From: Gemmatimonadota bacterium
Lineage (GTDB): Bacteria > Gemmatimonadota > Gemmatimonadetes > Longimicrobiales > Gaopeijiaceae
Length of the DNA: 36,590 nt
Assembly (NCBI GenBank): GCA_012267505.1
Contig: JAAXGI010000066.1
Location: forward strand, 1 to 36,590
Reading direction: 5' to 3'
Under the pieces are notes generated by a model. That model saw only the letters and a program-made list of their open reading frames with translations, was not told where the DNA came from and searched no databases. Of the stretch, positions 1 to 36,590 are shown one piece after another. How positions within the stretch are numbered: the stretch's first letter is position 1; every line of letters begins with the position of its first letter. The position numbers and the translations under genes are program-made.

Positions 1-845
1 CCCCCGCCGATCCTTGTGCCCCCCGCCCAGTCCTCCACTTCCGCGCCGACAACAGCGAGCGCCACGTCCGCGTCCCGGTGCCGGAAGTGGCGCGTGACCC
101 GGCTGAGCCGGGTCCCGAAGAGGAAGGTTTCGACCCCCGGGTCGAGACGGGTCAGCGCATGTACGAAGCGGAGGAAGAGGCGCGTGTAGGCACCCATGGA
201 GCCGGAGATGTCCACCAGAAGAACGAGTGGGGGACGGCGGTGCGCCGGTGCCCTGTAGCGCAGGGGGATCCCGGCCCGGCCGCCCCGGACGGCCGCCCGG
301 AGGCTCCTCCGCATGTCGATCCGCCCGGGCCTTGGCGCCGGCCGGAAGCGCCGCGTCGGGTACTCCCTCAGCGGGAGCTCCATCTGCCCGATCGCCCGCT
401 CCGCCTCCTCGATCTCCTCGACCGACATCTGCGCGAAATCCTTCGTGCGGAGCACCTCGCGGGGCGAGTAGCCCATCCGGTCGATGTCCGTCCGGGATTC
501 CCGACCCGGATCCTGCCATCGAGGGTCTGGACGGACGAGTCCTTCCCGCACGCGTCGGCCCGCGGGGCGGAGAGGCGGCTCGCCAAGGCGCTGGGCATCG
601 CGCGTGAGCTCTGCCAGGCGCTCCTGGCCCGTGCCGGACCGGATCCAGTACCGGCGGAATGCTTCGGCAAAGAGAGCCCTCTCCTCGGGTCTCCGGACGA
701 AGACGGCGTGAAGCGCGGAGGAGACATCGGCGCGGCGCGTCACGCCGACCGCCTCGACGGCGCGGACGGCCTCAATCACCTGCGCGGGACCGACCGGCAT
801 CCCGGCTGCCCGAAGGAGGCGGGCGAAGTGCATGATCCTCGCCAC
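1..845 (-). CDS. coxE: CoxE-like VWA domain protein, partial (3' end outside window)
   Basis: The frame is open to the left edge, so the C-terminus is missing. The visible 281 codons include the N-terminal block FARLLRAAGMPVGPAQV, a middle region with the SPREVLRTKDFAQMS block, and a von Willebrand A domain with the MIDAS motif DISGSM near residue 204. It ends in WAGGTRIGG, which is typical of the CoxE family. In known cox clusters CoxE works with the MoxR ATPase CoxD to mature the molybdenum hydroxylase active site. The gene follows coxD in the same frame, downstream of its stop. I chose GTG at 845 because GAGGGG sits six bases upstream. ATG at 833 is the alternative. Family call is firm; start is uncertain. 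Confidence 0.85.
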   Translation of the reverse strand, partial: MARIMHFARLLRAAGMPVGPAQVIEAVRAVEAVGVTRRADVSSALHAVFVRRPEERALFAEAFRRYWIRSGTGQERLAELTRDAQRLGEPPLRPAGRRVREGLVRPDPRWQDPGRESRTDIDRMGYSPREVLRTKDFAQMSVEEIEEAERAIGQMELPLREYPTRRFRPAPRPGRIDMRRSLRAAVRGGRAGIPLRYRAPAHRRPPLVLLVDISGSMGAYTRLFLRFVHALTRLDPGVETFLFGTRLSRVTRHFRHRDADVALAVVGAEVEDWAGGTRIGG

Positions 846-934
846 GATACGCCCCTCGCCCGGGCGATTCCCGGCGGTGGCCCGGGCCGGTGAGGAAGGG
901 GCGGGCGCGACTCGTCCCGGCTCGTGACTTCCGG

Positions 935-1879
935 TCACGGCGCAGGAGCAGCCGCGAGTTCCGCGTTCACCTCCGCGAGGGTCCGCGCGACCTCTTCTCC
1001 GCGAACACGTGCGATGTCGTCCTCGTACTTGAGGAGAACGCCGAGACTCTCGGTGACTGTCGCCTCGTCGAGTTCCGTGCGGTCGAGCGCCATGAGGGAG
1101 CGCGTCCAGTCGATGGACTCAGCGATTCCCGGGGCCTTGTACAGGTCGCTCCTCCTCAGCCGCTGCACGAATCCGACGACCTGCCGCGTGAGTCGCCGGT
1201 TCGCCCCCGGCACCCTGATCTCCAGGATCTCAAGTTCCCGGGCGGCGTCGGGATAGTCGATCCAGTGGTAGAAACAGCGCCGCTTGAGTGCGTCGTGGAT
1301 CTCCCGGGTCCGGTTCGAAGTGAGGACCACGACCGGGCACTCGTCCGCGGATACCGTTCCGATCTCCGGGATCGTGATCTGGAAATCCGAGAGAACCTCG
1401 AGGAGGAAGGCCTCGAAGGGCTCGTCGGTGCGATCCACTTCGTCGATGAGGAGGACGGGCGGACCGGAGGGCCCTGTCTCGAGCGCCTCGAGGAGCGGGC
1501 GCCGGATCAGGAAGGACTCGGAGAAGATATCCGCGCCGATACGCTCCGGATCCGCCTCACCCGCGACCTCCGCGATCCGGAGCGCGATCATCTGGCGGGG
1601 ATAGTTCCACTCGTAGACGGCCGATCCCGTGTCGAGGCCCTCGTAGCACTGCAGCCGGATGAGCTTCCGGCCGAGTGTCCGGGCCAGAACCTTGGCGACC
1701 TCCGTCTTCCCGACGCCCGCCTCCCCCTCGAGGAAGAGCGGGCGGCCGAGCGAGAGGGCGAGATAGAGGGCCGTGGCAAGGCTCCGGTCCGCGACGTAGT
1801 CGCCGGCCACGAGCAGTTCCGCAGTGCCGTCGACCGTGTCGGGGAGGGGGAGGGGGAACGGCGCGTCCGGTCTATCCAC
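935..1879 (-). CDS. coxD: MoxR-family AAA+ ATPase (CoxD-like)
   Basis: This is a 314-residue MoxR-type AAA+ ATPase. Walker A is EGEAGVGKT (residues 51-59) and Walker B is VLLIDEVDR (142-150), with an ESFLIRRPLLEAL block between them and a sensor-like VLTSNRTREI near 191. MoxR ATPases pair with VWA proteins as chaperones that insert cofactors or metals. In carboxydotrophs CoxD is implicated in maturing the active site of the large subunit. The gene lies 62 nt after coxM and is followed by the VWA gene, the standard coxM-D-E order. The target enzyme is inferred from context. Confidence 0.9.
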   Translation of the reverse strand: MDRPDAPFPLPLPDTVDGTAELLVAGDYVADRSLATALYLALSLGRPLFLEGEAGVGKTEVAKVLARTLGRKLIRLQCYEGLDTGSAVYEWNYPRQMIALRIAEVAGEADPERIGADIFSESFLIRRPLLEALETGPSGPPVLLIDEVDRTDEPFEAFLLEVLSDFQITIPEIGTVSADECPVVVLTSNRTREIHDALKRRCFYHWIDYPDAARELEILEIRVPGANRRLTRQVVGFVQRLRRSDLYKAPGIAESIDWTRSLMALDRTELDEATVTESLGVLLKYEDDIARVRGEEVARTLAEVNAELAAAPAP

Positions 1880-1941
1880 GCGCGCCGTGTCCCGGGCCCC
1901 GGCTCAACGGAGCCGCTCGGGCCGCGCCAGCTCCGTGGCCC

Positions 1942-2736
1942 TCAGCCGCACGCCTCGACGGCGCGCCTGGCCATCACGCCCACGAGGTGCGCCCGGTACT
2001 CCGCGCTCGCCTGGGGATCGGAGAGGAGTTCCTCGGCGTCCACAGGGACGCCGTCGAGGGACGAAGCGCTGAAGTCTGCCGCGAGGGCACGCTCCATCCC
2101 CTCGTGCCGGAAGGCCCCCGGCGCGGCTCCCGTGACCGCGACCCGGACGCCGCCCGGGCTCCGGGCGACCATCACACCCACGATCGCGTACTTCGAGGCG
2201 GGGTTCGGGAACTTGGCGTAAGCGGCCGCCTCGGGCACGCGGAAACGGACGGCCGTGATGACTTCGTCGTCCGCGAGCGCCGTCTCGAACATGCTACCGA
2301 GGAAGTCGGCCGCCGAGACTTCCCTCCGGTCCGTGACAACCGTCGCATCGAGGGCGAGCAGCGCGGCAGGATAGTCGGCGGCCGGATCGTTGTGCGCGAC
2401 CGAACCGCCAAGCGTCCCACGGTTGCGGACCTGCGGATCGCCGATCGCGCCGGCGAGCGCAGCGAGCGCGGGGATCGCCCCCGCCACCTCCGCCGACTCG
2501 CCGACCTCCCGGTGGGTCATGCCCGCCCCGATGACGAGTTCGCTCCCCTCGAGCCGGATCCCGCGGAGTTCCCCGAGTCCGGCCACCGGAACGAGCGTCG
2601 CGGGAGCCGCGAGGTCGAGCTTCATGACGGGGATCAGGCTCTGGCCCCCTGCGAGGAGCTTGCCCCCGGGGATGGACCGTAGCGCCTCGACGGCGTCGGC
2701 CAACGACGCTGGCCGCCTGAAGGTAAAGTCTTGCAT
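1942..2736 (-). CDS. coxM: FAD-binding medium subunit of aerobic CODH-type molybdenum hydroxylase
   Basis: This 264-residue flavoprotein subunit has the two FAD pyrophosphate-binding motifs of the family: AGGQS (residues 29-33) and [16 protein letters not shown] (108-123). It carries electrons from the iron-sulfur subunit to the acceptor. The length fits CoxM-type subunits. It starts 9 nt after the coxL stop, with a G-rich ribosome-binding stretch (GGGGG) before the ATG, so translational coupling is likely. The same fold occurs in other xanthine oxidase family enzymes, so the substrate follows the large subunit. Confidence 0.92.
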
Positions 2737-2745
2737 CGCCGCCCC

Positions 2746-5112
2746 CTACGCCTGAGAGCTCTGGATGGCCCGCCACACCCTCTCGGGCGTCGCCGGCATG
2801 TCGATGTGAGTGACGCCGTGTTCGGACAGGGCGTCCACGACCGCATTGATCACCGCCGGGCAGACGCCGATCGAGCCCACCTCCCCGACCCCCTTCACGC
2901 CAAGCGGGTTATGGGTGCAGAGCGTTGTGTTGTGGCCGAGCTCGAAGTTGGGCAGGTCGGCCGCCCTCGGCATCGTGTAGTTCAGGTATGAACCGGTGAG
3001 GAGCTGTCCGTTCTCATCGTACTGGCACTCCTCGAGCAGCGCCTGCCCGATCCCGTGGGCAAGCCCCCCGTGCAGCTGCCCGGCGACGATCATCGGGTTG
3101 ATGATCCGTCCCAGGTCGTCGACCCCCGTCACCTGCACCAGCTCGACGGTTCCGGTCTCCGGATCGATCTCCACCTCCACGATGTGGGCGCCCGCCGGGA
3201 AGGTGAAGTTCTTCGGATCGTAGAAGGCCGTCTCGTCCAGGCCGGGCTCGAGTTCCTCGATCGGGTAGTCGTGCGGCACGTATGCTGCGAGCGCGATCTC
3301 GCCGAATGCCTTCGCCCGGTCCGTTCCGGCGACTGTAAAGCTCCCGTTCTCGAACTCGATATCCGCCTCGGAAGCCTCGAGAAGGTGCGCGGCGATCCGC
3401 TTCCCCTTGTTGATCACCTTCTGCGTGGCGTTGTAGATGGCCGCACCGCCAACCGCGAGGGAGCGGGAGCCGTAGGTCCCCATCCCGAAGGGGATCTGCT
3501 GCGTGTCGCCGTGCACGACCTCGACCTGGTCGATCGGGACCCCGAGCTCGTCCGAGACGAGCTGGGCGAACGTCGTCTCGTGCCCCTGCCCGTGGCTGTG
3601 CGTTCCGGTGTAGACGGTGACGCTCCCGGTCGGGTGCACGCGCACCTGACCGGACTCGTAGAGGCCCGCGCGGCACCCGAGCGACCCCACGACGGCCGAT
3701 GGGGCGATCCCGCACGCCTCGAGGAAGGTCGAGACCCCGAGTCCCCGGAGCCGACCGCGCGCCCGCGCCTCGGCCCGGCGCTCCTCGAAGGCATCCGCTC
3801 CGGCCATTTCCAGCGCCAGGTCCAGCGTGGCCTGGTAGTCACCCACGTCGTACTGCAGCGCGACCGGCGTCTGATAGGGGAACTGGTCGGGACGGATCAG
3901 GTTCCTCCGCCGCAGCTCGACCGGATCGATTCCGGTCTCCCGGGCAGCCTTGTCGACAAGCCGCTCGAGGAGGAAGGTCGCCTCCGGACGGCCTGCGCCC
4001 CGAAGTGCGTCCACCGGCACCGTATTCGAGAACACGCCCTTCACCTCGACGTAGATCGCCGGCGTCGTGTACGGCCCGGCAAAGAGGATCCCGTAGAGGT
4101 ACGTCGGCACGCAGGTGGAGAATGTGGAGAGATACGCACCCAGGTTGGCGGCCGTCGTGACACGGAGCCCGAGAAACCGGCCCTCCGCGTCGAGCGCGAG
4201 TTCGGCGTGGCTCAGGTGGTCGCGTCCGTGACGGTCCGAGACGAACGACTCCGAGCGCTCGGCCGTCCACTTCACCGGACGCCCGAGCCGCTTTGCCGCC
4301 CAAGTGACGATGACCTCCTCGGCGTAGTGGTGGATCTTCGACCCGAACCCTCCGCCTACGTCGGGCGCGACGATCCGGAGCTTGCTCTCGGGGATCCCCA
4401 TGACGAAGGCCCCGAGGAGGAGCCGGATCAGGTGCGGGTTCTGGGTCGTCGTGAAGAGGGTGTGGTCTCCCGTGCGCGAGTCGTATTCCCCGATCGCGGC
4501 ACGCGGCTCGATCGCATTCGGGATGAGGCGGTTGTTCACGACATCGAGCGAGACGATGTGATCCGCGCCCCGGAACGCCGCCTCGGTCGCCTCGGCGTCG
4601 CCCACCTCCCAGTCGTAACAGATGTTTCCGGGGGCCTCATCCCAGACGAGCGGGGCCCCATCGCGGGTCGCGCTCGCGAGCGTCGCCGCGGCCGGGAGCT
4701 CCTCATACTCGACATCGACGAGCGCGGCCGCGGCCCGGGCTGCCTCACGGGTCTCCGCGATCACCGCAGCGACCTGGTCACCGACATAGCGTACGCGGTC
4801 GGCGGGGAGTGCCGGGTGCGGGGGCTCGACCATCGGCGAACCGTCCTTGCTCGTGATGAGCCACCCGCAGGGAAGTCCCCCGACGCCGTCTTCCGCCATC
4901 TCGCGCCCCGTCAGCACCGCGACGACACCGGGCGCCTCCTCAGCCGCCGAGGTGTCGATCGACACGATCCGCGCATGCGCCAGGGGCGAGCGGAGGATGG
5001 ACATGTGGGCCTGCCCGGGACGGTTGATGTCGTCGGTGAACTGTCCCCGTCCGGTGAGAAGCCGATCGTCTTCTTTGCGGAGCACTGCCGCTCCGATTCC
5101 GTTCTCGCTCAT
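2746..5112 (-). CDS. coxL: Molybdopterin-binding large subunit, form II CoxL-like
   Basis: This 788-residue large subunit binds the molybdopterin cytosine dinucleotide cofactor. It shows GGGFGSK (253-259), the loop [11 protein letters not shown] (368-378), HGQGHETT, and [10 protein letters not shown] with the likely catalytic Glu at 744. True CO dehydrogenase (form I) has AYRCSFR in the loop, with the Cys that binds copper. Here the loop matches the form II pattern AYRGAGR, with Leu replacing Tyr. This is therefore a xanthine oxidase family hydroxylase of uncertain substrate. I chose ATG 5112 because it overlaps the coxS stop by 4 nt and gives the expected N-terminus ([15 protein letters not shown]). 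A longer upstream extension would overlap coxS. Confidence 0.9.
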
Positions 5113-5582
5113 GCGCCCGCCTCCATCGCTTCCGCGCCGACCAGGACGGCCTTCACGATGTTCTGATAGCCGGTGCAGCGGCAGAGATTGCCCTCGAGCC
5201 ACTCCCGGACTTCCGACTCGCTCGCATCCGCATGGTGGGTAGCAAGGTCGACCGCGCTCAGCACCATGCCGGGCGTGCAGAACCCGCACTGGAGACCGTG
5301 GTGCTCCTTAAACGCCTGCTGCATCGGGTGGAGGGATCCATCCGACGCGAGCCCCTCGATCGTCGTGACCTCCGCGCCGTCCGCCTCCCAAGCGAACATC
5401 GAACAGCTCTTGACGGACCGGCCGTCGACGAGCACGACACACGCACCGCACTGGGAGGTGTCGCATCCGACATGGGTGCCGGTCAGCCCCAACGCCTCAC
5501 GAATGCACTCGACGAGCAGGGTCCGGTCGGGAACATCTGCGGTGACTGAACGTCCGTTCACGTTCAGTGTGAGACTCGACAT
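5109..5582 (-). CDS. coxS: [2Fe-2S] small subunit of CODH-type molybdenum hydroxylase
   Basis: This 157-residue iron-sulfur subunit has both [2Fe-2S] clusters. The plant-type cluster uses Cys40, 45, 48 and 60 ([11 protein letters not shown] plus a later Cys). The C-terminal cluster uses Cys99, 102, 134 and 136 (QCGFC and CRC). It relays electrons from the molybdenum site to FAD. I chose ATG 5582, which is preceded by GGAGG four bases upstream and gives the usual N-terminus. A start 51 nt further up adds a low-complexity leader that homologues lack. It is the first gene of the S-L-M-D-E run, and its stop overlaps the coxL start. Confidence 0.95.
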
Positions 5583-5717
5583 ATGGCCTCCAGCGCGGGG
5601 GACAAGGCTCGGGGACGGGCCCTTGGGACGCATAGGAACGATCCCGGGGACCGAGCCATCAGAGTGCGTGGCGGCGTGGCGGCGGTCAAGCGTCCCGCCA
5701 CCCGCCTGACCGGCGGT

Positions 5718-7448
5718 TCAGAACTGCGGTATCGGGGCGTTTCCGTCGAGCACGAAGCTCCACACCGCACCCGGGCCCCGGGCGTCGCCGGGTCCCGAGA
5801 GGATCGTCACGTACTGCCGGCCATCCAGCTCGTAGGTGATGGGTGTGGCGGGGCCCTCCGGCAGTTCAGCCTCCCAGAGCCGCGCTCCGGTCGTCGCGTC
5901 CAGTGCGTAGAAGACACCTTCCTCCGTCGCGCTGAAGAGCAGGTTCCCGGCCGTGGTCATCGTACCGCCGTTCCGCGACCCCGTATGGGGGATGCGCCAG
6001 TGTTCCTGCTGCGTCGCCGGATCGATCGCGGCCAGAAACCCGCGCGGCTCGGGCAGCTCCGGGGGGTCCGGACGTCCCCCGGCGCTCGACGGACCAATTC
6101 CGATGTTGAAGCGCCCGGGCACCGGGTCGAAATCGGGGTCGACCTCATAGAACCGCTGGTTGTGCTGACCCGGGAGATAGACGAGCCCGGTGTTTGGATT
6201 GTACGACATCGGGTTCCAGTTGTGCGCACCGCGGGGACCGGGGGAGAGCCAGACACCGGAGGTGTTGTACCTGGCCTCGGGCACCTCGAGCGGGCGGCCG
6301 GTCTCCATGTCCACCTCGTAGGCCCACGTCACGGTCGAGAACGCCTCCGCCGAGAGGAGCTCCCCGGTGATCCGGTCGAGAACGTAGAAGAATCCGTTCT
6401 TAGGAGCCTGCATCAGGACCTGCCGTTCGACCCCGTCGATGACGATGTCGGCCAGAATCATGTTCTGGACAGCCGTGTAGTCCCAGTCGTCGCCGGGGGC
6501 CGTCTGATAGTACCAGATGATCTCGCCTGTGTCGGCATCAAGTGCCAGGATCGAGGCGAGGTAGAGGTTGTCGCCGACGCCGTCGCTCCGGTGCTCTCGG
6601 CTCCATGGCGCCCCGTTGCCGGTTCCGATGTAGAAGAGATTCGCGTCGGGATCGAAGGCCATCCCGTCCCAGACCGTCCCTCCCCCGCCCCCATCCCACC
6701 AGTTGCCTGCCCAGGTCGCCGCCGCGAACTCCATCGCGGGTGACTCGAAGCCGAGTGCCGGATTGCCCGGCACGGTGTAGGTCCGCCACGCCTGATTGCC
6801 CGTCTCGGCGTCGTAAGCCGTCACGTAGCCACGCACGCCGTACTCGGCACCGCTGTTTCCGACGATCACGTTCCCGTTCGCGATCCGCGGGGCCATGGTG
6901 ATGCTGTATTCCCCGCCTACCGGTGTGGTCTGCTCGACCCATACGGGACGGCCCGTCTCGGCGTCGAGCGCGACCAGGCGGCCATCCAGGAGGCCCGCGT
7001 AGACCTTCCCGTTGTAGAGCGCCGGCCCCCGGTTCACCGGTCCGCAGCAGACGCTCGGCCCCCCATTCTGCCTGCCGCCTCGCACGATCGCCGGATCCCA
7101 GCGCCAGATCTCCTCCCCCGTGCGGGCATCCACGGCGAAGACGGTGCTCCAGGTCCCCGTACCGTAGAGAACGCCGTCGGAGACGAGCGGCGTGGCCTCG
7201 AGGCGGCCCTGCGAGCCCCCGATATCCCACCACCAGGCGAGCCCCAAGCGGTCGATGTTGTCGGCGGTGATCTGGTCGAGCGGACTGTAGTATGCCTCCC
7301 CGGGATCGCGGCCGTGGGCCAGCCATTCAGTCGGATCCGCCGCCTGGAGCGCGGCGTCGTCCACCCCCGCCGATCGCTGGGCGGAAAGCGGTGGCGCGAG
7401 GAGCGGGAGAAGGAGGGCGGCAACGGAGATGGGCAGGACACGGGACAT
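5718..7448 (-). CDS. Secreted PQQ-dependent (quinoprotein) dehydrogenase
   Basis: This 576-residue quinoprotein begins with a signal peptide ending near LSAQ. The beta-propeller has repeated W-docking motifs (for example DAETGRPVW). It has the vicinal disulfide Cys-Cys (134-135) that stacks on PQQ, and the catalytic Asp323 in GDDWDYTAVQ. The residue two places after the catalytic Asp is Thr, whereas lanthanide-dependent XoxF-type enzymes have Asp there, so a calcium enzyme is more likely. There is no C-terminal CxxCH heme domain, so electrons must pass to a separate cytochrome. ATG 7448 is chosen because GAGGT sits six bases upstream; a GTG 15 nt earlier contains that site. Substrate (an alcohol, sugar or aldehyde) cannot be read. 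Confidence 0.88.
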   Translation of the reverse strand: MSRVLPISVAALLLPLLAPPLSAQRSAGVDDAALQAADPTEWLAHGRDPGEAYYSPLDQITADNIDRLGLAWWWDIGGSQGRLEATPLVSDGVLYGTGTWSTVFAVDARTGEEIWRWDPAIVRGGRQNGGPSVCCGPVNRGPALYNGKVYAGLLDGRLVALDAETGRPVWVEQTTPVGGEYSITMAPRIANGNVIVGNSGAEYGVRGYVTAYDAETGNQAWRTYTVPGNPALGFESPAMEFAAATWAGNWWDGGGGGTVWDGMAFDPDANLFYIGTGNGAPWSREHRSDGVGDNLYLASILALDADTGEIIWYYQTAPGDDWDYTAVQNMILADIVIDGVERQVLMQAPKNGFFYVLDRITGELLSAEAFSTVTWAYEVDMETGRPLEVPEARYNTSGVWLSPGPRGAHNWNPMSYNPNTGLVYLPGQHNQRFYEVDPDFDPVPGRFNIGIGPSSAGGRPDPPELPEPRGFLAAIDPATQQEHWRIPHTGSRNGGTMTTAGNLLFSATEEGVFYALDATTGARLWEAELPEGPATPITYELDGRQYVTILSGPGDARGPGAVWSFVLDGNAPIPQF

Positions 7449-7619
7449 GAAGTACCTCGGCACGGGACTGGTCAGACGGCGACGGGGGCTTTCCGACAGT
7501 CACACTCCCGGGCGGGCATTCCGGGCCGGAAGATGGGACCCTCAAGAGATTCGCCGGCGCGGGGTGTGTCAATGTCGGGTTCCCGCGGGAGCCGGCCCCA
7601 GGACCGGGCCGGACGGGGG

Positions 7620-7648
7620 TTGCTCGGCTTTCCCCGTCACAATACGCT
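7620..7648 (+). promoter_or_regulatory. Candidate sigma70-type promoter for the His/Cys-rich protein gene
   Basis: TTGCTC (7620-7625) and TACGCT (7643-7648) are separated by 17 nt and lie just upstream of the small exported protein gene, in the region between it and the divergent PQQ dehydrogenase. The match to consensus is partial, so this is a suggestion only. Confidence 0.3.
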
Positions 7649-7686
7649 TAGGGGTTGTGTGCATGTGCGGGAGGCGGGGGAATCGA

Positions 7687-8097
7687 ATGTACGCGACCCG
7701 AGATTCCAAACCCCATGGGTGGGGGAGGCGGCTCTCCGGAGCACTGACGCTCGGTGCTCCCGTCGTGCTCCTCCTCGCCGGAATGGCGCAGGGTGCGGGC
7801 CTCTACCCATGTCCCGTGCACTCCCACGGCGGCTCCCACCACAGCACGGTCTTCGACGCTCACGGCCCGGGACACGAGGAATCCGGCTCCGGCGCGGAGC
7901 TCCCCGGGTGTGACTGCGGCCTCGCCTGCACCGAGGCCAGAACTTTCGACGACCCGCCCGGTACCGGCGAAGACAGCACCGAGCAGGTTCTCGCCCCCTC
8001 GAAGCCGTACGCCCAGCCATGGGTGCCCCTCGCGGCACCGCGGCGCGCGCCCGTGCGCTACTCCATTCCGCCCGCCAACGGACCGCCGTCGCGCTAG
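7687..8097 (+). CDS. Small exported His/Cys-rich protein (hypothetical)
   Basis: I do not recognise a family. The 136-residue product has a basic N-terminus, a hydrophobic stretch (ALTLGAPVVLLLAGMAQG) that looks like a signal peptide or anchor, then a cluster of possible metal ligands: CPVHSHGGSHH, AHGPGH and GCDCGLAC. The rest is Pro/Ala/Arg-rich. It lies directly before copC and a copper-type TonB receptor, so a periplasmic copper-binding or copper-sensing role is plausible but inferred. ATG 7687 follows a GGGGG stretch; an in-frame ATG at 7663 is also possible. Confidence 0.6.
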   Translation: MYATRDSKPHGWGRRLSGALTLGAPVVLLLAGMAQGAGLYPCPVHSHGGSHHSTVFDAHGPGHEESGSGAELPGCDCGLACTEARTFDDPPGTGEDSTEQVLAPSKPYAQPWVPLAAPRRAPVRYSIPPANGPPSR

Positions 8098-8261
8098 ACC
8101 GACCCGGTTCGCCAGCCGGAGCGCTCCCGAGAGCGATCCGGCAACGGGTGATCCCGACAGAGTTTGCCTCTCCCCTCCGGCTGTCACCGGACAGTCGGGA
8201 CGCTCGGGATATTGCGGTCCGGCGAACGACTGCCGCGAGCCGCATGACATGGAGAAACCAG

Positions 8262-8678
8262 ATGTTTCATAGAACACTCCGCCGGCAGATGAGCGTTGCA
8301 TTTGCCATCGGCGTTGCGACCACCGTCGTCCTCAATCTCGGACACGCTCTGGGCGCGCAGTTGTCCTCCGATCCGCACTTGGCGCTCGAGCAATCGGTCC
8401 CGGAAGCCGATGCATCGGTGGGACACCGACTCGAGGAGGTGCGCCTCTTCTTCTCGCAGCCCCCGCAGCTCGCCGGCACCTCGATCCGCGTCGTCGACGC
8501 ACGCGACCACCTGATGGAGGCGACGGCGGCAGAAGCCGACTCCGACGACCCCAGCGTGGTCTTCATCCGGTTGGAGGGCGCACTTGCCGCCGGCACCTAT
8601 ACGGTCCACTGGCGCGCGCTGGCACAGGACAACCACCCGGTAAACGGAGACTTCGGGTTTGCGGTGGTGACTGAGTAG
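8262..8678 (+). CDS. copC: CopC domain periplasmic copper-binding protein
   Basis: This 138-residue product has a signal peptide ending around ALGAQ, followed by the CopC fold. The first conserved block is DPHLALEQSVPEADASVG, with the His that forms part of the Cu(II) site. The last is DNHPVNGDFGFAV, matching the family's D-x-H-P-[VL]-x-G signature. CopC binds copper in the periplasm and usually works with the membrane protein CopD, which here lies about 6 kb away on the other strand. ATG 8262 has GGAG seven bases upstream. It sits between the His/Cys-rich gene and a copper-type TonB receptor. Confidence 0.88.
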   Translation: MFHRTLRRQMSVAFAIGVATTVVLNLGHALGAQLSSDPHLALEQSVPEADASVGHRLEEVRLFFSQPPQLAGTSIRVVDARDHLMEATAAEADSDDPSVVFIRLEGALAAGTYTVHWRALAQDNHPVNGDFGFAVVTE

Positions 8679-9041
8679 CGAACTCCGGAGTGCGAATCGC
8701 GGCACCGGCGTGAACGCGCGGCCTCCCATGGGATGCGATAACCCCGGGGATCTGGCCTCCGCCCCGACGGGAGGAGGGGCCGCCGGGCGCGTGCGGCTGA
8801 CATCTCGGCCCGCGCGCAGGCGCCTGGTGACGATGCCCTGCCGAAGGGACCGGGGTACGGCGTCGCCCCTGCACGCCCGCCAAGTCGGGGTGGGCGCCTT
8901 CCCGGACGCGCGCGAAAACCGGGCGATGCCTCGCCGGCATTTCAGCCCCCGCGACACGGCAGCCGGAGCAACGAAGACAAAACAAGAGATCCCAGATGCT
9001 GTCCCACCGACCGCGTGGGAAGCACCTGTCAAGGAGCTAGC
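8679..9041 (+). other. Intergenic region between copC and the TonB receptor
   Basis: These 363 bases are GC-rich and carry no convincing gene. I looked for a cobalamin-type riboswitch because a TonB receptor follows, and saw no B12 box. The only clear element is the ribosome-binding site AAGGAG at the end, five bases before the receptor ATG. Confidence 0.5.
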
Positions 9042-11483
9042 ATGTTTAACGAAGCCAGAAATCGAATCCGCAGAAGACCGAACGATGGGTCCCACCCCGC
9101 TCAGATGCGTTCATTCCGGGCCTTGGCCGCGGCCATCCTCCTCGCCGCGAGCCCCGCAGCAGCCTTCGGCCAGGCGGCGGTGACAGGACGAGTGCTCGAG
9201 AGCGAGACGGGGAACCCGATTCCAAATGCCTCGGTTCACTTCCACCAGACCGCGCAGGGCACACTCACGGGGCCAGGCGGGGAATACTCGATTCCGGAAG
9301 TCCCGGCTGGTGAGCACACGATCGAGGTACATGCACTCGGGTACCGGACCGCCACCCGAACCCTGACCATTTCCCCGTCGGGTGCATCCGGCATCGACTT
9401 CGAGCTGGACGTGCGACCCATCGAGCTCGGCGGGATCCAGGTGTCGGTGCTCATGCCCGACCTCCAGCCCCATGTTGACCTTGCAAGCCGCGAGATCCGG
9501 GAGTCGAACCCGAAGGATTCCGGCCAGCTCCTCCGGAATCTGGCTGGAGTCGACGCTGTGCGGCGTGGACCCCTCGGTCTGGACCCGGTTGTGCGGGGGC
9601 TCCGGGAGACTGAGATCGGTACATACCTGGACGGGGCCCGGCTCTTTCCCGCAGGACCGGCCCGGATGGACTCGCCGCTCACCCACCTGGATCCCAGTTC
9701 CGTTGAGTCGATCGAGGTCGTGACCGGACCCTATGCCCTGACCTGGGGAGCCGGAAACCTGAGCGCGATCCGGGTGGTGTCGGCCAACCTGCCGCGGCGG
9801 GGCGACGAGACCCTGCACGGCAGCTTCGCCACCGGCTACGACACGAACATCGAGGCCTCGGAAGTCGCGGGTACGCTCGCCGGGAGGCGCGGACCCATCT
9901 CCCTATGGACGCATGGGGTATGGAGGAACGGGAGCGACTACGAGCCCGGAGGCCCCGTGTTGGGGACTGTACCGGGCGACTTCCGCTCCTCCGCGGGACG
10001 GGGAAAGATCGGCGTCGATGTCGGCGACAATTCTCTCCTGACCTTCTCCGGTGGATACCAGGACCAGGGTCCGGTCGACTACCCCGGACGTCTCCTTACC
10101 GCAGACTTCTTCCACGCAAGCAATCTTGCGGCCGGGTTCGAGACGACCCGGAACGAAGGGCTTCTGCGGAGTCTCGAGATCTCGGCGTACTACAACGCTG
10201 TCAGCCACGGCATGCACAATGAAGGAAAGCCCACACGGAACTCCGTCCCGATGGGGTCGCGCATGCCTCCGTTCGGCCTCGACATCCGCGTGGATTCCGA
10301 GATCCAGGTCCGGGGCGGGCGAGCCGCGTTCGAACTGGCGCGCGGCCCGTGGACGGCCAGCATCGGCGGCGATGTCTACAGCGCGGTGCGGGACGCCCGG
10401 CGGACGATCGCACGCCTGACAGAGGAGCCCGCCATGATGGCGATGCCTCCGGTTGGCATGGTGCTCTTCGATAACCGGCTCTGGCCGGATGCGACGATCA
10501 CCGATGTCGGGCTCTACGGCCGCCTGGCCCGCAACCTGGCTTCCGGGATCCGGCTGACGGGCACGCTCCGCCTGGACCGCGTGTCGGCCGACGCCGCAAG
10601 TCCCGATTCCGAGTTTCTTGAGTTCCTCCAGAGGGTCGACGGATCGGACGAGCTCGCGCGCACCGAGACAAATGTGAGCGCGGCCACCACAGCCAGTTTC
10701 GTCCTGAATGCGAACTGGGCGCTCTCGGTGGGTTTGGGCTCGGCTGTAAGGACCGCGGACGCGACAGAACGTTATTCCGACCACCTCTCCGCAACGAAGT
10801 CGCAGACGGCGGCGGAATTCATGGGCAACCCCGGTCTCCGACCCGAGAGAAGCACGCAGGCGGACATCTGGCTCGAGGGCAGCTATGCGCAGGTCGGCTA
10901 CCACCTGAACCTCTTTGGGCGCAGAGTCAGCGACTACATCACCTTCGAACGGACGGAAGAGGACAAGCGGCTCCCACTTCCGATCTTCCCTCCCGTCGTG
11001 TACCGATATGTCAACGGCAACGCGAACTTCTTCGGTGGCGAGGCAGACATCAGGCTGGGGCTGACCAACACCCTCACCGGTGAGATCGGTACATCGTATC
11101 TCTGGGGTGAACAGACGCTTTTTCCGGCTGTCTCCGGCGCGGAAGTGACGGAACCCGCCTTCGGTCTGGCTCCCATCACCAACCACGCCGGCCTCCGCTA
11201 TGAGGATGTCGCCGGGATGTACTTCCTTGAGGGAACGGCCAACCTGGTCGCCGGGCAAAGCCGCGTCGCAGCAACGCTCCAGGAGTTGGAGACGGACGGA
11301 TACACAACGATCGACCTGCGGGCCGGAATCGCACCCGTGAGGGGAATCAACCTGCGGGTTGGCGTCGACAACCTCTTCGACGAGGAGGTCATCAACCACC
11401 TGAACTCGAAGAATCCCTACAGCGGCGCGCAGATTCCCGAACCTGGACGCGTCCTGTACGTGGATGTGAGCTACGTATTCTGA
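9042..11483 (+). CDS. TonB-dependent receptor, probable copper (OprC-like) transporter
   Basis: This 813-residue outer-membrane receptor has a signal peptide (about residues 22-43), a carboxypeptidase-regulatory-like domain (VTGRVLESETGNPIPNASV onward), a plug domain (about 140-240, with GTYLDGARLF and IEVVTGPYALTWGAGNLS), and a beta-barrel ending in the terminal Phe. Met/His-rich stretches (HGMHNEG, VPMGSRMPP, PAMMAMPPVGM at about residues 390-475) resemble those of OprC-type copper receptors. With CopC directly upstream, copper import is the best reading. ATG 9042 is chosen for its AGGAG five bases upstream. Receptor class is firm; substrate is inferred. Confidence 0.85.
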   Translation: MFNEARNRIRRRPNDGSHPAQMRSFRALAAAILLAASPAAAFGQAAVTGRVLESETGNPIPNASVHFHQTAQGTLTGPGGEYSIPEVPAGEHTIEVHALGYRTATRTLTISPSGASGIDFELDVRPIELGGIQVSVLMPDLQPHVDLASREIRESNPKDSGQLLRNLAGVDAVRRGPLGLDPVVRGLRETEIGTYLDGARLFPAGPARMDSPLTHLDPSSVESIEVVTGPYALTWGAGNLSAIRVVSANLPRRGDETLHGSFATGYDTNIEASEVAGTLAGRRGPISLWTHGVWRNGSDYEPGGPVLGTVPGDFRSSAGRGKIGVDVGDNSLLTFSGGYQDQGPVDYPGRLLTADFFHASNLAAGFETTRNEGLLRSLEISAYYNAVSHGMHNEGKPTRNSVPMGSRMPPFGLDIRVDSEIQVRGGRAAFELARGPWTASIGGDVYSAVRDARRTIARLTEEPAMMAMPPVGMVLFDNRLWPDATITDVGLYGRLARNLASGIRLTGTLRLDRVSADAASPDSEFLEFLQRVDGSDELARTETNVSAATTASFVLNANWALSVGLGSAVRTADATERYSDHLSATKSQTAAEFMGNPGLRPERSTQADIWLEGSYAQVGYHLNLFGRRVSDYITFERTEEDKRLPLPIFPPVVYRYVNGNANFFGGEADIRLGLTNTLTGEIGTSYLWGEQTLFPAVSGAEVTEPAFGLAPITNHAGLRYEDVAGMYFLEGTANLVAGQSRVAATLQELETDGYTTIDLRAGIAPVRGINLRVGVDNLFDEEVINHLNSKNPYSGAQIPEPGRVLYVDVSYVF

Positions 11484-11513
11484 GGACCCCGGGCCGCAAA
11501 GGGGCCGCCGTCA

Positions 11514-11548
11514 CGGGTGCCGCGGCGCACAAGCCGTCGCGGCACCCG
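11514..11548 (+). terminator. Strong GC-rich hairpin after the copper-type TonB receptor
   Basis: A 14-nt left arm (11514-11527), a 7-nt loop and a 14-nt right arm (11535-11548) pair with a single mismatch, 30 nt after the receptor stop codon. No T-tract follows (GTTGCTCAG), so it is not a classic intrinsic terminator. It could still block the polymerase or protect the 3' end before rnpB. Confidence 0.45.
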
Positions 11549-11678
11549 GTTGCTCAGACTCACCTCTGGCTTGCCGGAAACCGACCGCTCACCGAGCGTC
11601 ACTCGTCGTTGGCCGAGAGTGTCTATGGACCCCGCACCGATCCCGTCCTAGACTCTAGGGTGAGGTATGGACCCCGAT

Positions 11679-12057
11679 CCGGGAACGTGCGAGTGAGGAT
11701 CGCCGGCGGCGGGCGCGAGCCTCCGTCGGAGGAAAGTCCGAGCTCCGCAGGGCAGGGTGCCGGGTAACGCCCGGGCGGCGCGAGCCGACGGAAAGTGCCA
11801 CAGAGAACAGACCGCCGATGGCCTCCGCAAGGAGTGCACAGGCAAGGGTGAAACGGTGCGGTAAGAGCGCACCGGGCTTCCGGCAACGGGAGTCGCACGG
11901 CAAACCCCACCTGGAGCAAGGCCAAGCAGGGACGAGGAGCGGCCCGCTCCATCGAGTCCCGGGTAGGCTGCTAGAGGTCCTCAGCAATGCGGACCCGAGA
12001 GAAATGATCCTCCCCGGCTGCGCCGGGACAGAACTCGGCTTATTCGCACGTTCCCGG
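11679..12057 (+). ncRNA. rnpB: RNase P RNA (bacterial type A)
   Basis: This is the catalytic RNA of RNase P, which trims tRNA 5' leaders. The universally conserved elements appear in order: GAGGAAAGTCC (11729-11739), the CCACAGAGAACAGA block (about 11798), AGGGTGAAACGGTG (about 11845), GAGAGAAATGATC (about 11997) and ACAGAACTCGGCTTA (12028-12042). The ends form the P1 helix: CCGGGAACGTGCGA (11679-11692) is the exact reverse complement of TCGCACGTTCCCGG (12044-12057), which sets the limits within a few bases. It stands alone between two TonB receptor genes, followed by a tRNA gene. Confidence 0.97.
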
Positions 12058-12263
12058 CAATCGGGCCGCCCCCGGAATGCTGGCATTGTGGCCGGACGAG
12101 CGGCCATCGACGGTACGTGGCGGCGACGGGGCCGCGGAGAGAGACCCACTACTTTCCCGAAGCTGGCCACGGATCGGCGGTCAGAGGCTGTCCCGGGCCC
12201 AGACGTCCGGCCGGGACTATGCGGGGTTTCGGCGGCGGTGCTAAATTCTCCGCACCAGACAAC

Positions 12264-12337
<74 letters not shown>

Positions 12338-12479
12338 TGCGGGGAACCGGGGCTTGCCAGGCGAGCCCGGCTGCGACGCCATGCTGGGAACCGGCAGCAT
12401 CGCAGTCGGGGGCCGCCCGTCTCCCCTGGCCCCGCCGAACCGCAGAATCAGTGTACGGTCACCCCTGGAAAGAAGGGCG

Positions 12480-14894
12480 ATGCGTCGAGCGATCCCGTTG
12501 CTGCCGTTCCTGCTGTCCTTTGCCGTCACCCTCGGTGCCCAGGAGCAGACCGTGCTCAGGGGCCGCGTCGTTGACATCGATGGCAATCCCGTTTCGGGCG
12601 CCACGGTAAGCACGAACGGGGAGGTGGCCGGAGTCATCACGGACGCCGACGGCGGGTTCAGTCTCACCGGCCGCTGGACCGGCATGGTTGAGCTGCTCGT
12701 ACGGGCCATCGGCTACCGGGCATCCGAAACCGAACATCCTGTCGACGAACTGGCCAGCGGCGGGCTCGTCGTCTCGCTCCAACCTGAGGCGATCGCCCTC
12801 GAGGAGGTGCTAGCCAGCGCATCCAGGCTTCCCGGCGCGGCGCACGCAGCGCCGGACGTTCTCGGAACCATGGTTCTCGCCGGCACGAAGACGACGATCG
12901 TGGAGCTCGCCGACCTGCCGGCTAATCTCGCCGAGAAGACGGGCCGCCAGGTGTTTTCCCGGGTGCCGGGCGCCTTCGTATACGACATGGACGGCTCCGG
13001 CAACCAGATGAGCGTCTCGACCCGCGGCCTGGACGCCCACCGCTCGTGGGAGTTGAACGTCCGGCAGGACGGGGTCCTCCTGAACTCGGACATGTACGGC
13101 TACCCGGCCAGTCACTACAGCCCGCCCATGGAGGCCATCGAATCGATCGAACTGGTGCGCGGCACGGCGGCACTCCAGTACGGCTCGCAGTTCGGCGGAC
13201 TCGTCAACTACGTGACCAAGGGCCCGGATCCGGATGGGGAACTCGGGTTCGAGAGCATCAGCACCCTCGGATCCTTCGGGCTACGGAGCACCTACAACGC
13301 GGTCGGCGGCGAGGCGGGGCCCGTCACCTTCTTCGGCTACATGAACGAGCGCGTCTCGGACGGCTACCGCGCCAACGCGCGCTCGGAGTCCTCGGCCCAG
13401 TACCTCGCGGGCTCGGTGGCCCTCTCGCCCACGCTCCGGCTCCGGGGCCAAGTGGGGCACTCCACCTATCTCCACCGCCTGCCCGGCCCACTCACCGACG
13501 CCATGTTCCGGTCCGACCCCACGCAGGCGACCCGGACGCGGAACTACTACAACCCGGACATTACTGTCCCGGCGCTCTCGCTCGAGTGGGAAGGCCGCGA
13601 CGGCACCGAGTTCATGGCCCGGGTATCGGCCGTGCTGGGGCCGCGCAGCAGCGTGCAGTTCATCGGCCTCGCAGACCGCCCGGACGCCGCGGATGCGGAG
13701 TCGGACGGGCATGCGGCGAGGCAGGTGGACATCGACCGCTACCAGAGCTACACCACCGAGCTGAGACTCGTCCGTCCGTGGCGGGCAGGTTCCGTGGACC
13801 AGGTTCTCGCCGTCGGCCTCTCCGCCTCCGACAACGACATGCACCGGCGGCAGCAGGGGGTCGGCACGCGGGGCGATGACTACGACCTCACCGTCGAGGA
13901 CGGCGCTTTCGCAAGGGATGTCCACTACAAGACGGCGAACGGGGCTCTCTACCTCGAAGACCTGATCCGGATCACTCCGACGTGGTCGATCGTCCCCGGA
14001 GCCCGGCTCGAGCTGGGGCGCACCCGACTGGTCGGACAGCTCGCCTACTACGACCCCGAGGAGACGCCGCGGCAGATCGACCACAGGTATCCGCTCCTCG
14101 GGATCCGGACCTCGTACCGGCCCTCGATCTGGACGGAGCTCTACGGAGGATGGAGCGAGGCATACCGGCCGCAGATCATGAAGGATGTCCTCCCGGGGAA
14201 CGAACTCGAGCTGACGGACCCGGAACTCGACGACTCGCGAGGGTGGACGGTCGAGGCCGGCATCCGCGGATCTACCGGAGCCCGCATCATATACGACGTC
14301 AACGTCTTCGAGGTGCGCGTCAACGACCGGTTTGGCACGATCCTCAGGACGCGGCCCGACGGGGGCCCGCTCCTCTACCGCACGAATGTGGGCTCAAGCC
14401 GGACGCGGGGAGTCGAAGCCTCCCTCGAGGGACTCCTCTACCAGGGCGGCGGCACCTTCCTCCGTATCCACACCGCTACGTCGTATTTCGATGGAAGGTA
14501 CCTGAGCGGTACGGTCGCGTCCGGCGGGAGGAACGTCACGATCGCCGGGAACCGGATCGAGAGCGTGCCCCGCTGGATCAGCCGCTCCGGACTCGCCCTC
14601 GACCAGGAACGCCTCTCGGCAAACCTCCTGGTCAGTTACGTGAGCGATTCCTTCGCCGATGCCCTGAACACCCGGACGCCCTCTCCGAACGGCGCCGTCG
14701 GGATCGTACCCGCGTACACGGTCGTGGACCTGAACGCGGCGATCCGGGCGAGGGACTGGCTCCGGATACGGGCCGGCATCAACAACGTGCTGGACAAGCA
14801 GTACTTCACAAAACGGCCGCAGTTCTACCCGGGTCCGGGCGTATGGCCGAGCGACGGAAGGACTGTGCAGTTCTCGGTCGAGTTCGAGCGGTAG
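12480..14894 (+). CDS. TonB-dependent receptor, FecA-like
   Basis: This 804-residue receptor has a signal peptide (MRRAIPLLPFLLSFAVTLGA), a carboxypeptidase-regulatory-like domain (LRGRVVDIDGNPVSGATV onward), a plug (about 130-235, with VSTRGLDAHRSWELNVRQDG and ELVRGTAALQYGSQFGGLVN) and a barrel. The C-terminal block NVLDKQYFTKRPQFYPGPG is typical of FecA-type ferric-dicitrate receptors. ATG 12480 follows GAAGGG closely. The reading frame stays open upstream through the tRNA, but that part is not coding. No fecI/fecR regulators are nearby, so the substrate (an iron chelate or similar) is inferred from sequence style only. Confidence 0.85.
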   Translation: MRRAIPLLPFLLSFAVTLGAQEQTVLRGRVVDIDGNPVSGATVSTNGEVAGVITDADGGFSLTGRWTGMVELLVRAIGYRASETEHPVDELASGGLVVSLQPEAIALEEVLASASRLPGAAHAAPDVLGTMVLAGTKTTIVELADLPANLAEKTGRQVFSRVPGAFVYDMDGSGNQMSVSTRGLDAHRSWELNVRQDGVLLNSDMYGYPASHYSPPMEAIESIELVRGTAALQYGSQFGGLVNYVTKGPDPDGELGFESISTLGSFGLRSTYNAVGGEAGPVTFFGYMNERVSDGYRANARSESSAQYLAGSVALSPTLRLRGQVGHSTYLHRLPGPLTDAMFRSDPTQATRTRNYYNPDITVPALSLEWEGRDGTEFMARVSAVLGPRSSVQFIGLADRPDAADAESDGHAARQVDIDRYQSYTTELRLVRPWRAGSVDQVLAVGLSASDNDMHRRQQGVGTRGDDYDLTVEDGAFARDVHYKTANGALYLEDLIRITPTWSIVPGARLELGRTRLVGQLAYYDPEETPRQIDHRYPLLGIRTSYRPSIWTELYGGWSEAYRPQIMKDVLPGNELELTDPELDDSRGWTVEAGIRGSTGARIIYDVNVFEVRVNDRFGTILRTRPDGGPLLYRTNVGSSRTRGVEASLEGLLYQGGGTFLRIHTATSYFDGRYLSGTVASGGRNVTIAGNRIESVPRWISRSGLALDQERLSANLLVSYVSDSFADALNTRTPSPNGAVGIVPAYTVVDLNAAIRARDWLRIRAGINNVLDKQYFTKRPQFYPGPGVWPSDGRTVQFSVEFER

Positions 14895-14912
14895 CCCGTA
14901 CCCCCCTGTCGC

Positions 14913-15923
14913 TCATTCGGGCGTCGGCAGAGCTGTAAGGAAGGCGGTGAGACCGAGGACGGTCAGTGCCGCCACCACCTCGATCGCAGCGCGGACCCGC
15001 ACCCGCTCCGTTTCCCCAGCAGTCTCCTCGATGCGCGGGAGCCCCTTGCGCCAGTTGCGGTAGCCGAGCGCGAGGGCGCCAACGGCGACGGTCACCTTCG
15101 CGAGGAGGGTACGGCCGTAGACCGTATGCCAGAGGTCGGGTAGGGCCTGGAGGTGAATGACCGAGAGGACGCCCCCGGCCCCGACGAGAAGGGCGACGCC
15201 GAGGACCGCGAGAGGCGAGAATGCCCTGAACTGGGCCGTGAGGAGCGGGCGGTTCACGGGCGCCGGCCAATGGGCGAGCAGGATGACTGCGAGCGAGCCA
15301 ATCCAGATGCCGGCGGCGAGCCCATGCATTGCGTCCGCTCCCACCGCGACGACACGGATGAGGCCGGTCTCGCCCATCGCATGACCCGATAGTGCCTGCG
15401 TCAGGGGGAGAAGGAGCACCAGGGCCGCCACGGATCTCCATCCGGCGCTCATTCTCCCGGACTCGCCGGTTGTCTCGCCGGTCTTCCGGCCCGCGTGCCG
15501 ACGCGACCGGACGAGCCGGAGGAAGACCAGCAGCAACACAACGCCCACACTCCCCTGGACCAACCAGGCGATGCCCCACGACGTGTTCCAGAGGAGAAAC
15601 GCGACATCCTCCCGCAGAGGAACGAAGGGGTCCCTAAACGCGGCCACCTGTACGACGAACGCCAGGGCCCACGCGAGGACGAGTCCGAGGGCAGCTCCAA
15701 GTCCGATCCGCTCCACACGGCCGGTCAGCGCCGCGATGGCCGACCCGGTGTCTTCGGGGGAAAGGCCGGCCCGAAGGCGCGATGGTGCCGCGCGGCGCAC
15801 CCAGGCAATCCAGGCAGCCACGCCGAGCAAGCCCAGGACGCTCACGTAACCGATCCATCTCTGGAGAAGCGGGAGGCTCGCCTCGATCACGCGTGCACAT
15901 CCGGAAGAGCGTCCGCCGACCAC
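14913..15923 (-). CDS. copD: CopD family copper-transport membrane protein
   Basis: This 336-residue protein has about eight membrane segments. Near the middle it shows SGHAMG followed by DAMHGLAAGIWIGSLAVILL, the His-containing signature of CopD. CopD is thought to move copper across the inner membrane together with CopC. Here copC is about 6 kb away and convergently oriented, an unusual separation. The GTG at 15923 gives the longest product; a GTG at 15890 (starting VIEASLPLL) is equally plausible. Neither has a good ribosome-binding site. Family call is good; start is uncertain. Confidence 0.85.
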   Translation of the reverse strand: MVGGRSSGCARVIEASLPLLQRWIGYVSVLGLLGVAAWIAWVRRAAPSRLRAGLSPEDTGSAIAALTGRVERIGLGAALGLVLAWALAFVVQVAAFRDPFVPLREDVAFLLWNTSWGIAWLVQGSVGVVLLLVFLRLVRSRRHAGRKTGETTGESGRMSAGWRSVAALVLLLPLTQALSGHAMGETGLIRVVAVGADAMHGLAAGIWIGSLAVILLAHWPAPVNRPLLTAQFRAFSPLAVLGVALLVGAGGVLSVIHLQALPDLWHTVYGRTLLAKVTVAVGALALGYRNWRKGLPRIEETAGETERVRVRAAIEVVAALTVLGLTAFLTALPTPE

Positions 15924-16221
15924 CGGCCGTCTCGGCGAGACGCTTGCTTAGGTTCCGCCCTCGGTCCGCCGCGGACGGAGCGGCCCCAGGTGCCGGAAAC
16001 CCGCGATACTGCGGAACAGCCGAAGACTAGGACACCCCGCTGGCGCCCACAACAGCCAGCCTCCAGAGATTGGCCTCGCGTGGATCGCGCACGCGGCGGC
16101 GGGCGCAAACCTCGATCCCGACCGGCATCTGTCGCCGCGAGGCGGCACGGCGTAGCTTCGGGTGATCCTGAGGGTGTAGATCTTCCTCCTGCTCCGGCCA
16201 CCCGTGAGACCAGTTTTCCCC
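15924..16221. other. Divergent intergenic region between copD and the DUF4159 gene
   Basis: I see no gene in these 298 bases. A perfect inverted repeat CGTCTC-ggc-GAGACG lies at 15928-15942, just upstream of copD, and could be an operator or a 5'-UTR hairpin. A second, GTCCGC-c-GCGGAC, is at 15964-15976. Such repeats arise easily in DNA this GC-rich. Confidence 0.3.
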
Positions 16222-17037
16222 ATGACGCGACGCGTGGTCCTCGTGGCGGCCTTGGGACTGGTGCTTGCCGGTCCGGGACCGCTCGACGCGCAGCGGTACT
16301 ACCGGCGATATACCGGTGTGCAGCTCGGCCACGGACTCCCGGACCAGCCCGGCGGATTCACGTTCTGCCGGCTGGCTTACCCATCGGTCCGACGGGACGG
16401 CTCGGGCGGCGGGTGGGATACGGACTACCCGCAGGCGGACAGGAACCTCCCGACCCGGCTCGGCCAGCTCACCCCGACACCTGTCTCCAGCTGGTCGCAC
16501 GGGGAACCCGGATTCGCCATCGTGCGGATCACCGATCCGGAAGCCTACGAGTGCCCCTTCCTCATGGCGACCGATGTCGGCGAGCTGGGTTTCGATGACG
16601 ACGAGGTGGAGGCCATGAGGACTTTCCTGATGAAGGGGGGATTTCTCTGGGCCGACGACTTCTGGGGCTCGAGGGGCTGGGACCACTTCGCGCGCCAGAT
16701 CCGCCGGGTCATTCCGGAGTTCGAGATCATCGACCTGCCACTCGACCATCCGCTGTTCGACATCGTCTATGACGTGCCGGAAGTGCCGCAAATCCCGTCT
16801 ATCAACTCTTGGAGACGCATGGGCGGGAGCACCTCGGAACTCGGCGCGGACAGCGCTACTCCCCACATGCGCGCGATACTGGACGACACCGGCCGGATTC
16901 TCGTCCTTATCACGCACAACACCGACATCTCGGATGGATGGGAGAGGGAGGGGGAGGACGCCGAGTTCTTCTATCGGTTCTCGCCCGACGCGTACGCGAT
17001 CGGTGTGAACGTGGCGCTGTGGGCGATGACGCACTGA
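16222..17037 (+). CDS. Exported DUF4159 domain protein
   Basis: This 271-residue product has a signal peptide (TRRVVLVAALGLVLAGPGPL, cleavage near DAQ), then a DUF4159 domain. Visible blocks are FTFCRLAYPSVRRDG, TDYPQADRNLPTRL, MKGGFLWADDFWGSRGW and the closing YAIGVNVALWAMTH. The fold is related to glutamine-amidotransferase-like domains found in predicted membrane-protein clusters with MoxR and VWA partners; the biochemical role is unknown. No partner gene is adjacent. An in-frame GTG at 16204 adds six residues; I prefer ATG 16222 because it gives a standard signal peptide. Neither start has a clear ribosome-binding site. Confidence 0.8.
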   Translation: MTRRVVLVAALGLVLAGPGPLDAQRYYRRYTGVQLGHGLPDQPGGFTFCRLAYPSVRRDGSGGGWDTDYPQADRNLPTRLGQLTPTPVSSWSHGEPGFAIVRITDPEAYECPFLMATDVGELGFDDDEVEAMRTFLMKGGFLWADDFWGSRGWDHFARQIRRVIPEFEIIDLPLDHPLFDIVYDVPEVPQIPSINSWRRMGGSTSELGADSATPHMRAILDDTGRILVLITHNTDISDGWEREGEDAEFFYRFSPDAYAIGVNVALWAMTH

Positions 17038-17211
17038 CGGGCAAGCCCGAACGGTCGTTGACGCGGCGGGCAGCCAGGAGCGCGGGTCGGAGCGGTAGAC
17101 GGGAGCGGTAGCCTCCAGCCCGTATGGCCGGTGCCTGTCCGCGGCGCGGCCACTCGACCCCTGCCCAGGCCCCGGAAGGACCGGCCACCCCCTCCCCGGA
17201 GGTCGCCCTCG

Positions 17212-19209
17212 ATGGAAAGTCCAACGGGACGAGGAATGGAGAGAGCGGACACGGAGGCCAGCGCCAGAATCTCAGCAGAAGGACCGAGGCACACCCGCCA
17301 CGGTGTTTCCGGCCACACGTTCCGCGCGACAGCTGTCGCGTGGCTCCTTGCCGCATGTGCCCTCGCGGGCGCCGCGATCGGCTGCGGGCCCAGTCCGGAG
17401 AGCGCGGCAGCCGGCTTCGATGTGATGGAGAAATCCATCGCCGAACTCAACCTGGCACTCGAGGCGGGGACGGTCACATCGCAGGAACTCGTGGAACAGT
17501 ATCTCGCGAGGATCGAAGCCTACGACCTGCGGGGACCGGCCCTCAACGCGATCGTGACGCTGAATCCGCGGGTGCGCGAGGACGCTGCTGCGCTCGACGC
17601 CGAGCGGGCATCCGGCACGGTCCGGAGTCCCCTTCACGGGATCCCCGTACTTCTCAAGGACAACTACGACACGCACGACATGCCGACTACAGCCGGGGTC
17701 GTGGCGCTCGCGGCCTCGATCCCGCCGGACGACGCCTTCCAGGTGCGGCGTCTGCGGGAGGCTGGAGTCGTGATCCTCGGGAAGACGAACATGCACGAGC
17801 TTGCCCGCGGGATCACGACGGTCGGCTCGCTGACGGGGCAGACCCGCAATCCGTACGACCCCACGCGGAATCCCGGCGGATCGAGCGGTGGAACGGGGGC
17901 GGCCGTCGCCGCCAGCTTCGCGGCGGTCGGAATGGGAAGCGACACATGCGGGTCGATCCGGATCCCTTCGGCACACCACGCCCTTGTCGGGCTGCGGGGG
18001 ACGCGGGGGCTCGCGAGCGGGGACGGGATCATCCCCCTCTCCCGGACCCAGGACATCGGCGGGCCACTTGCGAGGTCCGTTGAAGACCTGGCACTCGTCC
18101 TGGACGCGACCGTGGGGCCCGATCCGTCCGATCCCGTGACCGAGCTCTCGGAAGGGCGGATCCCGGAGACCTACACGGCATACCTCGACGGCAACGCTCT
18201 GGACGGGGCCCGGATCGGGGTGGTCCTCGCGCTGATGGGCGAGAGCGACGCGGAACAGCCGGTGCGGGAAGTGATCGAAGCGGCCATCGAGACGATGCGC
18301 GGGCTCGGCGCGGAGTTCCTCGACATCGAGGAGCCCGACCTGACCGAGGTTGTCGCCGACGCGTCAGTGATCGGCCAGGAATTCAAGTTCGACCTGGATG
18401 CCTACCTCGCAGGGACCCCCGGCGCTCCCGTCCGCTCCCTGGAGGAGCTCGTCGCAACCGGCGCGTATCACGAGATCGTGGAGGGCGGCCTCAGGAATTC
18501 CCTTGGGGTGGAGAGCCTGGACACTGAGGAGTACCGGACCCGCCTCGAGCGTAGGGACACGGCCCGGGCGACGATCGCGGCTCTCATGGAGGAGAACGGT
18601 CTCGATGCACTCCTCTATCCGACGATCCGCCAGACGGCCCGCCCCGTCGGCGATCCGCAGCCTGGCAGCTCGTGCGCGATCAGCGCCGTCTCGGGGCTGC
18701 CGGCGATTTCGGTCCCGGCCGGCTACGCCGACGACGAGATGCCCGTCGGCCTCGAACTCCTGGGACCGGCGTTCGGCGAGCCGGAGCTGATCGCGATGGC
18801 GTACGCGTTCGAGCAGGCCACGGGCCACAGGCAGGCGCCCGATTTCACCCCGAGTCTCATCCGCCCGCCAGAGCCCGTCCAGCTCTACCCTCCCGAGGGA
18901 GGCGTCGACGGGGCCGGGATGGTCCTCTTCGACCCGACGACCCGCACGCTCCGGTACACGCTTGGACCCGACGGCATCGCGCCGGCCGATATCCTGCAGG
19001 TCGCCCTGCACCGCGGCGGCGAAGGGATGGAAACGGGCCCGGTGATCCGTTCGCTTGTAAGTGCAGGCGGGGAGCTGGCCGGCGAAACCGTTCTCACAGG
19101 CCGTGAACTCCGCTTTCTCCGTGAGGGGCGCCTGTACATGGACTTCCATACCCGCAACGACCCGGGCGGCGCATACCGGATGGATCTCGAACCGCCACTG
19201 CTACCTTAG
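17212..19209 (+). CDS. Exported amidase-signature enzyme with C-terminal CHRD-like domain
   Basis: This 665-residue product has a hydrophobic segment around residues 40-58 ending AAIGC, a possible lipobox. The amidase-signature domain follows, with the Ser-cisSer-Lys triad in context: Lys in PVLLKDNYDTHD, cis-Ser in NPGGSSGGTGAA, and nucleophilic Ser in MGSDTCGSIRIPS. It hydrolyses amide bonds; the substrate is unknown. The last 110 residues resemble a CHRD domain (LHRGGEGMETGPVI and RLYMDFHTRNDPGG), rare as an amidase partner. ATG 17212 is chosen for GGAGGT eight bases upstream, though it gives a long leader before the signal. ATG 17236 is the alternative. An exported HpcH-type aldolase follows after 39 nt, suggesting a shared pathway. 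Confidence 0.82.
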   Translation: MESPTGRGMERADTEASARISAEGPRHTRHGVSGHTFRATAVAWLLAACALAGAAIGCGPSPESAAAGFDVMEKSIAELNLALEAGTVTSQELVEQYLARIEAYDLRGPALNAIVTLNPRVREDAAALDAERASGTVRSPLHGIPVLLKDNYDTHDMPTTAGVVALAASIPPDDAFQVRRLREAGVVILGKTNMHELARGITTVGSLTGQTRNPYDPTRNPGGSSGGTGAAVAASFAAVGMGSDTCGSIRIPSAHHALVGLRGTRGLASGDGIIPLSRTQDIGGPLARSVEDLALVLDATVGPDPSDPVTELSEGRIPETYTAYLDGNALDGARIGVVLALMGESDAEQPVREVIEAAIETMRGLGAEFLDIEEPDLTEVVADASVIGQEFKFDLDAYLAGTPGAPVRSLEELVATGAYHEIVEGGLRNSLGVESLDTEEYRTRLERRDTARATIAALMEENGLDALLYPTIRQTARPVGDPQPGSSCAISAVSGLPAISVPAGYADDEMPVGLELLGPAFGEPELIAMAYAFEQATGHRQAPDFTPSLIRPPEPVQLYPPEGGVDGAGMVLFDPTTRTLRYTLGPDGIAPADILQVALHRGGEGMETGPVIRSLVSAGGELAGETVLTGRELRFLREGRLYMDFHTRNDPGGAYRMDLEPPLLP

Positions 19210-19248
19210 GTCCCGCGCCGAACAGGACGCGGAGAACTCAACACGAGG

Positions 19249-20382
19249 ATGATGGAGATGAGAGGACTGATTGCGGTGACGCTGATCGGAGTGGTTCCGG
19301 GACTGGTTCACGCCCAGGGGGTGATGGACTTCGATCCTTCGCAGTGGGAGTACGGTCCGCGGTTCGACATCGAGGGAGAGGTCCCGATCTGGAACCCGGT
19401 CATGCAGAAGATCCGTAACGGCGAACCCGTGATCGGAGGCACGGTCCGGGCCACCGATGCGAGGACCTACTGCGCCACGGCGGACGCCGGCTACGACTTC
19501 ACCTGGATCGAGATGCAGCACGAGGCCATCAGTTGGGAGCAGGTGGCGCGGATGTGGGCCACCTGCCCCGGCGGGGCCGTACCGGGGGTTCGGATCCCAC
19601 ACGAGGGGGAGGAGAACGTCCAGAAGCCGACGGACATGGGTGCGCTGGTGGTGATCATTCCGACGGTCGACAGCTTGGAAGAGGCAAGGCGGGCCGTTGA
19701 CTGGACCTACTTCCCCCCGATGGGGCGCCGGAGCAACGGCGGAGGCCAGGCTTTCGGGGCCGGGATGTGGGGCCAGGTTCCGGGCAGCTACCGCGCTACC
19801 TGGAACGAGAATGTCGTGCTCATCCTGATGATCGAGACACTGGAAGGGGTCCAGAACGCGGCTGAGATTGCGGGCGTTCCGGGTGTGGACGGACTCTTTG
19901 CTGCCTCAGGCGATCTCGGGAACTTCTCGGGCTACTCCGAGGGGGACCCGGAGTACGAGATGCTCGTGGACGCGGTGGCCGATGCCGCGCTCCAAGCCGG
20001 CAAAATCGCCTGTGGGCCTCTTCGCTGGATGGGCGTCCGGCCCGCGTTTACCTGCTTCCAAGGCGGGACGGAGGCGGCCAATATCCGGCGCGGCGCGGAT
20101 GCGGAGATCCAGGCAGCTCATGAACGGTTCGAAGGAGGAGGGAATACAGCCGGCGAGCTGGCCACCGCCCTAGCGGAACTGAATGCAGCATGCGGCACTG
20201 TCGTCTACGAGGCGGACTGTCTGAGCGCAGTGGCCCAGGTACTCTCGGCAGGGCAGGGAGCGGGCAGCCAAGCAGACCGCGACCGGCTGCGCGACCGGCT
20301 GGCCCGGATTGCGTCTGACAATCCGGGACTGTCAGCCCGCATTGAGGAAGCGCTGGACGCAGCAGGCATCTCGCCGCGCTAG
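19249..20382 (+). CDS. Exported HpcH/HpaI-family aldolase-like protein
   Basis: This 377-residue protein has the class II aldolase fold of HpcH/HpaI. Visible are YDFTWIEMQHEA (catalytic His region), GVRIPHEGEENVQKPTDMGA, YFPPMGRRSNGGGQAF, and the metal ligands in LMIETLEGVQNAAEIAGV (Glu) and FAASGDLGNFSGY (Asp). Family members cleave 2-keto-3-deoxy acids to pyruvate plus an aldehyde inside the cell. This one starts with a signal peptide (RGLIAVTLIGVVPGLVHAQG), so it should be exported, which is unusual. A C-terminal extension of about 90 residues is charged and helical. It lies 39 nt after the exported amidase gene. The first of three close ATGs (19249, 19252, 19258) is annotated. Confidence 0.83.
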   Translation: MMEMRGLIAVTLIGVVPGLVHAQGVMDFDPSQWEYGPRFDIEGEVPIWNPVMQKIRNGEPVIGGTVRATDARTYCATADAGYDFTWIEMQHEAISWEQVARMWATCPGGAVPGVRIPHEGEENVQKPTDMGALVVIIPTVDSLEEARRAVDWTYFPPMGRRSNGGGQAFGAGMWGQVPGSYRATWNENVVLILMIETLEGVQNAAEIAGVPGVDGLFAASGDLGNFSGYSEGDPEYEMLVDAVADAALQAGKIACGPLRWMGVRPAFTCFQGGTEAANIRRGADAEIQAAHERFEGGGNTAGELATALAELNAACGTVVYEADCLSAVAQVLSAGQGAGSQADRDRLRDRLARIASDNPGLSARIEEALDAAGISPR

Positions 20383-20423
20383 CAAAACCTCGCCGCCACA
20401 TGTGAGAGGCCCGGCCGGTGCCC

Positions 20424-20452
20424 TTGTCCCGGGTCGTCCCTATTCGTAGGGT
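20424..20452 (+). promoter_or_regulatory. Candidate promoter upstream of bioY
   Basis: TTGTCC (20424-20429) and TAGGGT (20447-20452) have a 17-nt spacer. A small hairpin, CCCTA-TTCG-TAGGG (20438-20451), overlaps the -10 side. Match to consensus is weak, and no biotin-repressor palindrome is evident. Confidence 0.25.
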
Positions 20453-20510
20453 AGACCGCTCCAGCGATCTCAGGGGCTCATCTCCTGTTTGTTAGGGAGG
20501 CGCGAAGACG

Positions 20511-21116
20511 GTGATTACTCTGGCAGATGCACTCTCTCCGCGGCGGATGCCGGCCAGACCGCTCTCATGGACGGTTCCGGCAGCCCAGATCGTGGCAGGG
20601 AGCCTCGTGGTGGCGGCCCTCGCGCGCCTCGCCTACGTGCTGCCCTTCACGCCTGTCCCCGTGACCGGGCTCACGCTGGGTGTCCTACTGGTCGGCGCGG
20701 CACTCGGCAGCCGTCGGGGCGCCGCAGCACTCACACTCTACCTCGCCCAGGGGGCAGCGGGCCTCCCTGTGTTCGCGGGGGGCGGGGCTGGCGTGGCCTG
20801 GCTCCTCGGTCCGACGGCCGGTTACCTCTGGAGTGCCCCGCTCGCGGCCTGGGTCGTGGGGCGGCTCGCGGAGAAGCGGTGGGACCGGACCCCCTCGACG
20901 GCATTTCTGGCCATGCTTGCCGGCAACGCGTCGATCTACGCGGTGGCACTCCCCTGGCTCGGACTCTTCGTGGGACCCGGAGAGGTGGTTGAGGCAGGGC
21001 TCTTCCCGTTCATCGTTGGCGACCTTGTGAAGGCCGCACTCGCGACGGCACTCCTCCCGACTGCGTGGAGGATCATCGGGCCAGCCGGCAGCTGCGCCGA
21101 TCACCGCGGCGGCTGA
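20511..21116 (+). CDS. bioY: BioY biotin-uptake substrate-binding membrane protein
   Basis: This 201-residue integral membrane protein is the S-component of the ECF biotin transporter. The signature VPVTGLTLGVLLVGAALGS is followed by LYLAQGAAGLPVFAGG and LLGPTAGYLWSAPLAA, and FIVGDLVKAALA near the end. No EcfA or EcfT genes are nearby, so it either works alone, as some BioY proteins can, or uses shared energising subunits elsewhere. The start is GTG 20511, with GGGAGG about ten bases upstream. A small membrane-protein gene follows nine bases after its stop. Confidence 0.92.
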   Translation: MITLADALSPRRMPARPLSWTVPAAQIVAGSLVVAALARLAYVLPFTPVPVTGLTLGVLLVGAALGSRRGAAALTLYLAQGAAGLPVFAGGGAGVAWLLGPTAGYLWSAPLAAWVVGRLAEKRWDRTPSTAFLAMLAGNASIYAVALPWLGLFVGPGEVVEAGLFPFIVGDLVKAALATALLPTAWRIIGPAGSCADHRGG

Positions 21117-21125
21117 GCATTTCGC

Positions 21126-21353
21126 ATGGGCCTCTCCCTCATTCCCTTTCACCGGGGCCTGATCGCAGCCGCGATCGTCTTCTGCTTCGGCTATGGGGCG
21201 TGGGAACTGGCCGCACTGCGAAGCGGCGCAGAAGGCGGCATTTCCCTAATCGCGGTCGTCTTCATCCTCCTTGGCTTCGGGCTCATCTACTATCTTGTCC
21301 GGCTAAACCGCTTCCTCGGTTTCCGCCCCGGGGGGGATGCCGAGGACCCGTAG
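21126..21353 (+). CDS. Small two-helix membrane protein (hypothetical)
   Basis: I do not recognise a family. The 75-residue product has two membrane segments (LIAAAIVFCFGYGAWELAAL and ISLIAVVFILLGFGLIYYLV) joined by a short loop, with a charged tail. It begins nine bases after the bioY stop and is probably cotranscribed; a link to biotin uptake is only positional. Confidence 0.6.
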   Translation: MGLSLIPFHRGLIAAAIVFCFGYGAWELAALRSGAEGGISLIAVVFILLGFGLIYYLVRLNRFLGFRPGGDAEDP

Positions 21354-21622
21354 CGCTCCAGAAAACCCGGCCGCGGCCATCCAGTTTGGCGGAGAGATGC
21401 CGCCGCCCGCCCTCCTGCGGTAGCCGAGCCGCCTCGCACCGTGTGGATCGTCCGCCACGCCGATACCGAGTCCACCACCTTCACGGGAACGACCACCGCT
21501 CGGAACTCCCGCGGCCGGAGAGCAGCCGCCGTGCATCGGAAACCGGACAGCAACCGAGGATCCCCCTCTGCGCAACAACTCCGGGAGGGCCGTTCTCCCA
21601 CCGATCCATGCGTCCCCTATAG
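21354..21622. other. Non-coding stretch before the decayed exonuclease gene
   Basis: No convincing gene, RNA or repeat is visible in these 269 bases. The short frames that cross it have Arg/Ser/Pro-rich products without recognisable motifs. Together with the pseudogene that follows, it makes a 1.1-kb interval without an intact gene, rare in this tightly packed window. Confidence 0.5.
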
Positions 21623-21699
21623 TGGGCCCATTCCACGGAGGGTAATCGGGCGACCGCTCCAGGCAGGTCTACGCCACCGACGGAAACGGCTCGCTGGTC

Positions 21700-22270
21700 A
21701 GACACGAGGAAGGTACGGAAGCGCCTCGCGGATCACGGCTTCGCCGGCCTTCTGTCGGTCGACCTCGAGGGGAGGGACAGCATCAATGCGATCGGGGCAA
21801 TACGCACCGACGTCGCGACCCGATGCACCCGGCGAAAAGAAAGCTGCGGGCTTCGCCAGGCCCTTGCCGCACTCGAGGAGTCTGCCGACGGAGCAACCTG
21901 ACTCGTCGGCCACAACCTCATTGAACACGATCTCGTACTCCTCGGCCGGCACGCGCGAGGACTCAGTCTGCTCGACCTTGCCGCCATCGACACGCTCTAC
22001 CTGAGTCCTCGCGCCTACCCGGAAAACCCCTACCATCCGCTTGTCAAACAGTACAAGGACCCGGCGCTGGCGAGCGTTAAGGTAAACGATCCCCTTCTGG
22101 ACGCGGGGCCCGTTCTCGACCTGCTCGCCGACATCGTCAACACGCTGGGATCGGTCGAGGAGGACCGGCTCTCCGCCTAGCACGCTCTGGTCGCCGCCGG
22201 CGTCCGGAGACACGCTTTCGACGGCTTTTTCCGGACGATCCGCGGCAGCGATGAGACGCCGCTAGTCGAG
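21700..22270 (+). pseudogene. Decayed DEDD exonuclease domain of a RecQ-associated helicase gene
   Basis: A single reading frame keeps the three exonuclease motifs: SVDLEGRD (DxE, about 21765), LVGHNLIEHDL (about 21902) and VNDPLLDAG (about 22086). Around them are DTLYLSPRAYPENPYHPLV and KQYKDP, the wording of the exonuclease domain attached to some RecQ-family helicases. The frame is broken by TGA at 21899-21901, where relatives have Trp before LVGHN, and by TAG at 22178-22180. No ATG, GTG or TTG lies between the upstream stop (21620) and the first motif. Only traces (FDGFFRTIRGSDE) follow the second stop, and no helicase motifs were seen. A sequencing error cannot explain both stops and the missing start easily. 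Confidence 0.75.
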
Positions 22271-22495
22271 GCTTCGCTCTCTGACTGCGGGGAAGGGCTG
22301 CATCATGCGCTCAGCGGAATCTGGCGCGGACCGCGGCGGTCTCACCGCATGGCGAAACCGGACAAGCCCGGCCGCGCCGATCGTCCTCGATCTCCCGGCC
22401 GGCATCGCTCTCCACCTCCGTCCCCTGTGCCAGAACCCCTCGGAGAGGAGATGTCCCGCCCAAGCAGGCGGAGAGGGTGATGGATTGCGGGGGTG

Positions 22496-22654
22496 CTACT
22501 CGGGCCGCGAACCCCTTACGGAGTCGTCAGATCGCGCGGCCCGGCGGCGCCGGAGGAGATAGAGGCAGACACCCAGGGTAAAAAGAATGGGGACGGCTGC
22601 CACGAGCAGCCCTCCCCAGAACATCCCGAGCGTCAGAGGTTCGTTCGGACCCAT
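22496..22654 (-). CDS. Small membrane protein (52 residues) ending the oxidase operon
   Basis: This product is short. It starts MGPNEPLTLGMFWGGLL, forms one long hydrophobic helix (about residues 8-34), and ends in a basic run LLRRRRAAR with a polar tail. It lies 77 nt after the subunit IV stop in the same direction. Single-helix accessory subunits are common in oxidase operons, which fits, but I recognise no named family. The ribosome-binding site (GCAGG) is moderate. Confidence 0.5.
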   Translation of the reverse strand: MGPNEPLTLGMFWGGLLVAAVPILFTLGVCLYLLRRRRAARSDDSVRGSRPE

Positions 22655-22731
22655 CCGGACCTGCGTGCCTTGTGCAGGGGACGGCGCCTGTGCGGCGCCC
22701 CGTCCCCTGCCTCAGCGGCGCCCGCCGCGGA

Positions 22732-23001
22732 TCACCACTCCTGGATCACCGTGAGGATCAGGATCGCCACGAGCGGGAAGGGCAGGAACGCCAGTGCCCA
22801 GAGGAGCTTCGTCTCGAAGCGGAGGTGCATGTAGTAGAGCGCGACCAGACCGGCGCTCAGGAGGGAGATCACCACCAGAATCGAAACTGCGACTGCCTGT
22901 GGCAGGTCGGAGAGGCCCACGGCCACCTTGCCGAACATCAGCACCGCGAGAACGGCCCAGATCGTCATGTACGGGGGGTGGGTGTGCTTGTCGAGGCTCA
23001 T
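22732..23001 (-). CDS. Cytochrome c oxidase subunit IV
   Basis: This 89-residue protein has three membrane segments and the prokaryotic COX IV motif LYYMHLRFETKLLW. It begins HTHPPYMTIWAVLAVLM, as is usual in the family. It is a non-catalytic subunit that stabilises the aa3-type complex. It starts 12 nt after the subunit III stop. Confidence 0.9.
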   Translation of the reverse strand: MSLDKHTHPPYMTIWAVLAVLMFGKVAVGLSDLPQAVAVSILVVISLLSAGLVALYYMHLRFETKLLWALAFLPFPLVAILILTVIQEW

Positions 23002-23013
23002 TGCCGTCTCCCC

Positions 23014-23649
23014 TCAGATGAGGTATACGATCGTGAATAGCACGATCCATACGAGGTCAACGAAGTGCCAGTACAGGCCGACGATCTCGACTCCGCCCAG
23101 ATTCTGCGGGGTGTATGCACCTTTTCGCGCCTGCATCAGGACGAATATGAGCGCGAGCACGCCGAGCGTCACGTGCGTGCCGTGAAAGCCGGTCATGACA
23201 TAGAAGGTCGATCCGTAGAGCGGCCCGCCATGTGCAGCGTACAAATCGGCAGACGGCACGAACCCCTCGTGCGCGGCAAGCTGGATGTACTCGTAGATCT
23301 GCACGCCGACGAAGGCCGACCCAAGTACGATCGTGACCAATAGCCAGAGCTGAAGTCCCTTCTGGTCCCCGTTCTGGAGGGCCGCAAACGCCTTCACCAT
23401 GGACACCGAAGAACAGATGAGGACAAAGGTGTTGATCGCCGTGAGCGGGACGTTCAACACCTCGCCCGGCGACGCGAAGTGCTCCGGATTCGCGAACCGC
23501 AGAATGACGTACGCCCCGATGAGTGACGTGAAGAACATCACCTCCGAGAGGAGGAAGATCCACATCCCGAGCTTCTTCGTGTAGACGCCCTCCAGAGCGA
23601 TCTCCGGCTGGCGCCCGGGGAGACCGACCGCTGCTGCATGACTCTCCAT
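23014..23649 (-). CDS. ctaE: Cytochrome c oxidase subunit III
   Basis: This 211-residue protein has five membrane segments, the short bacterial form of COX III. Family blocks are KLGMWIFLLSEVMFFTSLI near the N-terminus, FYVMTGFHGTHVTLGVLAL, and YWHFVDLVWIVLFTIVYL at the end. Subunit III helps proton uptake and stability of the aa3 oxidase. It begins 11 nt after the coxI stop, with GGAG upstream. Confidence 0.95.
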   Translation of the reverse strand: MESHAAAVGLPGRQPEIALEGVYTKKLGMWIFLLSEVMFFTSLIGAYVILRFANPEHFASPGEVLNVPLTAINTFVLICSSVSMVKAFAALQNGDQKGLQLWLLVTIVLGSAFVGVQIYEYIQLAAHEGFVPSADLYAAHGGPLYGSTFYVMTGFHGTHVTLGVLALIFVLMQARKGAYTPQNLGGVEIVGLYWHFVDLVWIVLFTIVYLI

Positions 23650-23660
23650 CTGCCTGCTCC

Positions 23661-25442
23661 CTAGCGTGTTGCGGGTTCGACTGAGCGTTCGGCGGGCTCC
23701 GCTTCCTCATCGGGCTCCGTCTGGAGGATGTAGTCCTCCTCGGCGCCCGGCAGGCTGTACTCGTACGGTCCGCGGTAGACAACCGGCATGTGCTGGAAGT
23801 TCCCGTGCGGCGGCGGCGACGGGACCGCCCACTCGAGCGAGTTCGCCTTCCACGGGTTCGGGCCCACCTTCTCGCTACGGAGCGAGAGAATGAAATTCAG
23901 TGCGAAGATCACCTGCACCACGACCAGCGCAAACAGCGCGATCGAGATGAAGCGGTTGAGCGGGAGCATGTCGGCGAAGATTTCATACTGGTACGGATCG
24001 TACAGCCGCCGCATCATTCCCTGCACGCCGAGCGAGTGCATCGGGAAGAAGACGACGTTGTAGAGAATGAAGGTCAGCACGAAGTGCACCTTCCCCCAAA
24101 ACTCGTTCATGATCCGCCCGAAAAACTTGGGATACCAGAACGTTATGCCGGCAAAAATCGCCAGCAAGCTTCCGCCGAAGAGTACGTAGTGAATATGTGC
24201 TACGATGAAGTAGGTGTCGTGGATCTGGATGTCGACCGGCGTCGCCGCCATGAACACCCCCGACAGTCCTCCGATGATAAAGAGGGAGACGAAACCGGCA
24301 CCGTGCAGGAAGGGGGTGTGGAGATGGATATTCCCCTTCCACATCGTCCCTAGCCAGTTGAACACCTTGATGGCGGAGGGCACCGCGATGAGCATCGTCG
24401 TGACCATGAAGGTCGTTCCGAGCATCGGGTTCATCCCGCTCATGAACATGTGGTGCCCCCAGACGATCCACCCGAGGAACGCGATCCCGCAGATGGCGAG
24501 CACCATGGAGTGGTAGCCGAACACGGGCTTGCGCGAACCGTTGGAAACCACCTCCGAGGCGATCCCCATGGCCGGCACGATCAGGATGTAGACCTCCGGA
24601 TGGCCGAAGTACCAGAAGAGGTGCTGCCAGAGCAGTGGCTCTCCCCCCACTTCCGGGCGGAAGAACGCGGTGCCGATCGTCTGGTCGAAGAGGAGCATGA
24701 TCAGGGCCCCGGCCAGGATCGGCATCGCCAGCAGGATCAGCCATGCCGTGATGAACAGCGCCCACGTCGCCAGCGGGAGCCGGAGCCAGGTGAGCCCCGG
24801 AGCCCGCATGTTGATTACCGTCGTGACGTAGTTCACCGAGCCTGCGATCGATGAAAAGCCGAGGATGAAGAGGGAGGCGAGCCAGAGCTGCTGTCCGAGA
24901 TAAACTCCCGTCCACTCCCCCGATGCAGAGAGCGGCGCGTAGGCGGTCCATCCGGCCCCGGAGGCACCCCCCTCGACAGCGAAGCTCGCGAGCATCAGGA
25001 CCCCGGCGGGAACGGCAAGCCAGAAGGAGGCCATGTTCAGCCTCGGGAAGGCCATGTCCGGCGCCCCGACCTGGAGGGGGATGAGGAGGTTCCCGAACAC
25101 CCCGACGAGCAGCGGCATGATCGCAAAGAAGATCATGAACGTCGCGTGCATCGTGACGAGCGCGTTGTAGAACTCGGGGAGGATGATGCCCCCCGGGGCC
25201 ATCGTGTCGGGCAGCACGTCGCCGCCGGGCATTGGCTGCCCGGGGAAGCCGAGCTGCCATCGGATCATCGCCGCGAGCAGCCCTCCCACGACGAGGAAGA
25301 AGAGGCTCAAGAACAGGAACTGCCGCGCGATGACCTTGTGGTCCGTCGAGAAGATGTACTTCCGGATGAACGGGAGTTCCTCGTGGTGTTCTCCCGCAAA
25401 CGGCAGCAGGTCAAAGTCCGTCGTCGGTGCGCTTACGCTCAT
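23661..25442 (-). CDS. ctaD: Cytochrome c oxidase subunit I (A1-type heme-copper oxidase)
   Basis: This 593-residue catalytic subunit has about twelve membrane helices. His99 (TMHATFMIFF) is a low-spin heme ligand. The HPEVY motif (281-285) contains the CuB His, the proton-channel Glu283 and the cross-linked Tyr285, which identifies an A1-type enzyme. WGHHMFMSG carries the other CuB His residues, and AHIHYVLFGG the heme ligands. The D-channel entry GAPDMAFPRLN is intact. It reduces oxygen to water and pumps protons. The first 20 residues and the acidic tail (EEDYILQTEPDEEAEPAE) are extensions. It sits between coxII and coxIII in one transcription unit. Confidence 0.97.
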   Translation of the reverse strand: MSVSAPTTDFDLLPFAGEHHEELPFIRKYIFSTDHKVIARQFLFLSLFFLVVGGLLAAMIRWQLGFPGQPMPGGDVLPDTMAPGGIILPEFYNALVTMHATFMIFFAIMPLLVGVFGNLLIPLQVGAPDMAFPRLNMASFWLAVPAGVLMLASFAVEGGASGAGWTAYAPLSASGEWTGVYLGQQLWLASLFILGFSSIAGSVNYVTTVINMRAPGLTWLRLPLATWALFITAWLILLAMPILAGALIMLLFDQTIGTAFFRPEVGGEPLLWQHLFWYFGHPEVYILIVPAMGIASEVVSNGSRKPVFGYHSMVLAICGIAFLGWIVWGHHMFMSGMNPMLGTTFMVTTMLIAVPSAIKVFNWLGTMWKGNIHLHTPFLHGAGFVSLFIIGGLSGVFMAATPVDIQIHDTYFIVAHIHYVLFGGSLLAIFAGITFWYPKFFGRIMNEFWGKVHFVLTFILYNVVFFPMHSLGVQGMMRRLYDPYQYEIFADMLPLNRFISIALFALVVVQVIFALNFILSLRSEKVGPNPWKANSLEWAVPSPPPHGNFQHMPVVYRGPYEYSLPGAEEDYILQTEPDEEAEPAERSVEPATR

Positions 25443-25490
25443 CTGCTTACACCCTTCATGGGTTATGGGGACAAATCCCGATTCGGACCG

Positions 25491-26255
25491 CTATTCCTCC
25501 GTCGCTCCCCCGGACGTCCGGGCGGTGTTCGCCGCGTCGGGCACCGAGGCCGTTGCACCCGGGAGGGGCGACTCACGCTCGAGCGCCTCGAGTGCGGCCA
25601 CCTGCTGCTCGCTCTCCCACTGCTCGAACTCGGGTTCCGTCTGCACGACGAGAAGCCCGTTCATCGTGTAGTGCCCGAGCCCGCAGAGCTCCGCGCACCC
25701 GATCGTGTACTCCCCCGGAGTGGTGGCCTCGAACCAGACCGGGATCGACATCCCGGGGACCGCATCCTGCTTGACGCGCATGTCGGGGAGGAAGAAGGAG
25801 TGGAGCACATCCTCCGCCCGCAAGTGCACCGTGACCGGCCGGTCCACGGGAACATTGATCTGGTTGAGGAGCGTGAAGTCGTCGGCAGTCTCAAGGACTC
25901 CGTCCGCTCCCGCGTAGGTGGCCTCCCACTCGAACTGCCGGCCGTTGAGGATGAGTTCGTAGCTCCCCGCCGGGAACCTTGACGGATCCTTGATGTCGGC
26001 CCAGAGGCCAGCGCTCATGAGGCCAATAGCGACCACGATCACCGCCGGCACAGCCGTCCAGATGATCTCGGCCTTCGTGCTACCCTCGATGTACTCGGCC
26101 TTGTGGCCCTCGCGCTTCCGGTACTTGATCAGGAAGTAGACGAGAAGCACCTCGGTCACGACGAAGATCACCCCGGTGATCACTAGGATGATGTAGTACA
26201 TCCGGTCGATATCCGGGCCGAACGTCGAATAGCTCGGCGGCAATAACCAATTCAT
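25491..26255 (-). CDS. ctaC: Cytochrome c oxidase subunit II with CuA site
   Basis: This 254-residue subunit has two membrane helices (about 20-43 and 64-86) and a periplasmic cupredoxin domain. The CuA ligands are complete: His152 in VLHSFFLPDMR, and Cys187, Cys191, His195 and Met198 in CAELCGLGHYTM. There is no C-terminal CxxCH, so this is not a caa3 fusion and a separate donor is needed. The start codon overlaps the stop of the upstream copper lipoprotein gene by 4 nt, which suggests that protein as a partner. The C-terminal 50 residues are acidic and Ala/Thr-rich. Confidence 0.96.
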   Translation of the reverse strand: MNWLLPPSYSTFGPDIDRMYYIILVITGVIFVVTEVLLVYFLIKYRKREGHKAEYIEGSTKAEIIWTAVPAVIVVAIGLMSAGLWADIKDPSRFPAGSYELILNGRQFEWEATYAGADGVLETADDFTLLNQINVPVDRPVTVHLRAEDVLHSFFLPDMRVKQDAVPGMSIPVWFEATTPGEYTIGCAELCGLGHYTMNGLLVVQTEPEFEQWESEQQVAALEALERESPLPGATASVPDAANTARTSGGATEE

Positions 26256-27109
26256 TCGGCTACTCCCCCGACGCGTGCCATCGTACGGTGATCGTGCGGG
26301 CCGTCGGTCGGCGTTCCGGCCGAGGACAGCATCGCGTCGGTGAAGTTGAAGGTGACCTCAGCCGTCTGGCCGGTCGTCACGGTGACCGTCTGCTCCAGCG
26401 TGCCGAGTCGGGCGTGCCACGCCTCGATCACGTACTCGCCCGGGGGAAGCTGGCTGAGATCGAAGGCGCCGCTGCCGCCCGAAACCGTGTGGTAGGGGTG
26501 CGTGACGACCCCGATGTAGCCGGCCATCCACCCGTGCACATCGCACTGGATGGGGATCATCACCTCGGGAGCCGCGAATTCCCGTTCCGTGTCCATGTTG
26601 ACGGGCTGGCTCACGTTGAACGGCCTGTTCGCCGTGGGCGAGGCGTTGATGTTGTGCAGCAGCCCGTCGGAGTTCCGGAAGGCGACACTCTGGCCGACCT
26701 GGACGCCGGCCACGAGCGGCCGGTACTGGCACCCCTGCTGGTCGATGACGACTGCCTGGCCAGGCACAGGGAAACTCATTCCCTCGAGGCCTTCCCTGAC
26801 GTAGACGAAGACATCGGCGAGGCCGCCTCCGCCCACGTCCACCCACGAGACCTCCGGGTCCCCCGTGTAGGTGGCGGCGCAGTCGGCCTCCGAGGTCATG
26901 TCGAGGACCTCGGGCGGGGGCGGGGTGCCCTCGAAGGTGACGGATCCGGTGATATTGCCCGCCGTGGCGACATCGAACGGCATCTCGGCGGGCGCGGCGT
27001 CGCCGCCACCACCTCCACCGGCTGCGTCGCCGCCACCGCCGCCGCAGCCCACGACAGCCAGCAAGACCGCCGGAGCCAGCACTCTGAGAACCCTCTCATA
27101 ACGAGCCAT
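26252..27109 (-). CDS. Type I copper (cupredoxin-like) lipoprotein
   Basis: This 285-residue product has a lipoprotein signal (LAPAVLLAVVGC, Cys22) followed by a Gly-rich linker. The core resembles plastocyanin-like domains, with a His-Cys-His-Met type I copper set: His152 (LLHNINAS), Cys189, His192 and Met195 in QCDVHGWM. Residues about 210-265 form a carboxypeptidase-regulatory-like beta domain (FDLSQLPPGEYVIEAWHA). The likely role is electron carrier to the CuA site of subunit II, since the genes overlap by 4 nt. ATG 27109 is chosen because GGAGG lies eight bases upstream; longer forms add a non-signal leader. Copper site read from sequence; partner inferred. Confidence 0.8.
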   Translation of the reverse strand: MARYERVLRVLAPAVLLAVVGCGGGGGDAAGGGGGGDAAPAEMPFDVATAGNITGSVTFEGTPPPPEVLDMTSEADCAATYTGDPEVSWVDVGGGGLADVFVYVREGLEGMSFPVPGQAVVIDQQGCQYRPLVAGVQVGQSVAFRNSDGLLHNINASPTANRPFNVSQPVNMDTEREFAAPEVMIPIQCDVHGWMAGYIGVVTHPYHTVSGGSGAFDLSQLPPGEYVIEAWHARLGTLEQTVTVTTGQTAEVTFNFTDAMLSSAGTPTDGPHDHRTMARVGGVAE

Positions 27110-27153
27110 GCTCATCCCCTCCCGGGTGAGTGGAGTGATCCGATTCCTACCCG

Positions 27154-28965
27154 CTAAGACTTCCTGGGCCCCTGATACCTGTGCCGGGCCGTGCCAATAA
27201 GCGCCACCGAGGCGGCAATCGTCAAGAATCCGGTGATCACCGCCCACCAGAAGCCCACATCAGTCTGCCCTGCCGCCCACCCGCCGACAGAGTTTCCTGC
27301 AGCCGCGAGGGCAAAGAGAAGCCAGAGGGCGCCGACGGCGAAACCGAAGTTCCGGGCCATCTGCGGCCGGGGCTCCGGGGGCAACACGATCCCTGCGGCG
27401 GCCGCCTGGACCTCACGGTCCCTCCTCTGCGCCCTCCGGACCACGAGGACCCCGAGCCCGCCCGTGAAGAGGAAGGCGACGAGCGGCGCCATGTAGGTCG
27501 ACGGCGGCGTCTCCTCCTCGAGCTGAATGAAGTACCACGAGCTGACCGAGCCGCGCGCGCCCTCCTCGGAATTGTCCCCGTCCCAGGCGAAGAACGCGAT
27601 CGGGATCGGGACCCCGATCTCGAACTGGAGCTCACTTGCCGGGTCCGCCGGAACCAGAGCCCGGCGAAGGAGGAGCTGCCAGCGCCCCGCTTCCCACGCC
27701 GCCTCCGATGTGAGCCCCTCGGCTCCCAACGGCTCGTAGATGTCGAGGCCCCGGGCCGCCGCCTTCACGGCCGTGCCCGGCACGCTCGACCACTGCCACT
27801 GGTAGACCGGGTTCGATCCGTCGCCCATCAGAAAATACGGCATGTCCATCCCCTCCGGAATCGTCGGCGGGAACTGGACGGTGATGCCGTCGGGCCGTGG
27901 CGCGGGCTCAAGATTCTCACCCTCTCTCGGCGCCATCGCGTCGAGGACCCAGCCCTGCCACTCGAGCCATCCCGGATCCGGGCTCCTCGAGCGATCGTGC
28001 CACGTAAGACGGAATGCCACCTCGCTCCCGTCGTGCAGTGCCTGCACCCAGACGCCGTCGACGGACGGGTCGAACCACCGGGGATTCTCAATGATCTGGC
28101 CGACAAGCGGGACGTAGAAGGACTCTGCCTGCCCCCAACGCTCGTCGGCGAGCTGTCCGGGAAGCTCGCCCGGGGCCACCTGTCCCACGACGATCACCTC
28201 TTCGGGCGTGGGCGTCTCCTCCGGGGAGAGACTCCGCACATAGTGCGCCAGGTTCCAGAGCTGGTCGTCCGTCATGAACCCGGCGTCGATGAGATCGGAG
28301 AAATTCGGCATCGGGGTGCCGTCAAGCCCCGTGCGGAGCCTCTGGTAGATATCCTCGACGGTGCTTCCCCCATTGAAGGTCCAGGCCTTCCAGAGGTCCG
28401 CCGAACGGATCGGGTTTCCTAAGTCGTCCTGTAGCGTCGAGGACGCCTCACCGTCGCCGCGACCCTCCGCCCCATGGCACTCGAAGCATTGGATTGAATC
28501 GTAGAAGAGACGGCCCTCGGCGATGCGCTCCTCCGAGGCCCCCGGCGCGCCGGGGAACTCGAGGGGCTCGGGCGCCCCGAGCGTCTCGAAGAACTGCGAG
28601 AAGGTCTTGATATAGGCGACGAGCGCCTCGCGGTCCGCGCCGGAAAGTTCCTCCTCCCATCCCGGCATCGTCGTTCCGGGCATCCCCTCGTTGATGATGC
28701 GCAGAATGTCCTCGTCGGTCGGGAGCTCCCCGGTCGCCGTGGACCGGATCTGGTAGAGCCCCGTCGTGAAGTCGCGCGGCCGCGGGATCATGTACTCGGC
28801 CGCCGGCCCCTGTCCGTCGCCCTCCGATCCGTGGCACTGCGAGCACCACTGTTCGTAGACCTCCCGGCCGCGCTCGACATCCTGCGCGCCGGCCGGGGAC
28901 GGATGGAGCGCCGAGAGACCGAGGAGCGCCGCGACAGCGGCGGGAAGGCGGGTCTGGGATCTCAT
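27154..28965 (-). CDS. Diheme cytochrome c fused to ethylbenzene-dehydrogenase-type heme b domain, membrane anchored
   Basis: This 603-residue exported protein has a signal peptide (to about AGAQ, residue 28), then two cytochrome c domains: CSQCH (41-45) with PGTTMPGW, and CFECH (160-164) with GTPMPNF. Residues about 255-510 resemble the EB_dh domain of ethylbenzene and nitrate or selenate reductase gamma subunits, which binds heme b (VDGVWVQALHDGSEVAFRLTW). Three hydrophobic segments lie in the last 95 residues. It is a likely periplasmic electron conduit. No molybdopterin catalytic subunit lies in the cluster, so it may link the neighbouring cytochromes and oxidases. Its start overlaps the upstream cytochrome stop by 4 nt. 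Confidence 0.82.
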   Translation of the reverse strand: MRSQTRLPAAVAALLGLSALHPSPAGAQDVERGREVYEQWCSQCHGSEGDGQGPAAEYMIPRPRDFTTGLYQIRSTATGELPTDEDILRIINEGMPGTTMPGWEEELSGADREALVAYIKTFSQFFETLGAPEPLEFPGAPGASEERIAEGRLFYDSIQCFECHGAEGRGDGEASSTLQDDLGNPIRSADLWKAWTFNGGSTVEDIYQRLRTGLDGTPMPNFSDLIDAGFMTDDQLWNLAHYVRSLSPEETPTPEEVIVVGQVAPGELPGQLADERWGQAESFYVPLVGQIIENPRWFDPSVDGVWVQALHDGSEVAFRLTWHDRSRSPDPGWLEWQGWVLDAMAPREGENLEPAPRPDGITVQFPPTIPEGMDMPYFLMGDGSNPVYQWQWSSVPGTAVKAAARGLDIYEPLGAEGLTSEAAWEAGRWQLLLRRALVPADPASELQFEIGVPIPIAFFAWDGDNSEEGARGSVSSWYFIQLEEETPPSTYMAPLVAFLFTGGLGVLVVRRAQRRDREVQAAAAGIVLPPEPRPQMARNFGFAVGALWLLFALAAAGNSVGGWAAGQTDVGFWWAVITGFLTIAASVALIGTARHRYQGPRKS

Positions 28966-29753
28966 TCCTCGATCCCCTCCTCTTCCCACGTCCGGGGCGC
29001 GATCCCCGCCTGGTCGTAGAGGAAGAGCGTGACCGCCCAGATCTCGTCGGCCGTTAGGAAATCCTCCCATACGGGCATCGCCGAATTCCAGGGCCCTCCC
29101 TCCCGCGGAAGTCCCGGACCGCCCTTGGCGATCCGCCAGAAAACAAAGCTCTCGGTGAGCTGCGCGATCGTGCTGCTGCCGCGCAGCTCGAGCGGTGTGG
29201 GGTTGAAGCCGGGGGCGTAGTGGCCGCCCGCATTCAGGTAGTCGCCGTGGCACGGCATGCAGTTCTGGTAGTAGAGCTCCTTGCCGAGCTCGAAGGCGGC
29301 CTCCTCGAGATCCGGCTCGCGCAGCGGGTTCTCGAGACCCTCGAGGACGATCGTCTCTCCCCGGAAGGTGATCTGCGTCGGGGGCGCCGGGTGAATCGAG
29401 CGGAGGCTGGCCGGTGCGGAGATCGTCGGACGGACGTTGTTGAAGGTGGCGAAGGCCACAAGAAGGGGCACGACGGCCATCATGCTCATGCGGACCACCT
29501 TCTTGTCCGGCTCGACAAGCGCCGCGTGGATCGGCTCCTTGAAGCGCGTCCAGCGCTCTTCGTTGTCACTGACCCAGACGAGCACGCCGACGAGGACGAT
29601 CGCCGTGTACTGCAGGACCACACTGGCCGGTACGGGCGCGCTCGTGATCCCGACCAGTCCCGGGAGATAGGCGATTCCCCACCGGATCAGGGCATACGAG
29701 ACGACGACCACGGCCAGCGACTGCCAGAACGGGTGCTTCGTGTATCGGCCCAT
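28962..29753 (-). CDS. Membrane-anchored monoheme cytochrome c
   Basis: This 263-residue protein has three predicted membrane segments in its first 105 residues, then a periplasmic class I cytochrome c domain with CMPCH (165-169) and a later Met in NSAMPVWEDFL. The segment before the heme (GLENPLREPDLEEAAFELGK) has the register usual for cytochromes in oxidase and reductase clusters. It should sit in the inner membrane and pass electrons between the neighbouring diheme proteins. It lies 12 nt after the upstream cytochrome gene and overlaps the next gene by 4 nt. Confidence 0.85.
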   Translation of the reverse strand: MGRYTKHPFWQSLAVVVVSYALIRWGIAYLPGLVGITSAPVPASVVLQYTAIVLVGVLVWVSDNEERWTRFKEPIHAALVEPDKKVVRMSMMAVVPLLVAFATFNNVRPTISAPASLRSIHPAPPTQITFRGETIVLEGLENPLREPDLEEAAFELGKELYYQNCMPCHGDYLNAGGHYAPGFNPTPLELRGSSTIAQLTESFVFWRIAKGGPGLPREGGPWNSAMPVWEDFLTADEIWAVTLFLYDQAGIAPRTWEEEGIEE

Positions 29754-29765
29754 CGGCGTTCCCTC

Positions 29766-30563
29766 TTATTCCAGGCCGCTCAGGTAGCTCACGACGGATT
29801 CGAGCTGGGTTGCCGTGAAGCGGTCACCGAACGTGGCCGGCATCGCGCCGAGCAGCTCCTCGTAGCCCTCCGAGACACCCGCTCCCGGCTCCAGGATCGA
29901 GATCCGGATCTCGTCGGCGGTCATCCGCGCGCCGAGGCCATCGAGCGGCGGGCCGAGCTCGATCCCCCCGCCCGCGAAGAGATGGCAGAGCGCGCACTCC
30001 TGGTTGACGATCTCCACCGGATCGCTCCCCGCCACGCCGGGAATGCCCGCCGCGGCCAGGCCGCCGCCCGCGTCGCCGGCCGCATCCTCGGTCGGGATGT
30101 CGGCGCCCGTGACCGTCACCTCGCCGCCCAGCGACTGGAGAAACGCGACCACGGCCCACACCTGCTGCGGGTTCATCGTGCGGTCCAGCGCTGGCATGAT
30201 CGGTGGGTAGTCGTCGACGAGGTGATCGACCGGGAGAGTGAGCGACTGATAGAGGTACTCCTTGCAGTCGAGCCCGGGGATCCGGTCCCCACACCGCTGG
30301 CCGATCGTCCCCTCCCCCTGGTAGTCCGTCACCAGGTTCGGGCCCCGCGCTCCCGCGCTCTCCGCGTGGCAGGCGATGCATCCGCCGGCCCCCTCGAAGA
30401 GCCCCTCACCGGCCGCCACGAGCTCCTCGGCGGTCACCTCCGCCCCGAAGGCGATCAGCTCCGGCACGTCCGACTGGACCTGGGGGATTGCGTTGGCCAC
30501 CAGGGTGAAGACCAGGATCGTCCCGAAGACCACCCCGCCGACCTTCAGATCTACGGCTCCCAT
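29766..30563 (-). CDS. Diheme cytochrome c, N-terminally anchored
   Basis: This 265-residue protein has one N-terminal membrane helix (VGGVVFGTILVFTLVANAIP) followed by two c-type domains, CIACH (62-66) and CALCH (190-194). Between them is an Asp/Gly/Ala linker (about 150-180). Two extra Cys (91 and 100) lie between the heme sites. It begins 19 nt after the bd-like subunit gene, so it is a good candidate electron donor to that protein. ATG 30563 has AGGAG nine bases upstream; a longer form would overlap the upstream gene. Confidence 0.87.
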   Translation of the reverse strand: MGAVDLKVGGVVFGTILVFTLVANAIPQVQSDVPELIAFGAEVTAEELVAAGEGLFEGAGGCIACHAESAGARGPNLVTDYQGEGTIGQRCGDRIPGLDCKEYLYQSLTLPVDHLVDDYPPIMPALDRTMNPQQVWAVVAFLQSLGGEVTVTGADIPTEDAAGDAGGGLAAAGIPGVAGSDPVEIVNQECALCHLFAGGGIELGPPLDGLGARMTADEIRISILEPGAGVSEGYEELLGAMPATFGDRFTATQLESVVSYLSGLE

Positions 30564-30582
30564 CCCGCGATTCTCCTCTCGA

Positions 30583-32448
30583 TCAGGTTCCGGGAAGCGG
30601 CTCGAGCCCGGGCTCAAGGCCCCCACCCCGGTCCGCTCCGCTCCCGCTCCGTCCGGGACTGCCCCCCGGGACCGGCTCCGCGGCGGCGGCGTCCGCCGCG
30701 GCGGGCACGAGCGCCGGCTTGGCGATCATCCCGCCGATCCAGAAGACGAAGGCGAGCATCAGGAAAAAGATCACGACGGATGCGCTGATGATCTGCGCCG
30801 CGTATCCGAGCGCGGGCGTCGCCGCGTACGCACTCGTGTCCTGGACAATCTCGTAGACGTGCCAGTGCTGCCGGATCCCGCTCCTGGCGAAGCCCATCAG
30901 ACCCATGAGCCAGGTGAAGGTGACGACCAGGACGAAGAGCGCGTACTGCGAGCGGGGCGGCATCCGGCCCCACCGGATATCGCCCCGCGACTCCGCGCCC
31001 CGGGCGATCAGGATGTCCAGGACGAGGACGGCGATGATCGTGAAGAGGACGGCCAGCACCTGATAGACCGAGAACCCGATGCGGACGATCGCCGGGACGA
31101 AGTAGCCGGCGATCCCGTAGAAGAGGACCACGAGCGCGCAGACAAGCAGGACGATCCCCTGCGAGAGCGTCCCCGTCCGTGCCCAGCTCACCGTCGGGTT
31201 CTTGTTCGCCCGGCGGTAGAGGAGGAAGGAGAGGAAGGTCGTCAGGATCATCAGGTTCACGGCGGTGTTCTTGGCGCTCATGACCCCGAGCGGTTGGAGG
31301 AAGGGGTGGAAGGTTCCTCCCATCGCCGCAAGCTCCGCCCGGTCGGCGATCATCGTGTGCGGCGTGGCCCAGACGATCACGCCCACCACGAGCACCAGGA
31401 GCATCCACTTCGTGTAGGGCGCGAACCGTTCGCCCCCCGGGATCCGCCCGAGCCCGATCCAGAGGTAGTAGTTGCCCGCGAGGAAGAGGACTCCGATGAG
31501 GAAGGCCTGGATGATCCAGAGCCAGCTCATGAAGCCGCCCATCATCGTGACGCCCATCTGCTGGTTGAACTCGTAGATCTCCCGGCCGAGGTAGTACCCC
31601 GCGAAGGGGAGGACGAGGAAGACCCCGATCGCGATCATGTTGCCCACGTACCCCATCCAGTCGTAGTGGGCGCGCTCCTCATCCGACTTGGCCTTGAGGA
31701 AGCGGTAGGCGGCGTAGGCCGCCACGATCGCGCCGCCGAAGACGGCGTTGGCGATCAGGCGGTGGACGTTGATCGGCATCCAGGTGGCGTTGGCGAACGC
31801 GCTCCAGAACTGGACGGTCGCGGGCGAGGTATCGGGCGTGAGGTCGCCGGGCGGGCTCATCATGAAGGTGAGCCAGGAGTTGGCGATGAGCAGCGCGATC
31901 GTTCCCCAGACGTTCAGGAGGAGGCCGAGGCCCCAGTGGCCGAGCTTGGCGCGACCCTTCTTCCACTGGTCCCACCCATAGTAGTACATGTAGAGGGTGG
32001 CCGATTCGGCGAAGAAGATCCCGGCATACATCCACATCGAGATCCGGAACACTTCGCTCAGATAGCTCCAGAGCGCCGGATAGAGTGTCGTCAGGAGGAA
32101 GACGAAGAGCCCGCCGAGGAGCGCCGTCGCGCTGTAGGCGACGAGGAGGAGGCGCGTGAACTCCTTGGCGAGACGGTCGTATCGGTCCTCCCCGCCGAAG
32201 AGCGCGATCGCCTCGGCGATCACCGCAAACATCGGCACGCCGAGCACGAAGGCCGCGAACATGAGGTGGACCTGGGCCACGATCCAGACGGCGGCCCGGC
32301 TGCCGATCACCGGGAAGTCGGCCCCGTAGTCCGGCGGCACGTACGCCTGCGCAACGAGCGTCTCGGCGAGGAGGAGGCCGGCGGCAAGGGCAACGACCGC
32401 GGAGAGGAGCCACCGGCCCGCACCCGCCCAGGACCTATCTTGGATCAT
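30583..32448 (-). CDS. Divergent cytochrome bd-superfamily subunit I (CydA-like)
   Basis: This 621-residue polytopic protein is longer than CydA of E. coli (about 520). By eye alignment, His61 (VAQVHLMFAAFVLG) matches the b595 ligand His19, Glu148 (FFAESATLYMYYYGWD) matches Glu107, and His229 (PINVHRLIAN) matches the b558 ligand His186. The position of Glu99 is Met140. The quinol-loop motif GRQPW is absent, so quinol oxidation is doubtful and a cytochrome c donor is more likely. No separate CydB follows; instead come three cytochrome c genes. The ATG overlaps the radical SAM gene stop by 4 nt. The Pro/Gly-rich C-terminal tail is unusual. Whether it reduces oxygen is not proved. Confidence 0.78.
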   Translation of the reverse strand: MIQDRSWAGAGRWLLSAVVALAAGLLLAETLVAQAYVPPDYGADFPVIGSRAAVWIVAQVHLMFAAFVLGVPMFAVIAEAIALFGGEDRYDRLAKEFTRLLLVAYSATALLGGLFVFLLTTLYPALWSYLSEVFRISMWMYAGIFFAESATLYMYYYGWDQWKKGRAKLGHWGLGLLLNVWGTIALLIANSWLTFMMSPPGDLTPDTSPATVQFWSAFANATWMPINVHRLIANAVFGGAIVAAYAAYRFLKAKSDEERAHYDWMGYVGNMIAIGVFLVLPFAGYYLGREIYEFNQQMGVTMMGGFMSWLWIIQAFLIGVLFLAGNYYLWIGLGRIPGGERFAPYTKWMLLVLVVGVIVWATPHTMIADRAELAAMGGTFHPFLQPLGVMSAKNTAVNLMILTTFLSFLLYRRANKNPTVSWARTGTLSQGIVLLVCALVVLFYGIAGYFVPAIVRIGFSVYQVLAVLFTIIAVLVLDILIARGAESRGDIRWGRMPPRSQYALFVLVVTFTWLMGLMGFARSGIRQHWHVYEIVQDTSAYAATPALGYAAQIISASVVIFFLMLAFVFWIGGMIAKPALVPAAADAAAAEPVPGGSPGRSGSGADRGGGLEPGLEPLPGT

Positions 32449-33815
32449 GCATCCCCTCCGCGACGGAGGAAGAACGGCAAACGCTTGGAGAAATCAGCGG
32501 GCATCTCGCGCCTCACCTCCGCCATCACTGCGAGATCGACGACCGGCCGGCCCCGCTCACGGGCGTAGTCCTCGATGCGGGACGTCACCACGCCCCGCAC
32601 GAAGCTCGGGATCCGGTCGATGCGCGCCTCCGCCTCAGCTGTCCAGGGGAGCGTCCGCTCACCCCGGGCTCCATAAGTGACCGCACGTCCGCTCCGGACC
32701 ACCGGTTCGACCCCGGACGGCTCGTACGCGCACGAGTCATCCGGCCCGAGCAGGTCGCCGGTGACGGCCTCCGCCCGGGCGCGGCATCCACCACAGATCT
32801 CCCGATACCCGCAACGCCCGCACTTCCCGCCGAGCTCCCCGTGCCGGAGGGAGTTGAGCACGGGGGAGCGCTCCCACACCTCCCGGAAGGACTGCTTTCG
32901 GAGGTCGCCGGCGATGGTCGGCGTGTAGGGGCACGGCGTGAGTTTCCCCTCGGGCGTGATCCGGCAGTACTGGACGCCGCAGGGACAGCGGGTCCGGTAG
33001 TTGAGGAGGGGCGAGTCGGGATCGGCCCCGTGCACATGCCGCATGATCTGGGGCTGGCACTTCGAGCGGATCATCATCCTTCCGCGGTACTCCGATTCGA
33101 GAACGGCCAGCTCGGCGAGCACCTCGTCGTTCTCCTCCGGCGAGAGCCCCTCCATCCGCCCGCCCCGCCCCGTCGGGACGAGGAAGTAGAGGTTGAAGGA
33201 GACGGCTCCGTGCTCGGCGCCCCAACGGACGAGTTCGCCGAGCTCCGCGCGGTTGCCGCGCGTCAGGCTCGTCTGCATCACGAAGTCCAGCTCGTGGTCC
33301 ACGAGACGGTCCACGGCCGCCAGCGTGTCGGAGAGCGCTCCGGTCCCGTGCCGGAACCGGTCGTGGTATCCGGGTCTGAGGGAGTCGATGCTAACGGCAA
33401 CGCCGGTGACGCCGGCGTCCTTGAGCGACGCGATCCGCGCGTCCGTCAGGCGGGTCCCGTTCGTTCCGACCACGACGGTGGCGCCGGCCGAGGCGGCGTG
33501 CCCGGCGATCTCCTCCAGGTCGTCCCGGAGGAGGGGCTCTCCGCCGGAGAGGATCAGCATCGGGTTCGGGTTCACCTCGAGGAGCCCGTCGAGGATCCGG
33601 AGGCACTCGGCGGTCGCGAGCTCGCCGGCGGCCGTCTGCCACGAGCCGGCCGAGATGTAGCAGTGCGCACACGCCAGGTTGCAGCGCTTCGTCAGGTTCC
33701 ACGCCACGACGTGGGGGATGAAGCCGCCGCGGCCCGCGCCGGGACCCCGGGGCTCGAGGAGCGCCATCCGCGCGTCGCCGGCACCGGCGGAAGCGCGGAT
33801 CCCGGCATCGATCAC
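32445..33815 (-). CDS. NirJ/AhbD-like radical SAM/SPASM protein with C-terminal PCP_red-like domain
   Basis: This 456-residue enzyme has the radical SAM cluster motif CNLACAHC (Cys45, 49, 52), LSGGEPLL, and the block YFLVPTGRGG common in heme-modifying NirJ/AhbD enzymes. The SPASM region (CRITPEGKLTPCPYTP, then CGRCGYREICGGCRARA) holds auxiliary cluster cysteines. Residues 391-440 form a PCP_red-like segment (WTAEAEARIDRIP onward), as in the protochlorophyllide reductase B subunit. Such a fusion points to a tetrapyrrole substrate, possibly a heme for the bd-like protein whose gene overlaps it by 4 nt. The start GTG overlaps the upstream UspA gene by 4 nt. Family is firm; substrate is inferred. 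Confidence 0.85.
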   Translation of the reverse strand: MIDAGIRASAGAGDARMALLEPRGPGAGRGGFIPHVVAWNLTKRCNLACAHCYISAGSWQTAAGELATAECLRILDGLLEVNPNPMLILSGGEPLLRDDLEEIAGHAASAGATVVVGTNGTRLTDARIASLKDAGVTGVAVSIDSLRPGYHDRFRHGTGALSDTLAAVDRLVDHELDFVMQTSLTRGNRAELGELVRWGAEHGAVSFNLYFLVPTGRGGRMEGLSPEENDEVLAELAVLESEYRGRMMIRSKCQPQIMRHVHGADPDSPLLNYRTRCPCGVQYCRITPEGKLTPCPYTPTIAGDLRKQSFREVWERSPVLNSLRHGELGGKCGRCGYREICGGCRARAEAVTGDLLGPDDSCAYEPSGVEPVVRSGRAVTYGARGERTLPWTAEAEARIDRIPSFVRGVVTSRIEDYARERGRPVVDLAVMAEVRREMPADFSKRLPFFLRRGGDA

Positions 33816-35836
33816 GCCTCGCCACCCCCTCCGTTGCCCATGAATTGCTCGACCGCCGCCTTCGCGTCCTCCGGGGAGGTCGTCTTCAGGTCAACAGGGC
33901 ACTTGGCGGCCTGCTCCTCGACATCGCGGATCGGGCAGCGCGTGACCCCCTGCGCCTTCGCCTCCTCGATGAACTTCCGCATCTCCGGGCTCACGGCGTC
34001 CACCCCCTCCGCCGCGGCCCTGATCTGCTTCGTCTGGAGTTCCTTGAACATGACGAGCATCGTATCGATGTCGAAGGTGTCGGCCGCGATCATCGCCTCC
34101 CTGTTCTCGTCCATCACCGCCGTCGTTACCCGCCAGACGGCGTGCTCCCTGGCGAACTTCTCGACCGTGTTGCGCGCAAGCGGCCGGGCGACCAGGGGCA
34201 CCGCCGCGAGACGTTCGAAGGCCTCATGCGTCCAGACGACCGGATCGGAGAGCGTCCGCTCCCGGACCTGGGCGTGACCGGTATACGGACACTTCGTCTC
34301 GATCGTCGCAGCCTCGGGCACGGGATCGGCGTCGTGGCCCTCGACGACCGTCCGCTTCATCGCGTCCTCGGCCTTGACCTCCGCGAGCGCCAGCTCCTCG
34401 GCGGTTCCGATCCCCATGATCAGCTGCATGTGCGTGGGAAGGAGCTTCTGGATCGCCTCGTCGAGCCGGTCTCCGGTCACGGTCGGGAGAACCGGGGGCG
34501 GGGCGCCGTTCCCGGAGGCAGCCGGCGCCGGGCCGTAGTGCTCCATCACGAACTCCTCGACGGCCTTTCTCGCGATCCCGAGCGCGAAGGGCGGCACCCT
34601 GAGAATCCGGACCTCGGCGTCGGGAGCCCACTCGAGCCCCTTCTCCCCATCCTCCTCGATCCATGGGATGTCGTCGGGGCGCACCTCGGTCGTCCCGACC
34701 AAGAGCACGTTCGTCGGCGAGAGGCGGCAGAGGTTGTCCGCCTGGGAGCCCATATCCGTCCCCTCGATCCGGTGCCCGCCGTGCCGGGCGAGGACGAGAA
34801 GGGAGGGATCGACCTCCTCGATCCACTGGAGAATGCACTGGAAGGGCTTGCCGATGAGGATCTGCGTCTCCATCTCGACGTCCGGGAAGCCGGCGTGCAT
34901 GATCTCCGCCCGCTTGAGGTTCGCCTGGCAGAGCTTGAGCAGACCCTTGTCGATGATGTTGTTGTGGAGCTCCTCCTGCTCCTCGAACTTGAACACCTTG
35001 GCGGCCTGAGCCGAGAGCACGTCCTTGATGTTTCCGAAGACGACGTGGTGGTACTCGACGTCGAAGGCCGAGCAGACGTAGAGCTTCGCCCTGTACTCGC
35101 GGGCCATCTCGAGGGCGACGCGCATCGCCTTGTAGGAATAGGACGACCCGTCGATGCAGACCATCCAGCGTCCCTCGGCGAGAGGACGGTCGTTCCTGAT
35201 CACGAGGGCGTCTTTCTCCACCTGCCGGATCACGCGTGAGGCTACGCCGCCGAGCTGCGAGAAGGGTTGCTGGCCGATCCCGTGCGCGCCGATCACCATC
35301 AGGTCGTAGCTCCGGCCGCTCTCCCCGGCCAGCTTCTCCTCCTGGTCCTCGTCCTCTGCGACGAGCCTTCCGTCCTCGCCCAGGATCACATCGCCACGAC
35401 CGCTCTCCCCCCCGTCGTACTTCCCCGCGATGTTCGGATCGAACCCGATGAGGCTTGGAAGGCGGCCAGCGCCGCGGTTCGCCTCGCGGATGATCTCCTC
35501 GTAGTTGATCCCCTCGAGGAGCTGGCGGGTGAGCGGCACGTCCGCTTCCGCGCAGAGTTCCTCGGTGCGGTCAAGGAAGGAGTCGGAGATGAGCTGGAGC
35601 CCCTTCTCGATCAGCTTGTCGTGGATCTTGCGCTGGCGCCTGATCTCGGCATCGGTCTGGAACTGGGCCGGAAGCCCGGTCTCAAGCTGCCGGAAGCGGA
35701 CGTCGTGGAGCCGGGCCGCATACACGTGGTTGCCCGTAATGCGCCCGCCGGATCGCCGGCAGACCTCGATCGCCCTCTCGACCGCCCAGCAGGAATGTTC
35801 CGAATTGTCAACCGGGACAAGGATTTCTCGGTACAT
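33812..35836 (-). CDS. Double UspA-domain protein with two PCP_red-like segments
   Basis: This 674-residue product starts YREILVPVDNSEHS, a classic UspA N-terminus. Domain 1 spans about 1-215, with the nucleotide loop GAHGIGQQPFSQLGG and an acidic insertion. Domain 2 spans about 223-382, with RHGGHRIEGTDMG. Two PCP_red-like segments follow: W403 to about 435 and W535 to about 580, both fitting W-x3-A-x2-R-[IL]-x2-[VI]-P-x10-[VI]-E. Three Cys-Pro pairs (516, 634, 646) resemble heme-regulatory motifs. It is the first gene of the operon, and its stop overlaps the radical SAM start. A chaperone or sensor for heme handling is my inference. The second of two adjacent ATGs is chosen, with GAGG five bases upstream. 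Confidence 0.83.
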   Translation of the reverse strand: MYREILVPVDNSEHSCWAVERAIEVCRRSGGRITGNHVYAARLHDVRFRQLETGLPAQFQTDAEIRRQRKIHDKLIEKGLQLISDSFLDRTEELCAEADVPLTRQLLEGINYEEIIREANRGAGRLPSLIGFDPNIAGKYDGGESGRGDVILGEDGRLVAEDEDQEEKLAGESGRSYDLMVIGAHGIGQQPFSQLGGVASRVIRQVEKDALVIRNDRPLAEGRWMVCIDGSSYSYKAMRVALEMAREYRAKLYVCSAFDVEYHHVVFGNIKDVLSAQAAKVFKFEEQEELHNNIIDKGLLKLCQANLKRAEIMHAGFPDVEMETQILIGKPFQCILQWIEEVDPSLLVLARHGGHRIEGTDMGSQADNLCRLSPTNVLLVGTTEVRPDDIPWIEEDGEKGLEWAPDAEVRILRVPPFALGIARKAVEEFVMEHYGPAPAASGNGAPPPVLPTVTGDRLDEAIQKLLPTHMQLIMGIGTAEELALAEVKAEDAMKRTVVEGHDADPVPEAATIETKCPYTGHAQVRERTLSDPVVWTHEAFERLAAVPLVARPLARNTVEKFAREHAVWRVTTAVMDENREAMIAADTFDIDTMLVMFKELQTKQIRAAAEGVDAVSPEMRKFIEEAKAQGVTRCPIRDVEEQAAKCPVDLKTTSPEDAKAAVEQFMGNGGGGEA

Positions 35837-36081
35837 CATATCCTCGGTATGCAGGCAGTGTGTCCCTTGTATTCCCGGATGACGGCCACCCGCCCTGCCG
35901 GCACCGTCCGGACCGGTCCTCGCGCCCGGCCGCCGGGCCCGCGGCGTGGTGTCGGGCGCCCGGGGGGCGCAAGCCCTCCACCCGCTCGCGGCCGGCACCC
36001 GATTCGGGTCCCCGCCAAGAGCCCGCCGCACCGCTGGCCGGCCCCGGCCTGAACCCCGACCGACCGCCGAAACGGGGGAGT

Positions 36082-36110
36082 AAGATACCCGCTTGTGAAA
36101 ATTTTCTCAA
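36082..36110 (-). promoter_or_regulatory. Sigma70-like promoter for the oxidase operon
   Basis: On the minus strand, TTGAGA (36110-36105) and TATCTT (36087-36082) are separated by exactly 17 nt, five and four matches to the consensus hexamers. It points toward the UspA gene, about 250 nt upstream of its start, in a locally AT-rich patch of otherwise very GC-rich DNA. Confidence 0.6.
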
Positions 36111-36113
36111 GCG
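36090..36113. promoter_or_regulatory. 24-nt palindrome, candidate CRP/FNR-type operator
   Basis: Halves CGCTTGTGAAAA and TTTTCTCAAGCG are reverse complements with one mismatched pair. The core TTGTGA-N6-TCTCAA has the half-site spacing of CRP-family sites, not the shorter FNR spacing. It overlaps the -35 hexamer and spacer of the promoter above. A repressor, or an activator of unusual position, would fit. No T-run follows on either strand, so it is not a typical terminator. Confidence 0.55.
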
Positions 36114-36186
36114 CGCAGCAGCACCTGTCCGGGGCCCGCTTCCGACTCCCCGCCGGCTCCGGAAACCGCTCCGGAATCCGCCCGGC

Positions 36187-36590
36187 TCAAGGCGCCGGGG
36201 AGGTGATCCGTTCGAGGAGCGGCCGCGCCGGGAGGAGGGTTGCGACGAGAAGCACGAGTGTCGCGAGGAGGGGCGGCCCGAGGCCGGCGTTGCCTCCGGG
36301 GAGAGCGCCGCCGGCCACGGCGAAGAGCGCCTCGTGGAAGGGCGTGAACGGCAGCAAGGCCTCGAGGCGCGCCTCCCAGCTCCCCTCGGCGGGGGTCCGG
36401 AATACGCCCGAGCCGTGGAGGAGGAAGAGCGACGCGAGGGCCGCAAGTAGCGCGCCCTCGGCGATGGAACGGGCGAGCGCGGCCACCCAGCAGCCGACGA
36501 GATTCGCCGCGAGCAGCGCGGGAGGGACCGAGGCGAGAAGCATCGCGAGCGCCGGCCCGCCGGCCCCTCCCAGCCAGGAGACCACGAGGA
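36187..36590 (-). CDS. Multi-pass membrane protein, partial (possible ABC-2 type permease)
   Basis: The frame is open to the right edge, so the N-terminus is missing; a GTG at 36585 is only an internal candidate. The visible 133 residues are mostly hydrophobic, with about three membrane segments (ALAMLLASVPPALLAANLVG, ALLAALASLFLLHG, LLATLVLLVATLLPARPLL) and a loop WEARLEALLPFTPFHEAL. This layout resembles the C-terminal part of ABC-2 permeases, but no diagnostic motif is present. It is separated from the oxidase operon by about 350 nt holding a promoter, so it belongs to another unit. Confidence 0.45.
   Translation of the reverse strand, partial: LVVSWLGGAGGPALAMLLASVPPALLAANLVGCWVAALARSIAEGALLAALASLFLLHGSGVFRTPAEGSWEARLEALLPFTPFHEALFAVAGGALPGGNAGLGPPLLATLVLLVATLLPARPLLERITSPAP

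Follow-up and report, generated by a model that had tools for sequence, protein, structure and literature searches.

The window, a 36,590-nucleotide stretch of DNA from a Gemmatimonadota bacterium, carries two adjacent genes with PCP_red segments, UspPCP and rSAM_PCP, followed by an oxidase cluster (Table 1). Their reading frames overlap, with the UspPCP stop and rSAM_PCP start forming GTGA, and the rSAM_PCP stop and the start of the next gene forming ATGA. An earlier note on this DNA had recorded an adjoining haem protein, and that protein can now be specified as a bd-like oxidase subunit. Its alignment with CydA is limited to the N-terminal ~250 residues, and we rejected a canonical cytochrome bd (CydA) as its identity for want of full-length similarity. 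After the bd-like gene come cytochromes c, one of them bearing an alternative-NxrC/EB_dh haem domain, then a cupredoxin-like gene and finally COX2-1-3; on the di-cytochrome c, TIGR03477 scores 83.5 bits, below its cut-off.

Table 1. Features of the PCP_red genes and the oxidase cluster in the window.
Feature	Position	Strand	Evidence
ABC permease, 3' part, cut by contig end	36187..36588	-	its putative start on contig C66, by synteny
UspPCP, tandem universal stress protein with two C-terminal PCP_red, 674 aa	33812..35836	-	PF00582 103.8 bits, PF08369 50.2 bits
PCP_red copy 1 of UspPCP, helices 1-2, residues 403-434	34535..34630	-	PF08369 positions 1-29, 21.5 bits; full domain in short-linker orthologues
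Displaced third helix of copy 1, residues 453-466, VTGDRLDEAIQKLL	34439..34480	-	joined to helices 1-2 in L090, L114, L122; model helix 455-465
Invariant Cys-Pro 516-517 of UspPCP	34286..34291	-	invariant in 29 orthologues
PCP_red copy 2 of UspPCP, residues 535-578	34103..34234	-	PF08369 positions 1-44; three helices in model
Invariant Cys-Pro 634-635 of UspPCP	33932..33937	-	invariant in 29 orthologues
Invariant Cys-Pro 646-647 of UspPCP	33896..33901	-	invariant in 29 orthologues
rSAM_PCP, NirJ/AhbD-like radical SAM/SPASM with C-terminal PCP_red, 456 aa	32445..33815	-	PF04055, PF13186, PF08369 over cut-offs
PCP_red of rSAM_PCP, residues 391-435	32511..32645	-	57.8 bits six-frame; three confident helices in model
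bd-like oxidase subunit	30583..32448	-	PF01654 79.5 bits; N-terminal half matches CydA structures
Cytochrome c (cytc_a), ORF start uncertain	29766..30626	-	PF00034 55.6 bits
Cytochrome c (cytc_b)	28962..29753	-	PF13442 30.6 bits
Di-cytochrome c with ethylbenzene dehydrogenase gamma-like haem domain, resembling alternative NxrC, ORF start uncertain	27154..29253	-	PF09459 53.5 bits
Cupredoxin-like / carboxypeptidase-regulatory-like protein	26252..27247	-	PF13620 32.2 bits, at cut-off; synteny
COX2	25491..26255	-	TIGR02866 CoxB over cut-off; CuA-type
COX1	23661..25442	-	PF00115 486.6 bits
COX3	23014..23649	-	PF00510 88.4 bits

The earlier note had placed the pattern W-x3-A-x2-R-[IL]-x2-[VI]-P-x10-[VI]-E-x-[FY] at residues 403 and 535 of UspPCP and residue 391 of rSAM_PCP, and a six-frame search of the window recovered these three matches at those positions; 2000 residue-shuffled sets yielded none. 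Its likening of the segments to PCP_red (PF08369; Pfam cut-off 32.5 bits) was borne out. Residues 391-435 of rSAM_PCP match profile positions 1-45 at 52.5 bits (57.8 bits in the six-frame search), and residues 535-578 of UspPCP (copy 2) match positions 1-44 at 39.4-40.5 bits, the higher value being that of the isolated segment, both over the cut-off. The first UspPCP copy, from residue 403 onward, matches positions 1-29 only, at 21.5-23 bits, and is thus under the cut-off in the window but over it in orthologues. Background scores for all three segments were therefore not what we found, nor are differing folds predicted: the models give the same compact three-helix arrangement, as in 2kru/2l09, for the rSAM_PCP tail (confidently) and for both UspPCP copies (with low to moderate confidence). 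Chance or low-complexity resemblance, to which the low score of copy 1 alone might be taken to point, is already refuted by the scores of the other copies and is made exceedingly improbable by the shuffled sets, by an independent profile that matches BchB structures, and by the clustering of the sequences into five classes (BchB, rSAM, Zn, Usp1 and Usp2), each its own clade, with BchB as one among them.

The earlier description of the segments as gapless holds for their ~31-residue core, but not for the third helix of UspPCP copy 1. Between helix 2 and the VTxxxLDxAI helix of this copy lies a linker whose length, over 95 loci, varies from 4 to 101 residues. Where it is only four residues long (orthologues L114, L090 and L122), copy 1 corresponds to PF08369 positions 1-44, and the isolated segments score over the cut-off (L114, 40.0 bits; L090, 41.2 bits). 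Given this variation and the full domain of the short-linker orthologues, the third helix in the window is displaced by about 15 inserted residues, and copy 1 is by sequence a complete domain in origin; we rejected a half domain on the same grounds. The AlphaFold2 model of copy 1 places helices at 405-411, 416-434 and 455-465, with low to moderate confidence.

The unit of two adjacent genes that was originally proposed is too small, as a fourth domain in a third gene had been missed. This gene, ZnPCP, lies on contig C66 of the same genome (51.2 bits, over the cut-off) and encodes a zinc-ribbon-like protein of 150 aa with a C-terminal PCP_red domain and two CxxC pairs that are invariant in 26 orthologues. 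Contig C66 (locus L052) has the genes Fdx-Mrp-ZnPCP-mem130-ABC ATPase and ends within the first part of an ABC permease; synteny would place it directly upstream of the window contig. With ZnPCP placed just upstream in this way, the tally by sequence at the locus, taking window and C66 together, is four PCP_red domains in three genes. These are the only PCP_red genes over the cut-off in the genome, in which no BchB-like match was found. A fifth match, of 17.7 bits on contig C208, overlaps a sigma-54 regulator gene and was taken as noise. Separately, a BchZ-like protein of one relative (G028; BchZ assigned by eye) has a weak C-terminal PCP_red match of 28.8 bits, below the cut-off.

Across Gemmatimonadota loci (L035-L132), the order Fdx-Mrp-ZnPCP-UspPCP-rSAM_PCP is near-invariant. 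UspPCP itself shares 70-79% identity with 28 orthologues. Among the matches listed, bd-like follows rSAM_PCP in every named locus for which a further gene was recognised (69 loci, one with its rSAM gene split in two), and the named loci (80 of 130) are nearly all labelled Gemmatimonadota; those with other labels are probably mislabelled bins. UspPCP and bd-like occur together in 22 of 58 relatives (22 of the 24 with either), and 34 have neither (p = 9e-14, shared descent ignored). The two discordant relatives have bd-like only (G032, a low-scoring paralogue) or UspPCP only (G053, fragmentary). This pattern is best explained by a single operon that is acquired or lost as a whole, and PCP_red matches in the window genome and its 58 relatives are likewise largely all or none. 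In a phylum-wide draw, 93 of 249 genomes had PCP_red, among them one family with mostly BchB-like matches. We also considered whether the cluster stands in for complex III and rejected this, as bd-like is not associated with a missing bc1 cytochrome b (13/10/16/19, p 0.59). In addition, 58 of 59 genomes have proteins of the NrfD type, which mark alternative complex III among other systems. A plasmid search for UspPCP returned only plain Usp proteins of haloarchaea.

The resemblance of rSAM_PCP to NirJ and AhbD, as first suggested, stands insofar as NirJ2 and AhbD are its closest NCBIfam families; membership does not, since its 262 and 259 bits fall short of their 500-bit cut-offs (NirJ, 175 against 515). 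AhbD or NirJ was therefore rejected as its identity, the more so since siroheme decarboxylase (PF17805) gave no match at E 0.01 in the window genome, which is 92% complete. Ferrochelatase was found there, and these two results together suggest that rSAM_PCP is probably not a general haem synthase. No paralogue of rSAM_PCP was found in the genome at E 1e-8. A profile built from 51 orthologues matches solved BchB/ChlB chains with its tail, and SkfB, PqqE and others with its core, PqqE and SkfB being the nearest solved structures.

Four domains in three genes, always beside an unusual oxidase, suggest an undescribed kit that gives the oxidase a cofactor, possibly a modified haem. More specifically, we propose that the PCP_red genes form a maturation cassette serving the oxidase cluster downstream, acting jointly on a putative tetrapyrrole substrate, a proposal we regard as having an even chance of being correct. 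What is directly seen as its basis are the domain identities, the conserved order, the co-occurrence with bd-like and the overlapping frames. The near-invariant order, the position of bd-like next to rSAM_PCP, the frame overlaps and the co-occurrence of UspPCP with bd-like all argue for a cassette; ferrochelatase, together with the lack of a siroheme decarboxylase match, favours it over a general role in haem synthesis. A tetrapyrrole substrate is suggested because rSAM_PCP is closest to NirJ2 and AhbD and PCP_red is otherwise found in BchB and, weakly, in a BchZ-like protein, and because UspPCP has three invariant Cys-Pro motifs, the Cys-Pro dipeptide being a feature of haem regulatory motifs. 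Binding of a tetrapyrrole by PCP_red itself is plausible as a putative property, one known from the parent enzyme. In such a pathway, Fdx, the Mrp-type P-loop NTPase, ZnPCP, UspPCP and rSAM_PCP would work jointly, and PCP_red would be the common module that gathers them on one substrate, by docking or by presenting it. Fdx would supply electrons, the Mrp NTPase would supply Fe-S clusters or energy, and rSAM_PCP would be the catalyst that changes the substrate. The substrate may be a tetrapyrrole undergoing, probably, a change to a haem side chain, and would then pass to bd-like or a neighbouring haem protein. Since bd-like, the EB_dh-type cytochrome and COX travel together, any of these is a candidate client.

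Two observations count against a tetrapyrrole as the substrate: SPASM radical SAM enzymes often modify peptides, with PqqE and SkfB the closest structures here, and no invariant His, Cys or Met was found across the PCP_red classes. The domain thus lacks a clear candidate for an axial ligand and could equally well be a plain docking domain. PCP_red might accordingly serve in protein-protein docking only, in a cassette whose work is to build an Fe-S site or a copper site, or else to modify a protein residue in the oxidase cluster, with no tetrapyrrole involved. By family, both the Mrp-type NTPase and the ferredoxin belong to the Fe-S proteins, and the same operon contains a CuA-type COX2; these would suit such a role, as would the peptide-modifying enzymes whose solved structures are closest to the rSAM fold. 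The curated families closest to rSAM_PCP nevertheless act on tetrapyrroles, and the known home of PCP_red is a tetrapyrrole reductase; we consider docking alone a serious contender, if a somewhat doubtful one. A third explanation would make the PCP_red genes a regulatory or stress-sensing unit, in which Usp folds and haem-responsive Cys-Pro motifs tune expression or activity of the oxidase cluster. The two Usp folds of UspPCP, whose nucleotide-binding motifs are partial, and its three invariant Cys-Pro dipeptides are compatible with sensing, but no DNA-binding domain was found, and this reading would not account for the presence of a radical SAM enzyme, an Mrp NTPase and a ferredoxin, nor for the spread of PCP_red over three genes. 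We regard regulation as unlikely.

The maturation cassette that we favour can be compared with several known systems. Its domains resemble the C-terminal PCP_red of BchB/ChlB in DPOR (2kru, 2xdq, 2ynm) by sequence and by predicted three-helix fold. Both systems have a P-loop NTPase partner, and ferredoxin-driven chemistry is common to DPOR and the cassette partners. The cassette, in contrast to DPOR, is without nitrogenase-like BchN/BchB, and no nitrogenase-like genes were found among its neighbours; its domains sit on Usp, radical SAM and zinc-ribbon-like proteins in genomes without BchB. The earlier suggestion of a shared module outside photosynthesis is in this respect sound, and the domains do recur in genes coupled to haem proteins. 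NirJ, NirJ2 and AhbD are the best NCBIfam matches of rSAM_PCP over the full core, with SPASM cysteines; rSAM_PCP differs in reaching only about half their cut-offs, in its extra PCP_red tail and in belonging to a genome without a siroheme decarboxylase match.

The bd-like_3 / alternative NxrC cluster of Nitrospira, Nitrospina and anammox bacteria comprises bd-like, a pair of cytochromes c and a further cytochrome c with a type II gamma-like haem domain (PMC6606698). The gene content of the window matches this description, a likeness of content alone, whereas the window version is linked with COX2-1-3 and has the PCP_red cassette ahead of it. The main text of that study mentions neither radical SAM nor universal stress genes, nor does that of the Manganitrophus paper (PMC9040806) or the Gemmatimonadota genome surveys consulted, and in the open literature searched we found no account of this cassette or of PCP_red outside DPOR. 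In Nitrospira, anammox and Mn-oxidising bacteria, oxidases of the bd-like kind have been proposed as key respiratory enzymes, with their role and cofactors described as unsettled (PMC6606698, PMC9040806). A gene set tied to such an oxidase offers a testable handle on its assembly, and with PCP_red separated from photosynthesis, its role in DPOR could be studied in small soluble proteins. On a broader and more tentative view, one that we think possible but would place short of probable, non-phototrophic Gemmatimonadota may have an undescribed pathway, organised around four PCP_red domains, whose product is a modified haem destined for a bd-like oxidase of non-canonical type. If so, PCP_red would not be specific to chlorophyll, but a general tetrapyrrole-handling module that DPOR shares. 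Lastly, UspPCP resembles the tandem Usp proteins UspE, TTHA0350 and Rv2623 in its two Usp folds, and differs from them in a C-terminal extension of about 290 residues that carries two PCP_red domains and the invariant Cys-Pro motifs.

Because the phototrophic relative G018 encodes BchB together with a complete PCP_red cassette, both uses of this domain (PF08369) coexist within a single genome. In another relative (G028), the C-terminus of a protein assigned by eye as BchZ-like resembles PCP_red and scores 28.8 bits, under the Pfam cut-off, and on this sequence match the domain may be common to both nitrogenase-like chlorophyll reductases.

Within the cassette, the Mrp-type NTPase lacks a CxxC motif at one locus (L039) but has one at another (L047), which suggests that Fe-S carriage by this protein is perhaps not general. 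The ABC transporter, comprising an ATPase and an ABC-2 permease, and the small membrane protein are optional members, found in some loci and missing from others.

Coordinates of cassette features and related genes in the window genome and its relatives
Feature	Location	Strand	Remark
BchZ-like protein, G028	L030:1471-2919	-	C-terminal PCP_red-like segment; BchZ assigned by eye
Cassette Mrp-type NTPase	L039:2835-3944		without CxxC motif
Cassette Mrp-type NTPase	L047:3612-4532		with CxxC motif
Second divergent bd-like/cytochrome c/EB_dh cluster, G007	L047:7231-19001 and L048:1-3726
ABC transporter (ATPase + ABC-2 permease) and ~130-aa membrane protein	L052:355-4687 (contig C66) and comparable loci

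A search of the whole window genome gave no match for bc1 cytochrome b (PF00033) and located a single NrfD-type protein, on contig C288.

The relative G007 carries a divergent second bd-like/cytochrome c/EB_dh cluster, with genes for a multi-cupredoxin protein and a two-component system, as an insertion between the ABC permease and the tandem Usp protein UspPCP. A divergent bd-like gene resembling that of G007 is present in G032, whose genome is 60% complete and shows no match to UspPCP.
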